Shown piece after piece: positions 1-64,000 of a DNA stretch of 64,000 nt. Within the stretch, counting starts at the first letter, position 1. Every line of letters begins with the position of its first letter. The DNA comes from an uncultured Arthrobacter sp. (lineage in GTDB: Bacteria > Actinomycetota > Actinomycetes > Actinomycetales > Micrococcaceae), in NCBI RefSeq assembly GCF_902805515.1, contig NZ_CADCTE010000144.1, positions 1-64,000 on the forward strand. Reading direction: 5' to 3'. A model generated the notes under the pieces. The model worked only from the letters and a program-made list of their open reading frames with translations, ran no database searches and had not been told where the DNA came from. Position numbers and translations under genes: made by a program.

Positions 1-426
1 GGCCGGGAGGTATTCCGCATTCGGAATATTGGCGTCGACCCAGCCGCGGCACTGCGCCCAGGCATGGCCGTGCGTCGAGATCCGGCGGACATCGGCGGGC
101 CGGACGCCGGGGCGGGCCGCGAGGACGAACGTGATCGCGACGAGTTCCTCCCTCACGATCCGCAGCGGCTCGCCGACCGCGACGGCATCGAGGGTGGAGC
201 TCACGCCGCCCTCGACCGAGTTCTCGATCGGCACCATGGCGGCGTCCACTGCGCCGGACCGGACCTCGGCGAGCGCGGCGCCCACCGTCGCCACCGGCAG
301 GCGGCGGGCGTCCGCCGCTCCCGGGACCTGAAGCAGGGCGGCCTCCGTGAAGGTACCCTCGGGCCCGAGGAAGGCATACGAGGCGAAGGCCAGGGACGCC
401 GGGGCCGGCCCTGCTCGATCGCTCAC
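1..426 (-). CDS. pheA: Prephenate dehydratase (3' end truncated by window edge)
   Basis: Reverse-strand reading from GTG at 426: VSDRAGPAPASLAFASYAFLGPEGTFTEAALLQVP...VPIENSVEGGVSSTLDAV...; GPEGTFTE and PIENS-EG motifs typical of PheA. Not in the ORF track. Confidence 0.88.
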   Translation of the reverse strand, partial: MSDRAGPAPASLAFASYAFLGPEGTFTEAALLQVPGAADARRLPVATVGAALAEVRSGAVDAAMVPIENSVEGGVSSTLDAVAVGEPLRIVREELVAITFVLAARPGVRPADVRRISTHGHAWAQCRGWVDANIPNAEYLPA

Positions 427-755
427 AGGACCGTCGGCTCGCTGCCCGACTCGGAGACCATGGGCTTGCCGGCCTCGAGCCAGGCTCCCATTCCGCCGGT
501 GACATTGACCGCTGAGTAGCCGTTGGCCACAAGCCAGGTGGCCGCCCGGTGGGAGCGCCCGCCGGTTCTGCAGATCACGTGGAGATCCTCGTCGGGGTCG
601 AGGTCGTCCAGCCGCGCGGGAAGCTCATCCAACGGGATGTGGAGGGCGCCTTCGACATGGCCCGCCTCCCACTCATAGTCCTCGCGCACGTCGAGGATCC
701 GGGCGTCCGGGGCAAGGGACTCCACTGAAACATTCTCAAATTCGCTCACGCGCAC
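423..755 (-). CDS. Rhodanese-like domain protein
   Basis: ARILDVREDYEWEAGHVEGALHIPLDEL...VICRTGGRSHRAATWL; rhodanese active-site CRTGGRS. Stop overlaps the pheA GTG start. Confidence 0.9.
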   Translation of the reverse strand: MRVSEFENVSVESLAPDARILDVREDYEWEAGHVEGALHIPLDELPARLDDLDPDEDLHVICRTGGRSHRAATWLVANGYSAVNVTGGMGAWLEAGKPMVSESGSEPTVL

Positions 756-891
756 TTCCCTTCACTGCCGGGCGCCTGTGTGCCGGGGCCCGGGCCGCCG
801 CGTTCCGGCGGTCCTCCAAGCCTATAGTGGGAGCGGGCCCGGGCGCCGCCCGGATGAATTCCCCGGACGGTCCTTCCAACGGAAGCGGTGT

Positions 892-2277
892 ATGAGCGAG
901 TTATCCAGCCTGTCGGCCCTCACCCTGCGCGACGCCCTGGCCAGCGGCGACGTGGGGGCGAGGGAGCTGACCGAGCACTATCTGCAGCGGATCGAGGAGC
1001 GTAATCCCGCCCTCGGCGCCTTTCTCACCGTCACCGCGGAACAGGCCCTCCGGGAGGCCGATGCCGCCGATGCGCGCCGGGCCACCGGTGGCCCGCTGCC
1101 GGTGCTCCATGGGCTCCCGCTGGCACACAAGGACCTCACCGAGGTGGCCGGTGTCCCCACCACCTATGGAACGGCGGCCCTCCCGGCGGCCGTGGCGGAG
1201 GAGGACTCCCCGCTGGTGGCGGTCCTGCGGGCCGCCGGGGCGATCAGCCTGGGGAAGACGCAGGTCCCGGAGTTCGGACTGAGCGCCTACAGCGAGAATC
1301 TCATCGGGCCGCCCGCCCGCAATCCCCTTCACCCCGAGCTGAGTCCGGGCGGGTCCTCCGGCGGCAGCGCCGCCGCCGTGGCGGCCGGGCTGATCCCCTT
1401 CGCTCCAGGTACGGACGGCGGCGGGTCGGTGCGGATCCCCGCCGCCGCCACCGGGCTGGTGGGACTCAAGCCGAACCGGGGCCGGGTGCCCTCCGGGTCC
1501 GGGCAGGCCGACCTGGGACAGTTCGTAGTGGCCGGGCCGCTGGCACGCAATGCCGCCGACGCCGCGCTCCTCCTTGACGCCCTCGTGGCCGAGCCCGGCT
1601 ACCGCTCCACTGCGGCCGCCGCCCCTGCGGGGTCGTTCCTCGCCGCGGCCCAGCGCGCCGAAGGCCGCTTCCGGATCGGCGTCAGCACGGTCTCGCCGTT
1701 CGAAAGCGCCTTTCCCATCACCCTCGACGCCCCGGCCCGCGACGCCCTCGAGGCAGGCATCCGCGCTTTGGGCTCGGCCGGGCACGACGTCGTCGAGGCG
1801 CCCCTGACCTACGATCCCCGCTACCACGCGGCCTTCCAGACAGTCTGGACGGCGGCCCTGGCCATTGCCCCGATCGCCGAGGAGGACGAGGCGAAGCTGA
1901 CGCCGCTGGCGGGGACGCTGCGCCGGCGCGCTCGAACCCGTCCGGCGACGGAACTCACCGAAGCGATCGGGATCCTGCGGCAGTTCGAATACGACACCAT
2001 CCGCCAGTACGCGGACTACGACATGATCCTCACCCCGGCGCTGGGCATGACCCCGCGCCCGATCGGCTGGTACACCGACGCCGACGCCGACACGGACTAC
2101 GAGCGGCAGTGCCGGTATTCGCCCTTCACCTCGATGGTCAACGTGTGCGGGCTTCCTGCCCTGGTGGTTCCCACGCTGACCACCGCGGAAGGGCTGTCGA
2201 TGGCCATCCAGCTCATCGGCAGGCCCAGCGCGGAGGCCGACCTCCTGGCGGTCTGCGCCCAGCTCGAGGCCCTCTAG
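892..2277 (+). CDS. Amidase (amidase signature family)
   Basis: [25 protein letters not shown]...GLPLAHKDL...[35 protein letters not shown]; Ser-rich amidase signature. Start set at the internal ATG 892. Confidence 0.92.
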
Positions 2278-2297
2278 CGCCGGACATTCCGGCGCTG

Positions 2298-2465
2298 CTA
2301 CTCCTGCCCGTCGGGGCCCTTGCCGCCGTCGAATCCGGGAGCGATTTCGACCTCCGGGTCGGGGCCGCCGTAGCCGCCGGCGTCGAGGTTCTCGGTGCCT
2401 CCGGCCTTTTCGGCGCCCTCCTCGTCGGGGTCGCCTTCAGGGGTGGTGTTCGTACTGTCAGTCAT
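2298..2465 (-). CDS. Small acidic hypothetical protein (55 aa)
   Basis: Reverse-strand ORF MTDSTNTTPEGDPDEEGAEKAGGTENLDAGGYGGPDPEVEIAPGFDGGKGPDGQE*; low-complexity and acidic, no recognised domain. Confidence 0.5.
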   Translation of the reverse strand: MTDSTNTTPEGDPDEEGAEKAGGTENLDAGGYGGPDPEVEIAPGFDGGKGPDGQE

Positions 2466-2536
2466 CGTTCAGCCTTTCGGAGGCGGAAGGCCCGCTCCGG
2501 GCCCTGTTTATCAGCATACTTATGATCCGCCCGACC

Positions 2537-3088
2537 TCAAGGCCCCGTCGTCACCGAGGCGGCCATCCCCAGGGCCACGAGCAGGGTGAAGCCGACGACC
2601 ATCAGCAGCCCCACCAGCAGCATGACGTACCCCATGATGAGCCCGGCCAGGGCCAGCGGCCTGCCGTCCGGCTCACGGCGCAGGGCGAGATGGCCAAACA
2701 CCACCGCAAGGATCTGCGGCAGGAGCAGCAGGCCGCCGGTAAACACGGCCGCCGCGCCGAGGATCAGTGCGGCGATGCTCATTCCCCGGGGTTCCGCGGG
2801 GTAGGGAGCCGGATAGGAGCCATACGGAAGGGTCCCCGGCTGCCGGTAGGACGTCGATCCGAACTCCTGCCCGCCGCGCGGGAAGCCGCGGCCGGAATCC
2901 GCCCCGCCGAACGGGTACGGGCTCACTCCCTGCCGGTCCGTCCCCGCGGCATGCGCTCCCGACGGCCCCTCTCCGGCCGGTCCGGCCGCGCCGGAAGCCC
3001 CGGGCGCCCGCATGCCGGGATCGGAATACCAGCGCGGATCGTGGGGATCGCCGAATGGGGGGCGTTGCTGGGGGCCGTCGTCGGCCAT
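2537..3088 (-). CDS. DUF4190-like membrane protein
   Basis: Gly/Pro-rich N-terminus then MSIAALILGAAAVFTGGLLLLPQILAVVFGHLALRREPDGRPLALAGLIMGYVML..., the DUF4190 two-TM pattern. Start MADDGPQQ. Confidence 0.75.
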   Translation of the reverse strand: MADDGPQQRPPFGDPHDPRWYSDPGMRAPGASGAAGPAGEGPSGAHAAGTDRQGVSPYPFGGADSGRGFPRGGQEFGSTSYRQPGTLPYGSYPAPYPAEPRGMSIAALILGAAAVFTGGLLLLPQILAVVFGHLALRREPDGRPLALAGLIMGYVMLLVGLLMVVGFTLLVALGMAASVTTGP

Positions 3089-3288
3089 GGTTCCACCTCG
3101 GGTCGTGCGGGAGGGTTCGGGTGTCCGGACCCCCGGATCTCCTAATGGTCCCCGCCCTGGTGCGCCGATGCAACGGAATCCGTGCCGGACGGGCAAAACG
3201 GCGACGCCTCGACCCCGCCGCGGCGCCGGCCGGAGTGCGGATAAAACCGGCGGCTGTATTTGGCGCAGTTCTTTGACATGCTGTTGCC

Positions 3289-4923
3289 ATGGCTAACCGA
3301 GCGGGCACTGTTGCCCTACCCAGCGACCTTGTTGATGTCACCGCCCTGCTTGACGCGTATTTCGACGTCGTTCCGGACCCGTCCGATCCGGCGCAGCGCG
3401 TCGCCTTCGGCACCTCGGGCCACCGCGGCTCGTCGTTGAAGGCCTCGTTCAACGAGGCGCACATCGCGGCGATCACGCAGGCGATCGTCGAATACCGGGA
3501 CCGTGAAGGGGTGACCGGCCCCCTCTTCATGGGCAAGGACACGCACGCGCTGTCGGAGCCGGCGCAGAACACTGCCCTCGAGGTGCTCGCCGCCAATGGC
3601 GTCACGGTGAGGATCGACGCCCGCGGCGCCTTTACGCCCACCCCCGCCGTGTCCCACGCCATCCTCGTTTACAACGCCACGCGCACCGACAAGGCCGACG
3701 GCATTGTCATCACCCCCTCCCACAATCCGCCGGCCGACGGCGGCTTCAAGTACAACCCACCGCACGGCGGGCCGGCTGATTCCGATGCCACCAACTGGAT
3801 TGCGGCCCGCGCCAATGAGCTGATGGAAGGCGGGCTGCGCGAGGTCCGCCGGGTTCCCGCCGCGCAGGCCCAGAAAGCCGAGGGCATCGGCACCTACGAC
3901 TTCCTCCAGCACTATGTCGAGGACCTGCCGGCGGTGCTGAACCTCGACGCGATCCGGGCCTCGGGCCTGTCGATCGGTGCCGACCCCATGGGCGGTGCCT
4001 CGGTCGACTACTGGGGTGCCATCGCCGAGAACCACAACCTGAACCTCACGGTGGTCAACCCGTCGGTCGACCCGCAGTTCGGATTCATGACGCTCGACTG
4101 GGACGAGAAGATCCGGATGGACTGCTCCTCCCCCTACGCCATGGCATCCCTCATCGCCCGGGCCGCCGAGTTCGACATCGCCACCGGCAACGACGCCGAC
4201 GCCGACCGCCACGGGATCGTCACCCCCGACGGCGGCCTGATGAACCCCAACCACTACCTCGCGGTGGCGGTCGACTACCTGTACCGCAACCGCCCGTCCT
4301 GGCGGGCGGACGCCGTGATCGGCAAGACGCTCGTGTCCTCCTCCATCATCGACCGGGTGGCCACCGACCTCGGCCGGGTGCTCGTCGAGGTGCCGGTCGG
4401 TTTCAAGTGGTTCGTTCCGGGCCTGCTGACGGGCGAGGTCGCCTTCGGCGGGGAGGAATCGGCCGGCGCCTCCTTCCTGCGGCAGGACGGCGGGCCCTGG
4501 AGCACCGACAAGGACGGCATCCTGCTGGCCCTGCTCGCCTCAGAGATCACCGCCGTGTCCGGGAAGAGCCCCTCCCAGCACTATGCCGGGCTCACCGAAC
4601 GGTTCGGGGCGCCGGTCTACGCGCGCATCGACGCCGCTGCGAGCCGCGAGCAGAAGGCGGCGCTGGGCAAGCTCTCGCCGTCGGACGTCACGGCCACGAC
4701 CCTCGCAGGTGAGGACATCACCGCACGGCTCACCGAGGCCCCGGGCAACGGCGCACCGGTCGGAGGGCTGAAGGTCACCACCGAAAACGCCTGGTTCGCG
4801 GCCCGCCCATCGGGAACCGAGGACGTCTACAAGATCTACGCCGAGTCCTTCCGCGGCGAGGACCACCTGTTGCAGGTGCAGGCGGAGGCCAAGGCGCTCG
4901 TCGACGGCGTCATCGGCGCCTGA
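3289..4923 (+). CDS. pgm: Phosphoglucomutase (alpha-D-glucose phosphate-specific)
   Basis: [66 protein letters not shown] motifs. Confidence 0.97.
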
Positions 4924-4936
4924 CCGGCCCCCCGGA

Positions 4937-5004
4937 CGAAACCCGCCGAAACTGCAGCTCACCACGCTTTCCGGACCTCAGAGCGTGGTGAGCTGCACAC
5001 TCGC
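4937..5004. repeat. Palindromic repeat element, copy A (REP-like hairpin)
   Basis: cgaaacccgccgaaactgcagctcaccacgctttccggacctcagagcgtggtgagctgcacactcgc; 16-bp perfect arms tgcagctcaccacgct/agcgtggtgagctgca. Confidence 0.9.
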
Positions 5005-5040
5005 CAGTGATCTTCTGAAGACCCCATCCGGCACCCCGGT

Positions 5041-5108
5041 CGAAACCCGCCGAAACTGCAGCTCACCACGCTTTCCGGACCTCAGAGCGTGGTGAGCTGC
5101 ACACTCGC
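5041..5108. repeat. Palindromic repeat element, copy B (identical 68-nt direct repeat of copy A)
   Basis: Same 68 nt as 4937-5004, same orientation, 104-nt period. Confidence 0.9.
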
Positions 5109-5137
5109 GGGCAGTTTCCCGGCAGGCGCCTGCCGCG

Positions 5138-6526
5138 TTAGATCAGCCGGCGCAGCAGCAGGCGCTTCAGCGGGCCGAAGGGCGGGTAGGCCACCCGGAG
5201 CGTATCGGGGCGGGTGTCCTTGGTGAATACCGGCCGATGCTGGCTGAAGGTGTCGAAGCCCTGCTGGCCGTGGTAGCTGCCGGAGCCGCTTGCGCCCACT
5301 CCGCCGAAGGGCAGCCCCGGCACGGCGAGCTGCACCAGGCAGGCGTTGTGCGTGATCCCGCCGGCCCGGACCGCGTTCTCGAAGGCGGTGCGCCGCTCGG
5401 GACTGTTGCTGAACAGGTACGCCGCCAGCGGGGTCGGCCGGGCCGTGATGAACCGGACGGCGGAGGTGAGGTCGGGCACCGTCAGCACCGGCAGGAGGGG
5501 ACCGAAGATCTCCTCCTGCATGAGCGCCGATTCCGGAGACACCCCGGTCAGCAGGGTCGGCTCAAGGTACCGGGTGGCGCGGTCGTGCCGTCCACCGGCG
5601 GCCACCGTACCGTCCCGCAGGAGCGCGGTGAGCCGGTCGAAGTGTCCGGCGTTGACGATGCGGCCGTAGTCCGCCGAGGTCGAGGGATCCTCGCCGTAGA
5701 ACTCCTTGAGCGCCCCGCGCAGGGCCTGGACCAGCGCCGGCTCGAGCGCTGGCGTGGTCAGGACATAGTCGGGGGCCACGCAGGTCTGGCCCGCATTGAG
5801 GAACTTCCCCTGGACCAGCCGGCGGGCCGCGGCGTCGAGGTCGCCGTCCATCACCACGGCCGGCGACTTCCCGCCCAGTTCAAGGGTCACCGGAGTGAGG
5901 TTCCGGGCGGCGGCCTCGGCTACGATCCGGCCCACCCGCTCTCCCCCGGTGAAGAAGATGGTGTCGAACCGCTGCCCGAGCAGTTCCGTTGTGACCTCGG
6001 GGCCCCCTTCAACCACGGCGACGGCGTCCGGGTCGAGGTACTGGGGCACCAGGCGCGCCAGCACCTTCGAGGTGGCCGGCGCCAGCTCGCTCGGCTTGAG
6101 CACCGCGCAGTTCCCGGCGGCGAGCGCGCCGACGAGCGGGGCGAGGACGAGTTGCGCCGGGTAATTCCACGGGGCGATGATCAGGGCCACGCCCAACGGC
6201 TGGGCGGTCACGCTGGCGGAGGCCGGACGCAGCCCGATCGGCACCGGAACCCGCACCGGGGCGGCCCAGGCCGGCAGGTGCCTCACGGCGTGCTTCGCCT
6301 CGGCGCGGACCACGGCCAGCTCGGAGATGAAGCTTTCGGTCGGGCTCTTGCCCAGGTCGGCGGCGAGCGCAGTGGTGAAGTCCTCGGCCCGTTCGGCGAG
6401 CATCCGCATCAGGGCGCGCAGCTGCTGCCGGCGCCACACCAGGGGGCGAGTGGTGCCCGCCTCGAAGGTGCCGCGCAGCCGCCCGACGACGGTCCCGGCG
6501 GTTACTCGAACGGTCCCGGCGGTCAT
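5138..6526 (-). CDS. Aldehyde dehydrogenase family protein
   Basis: IIAPWNYPAQLVLAPLVGALAAGNCAVLKPSE, FFTGGERVGRIVAEAAARNLTPVTLELGGKSPAVV, GKFLNAGQTCVAPDYVL. ATG overlaps the upstream SDR stop. Confidence 0.95.
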   Translation of the reverse strand: MTAGTVRVTAGTVVGRLRGTFEAGTTRPLVWRRQQLRALMRMLAERAEDFTTALAADLGKSPTESFISELAVVRAEAKHAVRHLPAWAAPVRVPVPIGLRPASASVTAQPLGVALIIAPWNYPAQLVLAPLVGALAAGNCAVLKPSELAPATSKVLARLVPQYLDPDAVAVVEGGPEVTTELLGQRFDTIFFTGGERVGRIVAEAAARNLTPVTLELGGKSPAVVMDGDLDAAARRLVQGKFLNAGQTCVAPDYVLTTPALEPALVQALRGALKEFYGEDPSTSADYGRIVNAGHFDRLTALLRDGTVAAGGRHDRATRYLEPTLLTGVSPESALMQEEIFGPLLPVLTVPDLTSAVRFITARPTPLAAYLFSNSPERRTAFENAVRAGGITHNACLVQLAVPGLPFGGVGASGSGSYHGQQGFDTFSQHRPVFTKDTRPDTLRVAYPPFGPLKRLLLRRLI

Positions 6527-7530
6527 CGGGACGCCTCCACCGCGGCGGGGGTTCCGGCGGGGGTTCCGGCGGTGATCCCGGCGGGTGGCGGGGCTGAAGG
6601 TGGGGCTGACGGCCGGCGCCCGGTGAACGTGTCCATTGAGCGGTACACCCCGAAGATCCGCCCGGCCACGACGTCCCATGCGGGCTGGGGCAGCAGCCCG
6701 CGCAGCGCGCTGCCCAGCGCCACCGTCCACGGCAGCTGGAGGCGGGCGCGGCCCTCGAGCATGGCCTGCCACGCCCGGTCCACCACGGCGCCGGGCTCGA
6801 GCAGCGGAGTGAGCAGCGGAGCGCTCACCCCCGCGAACATCGGCGTCCGGATGTAGCTGGGGATCAAAGTGGTGACCCGGATTCCTGGGTGCCCGGCTGC
6901 GAGGAGTTCAAGGCGCAGTGAGTCGCTCCAGCCGATCACCGCCCACTTCGAGGCGGTGTAGACGCTCATCCGCGGCACCGAGAGCGTTCCCGAGGCTGAG
7001 GCCACATTGAGGATCCGTGCCGGGGTGCCGCGCCCGATCATTGCCGGCAGGAATTCGCGGGTGATGTGCATCGGCGCGAGGGCGTTGACCTGGAGGGTGC
7101 GGGCAATGTCCTCCTCCTGGCGATGCTCCCAGAAGTAGCTGCCCGTCACGATGCCGGCGTTGTTGATCAGGATCTCGGGTGCGCCGGGGTCGGCGAGGAC
7201 CGCCGCCGCGGCGGTCCGAACCTGCTCCAGGGAGGAGATGTCCACCGGGTAGGCGGAGACCGCGGCGCCGGCTCCGGCGAGCGCAGCGGCCGTGGCCTCG
7301 AGGGCCACCGCGTCCACATCCCACAGCACGACGGCGGCGGCGCCCTCTCGCACGGCCCGCTCGGCATAGAGCCGGCCCATCCCCATGGCGGCACCCGTCA
7401 CCAGCACCGTGCGGCCGCGGGCCGTGAAGGCCGCATCGTCCGCCGCCGGCCGGCGGGGCGCCCCCGGCGCCCGGGTGCCAAAGTGCCCTACCCCGTGTCG
7501 CAGGGCCCGGGCCCGGCTGCTCAACCCCAT
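6523..7530 (-). CDS. SDR family NAD(P)-dependent oxidoreductase
   Basis: TVLVTGAAMGMGRLYAERAVREGAAAVVLWDVD...LINNAGIV...SVYTASKWAVIGWSDSL; Rossmann GxxxGxG and YxxxK. Confidence 0.93.
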   Translation of the reverse strand: MGLSSRARALRHGVGHFGTRAPGAPRRPAADDAAFTARGRTVLVTGAAMGMGRLYAERAVREGAAAVVLWDVDAVALEATAAALAGAGAAVSAYPVDISSLEQVRTAAAAVLADPGAPEILINNAGIVTGSYFWEHRQEEDIARTLQVNALAPMHITREFLPAMIGRGTPARILNVASASGTLSVPRMSVYTASKWAVIGWSDSLRLELLAAGHPGIRVTTLIPSYIRTPMFAGVSAPLLTPLLEPGAVVDRAWQAMLEGRARLQLPWTVALGSALRGLLPQPAWDVVAGRIFGVYRSMDTFTGRRPSAPPSAPPPAGITAGTPAGTPAAVEASR

Positions 7531-7633
7531 TGGTTTATGTCCTCCTGCAATCGTCAGGACTGCAACGTAACACGGCGCCAACCGCCGGGAGATAGGATTT
7601 CCCCAGACCACACCCTCCCTGGAAGGCACCGCC

Positions 7634-8962
7634 ATGAGCGCGCTTGGAACCGGCTGGACCCTGCACGGGGACGGCAAGAACGTCACCCCTGGCGCCTACG
7701 TGGCCCCCGATGAGCGCCTGAGCTGGCCGCGCACCATCGGCATCGGGGCACAGCACGTGGTCGCCATGTTCGGCGCGACCTTCCTGGTGCCCCTGATTAC
7801 CGGCTTCCCGCCGTCGACCACGCTGCTGTTCTCGGGCATCGGCACGATCCTGTTCCTGGTCATCACCGCAGGGCGGGTGCCCAGCTACCTCGGCTCGAGC
7901 TTCGCCTTCATTGCCCCCATCGCCGCGGCCCAGGCCCAGCACGGGCCCGCCGGGGCGCTCGGGGGCATCGTGATGGCCGGTGCCCTGCTGGCGGTCATCG
8001 GCTTCATCGTCCACCGCGCCGGCTCGCGCTGGATCCAGGCCGCGATGCCCCCGGTCGTCACCGGATCCATCGTCGCCCTGATCGGGCTCAACCTCGCCCC
8101 GACGGCGAAGAACAGCGTCGAGCAGGGGCCGGTGACGGCGGTCGTGACGATCCTCGCCATCCTGCTGGTCACCGTGCTGTTCCGGGGCATCCTGGGGCGC
8201 CTCTCAATCCTGATCGGCGTGCTCGCCGGCTACCTCGTGGCGATGCTGCGCGGAGAGGTCGACTTCGCCGCGATCGGCGACGCCGCCTGGATCGGGCTGC
8301 CCGAGTTCTCGGCACCCACTTTCCACCTCTCCGTCGTCGGCCTGTTCCTTCCGGTGGTGCTGGTCCTGGTCGCCGAGAACATCGGCCACGTGAAGTCGGT
8401 GGCCGCCATGACCGGGCGGGACCTCGACCCGGTGACCGGCCGGGCCCTGATGGCCGACGGCGTCGCCACCATGATCGCCGGTGCCGGCGGCGGCTCCGGC
8501 ACCACCACCTACGCGGAGAACATCGGGGTGATGGCCGCCTCGCGCGTCTACTCGACGGCGGCGTACTGGGTCGCCGGCATCGTCGCCGTGCTGCTGAGCC
8601 TCTTCCCCAAGTTCGGGGCGCTCATCGCCACCGTCCCCCCGGGCGTCCTCGGCGGCGCCGGGGTGGTGCTGTACGGCATGATCGGGATCCTCGGCGTGCG
8701 GATCTGGGTCTCCAACCAGGTCAACTTCTCCAACCCCATCAACCTCTCCACCGCCGGCGTAGCCCTGGTGATCGGCATCGCCGACTTCACCTGGACGGTC
8801 GGGGACCTGACCTTCGCGGGCATCGCGCTCGGGACCGCCGCCGCCCTGCTGATCTTCCACGGCATGACCGCCATCGCCCGGGTGCGCGGCAGTGAGCACG
8901 TCGCGGGACCCGGTGAGCCCGAGGCCGCCGACACCGGGACGAAGCCCTCGAAACTGGGCTGA
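7634..8962 (+). CDS. Uracil/xanthine permease family transporter (NCS2)
   Basis: QHVVAMFGATFLVPLITGFPPSTTLLFSGIGTILFLVITAGRVPSYLGSSFAFIAP...GGGSGTTTYAENIGVMAASRVYST; NCS2 signatures. Confidence 0.95.
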   Translation: MSALGTGWTLHGDGKNVTPGAYVAPDERLSWPRTIGIGAQHVVAMFGATFLVPLITGFPPSTTLLFSGIGTILFLVITAGRVPSYLGSSFAFIAPIAAAQAQHGPAGALGGIVMAGALLAVIGFIVHRAGSRWIQAAMPPVVTGSIVALIGLNLAPTAKNSVEQGPVTAVVTILAILLVTVLFRGILGRLSILIGVLAGYLVAMLRGEVDFAAIGDAAWIGLPEFSAPTFHLSVVGLFLPVVLVLVAENIGHVKSVAAMTGRDLDPVTGRALMADGVATMIAGAGGGSGTTTYAENIGVMAASRVYSTAAYWVAGIVAVLLSLFPKFGALIATVPPGVLGGAGVVLYGMIGILGVRIWVSNQVNFSNPINLSTAGVALVIGIADFTWTVGDLTFAGIALGTAAALLIFHGMTAIARVRGSEHVAGPGEPEAADTGTKPSKLG

Positions 8963-9018
8963 GCCGCACGCCCCCCGGCCTCCGGCACCCGTCCCGCGGC
9001 ACTGCGTACAGTAAGGGA

Positions 9019-10191
9019 ATGATCCCGGAGACCCCCGATCCCACCGACCTTCTCGGCATCGACTCCCTCCTCTCCGCCGAGGAGGTGGCGCTGCGGGGCA
9101 GGGTCCGCGCCTTCGTCGACGCGGAGATCCGGCCGAACATCGCCCGGTGGTACGACACCGGGGAGTTTCCGCTCGACATCGTTGCGCCGATGGCCGAACT
9201 CGGGCTGCTCGGCATGCACCTCGAAGGCTACGGGTGTGCGGGACGCAGCGCCGTCGAGTACGGGCTGGCGGCCCTCGAGGTCGAGGCCGGAGACTCGGGC
9301 GTGCGCACCTTCCTCAGCGTCCAGGGTTCCCTGGCCATGGGCGCCATCGCCCGGCACGGCTCCGAGGAGCAGAAGAACCAGTGGCTTCCCCGCATGGCCG
9401 CAGGCAGCGTGATCGGCTGCTTCGCGCTGACCGAACCCGGCGGCGGATCCGACCCGGCGAGCATGCTGACCAACGCCCGCCGGGACGGCGGCGACTGGGT
9501 GCTCAATGGAACCAAACGCTGGATCGGACTGGCGAGCATCGCGCAGGTCGCCGTGGTGTGGGCGCAGACCGACGACGGCATCCGCGGCTTCCTCGTGCCC
9601 ACCGACACCCCGGGATTCCGAGCCACCGAGATCCCCCAAAAGCTCTCAATGCGGGCCTCCATCCAGTGCGACGTCGAACTGACGGACGTCCGGCTCCCGG
9701 CCGAGGCGCTGCTGCCCGCCGCCCGGGGGCTCCGGGGCCCGTTCGAATGCCTCAACGACGCGCGGTACGGCATCGCCTGGGGTGCCATGGGGGCGGCGCG
9801 CGACAGCTACCTGGCGGCGCTCAACTACTCCCGGGAGCGGATGCAGTTCGGCAAGCCGCTGGCCGCCTACCAGCTCACCCAGGAGAAGCTCGTGAACATG
9901 GCCCTTGAGATCACCAAGGGAACGTTGCTGGCACTGCAGCTTGGGCGGCTTCACGACGCCGGCGCCCTGAAGCCGCATCAGATCTCGGTGGGAAAGCTCA
10001 ACAATGTCCGGGAGGCCCTTGCCATCGCCCGGGAGGCCCGCGCCATCCTCGGCGGCAACGGCATTACGCTCGACCACTCACCGCTGCGCCACGCCAACAA
10101 CCTCGAGAGCGTCCGCACCTACGAGGGCACCGACGAGGTCCACACCCTGATCCTGGGCCAGCACCTCACCGGCATCCCGGCCTTCCGGTAG
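9019..10191 (+). CDS. Acyl-CoA dehydrogenase family protein (glutaryl-CoA dehydrogenase-like)
   Basis: GCFALTEPGGGSDPASMLTNARRDGGDWVLNGTKRWIGLAS...RMQFGKPLAAYQLTQEKLV...LGGNGITLDHSPLRHANNLESVRTYEGTDEVHTLILGQHLTG. Confidence 0.94.
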   Translation: MIPETPDPTDLLGIDSLLSAEEVALRGRVRAFVDAEIRPNIARWYDTGEFPLDIVAPMAELGLLGMHLEGYGCAGRSAVEYGLAALEVEAGDSGVRTFLSVQGSLAMGAIARHGSEEQKNQWLPRMAAGSVIGCFALTEPGGGSDPASMLTNARRDGGDWVLNGTKRWIGLASIAQVAVVWAQTDDGIRGFLVPTDTPGFRATEIPQKLSMRASIQCDVELTDVRLPAEALLPAARGLRGPFECLNDARYGIAWGAMGAARDSYLAALNYSRERMQFGKPLAAYQLTQEKLVNMALEITKGTLLALQLGRLHDAGALKPHQISVGKLNNVREALAIAREARAILGGNGITLDHSPLRHANNLESVRTYEGTDEVHTLILGQHLTGIPAFR

Positions 10192-10236
10192 GCAGGCACC
10201 GCTTCCGTCCGGCGGGCCTGCCTGCCGGGCGGCGGA

Positions 10237-11268
10237 TCAGCCTCCGGCAGGCAGGCCCTTTCCGGCCCACTCGAGCAGCCGGTCAAGGGGCCAGGTGGTG
10301 ACGATCCGCTCGGCGGGCACGCCGTTCCGTTCGGCCCGCTCCGCCCCGTACTGAAGGTAGTCGAGCTGGCCGGGTGCGTGGGCGTCGCTGTCGATGCTGA
10401 AGAGGCATCCTGCGTCAAGTGCGAGCCGGATGAGCCGGTCCGGTGGGTCCTGGCGTTCAAGCCGGGAATTAATCTCTACGGCCACGTTGTTCTCGGCGCA
10501 GGCGGCGAAGACCCGCGCCGCGTCGAACTCCGATTCCGGGCGGGTGCCCCTCGAGCCCTGCACGAGGCGCCCGGTGCAGTGGCCCAGGACGTTCGTCTGC
10601 GGGTTCGCGACTGCCCCGAGCATCCGGCGCGTCATGGTGCCGCGGTCGGAGCGGAGCTTGGAGTGCACGCTCGCCACCACAATGTCGAGCCCCTCGAGCA
10701 CCTCCGGCGCCTGGTCGAGGCCGCCGTCCTCGAGGATGTCGACCTCGATGCCGGTGAGCAGGCGGAACCCGTCGCTGCCGTCATTGATGGCCGCCACGAC
10801 GTCGAGCTGGTTTCTCAGCCGCTCGGTGCTCAGCCCGTTCGCGATGGTGAGGCCCGGCGAGTGGTCCGTCAGGGCCAGGTACTCCCGGCCGAGCAGGCGG
10901 GCCGCCGCGGCCATCTCCTCGATGGGCGATCCGCCGTCGGACCATTCGCTGTGGCTGTGCAGGTCGCCGCGCAGGGCGGCGCTGATGTCCGCTCCGCCCT
11001 CGGCGAGCGGCCGGGCGCCGCGCTCGCGCAGGCCCGCCAGGTAGTTGGGAACGCCGCCGTCGACGGCCTCCCGGATCACCTCGAAGGTCCGCTCCCCGAT
11101 TCCCTTGGTCCGCTTCAGCCGTCCATTGCCGATGCGTTCGGCCAGCTCCTCCCGGCTGAGCCCGGCGATGACAGCGGCCGCCTTGCGGAAGGCCTGAACC
11201 TTGAAGGAGGGAGCGGATTCCCGCTCAAGCCAGAAGGCAATCTCGTTGAGCGCGTCGGTGGCATCCAT
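10237..11268 (-). CDS. PHP domain protein with N-terminal HhH/polymerase X-like region
   Basis: DLHSHSEWSDGGSPIEEMAAAARLLGREYLALTDHSPGLTIANGL (PHP metal motifs) plus N-terminal helix-hairpin-helix-like GNGRLKRTKGIGERTFEVIREA. Confidence 0.88.
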   Translation of the reverse strand: MDATDALNEIAFWLERESAPSFKVQAFRKAAAVIAGLSREELAERIGNGRLKRTKGIGERTFEVIREAVDGGVPNYLAGLRERGARPLAEGGADISAALRGDLHSHSEWSDGGSPIEEMAAAARLLGREYLALTDHSPGLTIANGLSTERLRNQLDVVAAINDGSDGFRLLTGIEVDILEDGGLDQAPEVLEGLDIVVASVHSKLRSDRGTMTRRMLGAVANPQTNVLGHCTGRLVQGSRGTRPESEFDAARVFAACAENNVAVEINSRLERQDPPDRLIRLALDAGCLFSIDSDAHAPGQLDYLQYGAERAERNGVPAERIVTTWPLDRLLEWAGKGLPAGG

Positions 11269-11428
11269 GGCAACATCCTGCACCACGCCACCGGGCGCGG
11301 TCTGCCACCGGGCGGACGGAATCCCTGCCGCCCCGGCAGGGCGCGGGCGAGATCGTTGCACTGGGGTTCCCTCCCCTTCAGGATTGAAAGAAACGCGTTG
11401 ACACTGTAACGGCGATCACGCATCATCA

Positions 11429-11446
11429 AGTAAACAATTGTTTACT
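11429..11446. promoter_or_regulatory. 18-bp perfect palindrome, probable repressor operator
   Basis: agtaaacaattgtttact equals its own reverse complement; lies just after ttgaca (11398) and a -10-like hexamer, upstream of the 11492 gene set. Confidence 0.65.
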
Positions 11447-11491
11447 GCGGAGCAACCAAGCTGGGGACTGGGGTGCACTGCCTTCCCAGGG

Positions 11492-11917
11492 ATGGCTATG
11501 GAACAGGTAACCCTCGACGAGATTGAACGCGCAGCGGAGCGGCTCGTCGACGCCTTCGCCGCAACCGACACCGCCGGCTATTTCGCCGCCTTCGCCGAGG
11601 ATGCGAGCTTCGTCTTCTCCACCGAGGCCCGCCGGCTTGAGAACCGCGCCGCCTACGAATCGCTGTGGAACAGCTGGCTGGAGGACGGTTGGCGGGTGGT
11701 CTCGTGTACCAGCAGCAATCCGCGCATCCAGCTGCTCGGTCCCACCGCCGTCTTCACCCACGACGTCGAAACGGTCACCCGGACGGGGGACGGACCCGGG
11801 GAGACCACCCGCGAACGCGAGACCATCGTCTTCCACCGCTCCGGCGGGTCCATCACGGCCGTCCATGAGCACCTTTCCCCCCTTCCCGCCGATTCAGCCC
11901 TTCCGGAAGCGAGCTAG
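11492..11917 (+). CDS. SnoaL/NTF2-like domain protein
   Basis: LVDAFAATDTAGYFAAFAEDASFVFSTEARRLENRAAYESLWNSWLEDGWRVVSC...ERETIVFHRSGGSITAVHEHLS; NTF2-like pattern. Confidence 0.8.
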   Translation: MAMEQVTLDEIERAAERLVDAFAATDTAGYFAAFAEDASFVFSTEARRLENRAAYESLWNSWLEDGWRVVSCTSSNPRIQLLGPTAVFTHDVETVTRTGDGPGETTRERETIVFHRSGGSITAVHEHLSPLPADSALPEAS

Positions 11918-11921
11918 CGCC

Positions 11922-13355
11922 ATGGCGACCGAGCAGCCCACCCAGTCCAGGACCTCCGCGTACACCCGGCTGTCTAACCACCTCGAGAAGAACTCCGAGG
12001 GCTACGGCCCGCTCCGGGGCACTCTCGGCACCGGCCGTATCGGGATGATCTGGCTTGCCGCCAACCTGGTGGTGACAACCCTGCTGACCGGGACGCTCTT
12101 CGTCCCCGGCGTGAGCTGGCCCCTGGCCATCGGCATGATCCTGCTCGGCACGCTCATCGGCGGAGCGGTCCTGGTGCTGATCGGCAACATGGGAACCCGG
12201 ACCGGGCTGCCCACCATGTCCCTCACCAAGGGCTCGTTCGGGCTGCGCGGGTCTTTCCTGCCGGTGGCCGCGAACGTCATCATCCTGATGGGCTGGAGCT
12301 GGGTCCAGGCGATGCTTGCCGGCGTGACGGTGAACTTCCTCGTGGAGCAGGCCACCGGCTTCTCCAACCCCGTCCTGTTCTCCGTACTCTGCCAGCTCCT
12401 CGTGGTGTGCCTGGCGATCTTCGGCCACGCGGGCATCGCCCGGGTCGAACCGTGGCTGGCGCTGGTGATCCTCGCCTTCATGGGCTTCATCTTCATCTCC
12501 GCCTTCACCACCTTCACGCCGGCCGACTTTCTGACCACCCCGGTTGACCCGGAGGCCGGCTGGACGGGGGTCTCGGTACTCGACGTGGTGATCGCGACGG
12601 CGATCTCCTGGACAGTGCTCTCGGCGGAGTTCAACCGTCTGGCGAAGTCCTCGACGGCGGGAATCGTTGGCTCAGCGATCGGTTACACCCTCTCCACCGT
12701 CCTCGCCATGACGCTGGGAGCCACGGCCATCGCCTACGTCGTCCTCAACGGCGGCGAAGCGGTGCCGTTCGACCCCACCGTCATCGTCGCGGCCTTCGGG
12801 GCTCCGCTGGCGATCGTCATCTTCCTCTCGGTCATGGCCACAAACACGATGGTCGTCTACGGCATGGTGTCCTCGGTCGTGAACATGGTGCCCTCGCGCC
12901 GGGTCACCTTCCTCCGCACCGCGCTGGTGCTTGGGGTGATCTCGATCCTCGGCTCCACCTGGCTGGCGCTGCTGAACCAGTTCACCGCCTTTTTGGTGCT
13001 GATCAGCTCCCTGTTCATCCCCGTGTTCGCAGTGATGATCGTCGATTACTACCTGGTGCGCCGGCGCCACTACGGGACGGACATCCTCCGCGCCAACGGG
13101 GGCGACTACTGGTTCTCCAAGGGAGTCAATATCGCTGCCGTCGTCGTCTGGGCCGTCGGCGCGGCGGTGTCCCTGATCCTCACCTACTCCCTGCCGAGCC
13201 CCATCGGCGCCACCATCCCGACCTTCGTCATCTCCGCCCTGCTGTATCTGGGCTGGGCGGCGGCCACCGGCCGGATGGAACGGGGAACTCCCATCGATAA
13301 GCACCTCCTCGACCTGGCCCCGTCCCAGGAGCAGGATCCCCGTGCGGATCGTTGA
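11922..13355 (+). CDS. NCS1-type purine-cytosine permease family protein
   Basis: TRLSNHLEKNSEGYGPLRGTLGTGRIGMIWLAANLVVTTLLTGTLFVPGVSWPLAIGMILLGTLIGGAVLVLIGNMGTRTGLPTMSLTKGSFGLRGSFLP; NCS1 fold. The track ORF at 11523 is over-extended. Confidence 0.92.
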   Translation: MATEQPTQSRTSAYTRLSNHLEKNSEGYGPLRGTLGTGRIGMIWLAANLVVTTLLTGTLFVPGVSWPLAIGMILLGTLIGGAVLVLIGNMGTRTGLPTMSLTKGSFGLRGSFLPVAANVIILMGWSWVQAMLAGVTVNFLVEQATGFSNPVLFSVLCQLLVVCLAIFGHAGIARVEPWLALVILAFMGFIFISAFTTFTPADFLTTPVDPEAGWTGVSVLDVVIATAISWTVLSAEFNRLAKSSTAGIVGSAIGYTLSTVLAMTLGATAIAYVVLNGGEAVPFDPTVIVAAFGAPLAIVIFLSVMATNTMVVYGMVSSVVNMVPSRRVTFLRTALVLGVISILGSTWLALLNQFTAFLVLISSLFIPVFAVMIVDYYLVRRRHYGTDILRANGGDYWFSKGVNIAAVVVWAVGAAVSLILTYSLPSPIGATIPTFVISALLYLGWAAATGRMERGTPIDKHLLDLAPSQEQDPRADR

Positions 13356-13995
13356 CCTCTCGCAGCCCGTGGTCACCGGGATGCAGGTGTACCCGGGCGA
13401 CCCGGAGGTCACCCTGGCTCCGGTGGCCACGCTGGCCGAGGACGGCTTCCAGGTCGCCAGCGTGCACGCCGGAACCCACACCGGCACCCACATCGACGCG
13501 CCGCTCCACTCCATCGACGGCGGTGCCCCGGTTGACCGGATCGCGCTGGAACGGCTGGTGGGCACGGCGAGGATCGTGAAATGCCCAGGCCTCGAACCGC
13601 ACCAGCACCTGCGGTGGGCCGACGTCGGGGACGGGCTCCGGGAGCTGCAGGCCGGCTCCATCGTGCTCTTCGAGACCGGGTGGTCGAAACACTTCGGCAC
13701 CGAGGACTACCTCGCGCACCCGGTCCTCTCCCCCGAGATCGCCGTGGCGCTGCTGGCCGCCGGGGTCTCGGTGGTCGGCGTCGACATGCTCAACCCCGAC
13801 GCGACCCTCGCCAACGGGGGCCTGCTCCCGTTCCACGCGGCCTTCCTGGGCGCCGGCGGGGTGATCATCGAGAACCTCACGAACCTCGCGGCCGTCACCT
13901 GGGAGGATCCGCTGGTCTCGGTCCTGCCCCTGCCGCTGGCCGGCATGGACGGGTCGCCGGTGCGTGCGGTGGCTTTGGACCTGGCCGGACACTGA
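13342..13995 (+). CDS. Cyclase family protein (kynurenine formamidase-like)
   Basis: DLSQPVVTGMQVYPGDPEVTL...VHAGTHTGTHIDAPLHSIDGG; HxGTHxDxPxH metal motif. GTG start overlapping the permease end. Confidence 0.92.
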   Translation: MRIVDLSQPVVTGMQVYPGDPEVTLAPVATLAEDGFQVASVHAGTHTGTHIDAPLHSIDGGAPVDRIALERLVGTARIVKCPGLEPHQHLRWADVGDGLRELQAGSIVLFETGWSKHFGTEDYLAHPVLSPEIAVALLAAGVSVVGVDMLNPDATLANGGLLPFHAAFLGAGGVIIENLTNLAAVTWEDPLVSVLPLPLAGMDGSPVRAVALDLAGH

Positions 13996-14012
13996 GGCCC
14001 CGCCAGGAGCAA

Positions 14013-14630
14013 TCAGGCCGGGAGGAAGCGGAAGGTCCCGGCGATGGCGTCGAAGAGGTCGAGCACCTCTTCCTCCAGGGCGAGGTTTGGGGACAGGCCG
14101 GTGACGAGGATGAACTCGTCGCCCGTTCCCGGGACCGGAACGAAGGTGTGGGAGACCAGGACGCGCACGCGCTGGGCATCGGTCGCCTGAACCTCCTCCT
14201 GCCCGCAGACGCGGGTCGCTCCGGTCCCGTCGCCCAGCCGGACAGCGGTGACCGTGCGCGGCGGGAGGTCGGCCGTGCCCGTGCCGCGGCCGCCGCCGAG
14301 CGCCGCCGACATCGCGGGGGTGGTGAAGGTGGCGGGATCAGGAGCTGTGACCGCGAACAGCATCACCTGCCCGACGAAGAAGCCGTCGTCGTACACGGTC
14401 GCCGTGCCGGCGCCCCACAGTGCCCCGGCCTTTCGTGCGGCCGACGTCACCCGCTTGGCGTGGGCGAAAAGCTCGTCGATCTGCACTCGCTCCTGCGCCG
14501 AACCCGCGCCTGTCATCGCCTCCCGCCTCGCGGTCACCAGCTGCTCGTGGGCGACGTCGAAGGTGGCCCAGTGCTCCGGTACGGCGACCGCGAAGCGGCC
14601 GGGGCGGGTGGGCAGGTCAAAGCTTGGCAT
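14013..14630 (-). CDS. Hypothetical protein at the distal end of the T7SS-like locus
   Basis: 205-aa ORF MPSFDLPTRPGRFAVAVPEHWATFDVAHEQLVTARREAM...; collinear with the locus, no family recognised. Confidence 0.7.
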   Translation of the reverse strand: MPSFDLPTRPGRFAVAVPEHWATFDVAHEQLVTARREAMTGAGSAQERVQIDELFAHAKRVTSAARKAGALWGAGTATVYDDGFFVGQVMLFAVTAPDPATFTTPAMSAALGGGRGTGTADLPPRTVTAVRLGDGTGATRVCGQEEVQATDAQRVRVLVSHTFVPVPGTGDEFILVTGLSPNLALEEEVLDLFDAIAGTFRFLPA

Positions 14631-14664
14631 TAGGTCAACTTCCGCGTCGTGGTGCTGGGATTCG

Positions 14665-14955
14665 TCATTTCTTGTCCTGGTCGAGTGCCTCGGCGAGGTG
14701 GTTGTCGGTATCCACGAAGGCCTGGGTGGCCTCCCGGATCTTGTCCCGGATCTTCTTGCCTTCGTCGATCAGCTGTTTCCGCCCGTCCGACCACCGGCGG
14801 TCGAAGGTCCGTGCCGCGCCCATCACATCGGGGGCATTGCCCAGCATCTGTTCGAGGTCGAGCTGACCGGTGCCGGTCTCCAGCAGGGACAGAACGTTGT
14901 CGAGGTCCCGGGCAGCCTCCTCGAGCTCCTCCAGGGGGACCGTGATGTGCGTCAT
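14665..14955 (-). CDS. WXG100/ESAT-6-like small protein
   Basis: 96 aa, helical, central RTFDRRWSDGRKQL (WxxG) and C-terminal TQAFVDTDNHLAEAL matching the second small protein at 21475. Confidence 0.7.
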   Translation of the reverse strand: MTHITVPLEELEEAARDLDNVLSLLETGTGQLDLEQMLGNAPDVMGAARTFDRRWSDGRKQLIDEGKKIRDKIREATQAFVDTDNHLAEALDQDKK

Positions 14956-15007
14956 TGGGATATCCCTTTCAGAGGTCGGGTGTCGGGCCCGGCGGGGCGG
15001 AGGCCGG

Positions 15008-16912
15008 TCATCGGCCGACCCGCCCGAAGCCGCCCGCACCCTTGGTGATGGGTTCGGTCCGGTTGGTCGGGCTTCCGGCGGCAAGGCCCGCCTGGCCACC
15101 GGTGGCTTCCTGTCCCACGAGCTGCCCTCCGTGCTCCTCGGAGTTCTGCCGCTCGGTAACCAGGACCTTGGTTCCGCCGTCGGCGCCGACCGAGACGCCG
15201 ATGACGGTGCTGTTGGCCGCCTTATCCACGGTGGAAGGGCCGGGGGAAGGGGTCTCGGGAGTCGGGGTCCCAGGCGCGGCCGGCGCAGGACCCGGTGCTG
15301 GGGCCGGATCGGCCGGTGCGGGCGTGGCCGGACGCGAGGGATCCGGAGTGCCGGGGGCGGGATCCACCGGTGCGGGCGTGGCCGGACGCGACGGGCCAGG
15401 CGTGCCGGGCGTGGGCTCGTTCACCGACGGTGCCGGAGACGACGGACGCGACGGACCCGGGGTGCCGGGGGTCGGCTCGTTCATCGACGGTGCCGGAGAA
15501 GACGGGCGCGACGGACCCGGGGTGCCGGTTACGGGGCTCGACGGCGCCGTCTGGAACTCCGACTCCGTGGAGGGGGCCGGCGAGGCAGGACGCGACGGGG
15601 CGGGCGATCCCGGCACCGGCTGGACCTCGGGCGTGGCGGGCCGGGACGGCGTAGTGACCGGCGCGGGGGCAGGGGCTGGAACAGAGGTAGGCGCAGGCGC
15701 AGGCGCCGGGGCGGGGGCAGGCGCCGGGGCAGGCGCCGCCTCACCGGGCGCACTCCTGGTCGCCGGCGGAGTGGAGGAGCCCGGCTTGCCGAAGACCGAG
15801 TTGAGCCCCGGCCCAAAGCGGGTGGCCAGCGCGCCACCGGCGCCTCCGGCAAAGCCGCCGGCGAGCGCACCGGAGAAAATCACCGCTGCGTTGAACGGTG
15901 TGCCGTCCTTGGCGTTGATCGCACCGCCGATCGAGTTGATCACCGCACCCGGCACGAAACCTTCGGTCGACGCCAGCAGGGCCTTCTTGAGGATCGGCGA
16001 GTTGCGGAGGAAGTCTCCGGTCGAGCGGAGGCCGGGCCCGATGGGGCCGGGCAGCGACGTCAGGAACCGGCCGGCGCTGGAGGTCGCGCTGCCCGCCTTG
16101 GCCCCTATCGACGGGATCAGGCGGATGGCGGCCATGCCTCCGCCGAATCCGAGGGTCAGGAATCCGACCACGAGCGCGCCGACGTCGAGCTTGCCCGTGG
16201 CCAGGGTATTGAATGCCGTGAGAAGCCCGAAGGTGAGCGCCCCCAGTGCGAAGCCGACGATGGGGAAGAAGATGCTGACGATGCCGACCACGATGCCCAG
16301 GATGATCTGGAGTACGGGGTTGTTCTTGAACCATTCGAGGAACTTCTGGAACAGGCTGCGCGCGGGCACCACGGTCACGTGCTCGAGCTCGTCGCGCAGC
16401 TTTCCGGCGGCCTGCTCGCGCAGCGCCTTCGCGTCGGCGGCCAGCCTCCGGGCTCCGGTGAGTACGCCGCGCGCGTCGTCGATCTGCGCTCCGCGCTGCT
16501 GGGCTGCCCGGCGGTCGTCGGCGCTGGCGTCCGAGGCGGGCTGCGGCGGAGCTTCGGCGGCCAGGGTCGCGACGGGCAGCGCCTGGTCCATGGAGCGGTC
16601 GATCTCGCTCTGGGTCTCGGAGAGCGTCCGGGCGTAGGCCGAGTAGGCCTCCGCCGCCTCGCGGAAGGACGTCGCGGCCTTGCGCAGCTTCTCCGGATAC
16701 TTCGTGCCGACCACCTCCCTCAGCTTTTCCATCGCCTCTCCGCGCCCCTCGGTCACTTCCTGGCTGGTGAGCACATCGGCTGCGGCGGCGGCGTCGTCAC
16801 CGAGGCTGGTGTACGTGGGGACGAGCTTTCCCAGCAGGGCCTCGGGGTCCCCGGGGGTGGGGTCGGCGTCGAGGCCCAGTACCTCGAAGCCGTTGACATG
16901 ACGGCGTGGCAT
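15008..16912 (-). CDS. T7SS-associated large protein: helical N-terminus, Gly-rich hydrophobic middle, Pro-rich repeats (candidate substrate)
   Basis: N-term MPRRHVNGFEVLGLDADPTPGDPEALLGKLVPTYTSL... resembling putative T7SS signal domains; ILGIVVGIVSIFFPIVGFALGALTFGLL; repeats PSRPSSPAPSxNEPTPGTPG. Confidence 0.75.
   Translation of the reverse strand: MPRRHVNGFEVLGLDADPTPGDPEALLGKLVPTYTSLGDDAAAAADVLTSQEVTEGRGEAMEKLREVVGTKYPEKLRKAATSFREAAEAYSAYARTLSETQSEIDRSMDQALPVATLAAEAPPQPASDASADDRRAAQQRGAQIDDARGVLTGARRLAADAKALREQAAGKLRDELEHVTVVPARSLFQKFLEWFKNNPVLQIILGIVVGIVSIFFPIVGFALGALTFGLLTAFNTLATGKLDVGALVVGFLTLGFGGGMAAIRLIPSIGAKAGSATSSAGRFLTSLPGPIGPGLRSTGDFLRNSPILKKALLASTEGFVPGAVINSIGGAINAKDGTPFNAAVIFSGALAGGFAGGAGGALATRFGPGLNSVFGKPGSSTPPATRSAPGEAAPAPAPAPAPAPAPAPTSVPAPAPAPVTTPSRPATPEVQPVPGSPAPSRPASPAPSTESEFQTAPSSPVTGTPGPSRPSSPAPSMNEPTPGTPGPSRPSSPAPSVNEPTPGTPGPSRPATPAPVDPAPGTPDPSRPATPAPADPAPAPGPAPAAPGTPTPETPSPGPSTVDKAANSTVIGVSVGADGGTKVLVTERQNSEEHGGQLVGQEATGGQAGLAAGSPTNRTEPITKGAGGFGRVGR
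15308..15560 (-). repeat. Intragenic tandem repeat encoding PSRPxxPAPxxxxPTPGTPG (about 54-60 nt units)
   Basis: Protein units of 20, 20 and 18 aa: PSRPSSPAPSMNEPTPGTPG, PSRPSSPAPSVNEPTPGTPG, PSRPATPAPVDPAPGTPD, then PSRPATPAPADPAP. Confidence 0.85.
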
Positions 16913-19900
16913 CTACGTGTCCTCTCTTGGAGTACCGGCCGGGACGGCAGGCGGAAAAGCTGGAAGCGGTTCGGGAGTTGGTGCGTTGGTTTCGGGAACC
17001 TGCACGGCGATGAGCTGCCCGTCGCCGAGGTGGAGGAGGCCCCGCCCGGAGACCGTCGGGGTGCCCACGACGCCGCGGCCGAGCCGAACGCCGATCAGTT
17101 CGCCGTCGGCGATCGACTGCGGGGCCAGGAGCAGCCCCTGCCGGTTCCGACGGGCGAGGGCGACCCATCCCCCGATCGCGTTGCCGAGGGCCTCGGCGTT
17201 GCCTCCTGCGAGGACCGCCCAGCCCTCCCCTGCGGCGCCGCGCGCCAGGGCCTGGATCTCCGCGGAGAAGTCGTTGGCCAGCACCATCTCGGCGTCGTCG
17301 ATGATGAGCATCCCGCGCTCCTGGGGAACCCGTGAGAGTGCCTGCCTCAGGTCGGCGGACGAGGTGTCCGGGTCGACGAGCACCGCGGCCACGCCGGGGT
17401 GTCCCTCGAGGCCGCGCAGCGGGCTGCGCCGGGGCGCGATGACCACGATGCCGTCGCCGCGCCGCAGCGCCGCCAAAGCCATGGTGAGCAGCGCCGTGCT
17501 GCGGCCGCTCTTCGGCGGCCCGGCGACCAGGAAGGTGGGCGTGTCGCTGAGGTCGGGGCCGAGCGGGACCAGGTCGTCCCCGCCCAGGCCGACCAGGATC
17601 CGGTTGGCCGGCAGGGCCGCGACGGCCCGGGCACCGGCCTCCGCATAGCTGATGCGGTCAGGCAGGGCTCGAAGCGGACGCGGGCGCAGCCCGTCCGGGA
17701 CATTCCGGTCGCGCTCCCGCAGACGGGAGGCCAACTGCTCGAGGGCCAGCGCCTGGGCGGCGCCGCTGACCTCGTCGGCGCCCTGGAGCGCCGGGAGGAC
17801 GCCGATCTGGACCTCCACTCCGTCCCTCGGACGCAGGGCGCGGCCCGGCGGCATGTTCTCGGGCACGGCCTTCGGGCGGATCCCGACCATCGACCAGTCG
17901 GCGGAGTCGTTGAGCCGGAGGACGAGTTTGTCCTCGGTGGTGCCGGCATAGCGGCTTGAGGCAAGCGACCGGTCGCCGGCGAGGATGAGGTGCAGCCCGA
18001 CGGCGGCGCCGTCACGCAGGATGGTGGTGAGCCGTTCGAGGAGCGACCCGTTGTCGTGGTTGGCGTACTCGCGGTCGAACACTTCGAACCGGTCGACCAG
18101 GACGACGAGGTGGGGCGGCCGCTCCTCCTCGGGCAGCTGGCTGCGGAGTTCGTGGAGGTCGGAGACACCGCGGGCACCGAGCATCCGCTGGCGGGAGTGG
18201 AGTTCCGCGGTCAACCGCGAGATCAGGCGTCCGAGCCGCTCCGGGGAGCGGTGGTCGATCACCGCCCCGACGTGCGGCAGGTCGGTCAGCGCGTTGAGCG
18301 CGCCGGTCCCGCAGTCGATGCCGTAAAGGTGGACGTCCTTCGTGCTCACGGCAGTGGCGATGGCCGCGGCGAGTGTGCGAAGCGCCTGGGAGCGTCCGCT
18401 CTGCGGCGCGCCGATCAGGTGGAAGTGTCCCATGGTGTCGAGGTCGAACTGCAGCGGCAGCTGCTGCTGGAGCTGCGGGTCGTCGATTAAACCCCAGGTT
18501 GCAGGGGCGAGGGACGCTTCGGTGCGCCGCGCCTCTCCGTGCATGACCGCCGTGTCAGCTGCCAGCTCGATCCGCTGGGGAAGGGGCGGCAGCCACGGCC
18601 GGGACGGTGGGGCGATCCCCAGCTGGTCGGCGGCGCGCGTCAGTGCGTCGGCGAGGAACGCCATGTCGGTGGTGAGTTCACCGGCCGGCGACGGGTCGGT
18701 GCTGCCGTCTGCGCCGCTTGCCGTTCCCGCGGCGCCCGGGTGGGCCCCGGGGTGGCCGGCACCCGGGGCGGGCGGAGCAAGCGGAGGAACGCCGTCGCCC
18801 AGCTCGGCCCAGGGAACCCTTCCGACGGCGGCCGCCACCGCGGCAGCATCGGCAGGGCGGGCCGATGCCCGGCGTCCGCCCACCCGTGCGGCCTGGAACG
18901 GCAGGAGGACCGAGGCGCTCATCCGGGCAAAGGCCCGACCCGGCGTGGACGGCGAGAGGGTTGCACTGTCCGGGGCATCGATGATGTCGCGGCTTTCCGA
19001 GGCATCGGTGGTTCGGAGGGCGATGCGCAGCGTCGTGTTGGCGCGGATGTCGGCCGAGACCGCCCCGGAGGGGCGCTGGGTCGCCAGGATGAGGTGAAGT
19101 CCGAGCGACCGGCCCCGCTGGGCGAGGTTGACCATGCCGCTGACGAAGTCGGGAAGCTCCCGGACCATTGACGCGAATTCGTCGATCACGATGACCAGGC
19201 GCGGCAGGGCGGGAAGTGAAGGGTCGAGGCTGCGCCGGTCGAGGTAGTCCGGGAGGTCCTTGGCGCCGGCGTCGGCCAGCAGATGTTCGCGCCGGCGCAG
19301 CTCCGAGTTGAGGGACGTCAGCGCCCGCTCGACGAGGTGCGTGTCGAGGTCTGTGACCATACCGATGGTGTGCGGCAGGTCGGCGCATTCGGCGAAGGCA
19401 CTGCCGCCCTTGTAGTCGACGAGGACGAAGTTCATCTCGTCAGGCCGGTTCGCCACAGCGAGCGATGCAACGAGGCTCTGGAGCAGTTCGGACTTGCCGG
19501 AGCCCGTCGTCCCGGCCACGAGGCCGTGCGGGCCGTCCCGTTCGAGGTCGACGACGAAGGCACCGTCGAGCCCCACGCCGAGCCGGGCCTGGGTGCTCCG
19601 GGCCGAAAGCAGCCACCGTCCGGCGACCTCGTCGGCGACTGAGTCTGACAGGCCAAGGAGGTCGACGAGCCGGACGGCCTTGGGCAGCACAGTGCCGTCG
19701 CTGTCGCCGACGGCGCGCAGGGGCGCCAGGCTGCGAGCCACCGTCTCGTACCAGGCGGGGCGGGGCGCGTCGGCGCGGATCTTCTGGGCGGTTCCATCCG
19801 CGCCGAGCACCTCACCGCGGCCGTCCTCGCCCACCGATAGAACGACCGAGCACTCCTCGGGCAGCCGCTCCGCCTCGCGGTCGATGCAGAGGAAGAAGAC

Positions 19901-21433
19901 GCCGACGCCCGGGCCCTCACGGAGCAGGGTGACGATTCCGGGCAGGAAGCGCAGGCGCCGGGCCCCGTCGAGCACGACAAGGATCCGGTTTTCATCGACG
20001 GAGGGGTCCTGCGCGCCGGTCCGGGCGGCCTGGCGGACCTCGACGAGCTGAACGAGCTCGGCCACCCGCCGCGCGGTGGAGTCGGCCGTGGTTCCGAGGT
20101 GGAAGGCTCCGGGCTGTCCCTCGCGCCGCACGTGCGGCAACCAGCGGCTCCAATCCCACGTAGAGGCCGAATCGGGCTTGCCGCCGGTCAGGATGTACAG
20201 GTCGAGGTCGTTGGGGCTGGAAAGGACCGCGGCCTCGGCCACGAGCCAGCAGGCCGGGCCCGGTCCGCCGGCGATCCCGGTGACTCCGGCCGCCTGCAGG
20301 TCCACCGTCACCGGCACCTCGGCCAGGCGGGGTGAGGTCGCCCTCCGGTGCTCGTCCTCGTTGGCGTCCTCGACCAGGATGCTTGAGGGCACGCTTCCGG
20401 TTCCGGCGCGCAGGACGAGGAAGTCGATGTCGGAGCGCCGCCGCTCCCAGAGCCGGTCGGTGGGGGTCGCCGCCATGGCGAGCAGCGCTGCGGGGTCGGG
20501 GTGCACCGAGCGGAGGATGCGCTGTTCGAGGAGCACCGCAGCGGAGATGTCCTCACCGATCCGTTCCGTGGTCTCCCGGTAGTCAGTGACCCGCCGCTCG
20601 TGGTCCTGCAGCTGGCTCTTGCGGTTGCCGCTGCGGCTCAGCAGGGCCGCCACCGGGGACAGCAGGCCGAAGAGGATGAACCGCCAGTTGCCGGTGATGA
20701 CCACCGTCAGCAGCGAGGCCACAATCGGGATCAGCACCAGGGGCAGCAGCGGGATCGCGTTGCGGGGCGGTTCCCCGGGCTTGCGGGGAAGCCGGAACCG
20801 GGTGGCCGGCGGGGTGTGGCGCAGGCGCGGCGGCCGGTTGAACTCGCGCCCCAGGCCGTCCTCGGCCACGCTGACCGAGGCGATGCGCAGAGTCCTGGGA
20901 GCGACGTCGAGCAGCAGCCCGTCGATGGAAAGCAGGGTGCCCTGGTCCCACGCCGCGTCGGCACCGGGTGCCAGCGAATGTCCCGACATTTCGACGCCGG
21001 TGGCGGGTGCCGAGACGCGGACCGCGCCGGAGGCCTGGACGGTGATGGAGGCGGTGACGCCGCTGCCTCCCGGAGTCCGGATGAGGCAGTGCCGTCCGGA
21101 GCCCACGTCGTAGTGGCCGGCCGCGAGCCGGTAGGTGACCCCGGCGTCGTGCCCGCCGACGATCCGGACTTCGACGAGGCCGGGAGAGGTGGCCTCGTCG
21201 GGACCCGGGCCCCCAAGGCCGAGGGCGATGCCGTCGTAAAGACCGGCCCCGGCCAGGGTCTGGAAGGGATCGAGCACCGACCCGCCCGCGAAGAGTGGAC
21301 CGTCGGAAGGGCCTCCGAGCTCCTCGGCGATCGCCGCTGTGAGGCTTCCCACCGGCGTCGTCGGTTCGGCGTCCACCTCAAGCGGGATGGGGACAACTGA
21401 GGACGGCTGGAAGGCGGTGACGGCGAAGCGCAT
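16913..21433 (-). CDS. EssC/EccC-like type VII secretion FtsK/SpoIIIE ATPase with FHA domain
   Basis: Start MRFAVTAFQPSSVVPIPLEVDAEP; FHA-like VGSGRHCLIRTPGGSGVTASIT; two TM; GLVAGTTGSGKSELLQSLVASLA..FVLVDYKGGSAF; second and third P-loop-like HLIGAPQSGRSQ and FLVAGPPKSGRST. Confidence 0.9.
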   Translation of the reverse strand: MRFAVTAFQPSSVVPIPLEVDAEPTTPVGSLTAAIAEELGGPSDGPLFAGGSVLDPFQTLAGAGLYDGIALGLGGPGPDEATSPGLVEVRIVGGHDAGVTYRLAAGHYDVGSGRHCLIRTPGGSGVTASITVQASGAVRVSAPATGVEMSGHSLAPGADAAWDQGTLLSIDGLLLDVAPRTLRIASVSVAEDGLGREFNRPPRLRHTPPATRFRLPRKPGEPPRNAIPLLPLVLIPIVASLLTVVITGNWRFILFGLLSPVAALLSRSGNRKSQLQDHERRVTDYRETTERIGEDISAAVLLEQRILRSVHPDPAALLAMAATPTDRLWERRRSDIDFLVLRAGTGSVPSSILVEDANEDEHRRATSPRLAEVPVTVDLQAAGVTGIAGGPGPACWLVAEAAVLSSPNDLDLYILTGGKPDSASTWDWSRWLPHVRREGQPGAFHLGTTADSTARRVAELVQLVEVRQAARTGAQDPSVDENRILVVLDGARRLRFLPGIVTLLREGPGVGVFFLCIDREAERLPEECSVVLSVGEDGRGEVLGADGTAQKIRADAPRPAWYETVARSLAPLRAVGDSDGTVLPKAVRLVDLLGLSDSVADEVAGRWLLSARSTQARLGVGLDGAFVVDLERDGPHGLVAGTTGSGKSELLQSLVASLAVANRPDEMNFVLVDYKGGSAFAECADLPHTIGMVTDLDTHLVERALTSLNSELRRREHLLADAGAKDLPDYLDRRSLDPSLPALPRLVIVIDEFASMVRELPDFVSGMVNLAQRGRSLGLHLILATQRPSGAVSADIRANTTLRIALRTTDASESRDIIDAPDSATLSPSTPGRAFARMSASVLLPFQAARVGGRRASARPADAAAVAAAVGRVPWAELGDGVPPLAPPAPGAGHPGAHPGAAGTASGADGSTDPSPAGELTTDMAFLADALTRAADQLGIAPPSRPWLPPLPQRIELAADTAVMHGEARRTEASLAPATWGLIDDPQLQQQLPLQFDLDTMGHFHLIGAPQSGRSQALRTLAAAIATAVSTKDVHLYGIDCGTGALNALTDLPHVGAVIDHRSPERLGRLISRLTAELHSRQRMLGARGVSDLHELRSQLPEEERPPHLVVLVDRFEVFDREYANHDNGSLLERLTTILRDGAAVGLHLILAGDRSLASSRYAGTTEDKLVLRLNDSADWSMVGIRPKAVPENMPPGRALRPRDGVEVQIGVLPALQGADEVSGAAQALALEQLASRLRERDRNVPDGLRPRPLRALPDRISYAEAGARAVAALPANRILVGLGGDDLVPLGPDLSDTPTFLVAGPPKSGRSTALLTMALAALRRGDGIVVIAPRRSPLRGLEGHPGVAAVLVDPDTSSADLRQALSRVPQERGMLIIDDAEMVLANDFSAEIQALARGAAGEGWAVLAGGNAEALGNAIGGWVALARRNRQGLLLAPQSIADGELIGVRLGRGVVGTPTVSGRGLLHLGDGQLIAVQVPETNAPTPEPLPAFPPAVPAGTPREDT

Positions 21434-21474
21434 GGAGTTCCTCTGTCGGGGCGGGTCGGGATCGGGGAGGCCGG

Positions 21475-21771
21475 TCAGCGGCTGAGCGTCGCACCCAGCT
21501 GGTTGTCGGTCTCGTTGAAGGCCTGGCCCACGTTGCGGACGTACTGGCCGATGCCTTCGAGGCTCTGGTTGACCTGGTCGAAGCCCCGGGCGAACTCCTC
21601 GAAGAACGGCTGGAAGCGCTGCTGGGCCGCGGGGGTGCGGTAGCCCTCGGCAAGCAGACTGTCGATCTTGCTGCGGACCACGGTGAGCTTGGCCTGCAGC
21701 TCGGCGAAGTGGTTCATCATTTCGCTGGAGGTGCTTTCGGTGGCCTCGCTGTCGACGTCGAACTTGGGCAT
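21475..21771 (-). CDS. WXG100-like small protein (lacks Trp in the WXG position)
   Basis: 98 aa: MPKFDVDSEATESTSSEMMNHFAELQAKLTVVRSKIDSLLAEGYRTPAAQQRFQPFFEEFARGFDQVNQSLEGIGQYVRNVGQAFNETDNQLGATLSR, immediately upstream of the EssC-like gene. Confidence 0.85.
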   Translation of the reverse strand: MPKFDVDSEATESTSSEMMNHFAELQAKLTVVRSKIDSLLAEGYRTPAAQQRFQPFFEEFARGFDQVNQSLEGIGQYVRNVGQAFNETDNQLGATLSR

Positions 21772-21846
21772 TGTCTTCTCCTTCGGTTGGGCCGGGGTTC
21801 CGGCTGGTGTCGGTCACCTAGTACACGGGGGCCGTCCGGATCCGGT

Positions 21847-23379
21847 TCAACGCCGGACCGGTTTGATGTGGAAAGCGGCTTCCACGCCGGTGGCCGTCAG
21901 CGTCCGGCCGAGGATGGGAACGGTGAGCAGGCCGTCCCGGGAGACGGTCCACCGCCAGTGGGCCCCGCGCAGGGAACCCGGATACACCGCAATCCAGCCG
22001 CTGCCCGGGGCCGAGCAGCGGGCCACGACGTCGTCGAGTTCCTCCTGGGACCGGCCCGGCTGGATCAGCAGCACCCCGGTCAGCTGCTGGAGGATCGAGG
22101 TGCTGGTGATGAGGCCGGCCTCCCCGGGGCCGGCAACCGGCGGCGGGAGGAGCCCGAACCGATCGAGGTCCCCAACGGTGGCGACGGACGCCGAGCGGGG
22201 AAGCCCGGAGGGGCCAAGGGACAGGAGAACGACCTGCGGCGCGGCCAGGCTGAGCTGCGTCACGACGGAGCGGGCAACGTCGAGGGCGAGCGCGGGGTCC
22301 CCCTCGATGCCCAGGGCTCCGCGGCACTGGGCGAAGTCGAGGAAGACCTGCTCGGCGGGGTCCCCGCCGATGCGGGCGACGGCGGGTGAGTGGTGTCCGT
22401 CGGCGGCCGGAAGGGGCCGGGTGCCGGGGTGCCCCGGCAGCGGATCTTCCGGAGAGTTCCCGGGGTCTCCGAGCACCTCGGCTCCCCCGGCGCGCACGCT
22501 GACCGCCACCACAGGGGGAAGGGAGGTGGAGCTGCGGAAGGCGGCCGCCGCGGCGGCACCGGCGGACGCGTCCTCCTGCCAGAGGGCGACCAGCTCAGAG
22601 CGGCGGCGCAACGAGGCGCGGCGCCGCCAGCCGGCCACCACCCAGGCGCGTGCCGCCCGGATCAGGGCACGAAGCCGGCGCAGGCGCAGCCGGATCCGGC
22701 GGCGCAGCACGATCGCGGTCGTCAGTACCGCCACCCCGAGGCCACCCAGGACGGCGAGCACGATCGGCCACCGGAGGCGGTCCATCAGGGCGTTGGATGC
22801 TCCGGTGTCCGCAGCGTCCCCGGCCGCCTGCTCCGCTTCGCCGCCGCGCTCATCGGCGGCATTCCCGGGGTCGGTTTCGCCGCCGGGCTCATCGGCGGCG
22901 TCTCCGGCGCCTGCTGCCCCGCCGGACCCGTTGGCGGCGTCGGCGGGCTCGTCCAGCAGTGCTGAGCGGACGTCGGGGCCTTGCGCGTCGTCGGGCAGGA
23001 TGAGGATCCAGCCGGCCTCCAGGGCAGCGGGGTCGGTCAGCGCCGATCCGTCGGACTGGCGGCGGCCCGCGTTCAGGTCGAAGATCTCCCGCGCCCGGCC
23101 GGGGTCGCCGAGGGTGCGTTCGGCGATCTGGTTGAGGGAGTCGGGTGCGCCGTTGTTCTGGCCCGGGGCGCGGACGATGGCGACCTTGACCTCCCGCCCC
23201 CGCTCCTGGTTCTGGGTCGGAAGCACGGCTGCCGCGGCCGCCGGGGGCAGGCTGCCCAGCACCGGAGGCCCTCCGGTGACGACGGCGGTGAGCACGGCCA
23301 GCTGTGCGAGGCGGAGGGCAGCGGTGCGGGAGCGTCTCAGGGCGCGCGGAAGCCCGTTAGGTGGTGTCACGCCCTCCAC
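21847..23379 (-). CDS. T7SS-locus membrane protein with LysM-like region
   Basis: N-terminal signal/TM; SLNQIAERTLGDPGRAREIFDLNAGRRQSDGSALTDPAALEAGWILILP (LysM-like); TM LRWPIVLAVLGGLGVAVLTTAIVL then arginine-rich cytoplasmic part. Confidence 0.75.
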   Translation of the reverse strand: MEGVTPPNGLPRALRRSRTAALRLAQLAVLTAVVTGGPPVLGSLPPAAAAAVLPTQNQERGREVKVAIVRAPGQNNGAPDSLNQIAERTLGDPGRAREIFDLNAGRRQSDGSALTDPAALEAGWILILPDDAQGPDVRSALLDEPADAANGSGGAAGAGDAADEPGGETDPGNAADERGGEAEQAAGDAADTGASNALMDRLRWPIVLAVLGGLGVAVLTTAIVLRRRIRLRLRRLRALIRAARAWVVAGWRRRASLRRRSELVALWQEDASAGAAAAAAFRSSTSLPPVVAVSVRAGGAEVLGDPGNSPEDPLPGHPGTRPLPAADGHHSPAVARIGGDPAEQVFLDFAQCRGALGIEGDPALALDVARSVVTQLSLAAPQVVLLSLGPSGLPRSASVATVGDLDRFGLLPPPVAGPGEAGLITSTSILQQLTGVLLIQPGRSQEELDDVVARCSAPGSGWIAVYPGSLRGAHWRWTVSRDGLLTVPILGRTLTATGVEAAFHIKPVRR

Positions 23380-23427
23380 ACGTAAAGGAAGGGCGGGTGG
23401 TTCAACGCCCGGCGGGCCGGTTTCCGG

Positions 23428-24021
23428 TCAGCGCTCCTGCAGGGCGTCCAGTGCCACCGCCATGGCGGCCGCGACCCTGCCGTCGAGGCGTCCACCCGGC
23501 ACCGTGATGTCGTACCGGTCCCGCAGGGAGCGTCCCCGCTCGGAGGTCATCACCGGCTGGCCGGAGGCATCGACGAAGTCGAAATGGAAGACAAACGGTG
23601 CGGGCAGGGCCTCGGTGAGCGGCACCAGTTCCCAGAGGCGGCGCGCGATGGCCACCCCGGCACTCCGCTCGCTTCCCACCGCCTGCACTCCGGGGGCGTC
23701 GAGGTGCCAGGTGGAGCGCAGCAGCGACTTGCCGAAGTCCTTGCGGAAGCTGCCGATCGGGGTGCCGGCGGCGTCGAGGACGTCGTAGGTGGCGCCGAGG
23801 TCGAAGCGCTGCCTCGCCTTGAAGGAGAAGACCGGGGTTTTCCGCGCCTCATCGGCGTAGAAGGTCACCTGCTCCTTGAAGGCGGCCCGCTTCTGCTGGG
23901 CGACGGCGAGCAGCCCTGCCGGCTGGCCGTTCGCATCGACGGCGCGGATCTCGTAGCGGTTCACCATCAGGGTGATTTTCTGCGCAATGGCGAACCGCTC
24001 GATGCCCTGCAATGCTTCCAT
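23428..24021 (-). CDS. LURP-one-related family protein
   Basis: LMVNRYEIRAVDANGQPAGLLAVAQQKRAAFKEQVTFYADEARKTPVFSFKARQRFDLGATYDVLDAAGTPIGSFRKDF; tubby-like/LURP pattern. Confidence 0.78.
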   Translation of the reverse strand: MEALQGIERFAIAQKITLMVNRYEIRAVDANGQPAGLLAVAQQKRAAFKEQVTFYADEARKTPVFSFKARQRFDLGATYDVLDAAGTPIGSFRKDFGKSLLRSTWHLDAPGVQAVGSERSAGVAIARRLWELVPLTEALPAPFVFHFDFVDASGQPVMTSERGRSLRDRYDITVPGGRLDGRVAAAMAVALDALQER

Positions 24022-24327
24022 GCTCGTTCTCCTTATGCGATGACCTGATTGGATCGATGCCCCGGCGGCAGTCTGCGCTGTCCCGCCATCCCTTGTACGG
24101 CGCGGTGACGGGGATTCAGGGACGACGTCGGGCGGGCCCCTGGCGGACCCGGTGACGGTCAGCATACCCACAGCCACAGCCGGCCGGGGATCCTTTGGCC
24201 GCACCCATGGGTCCGAAACCGGTCGGGGCCTTCCCGCACCACCTCCGGCCGCGGAGTTTTCATTCCGGCGGGACCGGGCGAGACTCGGTACCACCGCCGT
24301 TCCAGAACCCGCCTCAGGAGGCCGTTC

Positions 24328-25038
24328 GTGACATCCCGCTCCATCCGCTCCCTCACCCGGGCCGCCCCAGGGGTGCACTTCGTGGAGGGGCCGCTGTCCA
24401 ACTGGACCATCCTCGTCGGGGAGGACAGCGCGACCCTCATCGACGCCGGATATCCGAAGGACCTGGAGTTGGTGCTCGGCACGCTGGACCAGGTGGCGGA
24501 GGGCAGGCCGTTGAAGGCCGTGCTGATCACCCACGGCCATTCCGACCATATCGGATCAATCCGGGGCCTTCAGGCGCGCTGGTCCCTCCGGGTGCTCGCC
24601 GCTGCGGCGGAAATCCCGAATATCCGGCGGGAGGTGCTGCACCAGGTGGATTTCCGCCAGGTGCTGCCCCGGCTGGGGAGGTACGGCGTGGCCGGGTGGG
24701 CGGTCGGGGCAGTCGCCGCCGGTGGCCTCAAGGACGTGGCCGTGGCCGACGTGGAGGCCATCACCGAGGGCCGGCCGCTCGTCGTCAGCGGCCACACGGT
24801 GATCGCGGTGCCCTCCGCAGGGCACACCCCCGGGCACACCGCCTACCACCTTCCCGAAGCGAACCTCCTCGTCACCGGCGATGCGCTGGTGACGGGGCAT
24901 CCAACCTCGCGCACCTCCGGAGTGCAGTTACTTCCGGCGATGTTCAATACCGATCGGGACCTGGCGCGGGACTCGCTGGAGCGGCTGCTTTACACCGGGG
25001 ACCTGATCCTCCCGGGGCATGGCCCGCTGCTGCGCTGA
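24328..25038 (+). CDS. MBL-fold metallo-hydrolase
   Basis: VLITHGHSDHIGSIRGL, SAGHTPGHTAYHLPEANLLVTGDALV, LPGHGPLLR; HxHxDH motif. Confidence 0.95.
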   Translation: MTSRSIRSLTRAAPGVHFVEGPLSNWTILVGEDSATLIDAGYPKDLELVLGTLDQVAEGRPLKAVLITHGHSDHIGSIRGLQARWSLRVLAAAAEIPNIRREVLHQVDFRQVLPRLGRYGVAGWAVGAVAAGGLKDVAVADVEAITEGRPLVVSGHTVIAVPSAGHTPGHTAYHLPEANLLVTGDALVTGHPTSRTSGVQLLPAMFNTDRDLARDSLERLLYTGDLILPGHGPLLR

Positions 25039-25168
25039 ACGCCGGTGCCGCCGCCCGCGCCGCATGCTCCGCTGCGGGCGGGAGTGCTGAGTAGGATGAG
25101 GAAATGACTGGCACTCCTCGACGCGCACCCTCCCCGTCCGGGCAGGCCGGCCCCCGGCGGGCGGCCCC

Positions 25169-26170
25169 ATGACGGACCTGCAGGCCCTCTGGGCCGGCCC
25201 GGAGTGGCGCAGCCAGGCCGAGCAGTGGATCCAGCTGGTGCTCGAAAGTTTCTCGGTCCGGCAGACCGGGCCGATCGAGCAGCCCCGCATCCGGTTCTGG
25301 TCCACCCAGCTCACCGTGCCGACGGACCTGGGCGTGCTGTGGTTCAAGGAGAACAATCCCGGGCAGCTCGCCGAGGCCTCGGTGGTCGCGGCTCTGGCCG
25401 AACTGGTGCCGGACCACGTGGTGAAGCCCCTCGCGGTGGAACCCAGCCGCGGCTGGATGATCACCCCCGACCACGGGGCCACCCTGGCGTCCTTGAGGTC
25501 CAACGACTACCAGCTGTGGGCCCGGGTCCTGACCGACTTCGCGGACCTCCAGAAGGCCCTCATTCCGCACGCCGACAGGCTCACCGCCGCCGGGCTGGTG
25601 AACATGAACCCGGAGGTGGCGGCGAACTTCGTCGAGAACCAGCTGCTGCTCCACACCGGGCTGCCCGCCGAACATCCGATGTTCCTCTCGCACCAGGGCG
25701 CCGACCACGTGCTGGCCCAGCTGCCGCGGATCCGGGCCGCGGTGGAGACGCTGCGCGCCCTCGGCGTTCCGCTCTCGCTGGACCACAATGACCTCCACCC
25801 GCGCAACGCGTTCCTTCCCGGCTCGAGCACCGAACCGCTGCGCTTCTTCGACTTCGCCGACGCCTACTGGGCCCACCCCTTCAGTGCCCTGCTCGTGCCG
25901 ATCACCCTCATGTGCGAGCAGTGGGCGACGACGCCGGCGGATCCCCGCGTCCGGCTGGCGGTGGGGGCCTACCTCGAGCAGTGGACCGACTTCGCGCCGC
26001 TCCCCGCCCTGCAGGCATCCCTCGACTCCGCGCTGTACCTTGGGCGGGTCCACCGCTACGGAGCCTGGCTGCGGCTCCTCGTCTACGCCGACGACGCGTC
26101 GATGAGCACCTACGGCCCGGGTGCGCTCGAATACCTCGCTGATCTGACCACGCCGATCCTGTCGGCGTGA
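25169..26170 (+). CDS. Phosphotransferase/aminoglycoside phosphotransferase-like protein
   Basis: VPLSLDHNDLHPRNAFLPGSSTEPLRFFDFADAYWAHPFSALLVPI; kinase-like HxDLHxxN and FFDFxD. Confidence 0.82.
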   Translation: MTDLQALWAGPEWRSQAEQWIQLVLESFSVRQTGPIEQPRIRFWSTQLTVPTDLGVLWFKENNPGQLAEASVVAALAELVPDHVVKPLAVEPSRGWMITPDHGATLASLRSNDYQLWARVLTDFADLQKALIPHADRLTAAGLVNMNPEVAANFVENQLLLHTGLPAEHPMFLSHQGADHVLAQLPRIRAAVETLRALGVPLSLDHNDLHPRNAFLPGSSTEPLRFFDFADAYWAHPFSALLVPITLMCEQWATTPADPRVRLAVGAYLEQWTDFAPLPALQASLDSALYLGRVHRYGAWLRLLVYADDASMSTYGPGALEYLADLTTPILSA

Positions 26171-26250
26171 ACCGGCGGCCCTGTGACAAACCCGGCCGGT
26201 TCCGGCTAGGGTCGGGGCACACCGTCGAACCGTAGACAGGGGTACGCAGC

Positions 26251-26625
26251 ATGAAGAACAAGATCGTCTTCGCAGCAGGAATGGCCGCCGGATACGTCCT
26301 CGGCACGCGCGCCGGGCGGGAGAGCTACGAGGCGCTCAAGTCCCGGGCGGAAAGCCTGTGGAACAGCCCCCGCGTTCAGGAGAGCGTTTCCGGGGCCACC
26401 GGGGTGCTCAAGGACAAGCTGCCCGCGGTCCAGGAGCAGACAAGCGGCGCAGTGAAGAAGGCCCAGGACGCGCTCTCCGGCGTGCTGAACAAGGATGCCA
26501 GGCACGACGGTGGCGCGGGCCGCTCTGCCGACGTCACCGGCCCAAGCGGCGGAAAACCCGGCATCGTGGCAGATCCTCCCTTCGAGAACCAGTCCGACGC
26601 CACGAGGCCCGACCTCACTCCCTGA
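26251..26625 (+). CDS. YtxH-like hypothetical protein
   Basis: MKNKIVFAAGMAAGYVLGTRAGRESYEALKSRAESLWNSPRVQESVSGATGVLKDKLP; TM plus helical tail. Confidence 0.75.
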   Translation: MKNKIVFAAGMAAGYVLGTRAGRESYEALKSRAESLWNSPRVQESVSGATGVLKDKLPAVQEQTSGAVKKAQDALSGVLNKDARHDGGAGRSADVTGPSGGKPGIVADPPFENQSDATRPDLTP

Positions 26626-27164
26626 TGCCGCCGCGGAGGGGAGCGGCCGTCCGGCAGGAGGACGGCCGCGGGGAGAGCACCAACCAGCGCCTCGACCGCA
26701 ACTGGCTCGAACTGCTCCAGGAGCTGCGGGTCATGCAGACCGGCATCCAGATCCTCACCGGGTTCCTGCTGACCCTGCCCTTCCAGGACAGGTTCGATGA
26801 GCTCGACCGGTTCCAGGTCGTCGTCTACCTGGTCCTGGTCTCGCTCTCGGCCATCATCACCGCCGTGGTGCTGAGCGCCGTGAACCTCCACCGCGTCCTC
26901 TTCGGCCTTCAGGTCAAGGCGGCGCTGGTCCGCAGCGGGGACCGCATCATGCGGGTCAGCATCGGCCTGACCGGTCTGGTCCTGTCGGGCACCGCTGGCT
27001 TCATCTTCGACATCGTCCTCGGCCGGCGGGCGGGATTCCTGGTGACCGCTGCCCTCCTCCTCGTCGTGCTGCTGCTGTGGGTCATCTACCCCAGGCTGGT
27101 GCGCAGCCGGGCCGTCGGCCCCGGCCCGGCGGGTCCGTCTGAACCGGGCGGTGGGCCGGTCTGA
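26625..27164 (+). CDS. DUF6328-like membrane protein
   Basis: RLDRNWLELLQELRVMQTGIQILTGFLLTLPFQDRFDELDRFQVVVYLVLVSLSAIITAVVLSAVNLHRVLF. ATG overlaps the preceding TGA. Confidence 0.75.
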   Translation: MPPRRGAAVRQEDGRGESTNQRLDRNWLELLQELRVMQTGIQILTGFLLTLPFQDRFDELDRFQVVVYLVLVSLSAIITAVVLSAVNLHRVLFGLQVKAALVRSGDRIMRVSIGLTGLVLSGTAGFIFDIVLGRRAGFLVTAALLLVVLLLWVIYPRLVRSRAVGPGPAGPSEPGGGPV

Positions 27165-27177
27165 ACCGGGCGGTGGG

Positions 27178-27996
27178 TCAGTCGGAACCGGCGCGGCGCT
27201 GCGGGTCCGGGCCCTGCGGCCAGGACCCGCGCCGGTCCAGGACGGCCGCCAGCCGGTCGGCGCGGTCGGAGACCAGGCCATCGACACCCTGGTCGAGAAG
27301 CCGTTCCATCGCTTCCGGTTCATTGATGGTCCAGACGTGGACCTGGAGCCCGGCCTTCCGGCACCGCCGCACGTAGCCGGGGGTGACCACGGGGATCCCC
27401 CGGTAAGTCAGGGGCACCTGCACGGCGTCCACGCGTGCCGCCCGGCGCAGCGGCCCGGTCAGCCCGAGGTGGCCGCCGAGGCGGATCAGCCCGTTCACGG
27501 CCATGCCCGCCGAAGACGCCGTCCGTGCCTCAAGCAGCCGCAGCACCCGGAGCCTGCGGAAGTCTGAAAACGAGGCGACGAGCACCCGGTCGTGGGCACG
27601 GAGCCGATTGATGAGGTCAGCGAACGGTTTCACCGACCCCTCGTCCTTGATGTCGATGTTCAACCGCAGCTCCGGCCACCGGAGCAGGACCTCCTCGAGG
27701 GTGGGGATCGGTTCTTCGCCCCGGATCCTTACCCCGGCCAGTTCCGCGCGGGTCCGGGCAGCGATCGGGCCGTGGGCGTCGGTGACGCGGTCGAGGGTTT
27801 CATCGTGGAAGACCATCACCACGCCGTCCCGGGTGCTCCGCACGTCGATTTCGAGGTACCCGAATCCAAGCCGGGCCGCCTCCGCGAAGGCGGACAGCGA
27901 GTTCTCGGCGCCGGCGGGGGAAAAACCGCGGTGGGAGAACCCCAGCGGGCGCTGCCGGCCGTCGGGGCCCGTGTTCTGGAAGTAGGCGAGCGTCAT
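27178..27996 (-). CDS. Glycerophosphodiester phosphodiesterase
   Basis: FSHRGFSPAGAENSLSAFAEAARLGFGYLEIDVRSTRDGVVMVFHDETLDRVTDAHGPIAART; GDPD HRG..EN and E-D motifs. Confidence 0.95.
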   Translation of the reverse strand: MTLAYFQNTGPDGRQRPLGFSHRGFSPAGAENSLSAFAEAARLGFGYLEIDVRSTRDGVVMVFHDETLDRVTDAHGPIAARTRAELAGVRIRGEEPIPTLEEVLLRWPELRLNIDIKDEGSVKPFADLINRLRAHDRVLVASFSDFRRLRVLRLLEARTASSAGMAVNGLIRLGGHLGLTGPLRRAARVDAVQVPLTYRGIPVVTPGYVRRCRKAGLQVHVWTINEPEAMERLLDQGVDGLVSDRADRLAAVLDRRGSWPQGPDPQRRAGSD

Positions 27997-28029
27997 GGGT
28001 GCAACCCTAGTGCGCCGCCCGTCGTCCGA

Positions 28030-28839
28030 TCAGGCGATCCGGAGTGCCTCGAGGCGCTGTTCCAGGACCTGCGCGACGCCGTCGTCCTCGAAGGCCGGGG
28101 CTCGGAGGTTGGCCGCGGCAAGGGCGTCGGGGTGGCCCGAGGACATGGCGTAGCCCGATCCGGCCCATTGCAGCATCTGGATGTCGTTGGGCATGTCGCC
28201 GAAGGCGACGACGTCCTCCGCCGCAATGCCCAGGCCCTCCGCGTAGCGGGAGAGTGTCACGGCCTTGTTGATGCCGGGCACCGCCATTTCCAGCAGTGCG
28301 ATGCTCGGCGCCGAATGGGTGGTGGAGACGAGGTGCTCGACGGCGGGGGCGACGGTCCGCAGGAAGTCATCGGGTGTCACCTCGCGCTCCCGGGCAAGGA
28401 ACTTGATCACCTGTTCGCCGGGCAGCGACTCCTCGAAGGGAAGGGCCTGCACGCCGCCGAGCAGTTCGGAGGTGCCGGGTTCGGCGAAGCCGGACTCGAT
28501 TTTGAAGCCGTTGATCGTTTCGGCGGCGAATCCCGCCGCCGGGTACAGCCCGCGGATGATGTCGCGGGCCTCGATGATGCTCCCGGCGTCGAGGAGATGG
28601 GCATCGAGGACACGTTCGGCCCCCAGGTCGTAGGTCACCGCTCCGTTCGAGCAGATGACCGTGCCCTGGTGCTGCAGCTGCTTCCGCAGCGGATCGAGCC
28701 AGCGCGGAGGCCGGCCGGTCACGAAAACCACCTCGACTCCGGCGGCCGCGCAGTCCCGAAAGGCCTGAACCGTCCGTTCGCTCATCCTGCCGTCGTGGCC
28801 GACGATCGTGCCGTCAAGGTCGCTCGCCACGAGGCGCAT
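28030..28839 (-). CDS. HAD superfamily (Cof-type) hydrolase
   Basis: MRLVASDLDGTIVGHDGRMSERTVQAFRDCAAAGVEVVFVTGRPPRW...VVAFGDMPNDIQMLQWAGSGYAM. Confidence 0.95.
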   Translation of the reverse strand: MRLVASDLDGTIVGHDGRMSERTVQAFRDCAAAGVEVVFVTGRPPRWLDPLRKQLQHQGTVICSNGAVTYDLGAERVLDAHLLDAGSIIEARDIIRGLYPAAGFAAETINGFKIESGFAEPGTSELLGGVQALPFEESLPGEQVIKFLAREREVTPDDFLRTVAPAVEHLVSTTHSAPSIALLEMAVPGINKAVTLSRYAEGLGIAAEDVVAFGDMPNDIQMLQWAGSGYAMSSGHPDALAAANLRAPAFEDDGVAQVLEQRLEALRIA

Positions 28840-28913
28840 GCGTTACTCCTTCAGAAAGATGGGACATCAACCCTACCCCCGCCCGGGCGGGTGCCCGTAC
28901 CGGGCGCCGGCTG

Positions 28914-29837
28914 TCAGTGGTCGGTGAGTTCGTGCCGGGTCGGAGGGTTCGCTCCGGCCCGGGAGACGGTCACGGCCGCCGCGCGCGCCGCATAGGCCAG
29001 GACGCCGGTGAGCTGTGCGGTGGTGATGCGCCGCAGGTCGCTGCGCCGGTGTGCCCCGTCGAACTCAAGGTCGACGAGGGCGCCGAGCAGGGCTGCCATG
29101 AAGGAATCCCCGGCGCCCACGGTGTCCGTGACACTGGTGACCGGCGCGCTGACCTCTGCGCTGCCGGCGGCGCAGATACCCCACGGACCCTTCGAGCCGC
29201 GGGTGACAACCATCACCGACGGGCCAAGGGCCAGCCATTCCCGCGCCGATTCGAGGGCAGGGCGGCCGGGATAGAGCCATTCGAGGTCCTCATCCGAGGC
29301 CTTCACGACGTCGGACAGCGCCACGAACCGTTCGGCCTGGCTGCGGGCGAACCCGCGGTCCGCAATGATGCTCGGCCTGCAGTTGGGGTCATAGGAGATG
29401 GTGGCCAGCGGATGGGCCACCTCGACCAGGGCCAACACGTCCCCGGCCCCGGGGGCCAGCATTGTGGCGATGGATCCGACATGCAGCAGAGTGGTTCCCT
29501 GCAGCAGCGCCTCCCGGCGCTCGAGGAGACCGGGCAGTTCCCAGACGAGTTCGAACTGGTACGCCGCTCCGCCTGCGGGGTCGAGGCGGGCCGTTGCGAC
29601 ACTCGTGGGCTTCGAGTCGGGGCCGATCGGGAACAGCACCGAATTGTCCGAGAGGTAGCTGCGGATCAGGTGCCCGTAGTCGTCATCGCCGTACCGGCCG
29701 ATGAACTGCGCGGGGTGGCCCAGCCGGGCCAGGCCCACCGCGACGTTCATGGGGCTTCCTCCCACGTGCACGCGGGGCGGGGCGGTGTCGCTGACGACTT
29801 CGTCGATGAGGGTTTCCCCGATTACGGTGAGCACCAA
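28914..29837 (-). CDS. PfkB-family carbohydrate kinase (fructokinase-like)
   Basis: VHVGGSPMNVAVGLARLGHPAQFIGRYGDDDYGHLIRSYL...TDTVGAGDSFMAALLGAL. Confidence 0.95.
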   Translation of the reverse strand: MVLTVIGETLIDEVVSDTAPPRVHVGGSPMNVAVGLARLGHPAQFIGRYGDDDYGHLIRSYLSDNSVLFPIGPDSKPTSVATARLDPAGGAAYQFELVWELPGLLERREALLQGTTLLHVGSIATMLAPGAGDVLALVEVAHPLATISYDPNCRPSIIADRGFARSQAERFVALSDVVKASDEDLEWLYPGRPALESAREWLALGPSVMVVTRGSKGPWGICAAGSAEVSAPVTSVTDTVGAGDSFMAALLGALVDLEFDGAHRRSDLRRITTAQLTGVLAYAARAAAVTVSRAGANPPTRHELTDH

Positions 29838-29896
29838 TTCAAACTACCAGTCCGGGCTGAACGCGCGCTTGGAATGACGCCCGCTCCCGGCTGGAG

Positions 29897-30373
29897 TTAT
29901 CCGCCCTCCGGAATGGCTGTTTTTCCGGGCGGGGGCTTGCCCCGGAAGCGCCGGACACTGTAGATGATAAGGACCAGGGCGATCAGGGAGGACAGCACCA
30001 TGCTGATGCCGGTGGCCGAACCCCCGAAGAGCCACCACCTGGTTGCAAGGGGCCACCAGGCCGGTACCCCGGGCTGGACGGTCCAGACAACTCCGCACCC
30101 CATCACGGCGAAGGCGCAGAGGCAGCTCACGGCGATGCGCGGGATGGTTTTGACGCCGATGGCTGCCGCATGGAAGGCCCGTGCCTTCATGGGGGCAAGC
30201 CGCCGGCGTGCCCAGGCGTACTGCTGCGAGAGGATGGCGAGGCCGCCGACGAGCATCAGCAGGCCGGGGCCGGGAAGGACAAGCGCTGCGCAGCCAACAA
30301 CCACGCAGGTCCAGCCTGTCACTTCGATACCGGTGCGCCGCACCCACCCATGCACCCTGATTTTTGCGGCCAT
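29897..30373 (-). CDS. PGPGW/TIGR02611-like transmembrane protein
   Basis: GIEVTGWTCVVVGCAALVLPGPGLLMLVGGLAILSQQYAWARRRLAPMKARA; VLPGPGxxxLxxGLxxL motif. Confidence 0.85.
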   Translation of the reverse strand: MAAKIRVHGWVRRTGIEVTGWTCVVVGCAALVLPGPGLLMLVGGLAILSQQYAWARRRLAPMKARAFHAAAIGVKTIPRIAVSCLCAFAVMGCGVVWTVQPGVPAWWPLATRWWLFGGSATGISMVLSSLIALVLIIYSVRRFRGKPPPGKTAIPEGG

Positions 30374-30515
30374 TGACACAGGATGACACACGTTCCTGAA
30401 TGAATTCGACGGGCGGGACCTCCTCCGGGCGGAGCGGGGGAACAAAACGTAAAGTACATTCGTTTGCATATAAACCTCCGGTCGGGGGTGAAGTTCTTCG
30501 AAGAGGGGTTTGACG

Positions 30516-31520
30516 GTGACGGCAAATACGAGCGGTTTGCACCATGTGACGGCGATTGCGGGGGATCCGCAGCGTAATGTGGATTTCTATATCCGCGGCC
30601 TCGGGCTGCGCCTGGTGAAGCGGACGGTGAACTTCGACGATCCGGGCACCTACCACCTCTACTACGGGGACGAATCCGGCCGTCCGGGCTCGCTGCTGAC
30701 CTTCTTCCCCTGGAAGGGGGTACCGGCGGGAAGGATCGGCGCCGGACAGTCGACCACCACCGCGTTCTCGGTGCCCCAGGGCACCCTGGGCTGGTGGCAG
30801 AGCCACTTTCAGGACCTCGGCGTCGAGTCGCAGATCACCGGAAGCTCATCGGCGGAGGAGCGCCTGTCGTTGAGGGACCCGGACGGACTGCAGATCGACC
30901 TCGTGGCATCCTCCCTTGAGGACCCCCGGGACCCGTGGGACTCGGCGTCGGTCCCGGCGCAGTACGCTGTGCGCGGACAGCACTCCTCGGTGCTGACGGT
31001 TGCCGACCCCGAAGGCACCCTCGCGACCCTGACCCAGGACCTCGGCCTGGACATCCTCTCGGAGGGTGCGGACCGGTACCGGCTCTCGACCGGCGCAGGC
31101 GAGCCGGGCACCGTGGTCGACGTGATCGCCGACCCGCGCGCCGACCGCGGCCTGATTGCCGGAGGCACCGTGCACCACGTTGCCTTCCGCGTCCCGGACA
31201 AGGCCACCCAGGCGGCCTGGCGGGACGAACTGACCTCCCGAGGGCACGCCGTGACCGAGATCCTCGACCGGCAGTACTTCACCTCGATCTACTTCCGCGA
31301 ACCGGGCGGAACCCTGTTCGAAATCGCCACCGACACCCCAGGCTTCAATATCGATGAACCGCTGCTCGAGCTGGGACGCGGCCTGAAGCTGCCGCCGTGG
31401 CTTGAGCCCAGCCGCGAGGCCATCGCCGCCGCCGTGGCCCCGCTGACCCTGCCCGGGGAAAACAACCCCGAGCTTCCCGCCTCCACCAGGGACACCGTAA
31501 CGGAGCCGGCAGATGACTGA
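30516..31520 (+). CDS. Ring-cleaving dioxygenase, VOC superfamily (MhqO/MhqE-like)
   Basis: LHHVTAIAGDPQRNVDFYIRGLGLRLVKRTVNFDDPGTYHLYYGDESGRPGSLLTFFPW...GTVHHVAFRVPD...REPGGTLFEIATDTPGF. Start GTG 30516 or TTG 30510. Confidence 0.92.
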   Translation: MTANTSGLHHVTAIAGDPQRNVDFYIRGLGLRLVKRTVNFDDPGTYHLYYGDESGRPGSLLTFFPWKGVPAGRIGAGQSTTTAFSVPQGTLGWWQSHFQDLGVESQITGSSSAEERLSLRDPDGLQIDLVASSLEDPRDPWDSASVPAQYAVRGQHSSVLTVADPEGTLATLTQDLGLDILSEGADRYRLSTGAGEPGTVVDVIADPRADRGLIAGGTVHHVAFRVPDKATQAAWRDELTSRGHAVTEILDRQYFTSIYFREPGGTLFEIATDTPGFNIDEPLLELGRGLKLPPWLEPSREAIAAAVAPLTLPGENNPELPASTRDTVTEPADD

Positions 31521-32160
31521 GATCCCGGCCCCCTCGGCACACCCGTTGCCCCACGTTTTCGAGCCCGGCGACCCCGGGACTCCTGTCCTGCTGCTCCTGC
31601 ACGGCACCGGCGGCACCGAGCACGACCTGCTCCCCCTGGCCCCGCGCCTGTCCCCCGGGGCCGGAATCCTCTCCCCCCGCGGGCCGGTGAGCGAGAACGG
31701 CATGAACCGGTGGTTCCGCCGCCTGCGGGAGGGCGTGTTCGACACCGCCGACGTGGTCGCCCGGGCCGGGGAACTTGCAGGCTTCCTCGGCTGGGCCCGG
31801 GAGGCCTACGGCCTCGGGGACCGGCCGGTGACCGCCGTGGGCTTCTCCAACGGGGCCAATATCGCCCTGGCCACCGCACTGCTCCACCCCGGGGAACTCG
31901 ACCGGGTGGTGGCCTTCTCGGGTATGTATCCCCTGGACGCGCACCCCGTCGACGCCGACCTGGCCGGCACCCGCGTGGCACTGTTCAACGGCGCCGAGGA
32001 CCCAATGGCACCCCAGGACAGCGTCGAACGGCTCACCGGCGTCCTCCAGTCCCGCGGCGCCGACGTCGAGCGTGTTACCCACCCGGGCGGGCACGGAATC
32101 ACCGCCGACGATCTCACGGCCGCCGCGCTGTGGATGAGTCGGGATGGAGCCGTAAGGTGA
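31513..32160 (+). CDS. Alpha/beta hydrolase (phospholipase/carboxylesterase, MhqD-like)
   Basis: VLLLLHGTGGTEHDLLPLAPRLSPGAGILSPRGPVSENGMNRWFRRL...VTAVGFSNGANIALATAL...THPGGHGI. Confidence 0.92.
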   Translation: MTEIPAPSAHPLPHVFEPGDPGTPVLLLLHGTGGTEHDLLPLAPRLSPGAGILSPRGPVSENGMNRWFRRLREGVFDTADVVARAGELAGFLGWAREAYGLGDRPVTAVGFSNGANIALATALLHPGELDRVVAFSGMYPLDAHPVDADLAGTRVALFNGAEDPMAPQDSVERLTGVLQSRGADVERVTHPGGHGITADDLTAAALWMSRDGAVR

Positions 32161-32164
32161 AATC

Positions 32165-32956
32165 ATGACTACACCGAGCTCAACCGCTTCCCTGTCCGCC
32201 AAGGCCGAGGCGTTCCTCAGCCTCCACCGGGCCCCGGAGGTCCTGCAGGTCGTCAACGTGTGGGATGCCATTTCCGCCAAGACCATCGCCGACGTTCCCG
32301 GAACCCGTGCGCTGGCCACGGCGGGCCACTCCATCGCGTCGAGCCTGGGGTACCAGGACGGCACCGTCCCCCTCGATCTGATGATCGATGCCGTCTCGCG
32401 CATTGCGGCGGCGACCGAGCTGCCCGTCAGCGCCGACCTCGACGCCGGGTACGGCAACGCGGGCGAGACCGTGCGGCGTGCCATCGGCGTGGGCATCATC
32501 GGCGCCAATATCGAGGACCGGATGGAGCCCCTGGCCGACTCCGTGGCGAAGATGGAGGCGGCGGTCAAGGCAGGCGAGGCGGAGCGCGTCCCCTTCGTGC
32601 TCAACGCCCGCACCGACGCGTTCGTCCGCGGTGCCGGGCGTGACCCCAAGGACGTCCTCGCCGAGGCCATCGAGCGCGGCAGGGCCTACCTCGAGGTCGG
32701 CGCGTCGACCGTCTTCGTCCCGGGCCTCTTCGACGAGGACACGGTGCGGGCCCTGGTCGAGGGAATCGGCCACAACCGGCTCAGCGTCATCGGGGTTCCG
32801 GGTTCACTTCCTCCCGCCAAGCTCCAGGAACTCGGCGTGGCCCGCATCTCCTACGGCCCCTTCACCCAGCGGGTGGCCCTGACCGCCCTCGCCGACACCG
32901 CGGCGGACCTGCTGCGCGGCGGGGTGCTGCCCGAGGGCATCCGCCCGCTCAACTAG
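32165..32956 (+). CDS. Isocitrate lyase/phosphoenolpyruvate mutase family protein
   Basis: LQVVNVWDAISAKTIADVPGTRALATAGHSIASSLGYQDG...LPVSADLDAGYGNAGETVRRAIGVGIIGANIEDRM. Confidence 0.93.
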   Translation: MTTPSSTASLSAKAEAFLSLHRAPEVLQVVNVWDAISAKTIADVPGTRALATAGHSIASSLGYQDGTVPLDLMIDAVSRIAAATELPVSADLDAGYGNAGETVRRAIGVGIIGANIEDRMEPLADSVAKMEAAVKAGEAERVPFVLNARTDAFVRGAGRDPKDVLAEAIERGRAYLEVGASTVFVPGLFDEDTVRALVEGIGHNRLSVIGVPGSLPPAKLQELGVARISYGPFTQRVALTALADTAADLLRGGVLPEGIRPLN

Positions 32957-32959
32957 GGA

Positions 32960-33856
32960 TTACCCGGCGGAATCCTGCCGCGTGGTGGCGGCCTTGTCGA
33001 CGGCCGCCACCACGCGCTCCCACGCTTCGGTGCCGGGAGTGATCATCGCGAAATGGTCGCCCGGAATCACCAGGAGCTCCGCCGCCGCGCCCGCCTGCGT
33101 GGCGGCGGCCACGTAGCTTTCGGCCTGGCTCAGCGGAACCGTGGTGTCCTCCTCCCCGTGCAGCGCGTAGACGGGCACGGGGAGCGGCACCGCGTCCAGG
33201 GGATCGGCCCACCGGTACCGTTCCGGCTCGGCCGTCGGGGAAGCGCCAAGCAGGTCCTCGACGGCGCCGTTGCTGAGGTTAAGGTCGTGCGCCTCGGCGA
33301 GATTGAGCACCCCCGACTGGCTCACGACCGCAGTCAAGGGCACCGCCGCCGGGCCCGCGCCCGGGGCATCGGCGGGAAGGGAGTCGCGTCCTGCCGCCCA
33401 CACGGCGAGGTGGCCGCCGGCGGAGTGGCCCAGGGCCGTCACGGTCGTGAGGTCGAGTCCGTGCCGCGCCGCCGCCTCGGTGAGAAGGTCGATCCCGGCT
33501 GCGATGTCCTCGAAGGTCCCCGGCCAGCCGCCGCCGTTGCCGACCCGGCGGTACTCGAGGTTCCAGCAGGCGTAGCCCCGGTCCGCCAGGTCCCGGGCCA
33601 GCGGTTCGCCGAGTTCGGCACCGTAGGTCGAACGCCAGTAGCCGCCGTGGATGATCACCACCACCCCCGGCTTTGACGCCGGCGAGGGCAGGTAGAGGTC
33701 CGCGAACTGGCTCGGGTCGGACCCGTAGCGGTAGCGCCGGGCGGCGCCGTCGGCCGGCGTCCCGGCACGTTCGGCCGGGCGGGCGCAGCCGGGCAGCACC
33801 GCCGCCCCCAGCGCGCCGAGGAGTGCCAATACGTTGCGTCGTCCCGGCTGGTTCAC
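32960..33856 (-). CDS. Alpha/beta hydrolase with lipoprotein-like signal
   Basis: LLGALGAAVLPGCARPAERAG lipobox-like; VVIIHGGYWRSTYGAELGEPLARDLADRGYACWNLEYRRVG...ALGHSAGGHLAVWAAG. Confidence 0.9.
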   Translation of the reverse strand: MNQPGRRNVLALLGALGAAVLPGCARPAERAGTPADGAARRYRYGSDPSQFADLYLPSPASKPGVVVIIHGGYWRSTYGAELGEPLARDLADRGYACWNLEYRRVGNGGGWPGTFEDIAAGIDLLTEAAARHGLDLTTVTALGHSAGGHLAVWAAGRDSLPADAPGAGPAAVPLTAVVSQSGVLNLAEAHDLNLSNGAVEDLLGASPTAEPERYRWADPLDAVPLPVPVYALHGEEDTTVPLSQAESYVAAATQAGAAAELLVIPGDHFAMITPGTEAWERVVAAVDKAATTRQDSAG

Positions 33857-33922
33857 ACCGGAAGCATAACCGTCGCGGGCGGCGGCTAGGATTGCAGAAA
33901 CGCCGAGACCAGGAGGCCCTTT

Positions 33923-35035
33923 GTGAGCGCGTGGGATGACCTCGACGACCGCCTGCGCCCGGCGGTCGAAGCGTCGACGCGTGAGTTCATGCGGGTGCGG
34001 CCCCAGCTCGAGGCGGTGACCGAGGAGATGCGCCGCAGCATCTCGGCGATCTTCGACCCCTCGGACCTGCGGCCCCTGTTCGTCACCGCGCGCACCAAGA
34101 CCGTCGAATCCTTCCGCGACAAGGCCTCACGGACACTCGCGCCGACCGAGCCGGGGGCGCTGCCGGTGCTCGTCTTCCCCGACCCGCTGCGCAACCTCAC
34201 CGACCTCGTCGGGATCCGGGTCATCACCACCCTCCCCCATGAGGTGGACCTCGCCGCGAACCTCATCAAGCGCCAGCGGCAGGACTTCGACTGCCGCGGG
34301 GACCGCGAGAAGGACATCGGGTCGATCGAATCGGGCACCTACGGGTACTCGAGCCGGCACCTGATCATGCGCAGCATCCACAACGACGTAGTCCGGCGGT
34401 ACCAGCAGGCCCTTGACCCGGACTCGAAGGCCGGCGGCAGTTACCTCTTCGAGGTGCAGGTCCGCACCGTCCTCGCCCACGCCTGGTCGGAGATTGAACA
34501 CGACATCCGCTTCAAGGCCTCCAATCCCAAGGCGTGGAGTCCTTACTTCGACCGGCAGTTCACCGGGACGGCCGCGATGCTCGAAACCGTCGAGTCTGCC
34601 TTCGCCGAGCTCCACGAACGCTACGAGACGGTGACCGGGTTCTGGGACGAGGCCGGGGAGGGCAGCGCGCCGCTGACCCCCAACCGCATCCGGCACGTCT
34701 GGCAGACCCTGCTGCCCCACGTCGACCGCAAGGCCGACGACAACTGGGGCTGGACCGCCGAACTCCTTGCCGCCCACGGGCTGAAGACCACCCTCGAACT
34801 CGTGGCCCTGCTGCAGGCCGACACCATCACCACTGTGCGCCGGGCGCTCGACCACCGGTACTCCCCCGGCCCCGACCGGCTGCTCGACGACATGCTGCTG
34901 TGGCACTACGGGCAGCGCCACATCGACCTCACGGCCGAGGCCCCCGACGCGGAGTCCACACCGCGCCGGGACAGCCTGCAGCGCAGGATGCGCTCGATGC
35001 AGAACTACCGGGCCCTGCAGGAGAACTCCCGCTAG
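33923..35035 (+). CDS. Stand-alone RelA/SpoT-domain (p)ppGpp synthetase-like protein
   Basis: DPLRNLTDLVGIRVITTLPHEVDLAANLIKRQ...GYSSRHLIMRS...FEVQVRTVLAHAWSEIEHDIRFK; RelA_SpoT synthetase motifs with no HD, TGS or ACT seen. Confidence 0.88.
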   Translation: MSAWDDLDDRLRPAVEASTREFMRVRPQLEAVTEEMRRSISAIFDPSDLRPLFVTARTKTVESFRDKASRTLAPTEPGALPVLVFPDPLRNLTDLVGIRVITTLPHEVDLAANLIKRQRQDFDCRGDREKDIGSIESGTYGYSSRHLIMRSIHNDVVRRYQQALDPDSKAGGSYLFEVQVRTVLAHAWSEIEHDIRFKASNPKAWSPYFDRQFTGTAAMLETVESAFAELHERYETVTGFWDEAGEGSAPLTPNRIRHVWQTLLPHVDRKADDNWGWTAELLAAHGLKTTLELVALLQADTITTVRRALDHRYSPGPDRLLDDMLLWHYGQRHIDLTAEAPDAESTPRRDSLQRRMRSMQNYRALQENSR

Positions 35036-35055
35036 TTTCTCCGCTCACCGGTGCC

Positions 35056-35107
35056 GGTCACTCGTTCCGGTCACTGGTTACGGTCACTGGTTACGGTCAC
35101 TGGTTCT
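35056..35107. repeat. 13-nt tandem repeat ggtcactggttac (about 4 units)
   Basis: Units ggtcactcgttcc, ggtcactggttac, ggtcactggttac, ggtcactggttct between convergent genes, overlapping the 3' end of the phosphoketolase gene. Confidence 0.9.
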
Positions 35108-37484
35108 GTGCGTCATCGGGCGAGGACTCATCGAGAGTCCAGCCGGTGATGAAGTCCGCGTCCTCCCCGGCGTCCCGGGTGTGCTGCCAGGCGCGCTGCC
35201 GCTGGTCCTGCAGCGACTGGCGCAGCGAGGCCTGGGTGGAACCGAGCGACGGGACCCGATCGATCACGTCCATGGCCAGCGAGTACCGGTCGATCTGGTT
35301 CAGCATCGCCATGTCGAAGGGCGTGGTGGTCGTCCCCTCCTCCTTGTAGCCGCGGACGTGGAGGTTCGCGTGGTTGGTCCTCCGGTAGGTCAGGCGGTGG
35401 ATCAGCCACGGGTAGCCGTGGTAGGCGAAGATCACGGGCCGATCCGTGGTGAACAGGTTGTCGAACGCCCGCGCCTTCAGCCCGTGCGGGTGCTCGGCGT
35501 CGTCCTGCAGCCGCATCAGGTCCACCACATTGACCACCCGGATCTTCAGCGACGGAATGCCGGCCTTGAGGAGGCCCGCCGCCGCGACCGTCTCGAGCGT
35601 GGGCACGTCACCGGCACAGCCGAGGACGACGTCGGGTTCCGCTCCGGCATCCTCGCGGCCGGCGAAGTCCCACACCCCGATGCCGCGTCGAACGTGCAGG
35701 CGGGCTTCCTCGGGCCCGAGCCAGGTGGGATTGGGCTGCTTGCCGGTGAGGATTACGTTGACCGTGTCCCGGGTCTTCATGCAGTGTTCGGTCACGGCCA
35801 GCATGGTGTTGGTGTCCGGCGGCAGGTAGACGCGGATCACGTCTGCCTTCTTGTTCACCACGTGGTCGATGAACCCGGGGTCCTGATGGGAGAACCCGTT
35901 GTGGTCCTGCTGCCATACATGGCTGGAGAGCAGGTAGTTGAAGGAGGCGATCGGACGGCGCCAGGACAGGTCCTGGTGCACCTTGAGCCACTTGGCGAAC
36001 TGGTTGAACATCGAGTCGACGATGTGAACGAACGCCTCGTAACAGTTGAACACCCCGTGCCGGCCGGTGAGCAGGTAGCCCTCGAGCCAGCCCTGGCAGA
36101 GGTGCTCGCTGAGCACCTCAAGGACCCGGCCCGAGCGGGCCAGGTGCTCGTCGACGTCCTCGGTGCGCGCCTGCCAGGCCTTGTCGGTGACGTCATAGAC
36201 CGCCGAGAGCCGGTTGGACGCCGTCTCGTCGGGGCCAAAGACGCGGAAGTTCGTGGGGTTCGCCGCGATGATGTCGCGCAGGTACCCGCCGACGGTGATC
36301 ATCGGGCTCACCTTTTCGCTGCCCGGTGAGCTCACCTTTACGGCGTGGTCGAAGTAGTCGGGCAGCTTGAGGTCCCGCAGCAGCCAGCCGCCGTTGGCGT
36401 AGGGGGTGGCGCTCATCCGCAGGTCGCCTTCCGGCGCGAGGGAGGCGAGATCGGGGCGCAGCTCCCCGGTTTCGGTGAAGAGCTCCTCCGGTCCGTAGGA
36501 GCGCATCCACTCCTCGAGCTGGCGCAGGTGCCCGGGGTTGGTGTGGATCTCCGACAGCGGCACCTGATGCGAGCGCCAGGTGCCCTCGACCTGTTTGCCG
36601 TCGACGACGTCGGGCCCGGTCCAGCCCTTGGGTGAGCGCAGGACGATCATGGGCCAGCGGGGCGTGCCCTCCGGAAGGTCTCCGCCGGACCGGGCCTGCT
36701 GCTGGATGTCCCGGATCCGGGCGAGGCATTCGTCAAGGGCCGCCGCGAAGTCCCGGTGGGCCTGTGCGGTGGCACGCGGGTCTCCAACGGTGACGAAGTG
36801 GGGCTCGTAGCCGTAGCCGGACATCAACTGCCGCAGCTGGTCCTCGGGCATGCGGGCCAGCACCGTGGGGTTGGCGATCTTGTAGCCGTTGAGGTGCAGG
36901 ATCGGAAGCACGGCGCCATCGAGGGCGGGGTTGAGGAAGTTGTTGGAGTGCCAGCTTGCCGCCAGCGGGCCGGTTTCGGCCTCGCCGTCACCCACCACGG
37001 CCACGGCGAGGAGGTCGGGGTTGTCGAACACGGCACCGTAGGCGTGGACGAGGGCGTAGCCGAGCTCGCCGCCCTCGTGGATCGAGCCGGGCGACTCGGG
37101 GGCCGCGTGGGAGGGGATGCCGCCGGGGTAGCTGAACTGCTTGAACAGGTCCCTGAGGCCGGTTTCGTCCGTGCCGATGTGGGAGTACACCTCGGAATAC
37201 GTTCCCTCGAGCCACGCGTTGGCGACGTTGGCCGGCCCGCCGTGCCCTGGGCCGGTGACGAACAGCATCGCCTGCCGCTGCTCCCGGATCACCCGGTTCA
37301 GGTGGGCGTAGACAAAGTTCAGGCCCGGAGTGGTCCCCCAGTGGCCCAGCAGCCGGGCCTTCACGTCGCTGCTCTCCAGCGGGCGCCTCAGCAGCGGGTT
37401 GTCCCGGAGGTAGATCTGGCCGACGGAAAGGTAGTTCGCGGCCCGCCACCAGGCATCCAGCCGGTCGACATCGGGTTCAGGCAT
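35097..37484 (-). CDS. xfp: Phosphoketolase family protein
   Basis: [102 protein letters not shown]. Confidence 0.98.
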
Positions 37485-37539
37485 GGTGTTCCTCCTCGGG
37501 TTTGACGACGCCGGCGGAGGGTCCTCCGACGGCCGGTTC

Positions 37540-40059
37540 TCAGTTTTCGATGGTCACATCGGAGGGTTTCTTATCCGGCCGCCAGCCGCGCCAGACCGGG
37601 TGCCGCAGCCGGCCCCCGCCGGTGCGTTCGCTGTACTGGACTTCGCCGACGAGGGCCGGGCGCACCCAGCGCGCGTCCGCGGCGTCGGGGGCGGGGACGT
37701 CGGGCAGCGGCGCCGTCTTGCGGGCCATCTTCTTGAGCCGGCCGCCCACCTCGGCCAGCTCACGGTCGGTGAGCCCGGAGCCGACGCGGCCGAGGTACTT
37801 CAGGTTCACCCCGTCGGGCACCGCGACCAGGAGGGAGCCGATCTTCGAGGCGCGGTTACCCTTTCCCGGGCGCCAGCCCACCACCACCACCTCCTGGGTG
37901 CGCTGGTGCTTGATCTTCAGCCACGCCTCCGTGCGGGTTCCGGGGCGGTACACGCTGCCGCGGCGCTTGGCGACGATGCCCTCGAGCCCCAGGTCCCTAC
38001 TGGCCTCGACCGCTTCGGCCAGGGTGGCGTCAAGCTGCCCCGGCACCTGGACGTGCCCGTCCTCCGGGGCGCTGACGGCGCCCTCGAGGATCTCCCTGCG
38101 GTTGCTGTACCCCAGCGGGAGCAGGGAGGTGCCGTCGAGGTCGAGGAGGTCGAAGAGCATGAGCCGGACCGGTGTAATCGCCCGGGCGGCGTCGATCTCG
38201 GCGGCCGAGGTGAGTTTCATCCGGGTCTGCAGCAGGCTGAAGTCGGGCCGGCCGCCGGCGTTGAGGGCCACAATCTCGCCGTCGAGCACCGCCGTCTCGG
38301 CGTTCACATAGTCGGCGAGGTCCCCCAGCTCGGGGTAGAGCAGGCTCATGTCGTTGCCGTTGCGGCTGATCAGGCGCACGCCGCCGGCCGCGACGACGGC
38401 GATGGCCCGCACCCCGTCCCACTTCAGCTCGAACGCGAAGTCGGATTCATCGGGCAGGACCAAAGAGGAGGCCAGGGTCGCCAGCATAGGCGGCACGAAG
38501 TCCGGGGCGGCGCCGGGCCCGGCCGCCGGACGATCCCCCGGTGCAACCGGGACGGGGAGCCCGTCCGGGCCGGCCGCAGGGGTATCGGGCCCGCCGCCGT
38601 CGGAGGAGGCACCGGGTGAGGCACCGGAGGCGGTACCGGCCGGCTGGTCCTTCATGAGGTGGATGAGCCAGTTACGCGCTCCCGACCCGGAGCCGCCGGT
38701 GTTGATCAGGGCGTACCGCCGGACGGCGCTGCCCGAGCGCGCCAGGCCGCCGTCCTGTCTCCCGTACAGGGTGCAGATCACCTCCTTGCCGTCGCGCCAC
38801 TTTTCCAGTTCGTAGGTCCCCGCATCCCAGATGCTCATCTCGCCCGCACCGTATTCCCCCTTGGGAATACTTCCCTCAAAGGTCCCGTATTCCAGCGGGT
38901 GATCCTCCGTCTGGACGGCCAGGTGGTTCCGGTCCGGCGTGGCGGGCGGGCCCTTGGGCAGGGCCCACGAGACGAGCACGCCCTCTCGCTCCAGCCGGAG
39001 GTCATAGTGGAGGCGGCGCGCATGGTGTTCCTGGATGACGAAGCTGTTGCCCCCGGGCGGTCCGACGGTTTCCGGGACGGGCTCCGGGGTCCTGCCGGCG
39101 TCGCGCATGGCCCGGTACTGGCTCAGGCGGTCCGGGGCGGTGCCGGCACCGTCCTGCGGGTCCGGGTCGAGGCCGGCCAGGATGTCCCCGTGATCCTCGA
39201 CGCGCCGGAGCACCTCCCGGTAATCGAGGTGGGCCAGATCCGGGTCGTCCAGCTCGGCCCAGGTGCGCGGCGCGGCGACGGTCGGGTGGAAGCGTCCGCG
39301 CAGGGAATACGGCGCCACGGTGGTCTTGTTCCGGTTGTTCTGGCTCCAGTCCACCAGGACGCGCCCGCCGCGCAGGGACTTCTTCATGTCGCTGACCGCC
39401 AGGTCGGGGTGGTCGGTCTCAAGGGCGCGGGCCAGCTCGTGCGCGACGCCGGAGACCTGCTCGGAGGTCAGTGTCCCGTCCAGGCGGCAGTACAGGTGGA
39501 GGCCCTTGGAGCCGCTTGTCACCGGCCACGGCTCAAGGCCCATGCCGGTGAGGATCTCCCGGGCCAGCCGGGCGACCTCGGCGCATTCGGCCAGGCCCGC
39601 TCCCGGCCCGGGGTCGAGGTCGAGCACCATCCGGTCCGGGTTGCCCACCGCCGAGTGCGGGCCGAACCGCCATTGGGGCACATGGACCTCGAGGGCCCCG
39701 ATCTGCCCGAACCAGGTGAGGGTGGCCAGATCGTTCACCACCGGGTACACGTTCGTGTGGTCCTTGTGCCGGATCGGGTGGCGGGGCAGCCAGGCCGGAG
39801 CCGCGGCGTCGAGGTTCTTCTGGAAGAAGACCTGGCCGGGGGCGTCGGCGGTCCCCACGCCGTGCACCCACCGCTTGCGGGTCGCGGGCCGGTCACGGGC
39901 ATGCCGGATTAGGGGCTCGGCCACCGCCGCGTAGTACGCAAGCACATCGGCCTTGGTGGTGCCGGTTTCCGGGTACAGCACCTTGTCCAGGCTCGAGAGC
40001 CGCAGGGAACGCCCGTCAACCGTGACGGTCTGCACGCTGCGGGAACCCGGAAGAGCCAT
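37540..40059 (-). CDS. ligD: Multidomain ATP-dependent DNA ligase LigD (Pol-PE-Lig order)
   Basis: N-terminal PolDom ([41 protein letters not shown]), PE domain ([33 protein letters not shown]), ligase [15 protein letters not shown]. Confidence 0.96.
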
Positions 40060-40144
40060 TTCCCCAGTGTTGTCCGGATGGGCGCCGAATTCCACTAATG
40101 GACGGACTGTGGCCGCAGCGGGACGCCCCGCCCGGCGCGGCGCA

Positions 40145-40639
40145 TCAGGCCTTGAACTGGGAGGTGTACCGGTCGACGTAGACCTGCCAGAGGGCCGGAT
40201 CCTGGCCGAGGTCGCGCTCGTTGAGGTAGTCGTCGAGACCCATCAGGGTCAGGTGCCAGCCGGCAGCGGAAACGGCAATCTGGGCGGAATCCGCAGGGGA
40301 GATCGTCAGCACCAGCAGGGTGCCGCCGTCCTCCTGGCGCGTGAACTCCCACCGCAGGACCTCCCGGTCCCAGGTGAAGGCCAGCACCGTGGGCTTGGCG
40401 GCCTCAAGCACCGCGCCCTTCAGCGGGCGCTGGCCCGGCAGCTTGAAGATGACCTCGGCGTCCCGGCGCGGCAGGATGTCCATTTCGGCCGGGAACCAGT
40501 ACTTGAGCTTGCCCGGATCCGTCAGGTGCTTCCACATCACCGCCGGCGGAACAGCGAACCGCATCTCGAAGCGCAGGGCGGGTGCGCCGTCGTCGGTGGT
40601 GGTGCGGCTGGCTGTCGGTTCTGCGGTGGAGGAAGTCAC
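40145..40639 (-). CDS. SRPBCC/AHSA1-like domain protein
   Basis: LRFEMRFAVPPAVMWKHLTDPGKLKYWFPAEMDILPRRDAEVIFKLPGQ...LAFTWDREVLRWEFTRQEDGGTLLVLT...GWHLTLMGLDDYL. Confidence 0.9.
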   Translation of the reverse strand: MTSSTAEPTASRTTTDDGAPALRFEMRFAVPPAVMWKHLTDPGKLKYWFPAEMDILPRRDAEVIFKLPGQRPLKGAVLEAAKPTVLAFTWDREVLRWEFTRQEDGGTLLVLTISPADSAQIAVSAAGWHLTLMGLDDYLNERDLGQDPALWQVYVDRYTSQFKA

Positions 40640-40707
40640 CTATCCATCGTAGACCGCGGAAAAACCGGCTCTGGCTAGGTGTGCTGCCGGTGGTGTTCAC
40701 TAGTTCC

Positions 40708-41544
40708 ATGAGAGCCATCTGGAAGGGAGCCGTCGCGTTCGGGCTGGTGAACGTGCCCGTGAAGGTGTACAGCGCCACCGAAGACCACGACATCGGCCTC
40801 CACCAGGTCCACGATAAGGACGGCGGGCGGATCCGCTACCAGCGCCGGTGTGAAATCTGCGGGGAAGTGGTCGACTACAAGAACATCGACAAGGCCTACG
40901 ACGACGGCGAGCACACAGTGGTGCTGACGGAGGAGGACCTCGGCTCGCTCCCGGTCGAGAAAAGCCGCGAGATCGAGGTGGTCGAGTTCGTTCCCAGCGA
41001 CCAGATCGACCCCATCATGTACGACCGCTCCTACTACCTCGAGCCCGATTCGGCCTCCACCAAGGCCTACGTGCTGCTCCGCAAGACCCTCGAGGAGACC
41101 GACCGGACGGCGATCGTCCAGTTCTCCCTCCGGCAGAAGAGCCGGCTCGGGGCGCTGCGGGTCCGCGGCGAGGTCCTGATGCTCCAGTCGCTGCTCTGGG
41201 ATGACGAGGTCCGCGAGGCCTCCTTCCCCGCCCTCGAGGAAAAGGTGCGCATCTCCGCCAAGGAGAAGCAGATGTCCGCGGCCCTCGTCGATTCCTTCTC
41301 GACGGATTTCGATCCTGAGAACTTCACCGATGAGTATCAGGTGCAGCTGCGCACCCTGATCGACGCGAAGATCGAGAAGGGCGACACCCTGAGCACCGAG
41401 GAGACCTTCGGCGCGTCGGCGGAGGAGGACGACACCAATGTCCTCGACCTGATGGAGGCCCTGCGCCGCAGTCTCGAGAAAAACCGCGAGAAGAAGTCCG
41501 GCGGCAAGAAGGACTCGAGCAGTTCCAAGAAGAAGGGAGCGTAA
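40708..41544 (+). CDS. ku: NHEJ protein Ku
   Basis: MRAIWKGAVAFGLVNVPVKVYSATEDHDIGLHQVHDKDGGRIRYQRRCEICGEVVDYKNIDKAYDDGEHTVVLTEEDL; Lys-rich tail KKSGGKKDSSSSKKKGA. Confidence 0.98.
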   Translation: MRAIWKGAVAFGLVNVPVKVYSATEDHDIGLHQVHDKDGGRIRYQRRCEICGEVVDYKNIDKAYDDGEHTVVLTEEDLGSLPVEKSREIEVVEFVPSDQIDPIMYDRSYYLEPDSASTKAYVLLRKTLEETDRTAIVQFSLRQKSRLGALRVRGEVLMLQSLLWDDEVREASFPALEEKVRISAKEKQMSAALVDSFSTDFDPENFTDEYQVQLRTLIDAKIEKGDTLSTEETFGASAEEDDTNVLDLMEALRRSLEKNREKKSGGKKDSSSSKKKGA

Positions 41545-41789
41545 TGGGTTTCTTCACCGACTCCCACGGCAGGCAGGGCATCGCCCAGCGCCCAAATGCC
41601 CTGATCCTGGCCTGGGCCGGGCTGGGCGCGGCGTCCCTGATGGCACTGAAGGACGAAAACCGCAGGGTGCTCGGCCGGGCCAGCACCGCCAGCCTCGCCA
41701 TCTGGGCCGTCCTTGAGGCCGCCGACGGCGACAGCGGGTTCCGCAGGACCGCCGGAGCCCTGACCCTGGCCTGGCTGGTGCGGCGCTAG
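41544..41789 (+). CDS. Small hypothetical protein coupled to ku
   Basis: 81-aa [84 protein letters not shown]; start overlaps the ku stop (taatg). Confidence 0.65.
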
Positions 41790-43156
41790 CGTTCCTCGAA
41801 CACGTCGGGGACGCCGTCCCGGTCGGCGTCGACCGTCTCCTTGGCTTCGATCTGCCGGTAGTGGCGGTTGCGTGAGCGCAGGATGAACGATGCGGCGAAC
41901 GCGGCGAGGAGCGAGCCGATCAGCACCGCGACCTTCGCGTGGTCGTCCTCCGGGGTGCCCTGGCCGAAGCCGAGCTCCGCGATGAGCAGGGAGACGGTGA
42001 ACCCGATGCCGGCCAGCAGGGCGGCTCCGGCGATATCCACCCAGGACAGGTCGGGGTCCAGGTTGGCCTTTTCGGCCTTGGTCACGAGCCAGACCGCCAG
42101 CAGGATGCCGACCGGCTTTCCGACCACCAGTGCCAGGACGATACCCACGGCGATCGGGTCGGTGATGGCACTGAGGAACCCCGAGGCGCCGCCGATCGTC
42201 ACCCCCGCCGAGAAGAAAGCGAAGACCGGGACCGCGACACCTGCCGACAGGGGCCGGATGCGGTGCTCCATCGTGTCCGCCAGCCCCTCGGTCTCCGGCA
42301 CGGTGGAGCCTCCGGACTGGGCTTTCCGCGGGGGCCGGACCGGAACCGCAAAGCCCAGGAGGACTCCGGCGACGGTGGCGTGGACCCCCGAGGCGTGCAC
42401 CAGTGCCCAGACGATGAACCCGAGGGGCAGCAGGATCAGCCACGGGGCCGCCGCCTGGCGCTGGAAGAACCGGGAGAACCGGTGGGCGAGGAAGGCGTAG
42501 AGGGCGAGCGGAAGCACCGCCAGCAGCAGGGGCGGGGCGGCGATGTCCCCGGAATAGAAGAAGGCGATGATGCTGATGGCGATCAGGTCGTCCACGACGG
42601 CGAGGGTGAGCAGGAAGATCCGCAGGGCCCCGGGTAGGTGGGATCCGACGACGGCGAGCACCGCCAGGGCAAAGGCGATATCGGTGGCCGTGGGAATCGC
42701 CCACCCGCGCAGCGCGTCTGAGCCGCTGCCCAGGATCACCGCGACGTAGATCAGCGCGGGCACCACGACGCCGCCTACAGCGGCTGCCACCGGAACGATG
42801 GCCCGGTCGAAGCGTTTCAGGTCACCGGCGACGAACTCCCGCTTCAGTTCGAGCCCGGCGAGGAAGAAGAAGATGGCAAGCAGGCCGTCGGCCGCCCAGG
42901 CCCCGACGCTGAGTTCGAGGTGCAGCGGTTCGTAGCCGAATCTGGTGTCGCGCAGGGCGAAGTAGCCGTCGGCGGCGGGGGTGTTGGCGAGGATCAGTGC
43001 CAGCGTTGTGGCCAGGAGCAAAAGCGCTCCGCCCACCGTCTCCTTGCGCAGGATCGAGGAGATCCTTAGATGTTCGGGATAGCTGGCCCGGGCGAAGACC
43101 CGTTTGGCCGCGGGCCTGCCCGAGGGGTCTGTGGATGGGGAGGGGGTGGAGGACAA
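41786..43156 (-). CDS. nhaA: Na+/H+ antiporter NhaA
   Basis: [104 protein letters not shown] start. Confidence 0.97.
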
Positions 43157-43242
43157 AAAGAGCTCCTTGTGTCGGCGGTCGCTTGAGATAGCGCCGACCA
43201 GACTTCCCGGCTCACCACTAACCAGCCTACCCGGCGGAGCTG
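43157..43242 (-). promoter_or_regulatory. Structured 5' leader of nhaA, candidate riboswitch
   Basis: RNA-sense: agctccgccgggtaggctggttagtggtgagccgggaagtctggtcggcgctatctcaagcgaccgccgacacaaggagctctttt-TTG; 7-bp stem gtcggcg/cgccgac; agctcc can pair with ggagct overlapping the SD. Confidence 0.55.
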
Positions 43243-43306
43243 GTGATGCATACCGGGCGGTCCGCCGACAGCCGGCCCGGCGTGGCTGCCTGCGGCCGAT
43301 GCAGCA

Positions 43307-43975
43307 TCAGGCTTCGAGCTCCCGGGCAAGTTCCGGCAGTGCGGTGAGGACCAGATCGGGACGGCGGAAGGACGAGGGGTAGGGAGAGCCGCTGCGGTTC
43401 AGCCAGGCGGTGCGCATGCCCGCCCGTGCTGCCCCGTCGATGTCCCAGGGATGGGAGGCGATCAGCATCATGTCCTCGACCCCGGTGCCGCAGGCCCCGG
43501 CCGCGTAGCCGTACGCCAAGGGTGCGGGCTTCCACAGCGGTGCATCCTCCACTGAGAGGAACTTCTCGAAGCACCCCTCGATCCCGGCGCGCTGCGCGAG
43601 CCCTTCGGCGATGGCCGCCGCGCCGTTGGTCAGGGTGATGAGGCGGTGGCCGCTGTTGGTCAGCGCTTCGATGCCGGGGACGACGTCGTCGTGGACGCCG
43701 AGGCTCCGGAACCGGTCAAGCAGCAGCGTTACGGCGTCGTCGACGCTCCGGTTGAGGGGCTGTCCGGCCAGCACGGACCGGAGGGCATCCTCGGCCACGC
43801 CTGCGAAACGGGGATTGATGCCGGCGGCGGTCAGCGCGAAGCCGTCCCGCAGCAGGGATGCGAACCACCACCGGGCGGTTCCGTCCGAGCAGCCGATCCC
43901 GGCGAAGTGCCCGGCCATGGGCGAGAGGTCCGAGAGGGTTTCATTGACGTCGAAGACAAGCACCGTGGGGCGCAT
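43307..43975 (-). CDS. Haloacid dehalogenase type II-like HAD hydrolase
   Basis: TVLVFDVNETLSDLSPMAGHFAGIGCSDGTARWWFASLLRDGFALTAAG...LITLTNGAAAIAEGLAQRAGIEGCFEKFLSVEDAPLWKPAPLAYGYAA...MLIASHPWDIDGAARAGMRTAWLNR. Confidence 0.93.
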   Translation of the reverse strand: MRPTVLVFDVNETLSDLSPMAGHFAGIGCSDGTARWWFASLLRDGFALTAAGINPRFAGVAEDALRSVLAGQPLNRSVDDAVTLLLDRFRSLGVHDDVVPGIEALTNSGHRLITLTNGAAAIAEGLAQRAGIEGCFEKFLSVEDAPLWKPAPLAYGYAAGACGTGVEDMMLIASHPWDIDGAARAGMRTAWLNRSGSPYPSSFRRPDLVLTALPELARELEA

Positions 43976-44214
43976 GGCGCCCTACCCTTCGTCGATCGGG
44001 CAGGAGCTGGCGGGTTCTCTGGTGTGCATCGGGTCTCCGGTTCCTCGGGCGTCCGCGGCGTGAACCGCTGGGGGAAGCCTAGTTCCGCGGACGGCCGCTG
44101 GGAACAGTCCGGCAGGAGCACCGTCTGGGACTCCCTCGGTGCCTGCCCCGTCCAGGCACGGAAGACCGGGTTTGGAGCGCGCGGGAAATGCCCTAAGCTA
44201 TTGGAGAACCATCT

Positions 44215-44288
44215 GCCTGTGTAGCTCAGTCTGGTAGAGCATCCGCTTCACACGCGGAAGGCCCGGGGATCGAGGCCCCGCGCAGGCA
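44215..44288 (+). tRNA. tRNA-Val (anticodon CAC)
   Basis: gcctgtgtagctcagtctggtagagcatccgcttcacacgcggaaggcccggggatcgaggccccgcgcaggca; cloverleaf arms pair, anticodon loop ttCACac. Confidence 0.93.
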
Positions 44289-44293
44289 CTTCA

Positions 44294-44330
44294 CGCCCTC
44301 CCGCAGTTTTTGCGGGAGGGCTGCGTTTTT
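44294..44330 (+). terminator. Rho-independent terminator after tRNA-Val
   Basis: gccctcccgcagtttttgcgggagggctgcgttttt: 10-11 bp G/C stem followed by a T run. Confidence 0.88.
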
Positions 44331-44387
44331 AAGCCCCTGCTGCGACGGCTCCCCTCCTCGGCACCCCTTCCTCCGCCCTCCTTCCTC

Positions 44388-44415
44388 GGCCCCCGGCCCC
44401 CGGCCCCCGGCCCCC
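44388..44415 (-). other. G-quadruplex-capable tract (GGCCCCC)x4 on the plus strand
   Basis: ggcccccggcccccggcccccggccccc; the minus strand has four G5 runs with 2-nt loops. Confidence 0.7.
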
Positions 44416-44474
44416 GACCGTATCCGGCCTTTCCTCCTCCGCCCGATCGGACCTCGAAAAAGTCGACTTACACC

Positions 44475-44501
44475 TTGGCACTCTCCCCCTGAGAGTGCTA
44501 A
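44475..44501 (+). promoter_or_regulatory. CIRCE element (HrcA operator)
   Basis: ttggcactc-tccccctga-gagtgctaa versus consensus TTAGCACTC-N9-GAGTGCTAA (one mismatch). Confidence 0.93.
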
Positions 44502-44512
44502 TTTAACTGCGG

Positions 44513-44533
44513 GTTGAGCGGAACCCGCTCAAC
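44513..44533 (+). promoter_or_regulatory. HAIR-like inverted repeat (HspR operator candidate)
   Basis: gttgagc-ggaaccc-gctcaac versus HAIR CTTGAGT-N7-ACTCAAG: same spacing, 5 of 7 matches per half-site. Confidence 0.55.
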
Positions 44534-44593
44534 TCTGATAGATGAAGAAAACCACCACCGTCGGTGGCCGTTGTGCGAAGGAGTTGTTTTCAA

Positions 44594-45058
44594 ATGGCCA
44601 TGAAGTTCGACCCGTTCCGGGAATTGGACCGCGTCGCCGGTGCGCTGCTGGATCCCCGGCAGGGGCTGCGCCTGATGCCCATGGACCTGTACCGCGAGGG
44701 CGACCACTACATCCTGACCGCCGACCTTCCGGGCATCGATCCGGGCTCCGTCGATATTGACGTCGACGGCCAGCTGCTCACCATCCGGGCCGAGCGCACT
44801 CTGCGCGGGGCCGAAGGGGTCAAGTGGCTGACCCGCGAGCGCGAGAGCGGATCCTTCCTCCGCCAGCTCAACCTCGGCCAGGGGATCGACATCGACGCCA
44901 TCTCGGCCCGTTACGAGAACGGCGTGCTGAGCGTCAACATCCCCGTGACCGAGCGGGCAAAGCCGCGGAAGATCGAGATCAGGTCGGGAACCGATTCCGA
45001 GGCCGTGAAGGGTGAGTCCGTCGAGGGCGGATCCGGGCAGAAGACCGTCGAAGCCTAG
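44594..45058 (+). CDS. Hsp20/alpha-crystallin family small heat shock protein
   Basis: MAMKFDPFRELDRVAGALLD...MPMDLYREGDHYILTADLPGIDPGSVDIDVDGQLLTIRAERTL...FLRQLNLGQGIDIDAISARYENGVLSVNIPVTERAKPRKIEI. Confidence 0.95.
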   Translation: MAMKFDPFRELDRVAGALLDPRQGLRLMPMDLYREGDHYILTADLPGIDPGSVDIDVDGQLLTIRAERTLRGAEGVKWLTRERESGSFLRQLNLGQGIDIDAISARYENGVLSVNIPVTERAKPRKIEIRSGTDSEAVKGESVEGGSGQKTVEA

Positions 45059-45084
45059 GAGCCGCAGGGGCTCTCCCCTTCCCG

Positions 45085-45119
45085 GGCCGGGCTGGGCGCA
45101 CTTCGCGCCCGGCCCGGCC
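45085..45119 (+). terminator. Rho-independent terminator after hsp20
   Basis: ggccgggctgggcgc-acttc-gcgcccggcccggcc then ttcgcctttt. Confidence 0.8.
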
Positions 45120-45181
45120 TTCGCCTTTTCAGCCAGCGGATTTTCCTTGCAAACACCAGCGCCTGCGGAAAGGATGGCGGG

Positions 45182-45979
45182 ATGGATTTCTCTCCCGCCA
45201 CCGCCATCGTCACGGGATCCGATTCGGGGATCGGCAGGGCCACCGCGCTGGCCCTGGCCGAGGCCGGCCTCGATGTCGGCATCACCTGGCACTCGGACTC
45301 GGAGGGGGCGGAGGAGACCGCCCGCGGAGTCCGCGCCTTCGGGCGGAAGGCCGTCGTCGCCCAACTCGACACCACCGACGCCCCCGCCTGCGGCGACGTT
45401 GTGGACGCAATGGCCGAGGAGCTCGGCGGTGTCGACGTCTTCGTCAACAACGCCGGAGTCAACGGCGGCACCCTCTTCCTCGAGACCGACTGGGACACCT
45501 GGCGAGGCACCCTCGCGGCGAACCTCGACGGGGCGTTCGTCTGCATCCAGCGGGCCGCGGCCCGGATGGTCAAGGCCGGCCGGGGCGGGCGCATCATCGC
45601 GGTCACCAGCGTGCACCAGGAGCAGCCCCGGGTCGGCTCCGCGGCGTACGACGCCTCCAAGCACGGGCTGGGCGGACTGGTGCGGACCATCGCCCTCGAG
45701 CTGGCCGACCGGGGCATTACGGCCAACGCCGTGCTGCCCGGGGAAATCTCGACCCCAATGAACGACGCCGAAGACGTGGACCCCCGAACCGTCGACCGGC
45801 CGGGCATTCCGGTGGGCCGTCCCGGCGACGCGAAGGAGGTCGCCGCGGTCATCGCGTTCCTCGCCTCGCCGGCCTCAAGCTACGTCAACGGGGCATCGTT
45901 CGTGGTCGACGGCGGGATGCTCCAGATGGGGCCGCAGGCAGGGTCGCACCTCACCAGCGGGGCGTGGCGCTCACTCTGA
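45182..45979 (+). CDS. SDR family oxidoreductase
   Basis: AIVTGSDSGIGRATALALAEAGLDVGITWHSDSEGAEETA...VFVNNAGVNGGTLFLETDWDTWRGTLAANLDGAF...GSAAYDASKHGLGGLVRTIALELADRGITANAVLPGEISTPM. Confidence 0.96.
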   Translation: MDFSPATAIVTGSDSGIGRATALALAEAGLDVGITWHSDSEGAEETARGVRAFGRKAVVAQLDTTDAPACGDVVDAMAEELGGVDVFVNNAGVNGGTLFLETDWDTWRGTLAANLDGAFVCIQRAAARMVKAGRGGRIIAVTSVHQEQPRVGSAAYDASKHGLGGLVRTIALELADRGITANAVLPGEISTPMNDAEDVDPRTVDRPGIPVGRPGDAKEVAAVIAFLASPASSYVNGASFVVDGGMLQMGPQAGSHLTSGAWRSL

Positions 45980-46011
45980 GATGCCGCACCCGGGCCTGTA
46001 ACGTAGACCGG

Positions 46012-47133
46012 GTGAAAGCCGTACCTCCCCGCCTCACCGCAGCCGCCTCCGCCGTCATCCTCGGCGTCACGCTCACCGCCTGCGGGTCCGACTATCCCCT
46101 GGGCCCGGAGCAGGAAGCAGCGGCACGCAACGCCGATTCGAAGCTCCAGGGGGCCATCACCGGCGCCGGCTCATCGGCGCAGGGACCCGCCATGGAGGCC
46201 TGGCGTGCGGCCTTCGCCACCACCAATCCGCGCGCCCAGGTGCAGTACTCCCCCGACGGCTCCGGCGCCGGGCGCGGAGCACTCCTGGCCGGGGCAGTGA
46301 CCTTCGCCGGGTCCGACGCCTACCTCAACGACGAGGAGCTCGCCGAATCGACCGAGGCCTGCGGGCCGGGCGGCGCCTTCAACATTCCCGCCTATGTCTC
46401 CCCCATCAGCATCGCCTTCAACCTCCCGGGCATCACCGAGTTGAACCTCGATGCGGCGGCCATCGCTCGAATTTTCCGCGGTGAGATCACCGTCTGGAAC
46501 GACCCGCAGATCGCCTCGCAGAACCCGGGCGTCGACCTGCCCGGGACGCGCATCGCCCCGGTCAGCAGGTCCGATGACTCCGGGACCACCGAAAACTTCA
46601 CCGACTACCTCCACGCCGTGGTGCCCGAGATCTGGACCGACGAGCCCGACGGCACCTGGCCCGGAAACATCGGCGGGGAGAACTCCAAGGGCAACTCCGG
46701 GGTGGTCAGCACCGTCTCGGGCACCGAGGGTGCCGTGACCTACGCCGACGATTCCGCCGTCGGACCGCCCCTTGGACGGGTGAACCTGCGCGTGGGCAGC
46801 GAGTACGTGCCCGTCAGCGCCGAAGCCGCGGCGGCCGCCGTCAACCTCGCCTCGATGGTTCCCGGCCGCCCCGACTACGACATGTCCCTCGAACTCGACC
46901 GCACGACGACGGCCCCGGGGGCGTACCCCCTCGTGCTGGTGTCTTACCACATCTACTGCACGAGCTATGAGAACGAACAGTCGGCCGAGGTGGCCAAGGC
47001 GTTCGGCGAATATGCGGTGAGCGAGGAAGGCCAGCAGGAGGCGGCCGAGGCCGCGAAGAGCGCCCCGCTCTCGGCCGAGCTCTCCCGCCGGGCTCTGGAG
47101 TCGATCGCCGGGATCACCGCGGCGAAGGGCTGA
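46012..47133 (+). CDS. pstS: PstS-like phosphate ABC transporter substrate-binding lipoprotein
   Basis: VILGVTLTACGSDYPLG lipobox; LQGAITGAGSSAQGPAMEAWRAAFATTNPRAQVQYSPDGSGAGRGALLAGAVTFAGSDAYL...VSRSDDSGTTENFTDYL. Confidence 0.94.
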   Translation: MKAVPPRLTAAASAVILGVTLTACGSDYPLGPEQEAAARNADSKLQGAITGAGSSAQGPAMEAWRAAFATTNPRAQVQYSPDGSGAGRGALLAGAVTFAGSDAYLNDEELAESTEACGPGGAFNIPAYVSPISIAFNLPGITELNLDAAAIARIFRGEITVWNDPQIASQNPGVDLPGTRIAPVSRSDDSGTTENFTDYLHAVVPEIWTDEPDGTWPGNIGGENSKGNSGVVSTVSGTEGAVTYADDSAVGPPLGRVNLRVGSEYVPVSAEAAAAAVNLASMVPGRPDYDMSLELDRTTTAPGAYPLVLVSYHIYCTSYENEQSAEVAKAFGEYAVSEEGQQEAAEAAKSAPLSAELSRRALESIAGITAAKG

Positions 47134-47160
47134 CAGCGTCTTCCCGGGGACGGGCAGAAC

Positions 47161-47192
47161 GACGGCGGGGCACCGGTTGGTGCCCCGCCGTC
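47161..47192 (+). terminator. Terminator-like hairpin between convergent pstS and SRPBCC genes
   Basis: gacggcggggcacc-ggtt-ggtgccccgccgtc, perfect 14-bp stem; no clear U tract. Confidence 0.6.
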
Positions 47193-47216
47193 GTCGTCCG
47201 TGTACCGGCTCTGCGC

Positions 47217-47768
47217 CTACTGTCCGGCGCGCGGTCCGCCCGACTCCGGATCGTCGAGGGAAAGGTCCGGAAGGTCGCCATTGGCCGGTGATGCCTCGGA
47301 GCTGACTCCACTCGAGGGTGCGCTGATGTCACCGCGCCAGGCGCCGCTCTCACCGCCGCTCTTCTCGATGAATTCCTTGAACCGCTTGAGGTCTGCCTTC
47401 ACCTGCCGCTTGTCGGCATTGACCACCGAGCCGATCTTCTCGCTGAAGGTCTCGGGGTGCCAGTCGAGCTGCACCATCAACCGGGTGGTGTTGTCGTCGA
47501 TCCGGTGGAAGGTCACCACGCCGGCATGGGATTCGCCGTCGGTGCTTTTCCATGCCACCCGCTCATCGGGGTGCTGCTCGGTGATCTCGGCATCGAACTC
47601 CCGCTTCACGCCGCCGATGCTCGTCACCCAGTGGGTGGAGGTGGCCGAAAGCTGGGTCACCGAGTCGACGCCGCCCATGAACTTGGGGAAGGTTTCGAAC
47701 TGTGTCCACTGGTTGTAGGCCGTGCTGACCGGTACCGAAACTTCGATCGATTCCTGGACTGATGCCAT
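47217..47768 (-). CDS. SRPBCC/polyketide cyclase-type protein
   Basis: ESIEVSVPVSTAYNQWTQFETFPKFMGGVDSVTQLSATSTHWVTSIGGVKREFDAEITEQHPDERVAWKSTDGESHAGVVTFHRIDDNTTRLMVQLDWHPE. Confidence 0.92.
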   Translation of the reverse strand: MASVQESIEVSVPVSTAYNQWTQFETFPKFMGGVDSVTQLSATSTHWVTSIGGVKREFDAEITEQHPDERVAWKSTDGESHAGVVTFHRIDDNTTRLMVQLDWHPETFSEKIGSVVNADKRQVKADLKRFKEFIEKSGGESGAWRGDISAPSSGVSSEASPANGDLPDLSLDDPESGGPRAGQ

Positions 47769-47911
47769 AACGCGTTCCTCCTTGGGGTGGGCCGGTACCG
47801 CTCTTCGCGTCCCGGCTTGGACTCCACGTGATTCTCAAGATTACCAAACAATAAGCACCCTTAGGATATTGCAGATCCGTTGGAATTGGCCAATACGCGG
47901 TTCCCGGATGA

Positions 47912-48097
47912 CAGCTCGAGTCGGCGGTCCAGCGGATGCGCGACGTCCACGACCAGGTCGACGAGGAAGATCCGACGACCGCAGACATCCTCCACGGTTT
48001 CATCGAGAAGCTCGAGCAGTACGCGTGGATGGTCGAAGCCGAGAACATGGAGCCCACCACCGAGGTGACCGAGCCCACCCACGCCGCCTCCGTCTAG
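47912..48097 (+). pseudogene. 5'-truncated dps (DNA starvation/ferritin-like) remnant
   Basis: After an in-frame TGA: QLESAVQRMRDVHDQVDEEDPTTADILHGFIEKLEQYAWMVEAENMEPTTEVTEPTHAASV*; matches the C-terminal helix region of Dps proteins (VDxxDPxTADxLHxxIxxLEkqaWmxxAE). Confidence 0.72.
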
Positions 48098-48281
48098 GCG
48101 GCCTCTGTCTTCGACATCAAGCCACCATCTTGTAGTGTGTAGGCTTATTAAGCGTTAAACGGTCTAGCAGAAGGCCGATCACGAACACTTCCGGAGTTTG
48201 TGCATCGGTCCCTGAATCCATGGGGTGCGCCAGCGGCTGATGCTCCATCTGGGACGACCGAACGAAACAGGACCAGAGATC

Positions 48282-49016
48282 ATGGCCGACCGGGTTGCCG
48301 GGCAAACACCCACCGACTACCTTCAGGAACTCATCCTCGAAACCGACGATGTCGAAGAATTCCTCAACGAATTTGCGGCGTTTTCTGCCAACCAGTTGTT
48401 TGACCGCACCGGCTCGGTACTCTGCGGAGTCACCCTTCTCCGGAGCAGGCGGGCGGGCACCGTTGCCAGCAGCAGCCACAAAGCCAAGGAACTCGACGAA
48501 ATCCAGTACCGCCACGCGAACGGGCCCTGCCTGACCGCCTGCATTGAGCACCGGACCGTCCACGTGGCCGACGTGGCCACCGACGAACGGTGGCCCGACT
48601 ACCTCTCCGACATTGCACAGCACGGCGTCCGGTCGATCCTTGGGGTGCCCTTCGACCTCGAAGCGGGAACGAAAGCGGCGCTGAACGTGTACTCCATGCA
48701 GAACGGAGGCTTCGACGAGGAGTCGATCCGCACCGCCGAGGGGTTCGTCCGCCAGACTTCCAAGGCGCTGATGCTCTCGGTCCGCCTGGCCCAGCACAGC
48801 GACTCGGTGTCGAACCTCAAGGCGGCGATGAAATCCCGCACCGCCATCGATATCGCCATCGGGATCATCATGGCCCAGAACCGCTGCAGCCAGCAGGAGG
48901 CCTTCAACATCCTCAAGTCGGTCTCAAGCAGCCGCAACCGGAAGGTCCGCGACATCGCCGCCTCCGTGGTGGCCTCCATCGGCCAGGGCGAGCCCGAGAC
49001 GCACTTCGAGGCCTAG
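48282..49016 (+). CDS. GAF and ANTAR domain-containing protein
   Basis: GAF region YRHANGPCLTACIEHRTVHVADVATDERWPDYLSDIAQHGVRSILGVPFDL; ANTAR NLKAAMKSRTAIDIAIGIIMAQNRCSQQEAFNILKSVSSSRNRKVRDIAASVV. Confidence 0.95.
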   Translation: MADRVAGQTPTDYLQELILETDDVEEFLNEFAAFSANQLFDRTGSVLCGVTLLRSRRAGTVASSSHKAKELDEIQYRHANGPCLTACIEHRTVHVADVATDERWPDYLSDIAQHGVRSILGVPFDLEAGTKAALNVYSMQNGGFDEESIRTAEGFVRQTSKALMLSVRLAQHSDSVSNLKAAMKSRTAIDIAIGIIMAQNRCSQQEAFNILKSVSSSRNRKVRDIAASVVASIGQGEPETHFEA

Positions 49017-49043
49017 GCTGGGGCGTCCGCCGGCCAAGCCTCC

Positions 49044-49106
49044 GGCGAAACTGCAGCTCACCACCCTCCGCAGGGGCTGAAACGTGGTGAGCTGCAGACT
49101 CGCGGG
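49044..49106. repeat. Palindromic repeat element, copy C
   Basis: ggcgaaactgcagctcaccaccctccgcaggggctgaaacgtggtgagctgcagactcgcggg; same arms as copies A/B (ctgcagctcaccac/gtggtgagctgcag). Confidence 0.88.
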
Positions 49107-49126
49107 AACTGCCTTTTCTCAGCCCC

Positions 49127-49189
49127 GGCGAAACTGCAGCTCACCACCCTCCGCGGGGCCCAAAACGTGGTGACCTGCAGACTCGCGGG
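49127..49189. repeat. Palindromic repeat element, copy D
   Basis: ggcgaaactgcagctcaccaccctccgcggggcccaaaacgtggtgacctgcagactcgcggg; 83 nt after copy C, same orientation. Confidence 0.88.
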
Positions 49190-49220
49190 GGTGCTCCGGG
49201 CCGGATAGCGCGGAAAAGAT

Positions 49221-49979
49221 TCAGCGGCGCCGGCCCCGGCGGTTCTGCGGCGTCCCCGGGCCTGGCTTTCCTGACTTCCCGGAGCCCTTCCGGGGATCCG
49301 GCTTGGCGCCTGAGCGTTTCGCGCCGGACGGTGCGGCCTGCTTCTTCGACCCCTGCTGGGCCGCCTTCCGGGCCGACGCCTTCTGCGACGCACTTTTCCG
49401 CGGCTCCGGGCCGTCCGCGGCCGAGGGCTGGCGCGAACTGCGTTCGGTCCTGCCGCGCACGATCCCGATGAACTCCTCGACGTCCTGCGAGTCGTTCCCT
49501 TCGAGCCAGGCGATGCCGATCGTGGTTCCCGGAAGTTCAGGCACCGGCCGGTGCACGGCGTCCCGGCGGGCATGCAGCCGGGCCAGGGACATCGGAAGCA
49601 CCACGACGCCGGCCCCCGACGCCGCCACCTCCACGGCTTCCGCCGGGCCTCCGCACTCCTCCACCTCGAGCAGGTTCTCCGCCTCGAGCTCGGCCAGCGG
49701 CACCTCGTCGAACAGCGAGATTTCATGCTCCTTGGAGGAGACCACCACTGCCTGTTCCTCGTACAGCGGGATGACGAACAGGTTGTCGCGGTCCACGGGA
49801 AGCCGGACAAAGAGGACGTCGGCGGCGGCGGAGTGCAGGGCGGCCACGGCGTCGTCGCCGTACTGCTGCAGCTCCAGGGGCACGTCCGGGTGCCGCTCCC
49901 GCCACCGGCCCACCCATTTGCCCGGGGTGACGCCGGCGACGAAGCCCACGGAAAGCGTTCGGGGCTTGAACTCTGGCAC
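49221..49979 (-). CDS. LysR-type substrate-binding-domain protein without HTH, basic C-terminal tail
   Basis: LSVGFVAGVTPGKWVGRWRERHPDVPLELQQYGDDAVAALHSAAADVLFVRLPVDRDNLFVIPLYEEQAVVVSSKEHEIS...ASGAGVVVLPMSLARLH then Lys/Ala/Pro-rich tail. Confidence 0.88.
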   Translation of the reverse strand: MPEFKPRTLSVGFVAGVTPGKWVGRWRERHPDVPLELQQYGDDAVAALHSAAADVLFVRLPVDRDNLFVIPLYEEQAVVVSSKEHEISLFDEVPLAELEAENLLEVEECGGPAEAVEVAASGAGVVVLPMSLARLHARRDAVHRPVPELPGTTIGIAWLEGNDSQDVEEFIGIVRGRTERSSRQPSAADGPEPRKSASQKASARKAAQQGSKKQAAPSGAKRSGAKPDPRKGSGKSGKPGPGTPQNRRGRRR

Positions 49980-50037
49980 AACCTCACCCTAGTCCACCGG
50001 CGGCCGGGGCAGTGCCGGGGACGGTTACGCTTGGATC

Positions 50038-50451
50038 ATGACCCCCGCAAAAACCCCGCAGACCATGAAACCGGCCACCGCGGCCAAGAAACTTGGCATT
50101 TTCCTGCCCGCCGCCCCCTCGGATTTCCAGGAGCGGGAACTGACGCGTGGAGAGTTCAACGAACTGCAGCAGAGCCCGCCGGAGTGGCTCGCCGAGCTGC
50201 GCCGCAACGGCCCGCACCCCCGCCCGGTGGTGGCGCAGAAGCTGGGGATTTCCGTCGGCGGCCTCGCCCGCGGCGGCGTCACCGAGGCACTGACCACCGC
50301 GCAGATCACGGCGCTGCTTCAGGATCCCCCGGCCTGGCTCGTCACCGAACGCGCCACCCAGGCGGAGGTGCGGGCCGAGGCCGCCCGCGTCAAGGAGCGC
50401 AACGCCCAGCGGGCTCAGCAGGACCCCGCTCTACGGCCGGACAAGAAGTAG
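50038..50451 (+). CDS. DUF5997-like protein
   Basis: KPATAAKKLGIFLPAAPSDFQERELTRGEFNELQQSPPEWLAELRRNGPHPRPVVAQKLGISVGGLARGGVTEALTTAQITALLQDPPAWL. Confidence 0.82.
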   Translation: MTPAKTPQTMKPATAAKKLGIFLPAAPSDFQERELTRGEFNELQQSPPEWLAELRRNGPHPRPVVAQKLGISVGGLARGGVTEALTTAQITALLQDPPAWLVTERATQAEVRAEAARVKERNAQRAQQDPALRPDKK

Positions 50452-50559
50452 CCGCGCAGGAACAGCCGTTGTCCGGATGAACCGCCTTTAACGACGGTTT
50501 TCCTCCACTGCGTAGCACATTTGAGGCCTTTCCCGGACCCGAGCCTCCGATTGACTTAA

Positions 50560-50575
50560 TAGAACACGTATTCGA
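50560..50575 (+). promoter_or_regulatory. LexA/SOS box-like operator upstream of imuA'
   Basis: tagaacacgtattcga: near actinobacterial TCGAAC-N4-GTTCGA; start codon 11 nt downstream. Confidence 0.72.
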
Positions 50576-50585
50576 ATATTGAGTC

Positions 50586-51386
50586 GTGACTCCACCAGCC
50601 GCAGGCGCCCTTGAGCAGGACGAGCCGTCCTTCTCCGGCTCCGGTGCGTCCGGTCCCCGGCTGGTGACAGCGCCGTCCCCGGGCAGCCTTCCGGCGGACC
50701 TGCAGCAGCGCATCAACCAGATGCAGGCCAGCCGGCTGGACTCGAAGCGGCTTCCCACGGTTCCGGCGCTGGCGAGGATCCTGCCCGGCGGCGGCCTGCA
50801 GTCCGGGGGCTCCTACTCGGTGCGGAACTCCGCCGCCCTGGCCATGGCGCTGCTGGCCGGGCCATCGGCGCAGGGGGCCTGGTGCGGGGTGGTCGGGCTG
50901 CCCGAGTTCAGCGTGGAGGCCGCGCGGGAATTCGGAATCAACCTTGACCGGCTGATTTTGGTGCCCGCCCCGGGAGCCCAGTGGCTCACGGTGACGGCGG
51001 CCCTGGTCGATGTGGTGTCGGTGGTCCTGACGCGCGCACCCGAACACCTCGCCCCCACCGATACGGCCCGCCTCAAGGCGAGGCTCCGGCAGCGCGGGGC
51101 CGCCATGATCACCCTGGGAAGCTGGCAGCAGAGCGACTCAACCCTGGGCGTCGCCGAGAGTGCATGGGAGGGACTGGGCTCCGGAAGGGGCCACCTGCGC
51201 GCCCGCCGGATGAAGATCACCGCCACCCACCCCTCGGGCCGGTCCCGGCACGCCTATCTCTGGCTTGCCGACCTGCAGCACGGGCTGCGGGATCCGGCCG
51301 GCGGACACCTCCCCGCCGGCGACGGCACCCCGGACTCCGCCGACGGCGGGGACCCCCTCTTCTGGCCCACCCTGATGAACTCCTGA
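50586..51386 (+). CDS. imuA': ImuA'-like RecA-related mutasome protein
   Basis: LPTVPALARILPGGGLQSGGSYSVRNSAALAMALLAGPSAQGAWCGVVGLPEFSVEAAREFGINLDRLILVPAPG; position directly upstream of imuB and dnaE2. Confidence 0.85.
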   Translation: MTPPAAGALEQDEPSFSGSGASGPRLVTAPSPGSLPADLQQRINQMQASRLDSKRLPTVPALARILPGGGLQSGGSYSVRNSAALAMALLAGPSAQGAWCGVVGLPEFSVEAAREFGINLDRLILVPAPGAQWLTVTAALVDVVSVVLTRAPEHLAPTDTARLKARLRQRGAAMITLGSWQQSDSTLGVAESAWEGLGSGRGHLRARRMKITATHPSGRSRHAYLWLADLQHGLRDPAGGHLPAGDGTPDSADGGDPLFWPTLMNS

Positions 51387-52993
51387 TGGACAGCGCACCC
51401 GCCGGACACGGCTCCCCGCCCACCGCCACCCGGACCCTCCTGCTGTGGTGCCCGGACTGGCCGATCACGGCCGCCCTGCGTGAACATTCCCTCGAGGCCG
51501 ATGCGGCCCTTGCCCTGGTGGCCAAGGGAGAGGTTTTTGCCTGCTCCCCGGCCGCACGCCAGGACGGGGTGCGCAGGGGGCTGCGGGTCCGCGAGGCCCA
51601 GGCCCGGTGTCCGCACCTGATCTGCCTGCCCTACGACCCGGACCTCGACCAGCGCAGCTTCGAACCCGTCACCGCCGCCGTCGAAGCCATCCTGCCCGGG
51701 GTGCAGGTTCTCCGGCCGGGCCTGTGCGCGGTCCGGGCCAAGGGCCCCTCGCGTTACTACGGCAGTGAGGAGAAGCTGGCCTCCGTCGTCGTCACGACCC
51801 TTGCCGCCATCGGCCTGACGGATGTGCGGATCGGGATTGCCGACGGCCTGTTCGCCGCCGAGCAGGCAGCACGGGTCGCCGAGGAGACCGACGACGCGGA
51901 CGCGCCGCTGTGCATCATCCCGCCCGGGCGCTCCCCCTGGTTCCTCAGCACGTTTCCCCTCGACGTCCTCGATCAGCCGAAGCTCGCGGTACTGCTGCGG
52001 CGCCTGGGGATCCGCTCGCTCGGTGACTTCGCCGCACTGGAGGCGGCCGATGTCCGCAACCGGTTCGGTGAGGAGGGCGCGCTGGCGCACCGGATGGCCA
52101 GCGGAATCGACTCCGCGGCCGTGGTGCCGCGCGTGCCCCCGCCTCAGCTGGACACCACCGTCGATTTCGAGCCGCCGCTGGTCCGCATCGACCAGCTGGC
52201 CTTTGCCTTCCGGATGTCCGCCGAAGCCTTCGTCGGCCGGCTGCGGGGCGCTGGGCTTGTCTGCACGGTCCTGCGGGTGGTGTTGAGCAGCGATTCCGGC
52301 GAGGTGTCGGAGCGCACCTGGCAGCACCCCCGCTGGTTCGACGCCGACGACGTGGTCGACCGGGTGCGGTGGCAGCTGCAGGGGGGAAGGAATGCCGACA
52401 GCGGGCTGAGCTCGGGCATCACCCGGGTGCACGTGGATCCGGTGACCGTGGAGGACCTCGGCGACCACGCCGATGGACTGTGGGGAACGGGGCCCGACGA
52501 AAGCGTCCACTCCGGCCTGGCCCGGATCCAGAGCATGCTCGGCCACGGTGCCGTCCTCACCGCGATTATTGCCGGTGGGCGCCTTCTGGCGGACCGCCGC
52601 GTCTACATCCCCTGGGGTGACGCAGCCCCCGGGTCCGCCGGCACGCTTCCCCGGGACCGGAACCTGCCCTGGCCCGGGAGGCTGCCCGGGCCCGTTCCCG
52701 CCACGGTGTTCGCCGAACCGGTTCCGGCCGTCGTCCTCGATGCCGCGGGAAACGGCGTCGACGTCGACGGCCGGGGGGTGCTCAGCGCGGACCCTGCGTT
52801 TTTTTCGGCCGGCCGGAACACCGGACCGCGGTGGCCGGTGCAGTCCTGGGCGGGGCCCTGGCCGATCACCGAACGCTGGTGGGACCCTGAGGGCCGCGTC
52901 CTGAACCGGTTCCAGCTGGTCGATCCGTCGGGGTCGGCCTGGCTCTTCCTCCTTGAGGACCACCGGTGGTGGGCCGAAGCCACCTATGACTGA
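51386..52993 (+). CDS. imuB: ImuB-like DNA polymerase Y-family protein
   Basis: TRTLLLWCPDWPITAALREHSLEADAALALVAKGEVFACSPAARQDGVRRGLRVREAQARCPHLICLPYD; catalytic DxDxFF of Pol IV replaced. ATG overlaps the imuA' stop. Confidence 0.92.
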   Translation: MDSAPAGHGSPPTATRTLLLWCPDWPITAALREHSLEADAALALVAKGEVFACSPAARQDGVRRGLRVREAQARCPHLICLPYDPDLDQRSFEPVTAAVEAILPGVQVLRPGLCAVRAKGPSRYYGSEEKLASVVVTTLAAIGLTDVRIGIADGLFAAEQAARVAEETDDADAPLCIIPPGRSPWFLSTFPLDVLDQPKLAVLLRRLGIRSLGDFAALEAADVRNRFGEEGALAHRMASGIDSAAVVPRVPPPQLDTTVDFEPPLVRIDQLAFAFRMSAEAFVGRLRGAGLVCTVLRVVLSSDSGEVSERTWQHPRWFDADDVVDRVRWQLQGGRNADSGLSSGITRVHVDPVTVEDLGDHADGLWGTGPDESVHSGLARIQSMLGHGAVLTAIIAGGRLLADRRVYIPWGDAAPGSAGTLPRDRNLPWPGRLPGPVPATVFAEPVPAVVLDAAGNGVDVDGRGVLSADPAFFSAGRNTGPRWPVQSWAGPWPITERWWDPEGRVLNRFQLVDPSGSAWLFLLEDHRWWAEATYD

Positions 52994-53064
52994 TGCGCTG
53001 ATGACCGATGCGCTGATCGCTGATGCACCGACCGATCCACCGACACCACCAATCAGGAGCGACC

Positions 53065-56000
53065 ATGGGATGGAGCAACCCGCCCGTACCGTGGTCGGAC
53101 TTTGAGCGGAATCTTTCGGATTCGACCCGGCCGGGGCTGCCTCCTCCAGGCGCCGACGGCGGGGACAGCCCGGCCTGGTCGCGCAAGCGCCAGCCCTACA
53201 CCCAGCCGTCCGGCCCCGAACCTGAGGCCGGGCCCGCGGTTCCCTATGCCGAACTCCACGTGCACTCGAATTTCAGCTTCCTCGATGGGGCCTCAAGCCC
53301 CGAGCACCTTATTGAGGAGGCGCGGCGGCTCCGGCTGCAGGGACTCGCCCTGACCGACCATGACGGACTGTACGGGGCGGTCCGCTTCGCCGAGGCGGCC
53401 GAGAAGCACCAGGGGCTCTCCACCATCTACGGAGCCGAGCTTTCCCTCGGGCTGTCCAAGCCCCAGAACGGAGAGGCGGACCCCGAAGGCAGCCACCTGC
53501 TGGTCCTGGCCCGGGGATCGGCCGGCTACCACCGCCTGGCCGGGGCCATCACCGCGGCGCAGCTCTCCAGCGGTGCGGAGAAGGGCAGGCCCCGGTACGA
53601 CGTCGGAGAGCTGGCCGCGCGGTCAGCAGGCCACTTCTTTATCCTCACCGGGTGCCGGAAGGGCACCGTCCGGCAGTCCCTTGCCTCCGGAGGCGCCCCG
53701 GCGGCGGAAGCGGAGCTGCGGCACCTGGCCGAACTGTTCGGCCGGGACAATGTGGCCGTCGAGCTCTTCGACCACGGCAACCCCACGGACAGCGTCACCA
53801 ATGACGCCCTGGCCGCCCTGGCCACCCGGATGGACCTGCCGCTGGTGGCCACCAACAATGTTCACTATGCCGACCCGGGCCGGTACCGGACCGCCACGGC
53901 GCTGGCTGCGGTCCGGGCACGCCGGAGCCTTGACCAGATGGACGGCTGGCTTCCGGCGGCGGGCACCGCGCACCTGCGCAGCGGCGCCGAAATGGCGGCG
54001 CGGTTCCGGGCGTACCCGGGCGCCGTGGAGCGCACCGTCGACCTCGCGGCGGACCTGGCGTTCCGGCTGCGCAGCGTAAGGCCCGGCCTGCCGAACCTCG
54101 ACCTGCCGGAGGGCCACACGCAGATGAGCTACCTGCGCCGGCTGGTGTGGGAGGGTGCGGACCGGCTCTATTCCGGCCGGGAGGAGGTCCGGGACCGGAT
54201 CCAGCGGGAGCTCGATGTCATCGAGAGCAAGAACTTCCCGGGCTACTTCCTCATCGTCCACGACCTGGTGCAGTTCGCACGAAGCCAGGGCATCCTGTGC
54301 CAGGGGCGGGGATCGGCGGCCAATTCGGCCGTGTGCTACCTGCTGGAGATCACGGCCGTGGACTCGATCAAGTACCAGCTGCCCTTCGAGCGTTTCCTCT
54401 CCAGCATGCGCGATGAGGAGCCCGACATCGACGTCGACTTCGATTCGGACCGGCGCGAGGAGGTCATCCAGTACGTCTACCGCAAGTACGGGCGGTTCAA
54501 CGCCGCCCAGGTGGCCAATGTCATCACCTACCGCCCCAAGTTCGCGGTGCGGGACATGGCCAAGGCGCTGGGGCACAGCCCGGGGCAGCAGGATGCCTGG
54601 TCCAAACAGGTGGAGCGCTGGGGAGGCCTGGTCTCCAGCACCGACCACGACATCCCCGAACCGGTGGTTGAGCTCGCCCGGAGCATCCTGACCTTTCCGC
54701 GGCATCTGGGCATCCATTCGGGCGGCATGGTGCTCACGGACCGGCCCGTGGGGGAAGTATGCCCCATTGAGCATGGACGGATGGAGGGGCGCACTGTCCT
54801 GCAGTGGGACAAGGACGACTGCGCGTGGATGGGGCTGGTGAAGTTCGACCTGCTCGGCCTCGGGATCCTCGCCGCCATCCAGTACAACTTTGACCTGGTG
54901 GAGGAGCACTTCGGCGAGAAATGGGAGCTGGCAACCATCCCCAAGGAAGAACAGGGCGTCTACGACATGCTGTGCTTCGCCGATTCGGTGGGGGTCTTTC
55001 AGGTGGAGAGCAGGGCCCAGATGGGGATGCTTCCCCGGCTGCAGCCCCGCCAGTTCTACGATCTGGTCATCGAGGTGGCCCTGGTGCGGCCGGGGCCCAT
55101 CCAAGGCGGGGCGGTCCACCCCTATATCAAGCGCAAAATGGGCGAGGAGGAGGTCCGCTACCTCCATCCGGACCTCGAACCCGTCCTGGAGCGGACCCTC
55201 GGCGTGCCGTTGTTCCAGGAACAGCTGATGCAGATGGCCATGGTGGTGGGGGGCTGTTCGGGGGCCGACGCCGACCTGCTGCGCCGCGCCATGGGGTCCA
55301 AGCGCGGCGAGGAACGGATCGAATCGCTGAAGGCCCGGCTGTACGAAGGGATGGCCGCGAAGGGGATCCCCCCGGATACGGCCGATGCCATCTACAACAA
55401 GATCCAGGCGTTCGCTAACTTCGGCTTCGCGGAAAGCCACTCCATCAGCTTCGCCCTGCTGGTCTACGTCAGCGCCTGGCTGAGGCTCCACTACCCGGGG
55501 GCCTTCCTTGCCTCACTGCTGCGGGCCCAGCCCATGGGCTTCTACTCGCCGCAGACCCTTGTCGCCGATGCCCGCCGCCATGGGGTCCAGGTGCTGCGCC
55601 CGGATATCCTCTCCTCCGGGGTTCACGCCGGCCTTGAACCCCTTCCCGGCTTCACCCCCGGGCCGGAACGCCGGGGCCGCACCACCGGAGCCGACTGCTG
55701 CGTCGAGGACCAGCAGCCGCCGGTCGAACCGTTCGACCGCAACGTCCCGTTTGATTCGACCCTGCACCGGCGCGACGGCAACTACGCCGTGCGCCTTGGT
55801 CTGGACAGCGTCCAGTCCATCGGCGCGAAGGTCGCCCGGAGGATCGTGGACGAGCGCACTCAGCATGGGCCCTTCGAGGACATGGGCGACCTGGTCCGGC
55901 GCACCGAACTCACTGCCGCGCAGCTCGAGCTGCTCGCCGCCGCCGGGGCGTTCGATTCAATGGGCCTGTCCCGGCGGGAGGCGCTGTGGAACGCCGGCCC

Positions 56001-56487
56001 GGCCGCCACCGAACGGGAGGGGCAGATCAAGGGAACGGCCGTCTACATCCAGCCCCCGTTGCTGCCAGAGCTGTCGGGGATCGACGCCGTAGGATCGGAT
56101 CTGTGGGCCACCGGGATCACCCCCGATGACCATCCGGTACGGCATGTGCGGGCGAGGCTGAAGCGCCGGGGAGCCCTCAGCGCGGCCGAACTGCAGGTGG
56201 CCGAACCGGGGCGGCGGGTTGAGGCAGGAGGAGTGGTGACCCACCGGCAGCGCCCGGCAACGGCCAGCGGGATCACCTTCATGAACCTTGAGGACGAAAC
56301 CGGCCTGGTCAATGTGATCTGCTCCGTGGGCGTGTGGCAGCGCTACCGCCGGGTGGCCCGGGAAGCCAGCAGTGTGATTGTCCGCGGCATACTCGAACGC
56401 TCTGCCGAAGGGGTCGTGAACCTGGTGGCGGACCGCATCGAGGTGCTCCAGCTCAAGGCGACCACGCGCTCCCGGGACTTCCGCTGA
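53065..56487 (+). CDS. dnaE2: Error-prone DNA polymerase DnaE2
   Basis: MGWSNPPVPWSDFERNLSD; YAELHVHSNFSFLDGASSPEHLIEEARRLRLQGLALTDHDGLYG; GRGSAANSAVCYLLEIT; DEEPDIDVDFDSDRREEVIQYVYRKYG; GIHSGGMVLT. Confidence 0.97.
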   Translation: MGWSNPPVPWSDFERNLSDSTRPGLPPPGADGGDSPAWSRKRQPYTQPSGPEPEAGPAVPYAELHVHSNFSFLDGASSPEHLIEEARRLRLQGLALTDHDGLYGAVRFAEAAEKHQGLSTIYGAELSLGLSKPQNGEADPEGSHLLVLARGSAGYHRLAGAITAAQLSSGAEKGRPRYDVGELAARSAGHFFILTGCRKGTVRQSLASGGAPAAEAELRHLAELFGRDNVAVELFDHGNPTDSVTNDALAALATRMDLPLVATNNVHYADPGRYRTATALAAVRARRSLDQMDGWLPAAGTAHLRSGAEMAARFRAYPGAVERTVDLAADLAFRLRSVRPGLPNLDLPEGHTQMSYLRRLVWEGADRLYSGREEVRDRIQRELDVIESKNFPGYFLIVHDLVQFARSQGILCQGRGSAANSAVCYLLEITAVDSIKYQLPFERFLSSMRDEEPDIDVDFDSDRREEVIQYVYRKYGRFNAAQVANVITYRPKFAVRDMAKALGHSPGQQDAWSKQVERWGGLVSSTDHDIPEPVVELARSILTFPRHLGIHSGGMVLTDRPVGEVCPIEHGRMEGRTVLQWDKDDCAWMGLVKFDLLGLGILAAIQYNFDLVEEHFGEKWELATIPKEEQGVYDMLCFADSVGVFQVESRAQMGMLPRLQPRQFYDLVIEVALVRPGPIQGGAVHPYIKRKMGEEEVRYLHPDLEPVLERTLGVPLFQEQLMQMAMVVGGCSGADADLLRRAMGSKRGEERIESLKARLYEGMAAKGIPPDTADAIYNKIQAFANFGFAESHSISFALLVYVSAWLRLHYPGAFLASLLRAQPMGFYSPQTLVADARRHGVQVLRPDILSSGVHAGLEPLPGFTPGPERRGRTTGADCCVEDQQPPVEPFDRNVPFDSTLHRRDGNYAVRLGLDSVQSIGAKVARRIVDERTQHGPFEDMGDLVRRTELTAAQLELLAAAGAFDSMGLSRREALWNAGPAATEREGQIKGTAVYIQPPLLPELSGIDAVGSDLWATGITPDDHPVRHVRARLKRRGALSAAELQVAEPGRRVEAGGVVTHRQRPATASGITFMNLEDETGLVNVICSVGVWQRYRRVAREASSVIVRGILERSAEGVVNLVADRIEVLQLKATTRSRDFR

Positions 56488-56529
56488 GCACCGCGGGCGC
56501 GGCCACGGACAACAGAAGGCACAGGACAA

Positions 56530-56561
56530 CAAAAAACACCCCGGCCGCCCGGCCGGGGTGT
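56530..56561 (-). terminator. Rho-independent terminator (tRNA-Leu direction; may act on both strands)
   Basis: acaccccggcc-gccc-ggccggggtgt; minus strand followed by ttttttg. Confidence 0.85.
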
Positions 56562-56570
56562 CTTGTCTGG

Positions 56571-56653
56571 TGCGCGAGGGGGGATTTGAACCCCCACACC
56601 CTTTCGGATACTGGCACCTGAAGCCAGCGCGTCTGCCGTTCCGCCACTCGCGC
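56571..56653 (-). tRNA. tRNA-Leu (anticodon CAG)
   Basis: Reverse complement gcgcgagtggcggaacggcagacgcgctggcttcaggtgccagtatccgaaagggtgtgggggttcaaatcccccctcgcgca; long variable arm, loop ttCAGgt. Confidence 0.95.
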
Positions 56654-57000
56654 AGATAAGTTTCCAAGCTTACCGATTCGTTCCGGTTTCACTTGTGAAC
56701 AGCAGAAATAAGCATAACGGAGCATCCCAGAAAATACCTAAACGAGCCGCAGCGGCAGTCTGCGCGCCCCGCCTCGCCCTCCCCGCACCCGGCAGGCTTC
56801 CGGGCGGCGCGGCCGCGGCGCGGCCGCGGCGGGCCGGGCCCTCAATAAGGTTATTACCAGGCCATCCCAGTAGTATCGAAGGGAACGCACCCGCGTTGAT
56901 ACGGTCCTGGGCACTTTCACCCGGGACCTTGGATACCGTACAAGTTCACGAGCACGGCACCGGACACGACATCAGGCAGCGAGCGGTTAGGAGGTGGCAC

Positions 57001-57732
57001 ATGGGCATTCTCGACAATGTTGAACGTGGCTTGGAAAAGCTGGTCCGGGGCGCCTTCAGCACCGGATCCCGCTCCCGGGTCCAGCCCGTGGAGATCGCCA
57101 GCTCCCTGCGGCGCGAACTCGACCACAAGTCGCTGGTTCTGGCCGAGGGACGCACCCTGGCCCCCAACGTCTTCACCGCCCGGCTCTCGGATCCTGACTT
57201 CGAACAGGCCCAACAGTGGGGATCGGCCCTCGCCGAAGAGCTGTGCGACGTCGTCATCCGGCACGTCAACAGCCAGCAGTACACCCTCCAGGGTCCGGTA
57301 CGCGTCTCCTTCGCCAACGACTCGGCGCTGAAGCCCGGGGTCTTCGAGGTCGACTCGAGTATTGAGAAGCAGCCGGGGTCCCGGTCGTCTGCCGCACCGG
57401 CGGCACCCGCGCGTCAGCCCGTGCAGTACCAGCCCATCCTCGAACTCGACGGCCAGCGCTACTCATTGAACGCCGGGTCGATCGTCCTTGGCAGGTCCTC
57501 CGAGGCGGACATCCTCGTCGAAGACACCGGCGTCTCACGGCGCCACCTTGAAATCCGCACCGACGGTGGACGGGCCGTCGCCATCGAACTCGGGTCGACC
57601 AACGGCAGCTTCGTCAACGGCCAGCGCGTCCAGGGCCAGACCGAACTCACCGACGGCTCGATGATCACCATGGGCCGCACCCGCATGACCTTCCGACTGG
57701 TTCCCGTCCAGAACGGTGGACACCGGATATGA
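57001..57732 (+). CDS. fhaA: FhaA: DUF3662 and FHA domain-containing protein
   Basis: MGILDNVERGLEKLVRGAFSTGSRSRVQPVEIASSLRRELDHKSLVLAEGRTLAPNVFTARLSDPDFEQ...IVLGRSSEADILVEDTGVSRRHLEIRTDGGRAVAIELGSTNGSFVNGQRV. Confidence 0.96.
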   Translation: MGILDNVERGLEKLVRGAFSTGSRSRVQPVEIASSLRRELDHKSLVLAEGRTLAPNVFTARLSDPDFEQAQQWGSALAEELCDVVIRHVNSQQYTLQGPVRVSFANDSALKPGVFEVDSSIEKQPGSRSSAAPAAPARQPVQYQPILELDGQRYSLNAGSIVLGRSSEADILVEDTGVSRRHLEIRTDGGRAVAIELGSTNGSFVNGQRVQGQTELTDGSMITMGRTRMTFRLVPVQNGGHRI

Positions 57733-58208
57733 GCGAACTGACCGTGACGCTGCTGCGCTACGGATTCCTGCTTCTTGTGTGGATTCTCGTGATCAGCACC
57801 GTCAGCGCCCTGCGCCGTGACCTGGTGGTGGGCCAGCGCAACAAGACCGGCACCCCCTCCCCGAGGCAGGCCCGGAAGCACCCGGAACTGGTGGAAGAGC
57901 CTGCGCCGTCCCGGCCCCAGGCCCGCCGGCTCGTGGTGACCGAAGGCCCCCTCGCGGGCACCACGCTGGACCTCGCCGCGAGCCCGATCCTGCTCGGCCG
58001 TGCGCAGGAGGCGACGCTGGTGCTCGAGGACGACTATGCCTCGGGCCGGCACGCGAGGCTGTTCCCGCAGGGGAGCCGGTGGTTCATCGAGGACCTTGGC
58101 TCGACGAACGGGACCTACCTTGCCGGGAACCAGCTGACCCGCGCCCTCCCCGTCGACCCCGGCGTGCCCATCCGGATCGGTAAGACGGTTATCGAATTGA
58201 GGCCATAG
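57729..58208 (+). CDS. fhaB: FhaB/FipA: FHA domain protein
   Basis: TLLRYGFLLLVWILVISTVSALRRDLVVGQRNK...ILLGRAQEATLVLEDDYASGRHARLFPQGSRWFIEDLGSTNGTYL. ATGA overlap with fhaA. Confidence 0.95.
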   Translation: MSELTVTLLRYGFLLLVWILVISTVSALRRDLVVGQRNKTGTPSPRQARKHPELVEEPAPSRPQARRLVVTEGPLAGTTLDLAASPILLGRAQEATLVLEDDYASGRHARLFPQGSRWFIEDLGSTNGTYLAGNQLTRALPVDPGVPIRIGKTVIELRP

Positions 58209-58210
58209 CC

Positions 58211-59812
58211 ATGGCCTACTTCCTGCGGTTCGCCGCGCGCTCCGACGTGGGCATGGTCCGCGCCAAGAACGACGACTCCGCCTATGTGGGCCGCTACCTC
58301 GCCGTGGTCGCCGACGGGATGGGCGGCCACGCCGGAGGCAACATCGCCTCGGCCTCCACCGTCCTGGACCTGGTCCACCTTGACCGCAGCCATCAGCGCG
58401 GCGACGCCGGCACCGAACTGGCCGACGAGATCCAGACCGCCAACTCACTGCTTTCGGAACTTGTCAGCACGAACCCGCAGCTCGCCGGGATGGGCACCAC
58501 GGTGACCGCCCTGCTGCTGAACGGGAACCGGCTCGAACTGGCCCATATCGGTGACTCCCGGGCTTACCGCCTGAAAAACGGCGTCTTTGAGCAGATCACC
58601 ACCGATCACACGTTCGTGCAGCGCCTGATCGATGAAGGCCGGCTCCGCCCCGAGGAAGCCGATGTCCACCCCCATAAGAACGTCCTGATGCGGGTGCTGG
58701 GTGATGTCGATGCGAGCCCGGAGCTGGATCTGCAGACCCTCGAGGTCGAGCCGGGCGAGCGGTGGCTTCTCTGTTCGGATGGACTCACCGCGGTCCTGAA
58801 CGACCGCATGGTTGAGCAGATCGTTCGGGAAACCCCGAACCTTGACGAGTGCGTCAACGCGCTGGTGGAGCTCACCCTGGCCGGCGGGTCACCGGACAAT
58901 GTCACGGTCGCCGTCGTCGAGGTCGCCCTGACCACCGGCGACGAGCCCGAACCGGAACTGCGCCCCGTTCTCCCCTCGGCCCGTGAGGCGGCAGGGGAGC
59001 GCGAGGTCTCCGCGGGACCCGCAGGCGCCGCCGCCGATGCCGGAGGACCCGCCGAACCGGCCGTACGCGCCGATCTGATCCGTGAGGACCTCCTCAGCCG
59101 GCCGCACCTGCTCGTGGGTGCCGCGGCGCTTGCCACCGAGACCGGCCAGATCCCGATCGTCACCCAGCGCTCCACCGAGCGGCGGGCCGCCCTGATGCTC
59201 ACCCACAAGGCCCAGGCACCCGAGGGTCCTCTCGATGAGGCGCCGGCGCGCCGGGTCCGTCGCTGGCTGGGCCCGGCCTTCGTCACGCTCGGAGTGCTGA
59301 TCCTGCTCGCCGTGCTCGGATTCGGCTACACCTGGACCCAGACCCGGTTCTATGTTGCGGCGGCGGGGGACCGGGTGGCCGTCTACAACGGCGTCCCACA
59401 GACGCTGGGTCCCATCCAGCTCAGCCACGTCTATGAGCGGACCACCATTCCGGTGTCGAACCTTCCGGAGTTCCGGCGCTCCCAGCTTGAGGGCGGCCTG
59501 CCCGCCAGTGACCTCCGGGAAGCCGAACGCATCATCGAGGACCTGCGCGGTGAGCTGCGCGCCGTGGGCTGCGCGCCGGAGGGCGGCCCTTCGGCCACCA
59601 ACGGCCCGAGTGCCGAACGGAGTCCCGGTTCGTGCGCGTCGGCATGCCCCTCGCCGACGCCATCCCCCTCGGCATCACGTTCCGCATCCCCGTCGGCATC
59701 CCCCTCGGCATCCGCGGGCGCGACGGCGACGCCGCAGGCCCAGCCGTCGCCCTCGGGTGCTGCGGCGGACCCTGGTGCCGTCACCGCCGACTGTGGAGGC
59801 AACCTCGAATGA
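58211..59812 (+). CDS. pstP: PP2C-family Ser/Thr phosphatase PstP
   Basis: FAARSDVGMVRAKNDDSAYVGRYLAVVADGMGGHAGGNIASASTVLDLV...LAHIGDSRAYRLKNGVFEQITTDHTFVQRLIDEG...RWLLCSDGLTAVL; C-terminal Ser/Pro/Ala low complexity. Confidence 0.96.
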   Translation: MAYFLRFAARSDVGMVRAKNDDSAYVGRYLAVVADGMGGHAGGNIASASTVLDLVHLDRSHQRGDAGTELADEIQTANSLLSELVSTNPQLAGMGTTVTALLLNGNRLELAHIGDSRAYRLKNGVFEQITTDHTFVQRLIDEGRLRPEEADVHPHKNVLMRVLGDVDASPELDLQTLEVEPGERWLLCSDGLTAVLNDRMVEQIVRETPNLDECVNALVELTLAGGSPDNVTVAVVEVALTTGDEPEPELRPVLPSAREAAGEREVSAGPAGAAADAGGPAEPAVRADLIREDLLSRPHLLVGAAALATETGQIPIVTQRSTERRAALMLTHKAQAPEGPLDEAPARRVRRWLGPAFVTLGVLILLAVLGFGYTWTQTRFYVAAAGDRVAVYNGVPQTLGPIQLSHVYERTTIPVSNLPEFRRSQLEGGLPASDLREAERIIEDLRGELRAVGCAPEGGPSATNGPSAERSPGSCASACPSPTPSPSASRSASPSASPSASAGATATPQAQPSPSGAAADPGAVTADCGGNLE

Positions 59813-61227
59813 GCGATGTATTGACCGTCCCCCGCTCGCGGCGCAACGTCGAGGCGGCCCTGCTGCTGCTTGCCTTCGCCGTGGCCGTGGGGGCCAACTT
59901 CGTGGCCGGGCTCGAACGCGAGGAGCCCTTCAACGACTACTTCTGGAGGCAGGCGGCCACCCTGGTGGGCATGGGGATCCTCATCCACCTCATCCTCCGC
60001 ATCCGCGCGAAATATGCTGACCCGGTAATACTTCCGATCGTCATCGCCCTGAACGGGATCGGCCTTGCCATGATCCACCGGCTCGACCTGCCCCGGATGG
60101 AGAATCCGGACTTCGTTCCCGTGGCCCCGCAGCAGCTGACCTGGACGGCCGTGGCCATCCTTGCCGCCTCGGTCCTGCTGATCTTCCTGCGGGACCACCG
60201 CATCCTCCGGCGGTTCACCTACATTTCGCTGATCGTCAGCGCCCTCCTGCTGCTGCTGCCACTGACCCCGCTGGGGCTCGAGATCAACGGCGCACGGATC
60301 TGGATCAACGTCGGCTTCGGCACCTTCCAGCCGGGCGAGGTCGCCAAGATCACCCTGGCCGTCTTCTTCGCCGGCTACCTCTCCACGAACCGGGATCTGA
60401 TCCTGCTGGCCGGCAAGAAGCTCGGCCCCCTCCAGCTCCCACGGTTCAAGGACCTTGCCCCGATGATCGCCGCCTGGCTCGTGAGCATCGGCGTGCTGAT
60501 CCTGCAGCGCGACCTCGGGTCCTCGATCCTCTTCTTCGGCCTCTTCATGGCCATGATTTACGTGGCGACGAGCCGGGTGAGCTGGGTTCTGATCGGGCTC
60601 GCCATGATCGGCGTCGGCGCCTTCGTCGCCCTTCAGCTGTTCAGCCATGTCGCGCTCCGCTTCGACAGCTGGCTCAATGCCTTCGACCCCGAGGTATACA
60701 ACCGTGCCCCGGGCGGAAGCCAGCAGGTGGTGCAGGGACTCTTCGGGCTGGCCAACGGCGGGCTGGCCGGAACCGGCTTCGGCCAGGGCCGGCCCGACCT
60801 CGTGACATATGCCAACAGCGACATGATCATCGCCGCATTGGGCGAGGAGCTCGGCATGATCGGCGTGTTCGCCATCATCCTGCTGTATATCCTCCTCGTC
60901 TCACGCGGATTCCGGGCGGCCCTCGGCACCAAGGACGGGTTCGGGAAGCTGCTGGCCTGCGGTCTTTCCTTCACCATCGCCCTCCAGTGTTTCGTGGTGA
61001 TCGGCGGCATCACCCGGCTGATTCCCCTGACCGGGCTCACCACCCCGTTCATGTCCGCGGGCGGGTCCTCCCTGCTGGCGAACTGGATCATCGTCGCCCT
61101 GCTGCTGCTGATTTCGGAGACCGCCCGCCGACCGGTGCGGACGGCCGCACCCAGTGAATCGGCCGCAGTTCCGTCGGCTTCAGGCAGGGGGGCGCTTCCG
61201 CGGCGCCCCAAGGAGGGATCACGTTGA
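59809..61227 (+). CDS. rodA: FtsW/RodA/SpoVE family SEDS protein
   Basis: LEINGARIWINVGFGTFQPGEVAKITLAVFFAGYLSTNRDLI...LQRDLGSSILFFGLFMAMIYVAT...FGQGRPDLVTYANSDMIIAALGEELGMIG. Confidence 0.96.
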   Translation: MSDVLTVPRSRRNVEAALLLLAFAVAVGANFVAGLEREEPFNDYFWRQAATLVGMGILIHLILRIRAKYADPVILPIVIALNGIGLAMIHRLDLPRMENPDFVPVAPQQLTWTAVAILAASVLLIFLRDHRILRRFTYISLIVSALLLLLPLTPLGLEINGARIWINVGFGTFQPGEVAKITLAVFFAGYLSTNRDLILLAGKKLGPLQLPRFKDLAPMIAAWLVSIGVLILQRDLGSSILFFGLFMAMIYVATSRVSWVLIGLAMIGVGAFVALQLFSHVALRFDSWLNAFDPEVYNRAPGGSQQVVQGLFGLANGGLAGTGFGQGRPDLVTYANSDMIIAALGEELGMIGVFAIILLYILLVSRGFRAALGTKDGFGKLLACGLSFTIALQCFVVIGGITRLIPLTGLTTPFMSAGGSSLLANWIIVALLLLISETARRPVRTAAPSESAAVPSASGRGALPRRPKEGSR

Positions 61228-62666
61228 ACCAGGCAATCCGCAGCGCATGGGTGGTGGCGATCGGGATGTTCGCCCTCATCCTCGGATCGCTGACCTACGT
61301 CCAGTTCTTCGAGGCCGAGGAACTCAATACCAACGACTGGAACAACCGGCAGCTTTACCAGGACTTCGGCCGGCCACGCGGGGCGATCCTGGTGGACGGC
61401 AAGGCAGTGGCGGAGTCGGTGCCCTCCAACGATCAGTTCAACTACCAGCGGGTATATAAGGAGCCGAACCTCTATGCCCACCTGACGGGGTTCTACTCCC
61501 TCGTCAACGGGTCCACGCAGCTCGAGCAGGCCTCGGCCGGCCTGCTCTCGGGCACCAGCGACGAGCTGTTCTACGACCGGATCGTCGGACTCCTCTCCGG
61601 TGCCAGCAGCCAGGGCGCCTCGGTGGAGCTCACCATCGATCCCCAGATCCAGCAGCTCGCGTGGGACCTGATCCCGGAGGGCCAGCGCGGCTCCATCGTG
61701 GTCACGGAGCCCTCGACCGGGAACATCCTCGCCATGGTTTCCAAGCCCTCCTACGATCCGAACCTGATCGCCGTCCACGACTCCGAGATCGCCGCCCGGA
61801 ATGTCGAACAGCTCTCGGCGGTCCCCGGTCTGTCGATCTACCGCAACCCGGCCACCGAGTCCCTGGTGGCCCCGGGGTCGGTCTTCAAGCTGGTGGACGC
61901 CGCCGCGGCGCTCGAATCCGGCGACTACGACGCCGAGTCCCAGATTCCCAACCCGCCCGTGCTTCCCCTTCCCGGAACCACCATCGGCCTGCCCAACTAC
62001 GTCAATGGAACCTGCGCCACGCGCACGGAGGCGGACCTGGAATTCGCCCTCGAGCAGTCATGCAACACGCCGTTCGCCCAGATCGCCTGGGACCTCGGCG
62101 AGGATGCCATCCAGGAACAGGCCCGGCTGTTCGGCTTTGGGGAGAGGCACCAGATCCCCGTGGCCGTCGAGGCCAGCCAGTTCCCGAGCGACCTCAGCCA
62201 GCCTGAACTCGCCCAGTCGGCCATCGGCCAGTTCGACGTGAAGGTGACTCCGCTCCAGATCGCCATGGTCGCCTCGGCGATCGCCAACGACGGCGTCCTG
62301 ATGAAGCCGAACCTCATCAAGGCCGTGCGGGCCGCGGACCTCGAGCTGATCAATTCACCCTCACCGGAGGTCCTCCACGAATCGGTCAGCGCCGGTACAG
62401 CGGACCAGCTGACCGAGTGGATGGTGAACGTCGTGGACAACGGAACCGGGCGGGGTGCCCAGATTCCGGGTGTCGAGGTGGCGGGCAAGACCGGCACCGC
62501 TGAGGTCGAAGGGCGCGGGGACAACGCCTGGTTCACCGGCTTCGCCCCGGCGGACGACCCGCAGGTCGCCGTCACGATTGTCATGGAGGATGTCGACCTG
62601 GCCACGGGATCGCAGCTCACAAGTCCAAATGCCAAGCAGATCATTGAGGCGGTGTTGAACCAGTGA
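61224..62666 (+). CDS. pbpA: Penicillin-binding protein 2 family (PbpA)
   Basis: [55 protein letters not shown] (SxxK), [12 protein letters not shown] (SxN), [10 protein letters not shown] (KTG). TTG start. Confidence 0.96.
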
Positions 62667-64000
62667 GGCCTACGTCGGGTATCACCCTGGGCGGCAGATT
62701 CCAGCTGACCGAACGCATCGCCATCGGCGGCATGGGCGAGGTGTGGAAGGCCCGCGACAAGGTGCTGGGCCGGGTCGTGGCGATTAAGATCCTGAAAGAG
62801 GAATATTCGGGGGATCCCGCGTTCCTGAACCGTTTTCGGGCCGAGGCCCGCCATACGGCCCTGCTGAACCACGAGGGCATCGCCAATGTCTTCGACTACG
62901 GCGAGGAGGGAGGCTCGGCCTACCTCGTCATGGAGCTGGTGCCCGGCCAGCCCCTCTCGGCGGTGATCGAGCGCGAAGGCGTGCTCTCCCCGGACCGCGC
63001 CCTCTCGATCATTGGCCAGACCGCCACCGCCCTCGCTGTCGCCCACCGGCAGGGACTCGTGCACCGCGACGTGAAGCCGGGAAACATCCTCGTCCTCCCC
63101 GACGGGCGCGTGAAGATCACGGACTTCGGCATTGCCCGGCTTGCCGACCAGGTGCCGCTGACCGCGACGGGCCAGGTGATGGGCACCGCCCAGTACCTCG
63201 CGCCGGAGCAGGCCACCGGGCAGCAGGCCACCGGCTCGAGCGACATCTATGCCCTGGGCGTTATCGGATATGAGCTCCTGGCCGGCCGGCGCCCCTTCTC
63301 CGGAGAGTCGCAGATCGCCATTGCCCTGGCCCAGGTCAACGACGCCCCTCCGCCGCTTCCGGAGCACATCCCGCACCCGGTGCGGGCACTGATCGCCTCG
63401 ATGCTCGCGAAGGACCCCTCCGACCGGCCGGCGGATGCCGAATCCCTGTCCCGGGCGGTTGACGCCATCCGGGCCGGTTCGATCCGCGCCGCCGAGGCCG
63501 CAGTCCCCGGCATGCTCCTGTTCGGGGGAGACGCCGAGGCAACCGCCGCCGTGCCCCGCCAGGACACCGCCGCCACACGCGCGGTGCCCGCTCCGTCGAC
63601 CTCGGCGATGCCGACGGTCGCCGCCCCGGCCGCGGTTCCAGCCGCCGCAGGGACCGGCGGTCTTGCCGCTTCCCGGGACTGGACCGAGGAGGAGGTGGAA
63701 CCGGAGGGCCCGCAGGAGCGCGAGGAGCGCCGCCGCAACCCCTGGCTGCTTCCCGTCATCATCCTTGTGCTCATCGCCCTCCTGGCGCTGGCGTCGATGC
63801 TCATCTGGCCGCTCCTGGCGGGCGAACGCGGCGACCCCGCGCCCGCGACGACGAGCGCCGCCCCCCGTTCGACCCCGCCGAGTCCGCGCCCCACCCCCAC
63901 GACGAATGCGCCGACGCCCGAGCAGACGACGCCGGAGCCCGAGCAGACGACGCCGGAGCCCGCGGCGATCGTCATCGATCCCAATGCATACCTGGGACGG
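62663..64000 (+). CDS. pknA: Ser/Thr protein kinase PknA-like (3' truncated by window edge)
   Basis: GTG start overlapping the pbpA stop; [46 protein letters not shown]...[33 protein letters not shown] and EQTTPEP repeats near the edge. Confidence 0.94.

What the first reader, a model, noticed from the sequence alone, without database searches (positions are those of the whole stretch)
43157..43242. Structured nhaA leader with SD-sequestering potential: candidate cation riboswitch
RNA-sense leader agctccgccgggtaggctggttagtggtgagccgggaagtctggtcggcgctatctcaagcgaccgccgacacaaggagctcttttTTG. It has a 7-bp stem (gtcggcg/cgccgac), a purine-rich internal segment (gagccgggaagtctggt), and an upstream agctcc that can pair with ggagct overlapping the SD. 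nhaA genes are known to be controlled by Li+-sensing (nhaA-I/nhaA-II) riboswitches, and Na+-sensing classes also exist. Which class this is, if any, cannot be decided by eye.
Basis: partly seen in the sequence, partly recalled or inferred. Interest (0 to 1): 0.68.

Follow-up and report, generated by a model that had tools for sequence, protein, structure and literature searches.

The report
Unlisted actinobacterial nhaA leader RNA
The start of this salt-pump gene's message carries a tiny RNA hairpin, almost letter-for-letter the same in about two thirds of the sampled Actinomycetes genomes and placed before many ion-pump genes; it is not in the Rfam RNA catalogue and may be an unrecognised RNA sensor for sodium or a related signal.

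Summary
The core is 24 nt, GGNGNGCCGGGAAGNCUGGUCGGC (window 43216-43193, minus strand). It sits just after a TAnnnT -10 box, so it should be the 5' end of the mRNA. It recurs in 264/395 sampled Actinomycetes genomes (1-8 copies each). Of 260 downstream genes, 163 are NhaA; others are CPA1, Mrp, CitMHS/ArsB, Na/Ca exchanger, P-type ATPase and H-PPase genes. Hairpin GCCG/CGGC is supported by compensatory changes at 3 of 4 pairs. A competing helix, GGUCGGC/GUCGACC, is strongly enriched just before the Shine-Dalgarno. Rfam 15 has no family for it; nhaA-I, nhaA-II and DUF1646 do not match. Best reading: a new, compact cis-regulatory RNA class, probably a cation (Na+) riboswitch. Shown here: conservation, P1, gene association. 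Inferred: ligand, switching direction. Main caveats: no binding or expression data, and the literature search covered only open-licence papers.

The parts
43224..43229 (-). -10 box TAGGCT of the predicted nhaA promoter
   Evidence: TANNNT ends 6-10 nt upstream of the core in 215 of 273 instances, peak at 7 nt, near zero elsewhere; present here with 7 nt
43193..43216 (-). conserved 24-nt core GGTGAGCCGGGAAGTCTGGTCGGC, predicted 5' end of the mRNA
   Evidence: exact 21-mer >=119 hits; flanking GG invariant in 113/113 non-redundant instances though not in the query; 264/395 class genomes; all 25 genomes of the genus
43208..43211 (-). P1 5' arm GCCG
   Evidence: compensatory variants GTCG/CGAC, TCCG/CGGA, GCTG/CAGC, GGCG/CGCC
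43197..43207 (-). P1 loop GGAAGTCTGGT (consensus GGAAGNCUGGU), near-invariant
   Evidence: alignment A1
43193..43196 (-). P1 3' arm CGGC
   Evidence: 99.5% of cells paired, 3 of 4 pairs with two-sided changes
43192..43198 (-). 5' strand of competing helix P2 (GUCGGCG here), overlaps P1 3' arm
43171..43177 (-). 3' strand of competing helix P2 (CGCCGAC here), ending 2 nt before the SD
   Evidence: CGACC is the most enriched 5-mer and GACC the most enriched 4-mer between core and SD across 192 leaders
43163..43168 (-). Shine-Dalgarno AAGGAG
   Evidence: sequence; SD and TTG start conserved in two congeners, L316 and L329
41786..43156 (-). nhaA, Na+/H+ antiporter NhaA, 456 aa, TTG start
   Evidence: Pfam PF06965 E 5.4e-125

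Best explanation
A short cis-regulatory RNA class at the very 5' end of actinobacterial mRNAs for Na+/H+ antiporters and related ion-homeostasis genes. The first 24 nt fold into hairpin P1 (GCCG/CGGC) with a near-invariant 11-nt loop, GGAAGNCUGGU, which is the presumed ligand-binding part. Nucleotides 18-24 (GGUCGGC) can instead pair with a downstream strand of GUCGACC type placed just before the Shine-Dalgarno (P2). P1 and P2 exclude each other, so the RNA is built as a switch. Most likely it senses an alkali cation, Na+ first, directly. Binding would stabilise P1 during transcription, block P2 and thereby change translation of the pump gene, presumably switching it on. Shown here: conservation, promoter position, P1 covariation, P2 enrichment, gene association. 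Inferred: that the sensor is the RNA itself, that the ligand is Na+, and the ON direction.
For: At least 119 exact 21-mer hits in GTDB genomes. 264/395 Actinomycetes genomes, with only a handful of matches of the reversed control pattern. TANNNT box 6-10 nt before the core in 215/273 cases. P1: a search with the arms left free returned 56 sites in 397 genomes with no control hits; all six with a non-GCCG 5' arm carry the matching 3' arm. Covariation score 0.163 vs 0.051 shuffled, 0/500. P2: GACC 101 vs 45.9 expected, z 10.8, first of the 4-mers ranked; CGACC 77 vs 25.7, z 12.8; complementarity peaks at core nt 17-24. P1 costs more in real leaders than with shuffled downstream sequence (median 9.9 vs 7.4 kcal/mol). 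Genes: 163 NhaA, 15 CPA1, 15 MrpA-type, 6 CitMHS/ArsB, 4 Na/Ca exchanger, plus P-type ATPase and H-PPase among 260. Divergent ion-transport genes each carry their own oriented copy (L293, L294, L296).
Against: No ligand, expression or start-site data. Some targets are not obviously sodium-related (STAS, DUF2254, DUF998, flotillin, NfeD, Crp-like). Thermodynamic modelling does not show that forming P1 exposes the SD (mean change -0.02). P2's 5' strand is nearly invariant, so P2 rests on enrichment and not on covariation. A 24-nt aptamer is very small.
Confidence: 0.5

Rival explanations
1. A cis-regulatory RNA hairpin recognised by a protein (or paired by a trans-acting RNA) that responds to salt, pH or membrane stress, not a riboswitch.
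For: Very small hairpin with a near-invariant loop; targets include stress-type genes (STAS, Crp-like, flotillin, NfeD); many copies per genome (nine in G166), which suits a regulon.
Against: No candidate protein identified; the competing helix next to the SD is typical of a self-contained switch; the gene set is centred on cation antiporters, as for known cation riboswitches (PMC9337991, PMC9646797).
Confidence: 0.25
2. A cation riboswitch whose ligand is Li+ or H+ (pH), not Na+.
For: NhaA and CPA1 are H+ antiporters; the known nhaA-linked riboswitches nhaA-I and nhaA-II sense Li+ (PMC9646797).
Against: Li+ is rare and the motif is very widespread; Mrp, Na/Ca exchanger and P-type ATPase associations fit Na+ or general ion balance better. 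Inference only.
Confidence: 0.15
3. A double-stranded DNA operator at +1 to +24 for a conserved transcription factor.
For: Extreme sequence conservation at a nearly fixed distance from the -10 box.
Against: Compensatory changes across an asymmetric 11-bp interval; copies oriented with the gene, and divergent genes carry two separate copies 0.1-0.4 kb apart; the complement of the core's 3' part is enriched downstream up to the SD.
Confidence: 0.1

Closest known systems
nhaA-I motif / Li+-I riboswitch (Rfam RF03057)
   Same: Precedes nhaA; starts with GGGUG and contains UGGUCGG in its P2, as does this core (GGUG..., UGGUCGG; consensus seen in L339, L340); thought to act mainly at the ribosome binding site (PMC9646797).
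   Different: No Rfam match to any member tested, and no over-cut-off match in 39 related genomes. nhaA-I is 55 nt with two consecutive hairpins; this core is 24 nt with one covarying hairpin and an overlapping competing helix. The cited papers do not mention Actinobacteria.
DUF1646 motif / Na+-I riboswitch
   Same: Associated with cation-transport genes; Na+-selective, switches gene expression (PMC9337991).
   Different: No Rfam match; reported in Firmicutes, Proteobacteria, Acidobacteria and Verrucomicrobia with 308 examples and two extended stems.
nhaA-II motif / Li+-II riboswitch
   Same: Leader RNA before nhaA; Li+ sensor (PMC9646797).
   Different: No Rfam match; consensus not compared letter by letter here.
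nqrA-II motif
   Same: Candidate Na+-related leader RNA found by comparative analysis (PMC11109978).
   Different: Restricted to Pasteurellaceae, four stem-loops, nqrA genes.

Membership tests
nhaA-I (RF03057) | match to the Rfam covariance model (two hairpins, GGGUGC...GCAGGU...UGGUCGGGCCGCCA) | tested here: not met
   no match at E<=10 in window 43060-43320 nor at E<=0.5 in 20 diverse loci; 0 of 39 related genomes over cut-off, and the own-genome weak hits lie elsewhere; positive controls L339, L340 scored 42.1 bits
nhaA-II (Rfam) | match to the Rfam covariance model | tested here: not met
   whole-library scans
DUF1646 / Na+-I (Rfam) | match to the Rfam covariance model | tested here: not met
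   whole-library scans
any Rfam 15 family | over-threshold match at the core | tested here: not met
   gathering; relaxed; sub-threshold chance matches only, e.g. radC in L136 (29.3 bits, cut-off 40) and Proteo-phage-1 in the window (14.6 bits, cut-off 42)
structured cis-regulatory RNA (general) | conserved secondary structure with covariation | tested here: met
   P1: 3 of 4 pairs with two-sided changes, 99.5% of cells paired
structured cis-regulatory RNA (general) | in the 5' leader, consistent orientation, shared gene function | tested here: met
riboswitch | expression platform mutually exclusive with the aptamer fold | tested here: inconclusive
   competing helix enriched but modelled SD accessibility does not rise when P1 is forced
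riboswitch | direct, selective ligand binding | not testable with these tools
   needs in-line probing, SHAPE or calorimetry

The most novel reading that the evidence does not exclude
A new, very compact and unusually widespread riboswitch class for an alkali cation (Na+), the default ion sensor of Actinomycetes, controlling NhaA, Mrp, CPA1 and other ion-homeostasis genes, overlooked because the leader is short and lies at the transcript's 5' end.
Probability: 0.4. Interest if true: 0.88.

Novelty: new variant of a known kind. Interest (0 to 1): 0.74.

Why it matters
If true, two thirds of sampled Actinomycetes (with examples in Streptomyces, Nocardia, Rhodococcus and Arthrobacter) share a tiny RNA that governs sodium and ion balance, and it is absent from Rfam. 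It would give a directly testable answer to how these bacteria sense sodium, add a very small aptamer to the known ones, and explain the control of salt-stress genes in soil and industrial strains. Even if the sensor is a protein, the motif defines an unannotated ion-homeostasis regulon.

Tried and rejected
(2) Membership in nhaA-I, nhaA-II or DUF1646: no match. (3) Pairing of the 5' GGNGN with downstream sequence: no better than permuted. (4) H-type pseudoknot with loop UGGU pairing downstream ACC: not favoured, because the enrichment extends to CGACC and GUCGAC, which compete with P1. (5) P1 exposing the SD: not supported by modelling. (6) Intrinsic terminator: none found. (7) Phage origin: 0 matches in IMG/VR. 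(8) General homology of nhaA upstream regions as the cause: the second nhaA of the same genome lacks the motif in the upstream sequence inspected, and unrelated genes carry it. (10) Literature: ten searches and several papers, including a search for the core sequence itself, found nothing on this motif; the 2017 paper on 224 motifs is not held.

Full report
Observation. The quoted leader is present at 43242-43154 on the minus strand, directly upstream of an ORF (41786-43156, TTG start) that is NhaA by Pfam (PF06965, 417.6 bits). The upstream gene is a HAD hydrolase (43307-43975, minus).

Conservation. My estimate of the chance expectation is below one (2 x 2.57e11 / 4^21 = 0.12; similar with GC bias). 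Nearly all of the titles listed are Actinomycetota (including Solirubrobacterales and Acidimicrobiia), with one Dormibacterota MAG. After removing redundancy, two preceding bases that were not in the query are GG in 113/113, and conservation drops sharply on both sides. The core is therefore 24 nt: GG[N]G[N]GCCGGGAAG[N]C[U/g]GGUCGGC. With up to three mismatches allowed, 103/397 phylum genomes match. With four stem positions and other variable positions left free, 264/395 genomes of the class match, up to eight per genome. All 25 genomes of the window's own genus in the relatives search match. A covariance model shows a sharp gap between most members (about 36-43 bits) and background (below about 30 bits), so this is a discrete family. 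No match occurs in 2.9 million IMG/VR contigs.

Position. A TAnnnT hexamer ends 6-10 nt upstream of the core in 215/273 instances, peaking at 7 nt and near zero elsewhere. In the window it is TAGGCT, 43229-43224. The core thus begins at the predicted transcription start (inferred from promoter position; no start-site data).

Structure P1. The arms GCCG and CGGC change together: GTCG/CGAC (four promoter-supported cases), TCCG/CGGA (two), GCTG/CAGC (one), and GGCG/CGCC (one, without a TAnnnT match). A search that fixed only the -10 box, the 5' GGNG and the loop left the arms free. It found 56 sites with no control hits, and all six with a different 5' arm carry the matching 3' arm (arms). Counting pairs on 46 distinct cores: 99.5% of cells paired, two-sided changes at 3 of 4 pairs, no one-sided standard changes, one unpaired cell, covariation 0.163 vs 0.051 shuffled (0/500), and no slid register comparable. 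The shuffle control does not correct for relatedness, but the variants occur in different families. This is good evidence for an RNA hairpin with loop GGAAGNCUGGU.

Structure P2. Between core and Shine-Dalgarno in 192 non-redundant leaders, GACC has the highest z of the 4-mers ranked (101 observed vs 45.9 expected from dinucleotide-model shuffles, z 10.8), and CGACC the highest among the 5-mers tested (77 vs 25.7, z 12.8), followed by TCGAC, GACCC and GTCGA. Duplex energies against downstream sequence are lowest relative to shuffles for core nt 17-24 (mean z -1.05 +/- 0.08) and weaker for other segments. GGUCGGC/GUCGACC overlaps the 3' arm of P1, so P1 and P2 exclude each other. GACC most often ends 0-4 nt before the SD. 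Unconstrained folding prefers pairing of the core's GG downstream (probability above 0.5 in 138/176) and almost never P1; real leaders oppose P1 more than shuffled ones (median 9.9 vs 7.4 kcal/mol). However, forcing P1 does not raise predicted SD accessibility, so the direction of control remains inferred. No terminator is present.

Genes. Of 260 instances with a coding-like ORF downstream on the same strand, 163 are in the NhaA cluster. Others are 15 CPA1 (PF00999), 15 MrpA-type (PF00361, MbhD/MbhE), 8 DUF2254, 9 CBS-domain, 6 CitMHS/ArsB, 5 ABC ATPases (DrrA-like C terminus), 4 Na/Ca exchangers, 4 DUF998, 4 permease-like proteins (by eye only; no Pfam hit for the one scanned), 2 P-type ATPases, a few STAS and two Crp-like, 2 NfeD-type, and single H-PPase and flotillin genes. 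Cluster sizes are from single-linkage BLAST, with representatives checked by Pfam. The own genome has two nhaA genes, and the upstream sequence inspected for the second lacks the motif. Neighbouring divergent genes carry separate, oppositely oriented copies about 0.1-0.4 kb apart (L293, L294, L296), which argues for a per-transcript RNA function over a shared DNA operator.

Known families. Rfam 15 gives no family at the core in the window or in 20 diverse loci at E<=0.5, apart from sub-threshold chance matches such as radC in L136. The nhaA-I model gives no over-cut-off match in 39 related genomes, while it does recognise proteobacterial nhaA leaders (L339, L340). The nhaA-I consensus shares a GGUG start and the string UGGUCGG with this core; this is a lead for convergence or distant relationship, not membership. 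Papers on Na+-I, Na+-II, Li+-I and Li+-II riboswitches (PMC9337991, PMC9646797) do not mention Actinobacteria, and other searches of the open literature found no report of this motif. Subscription papers, including the 2017 catalogue of 224 motifs, could not be read.

Judgement. Structured, conserved cis-regulatory RNA: about 0.93. A ligand-sensing riboswitch: about 0.6. Ligand Na+: about 0.4. Rivals are a protein-bound RNA hairpin, a Li+ or pH sensor, and (least likely) a DNA operator.

Noticed in passing
window 37540-41544: A LigD-like ATP-dependent DNA ligase ORF (minus, 37540-40095) next to a Ku-like ORF (plus, 40582-41544), suggesting a bacterial non-homologous end-joining locus; named from the translations, no family search run.
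   Followed up: no
window 44215-44289: tRNA-Val (CAC) gene on the plus strand with a GC-rich inverted repeat and T run just downstream; beyond it a small heat-shock protein-like ORF (44564-45058).
   Followed up: partly
L334 (G000:C56:47994-49166): Second nhaA gene of the same genome lacks the motif in the upstream sequence inspected; in one other genome (G482) a longer NhaA reading frame (about 630 aa) also has no listed core nearby, so the motif may mark one NhaA subtype.
   Followed up: partly
L293, L294, L296: Divergently transcribed genes each carry their own copy of the core, about 0.1-0.4 kb apart and in opposite orientation.
   Followed up: yes
L202 201 and 526; L203 201 and 705: Two tandem copies of the core within 0.3-0.5 kb in one large-genome member of the class (G166), before small ORFs including a STAS-domain protein.
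   Followed up: partly
L339 790-844; L340 643-696: nhaA-I (Li+-I riboswitch) members upstream of nhaA on Novosphingobium and Bradyrhizobium plasmids (42.1 bits each).
   Followed up: yes
L337 1423-1446: The core also precedes nhaA on a plasmid of Arthrobacter sp. D5-1 (pAD51) typed as conjugative, so the leader can travel with its gene.
   Followed up: partly
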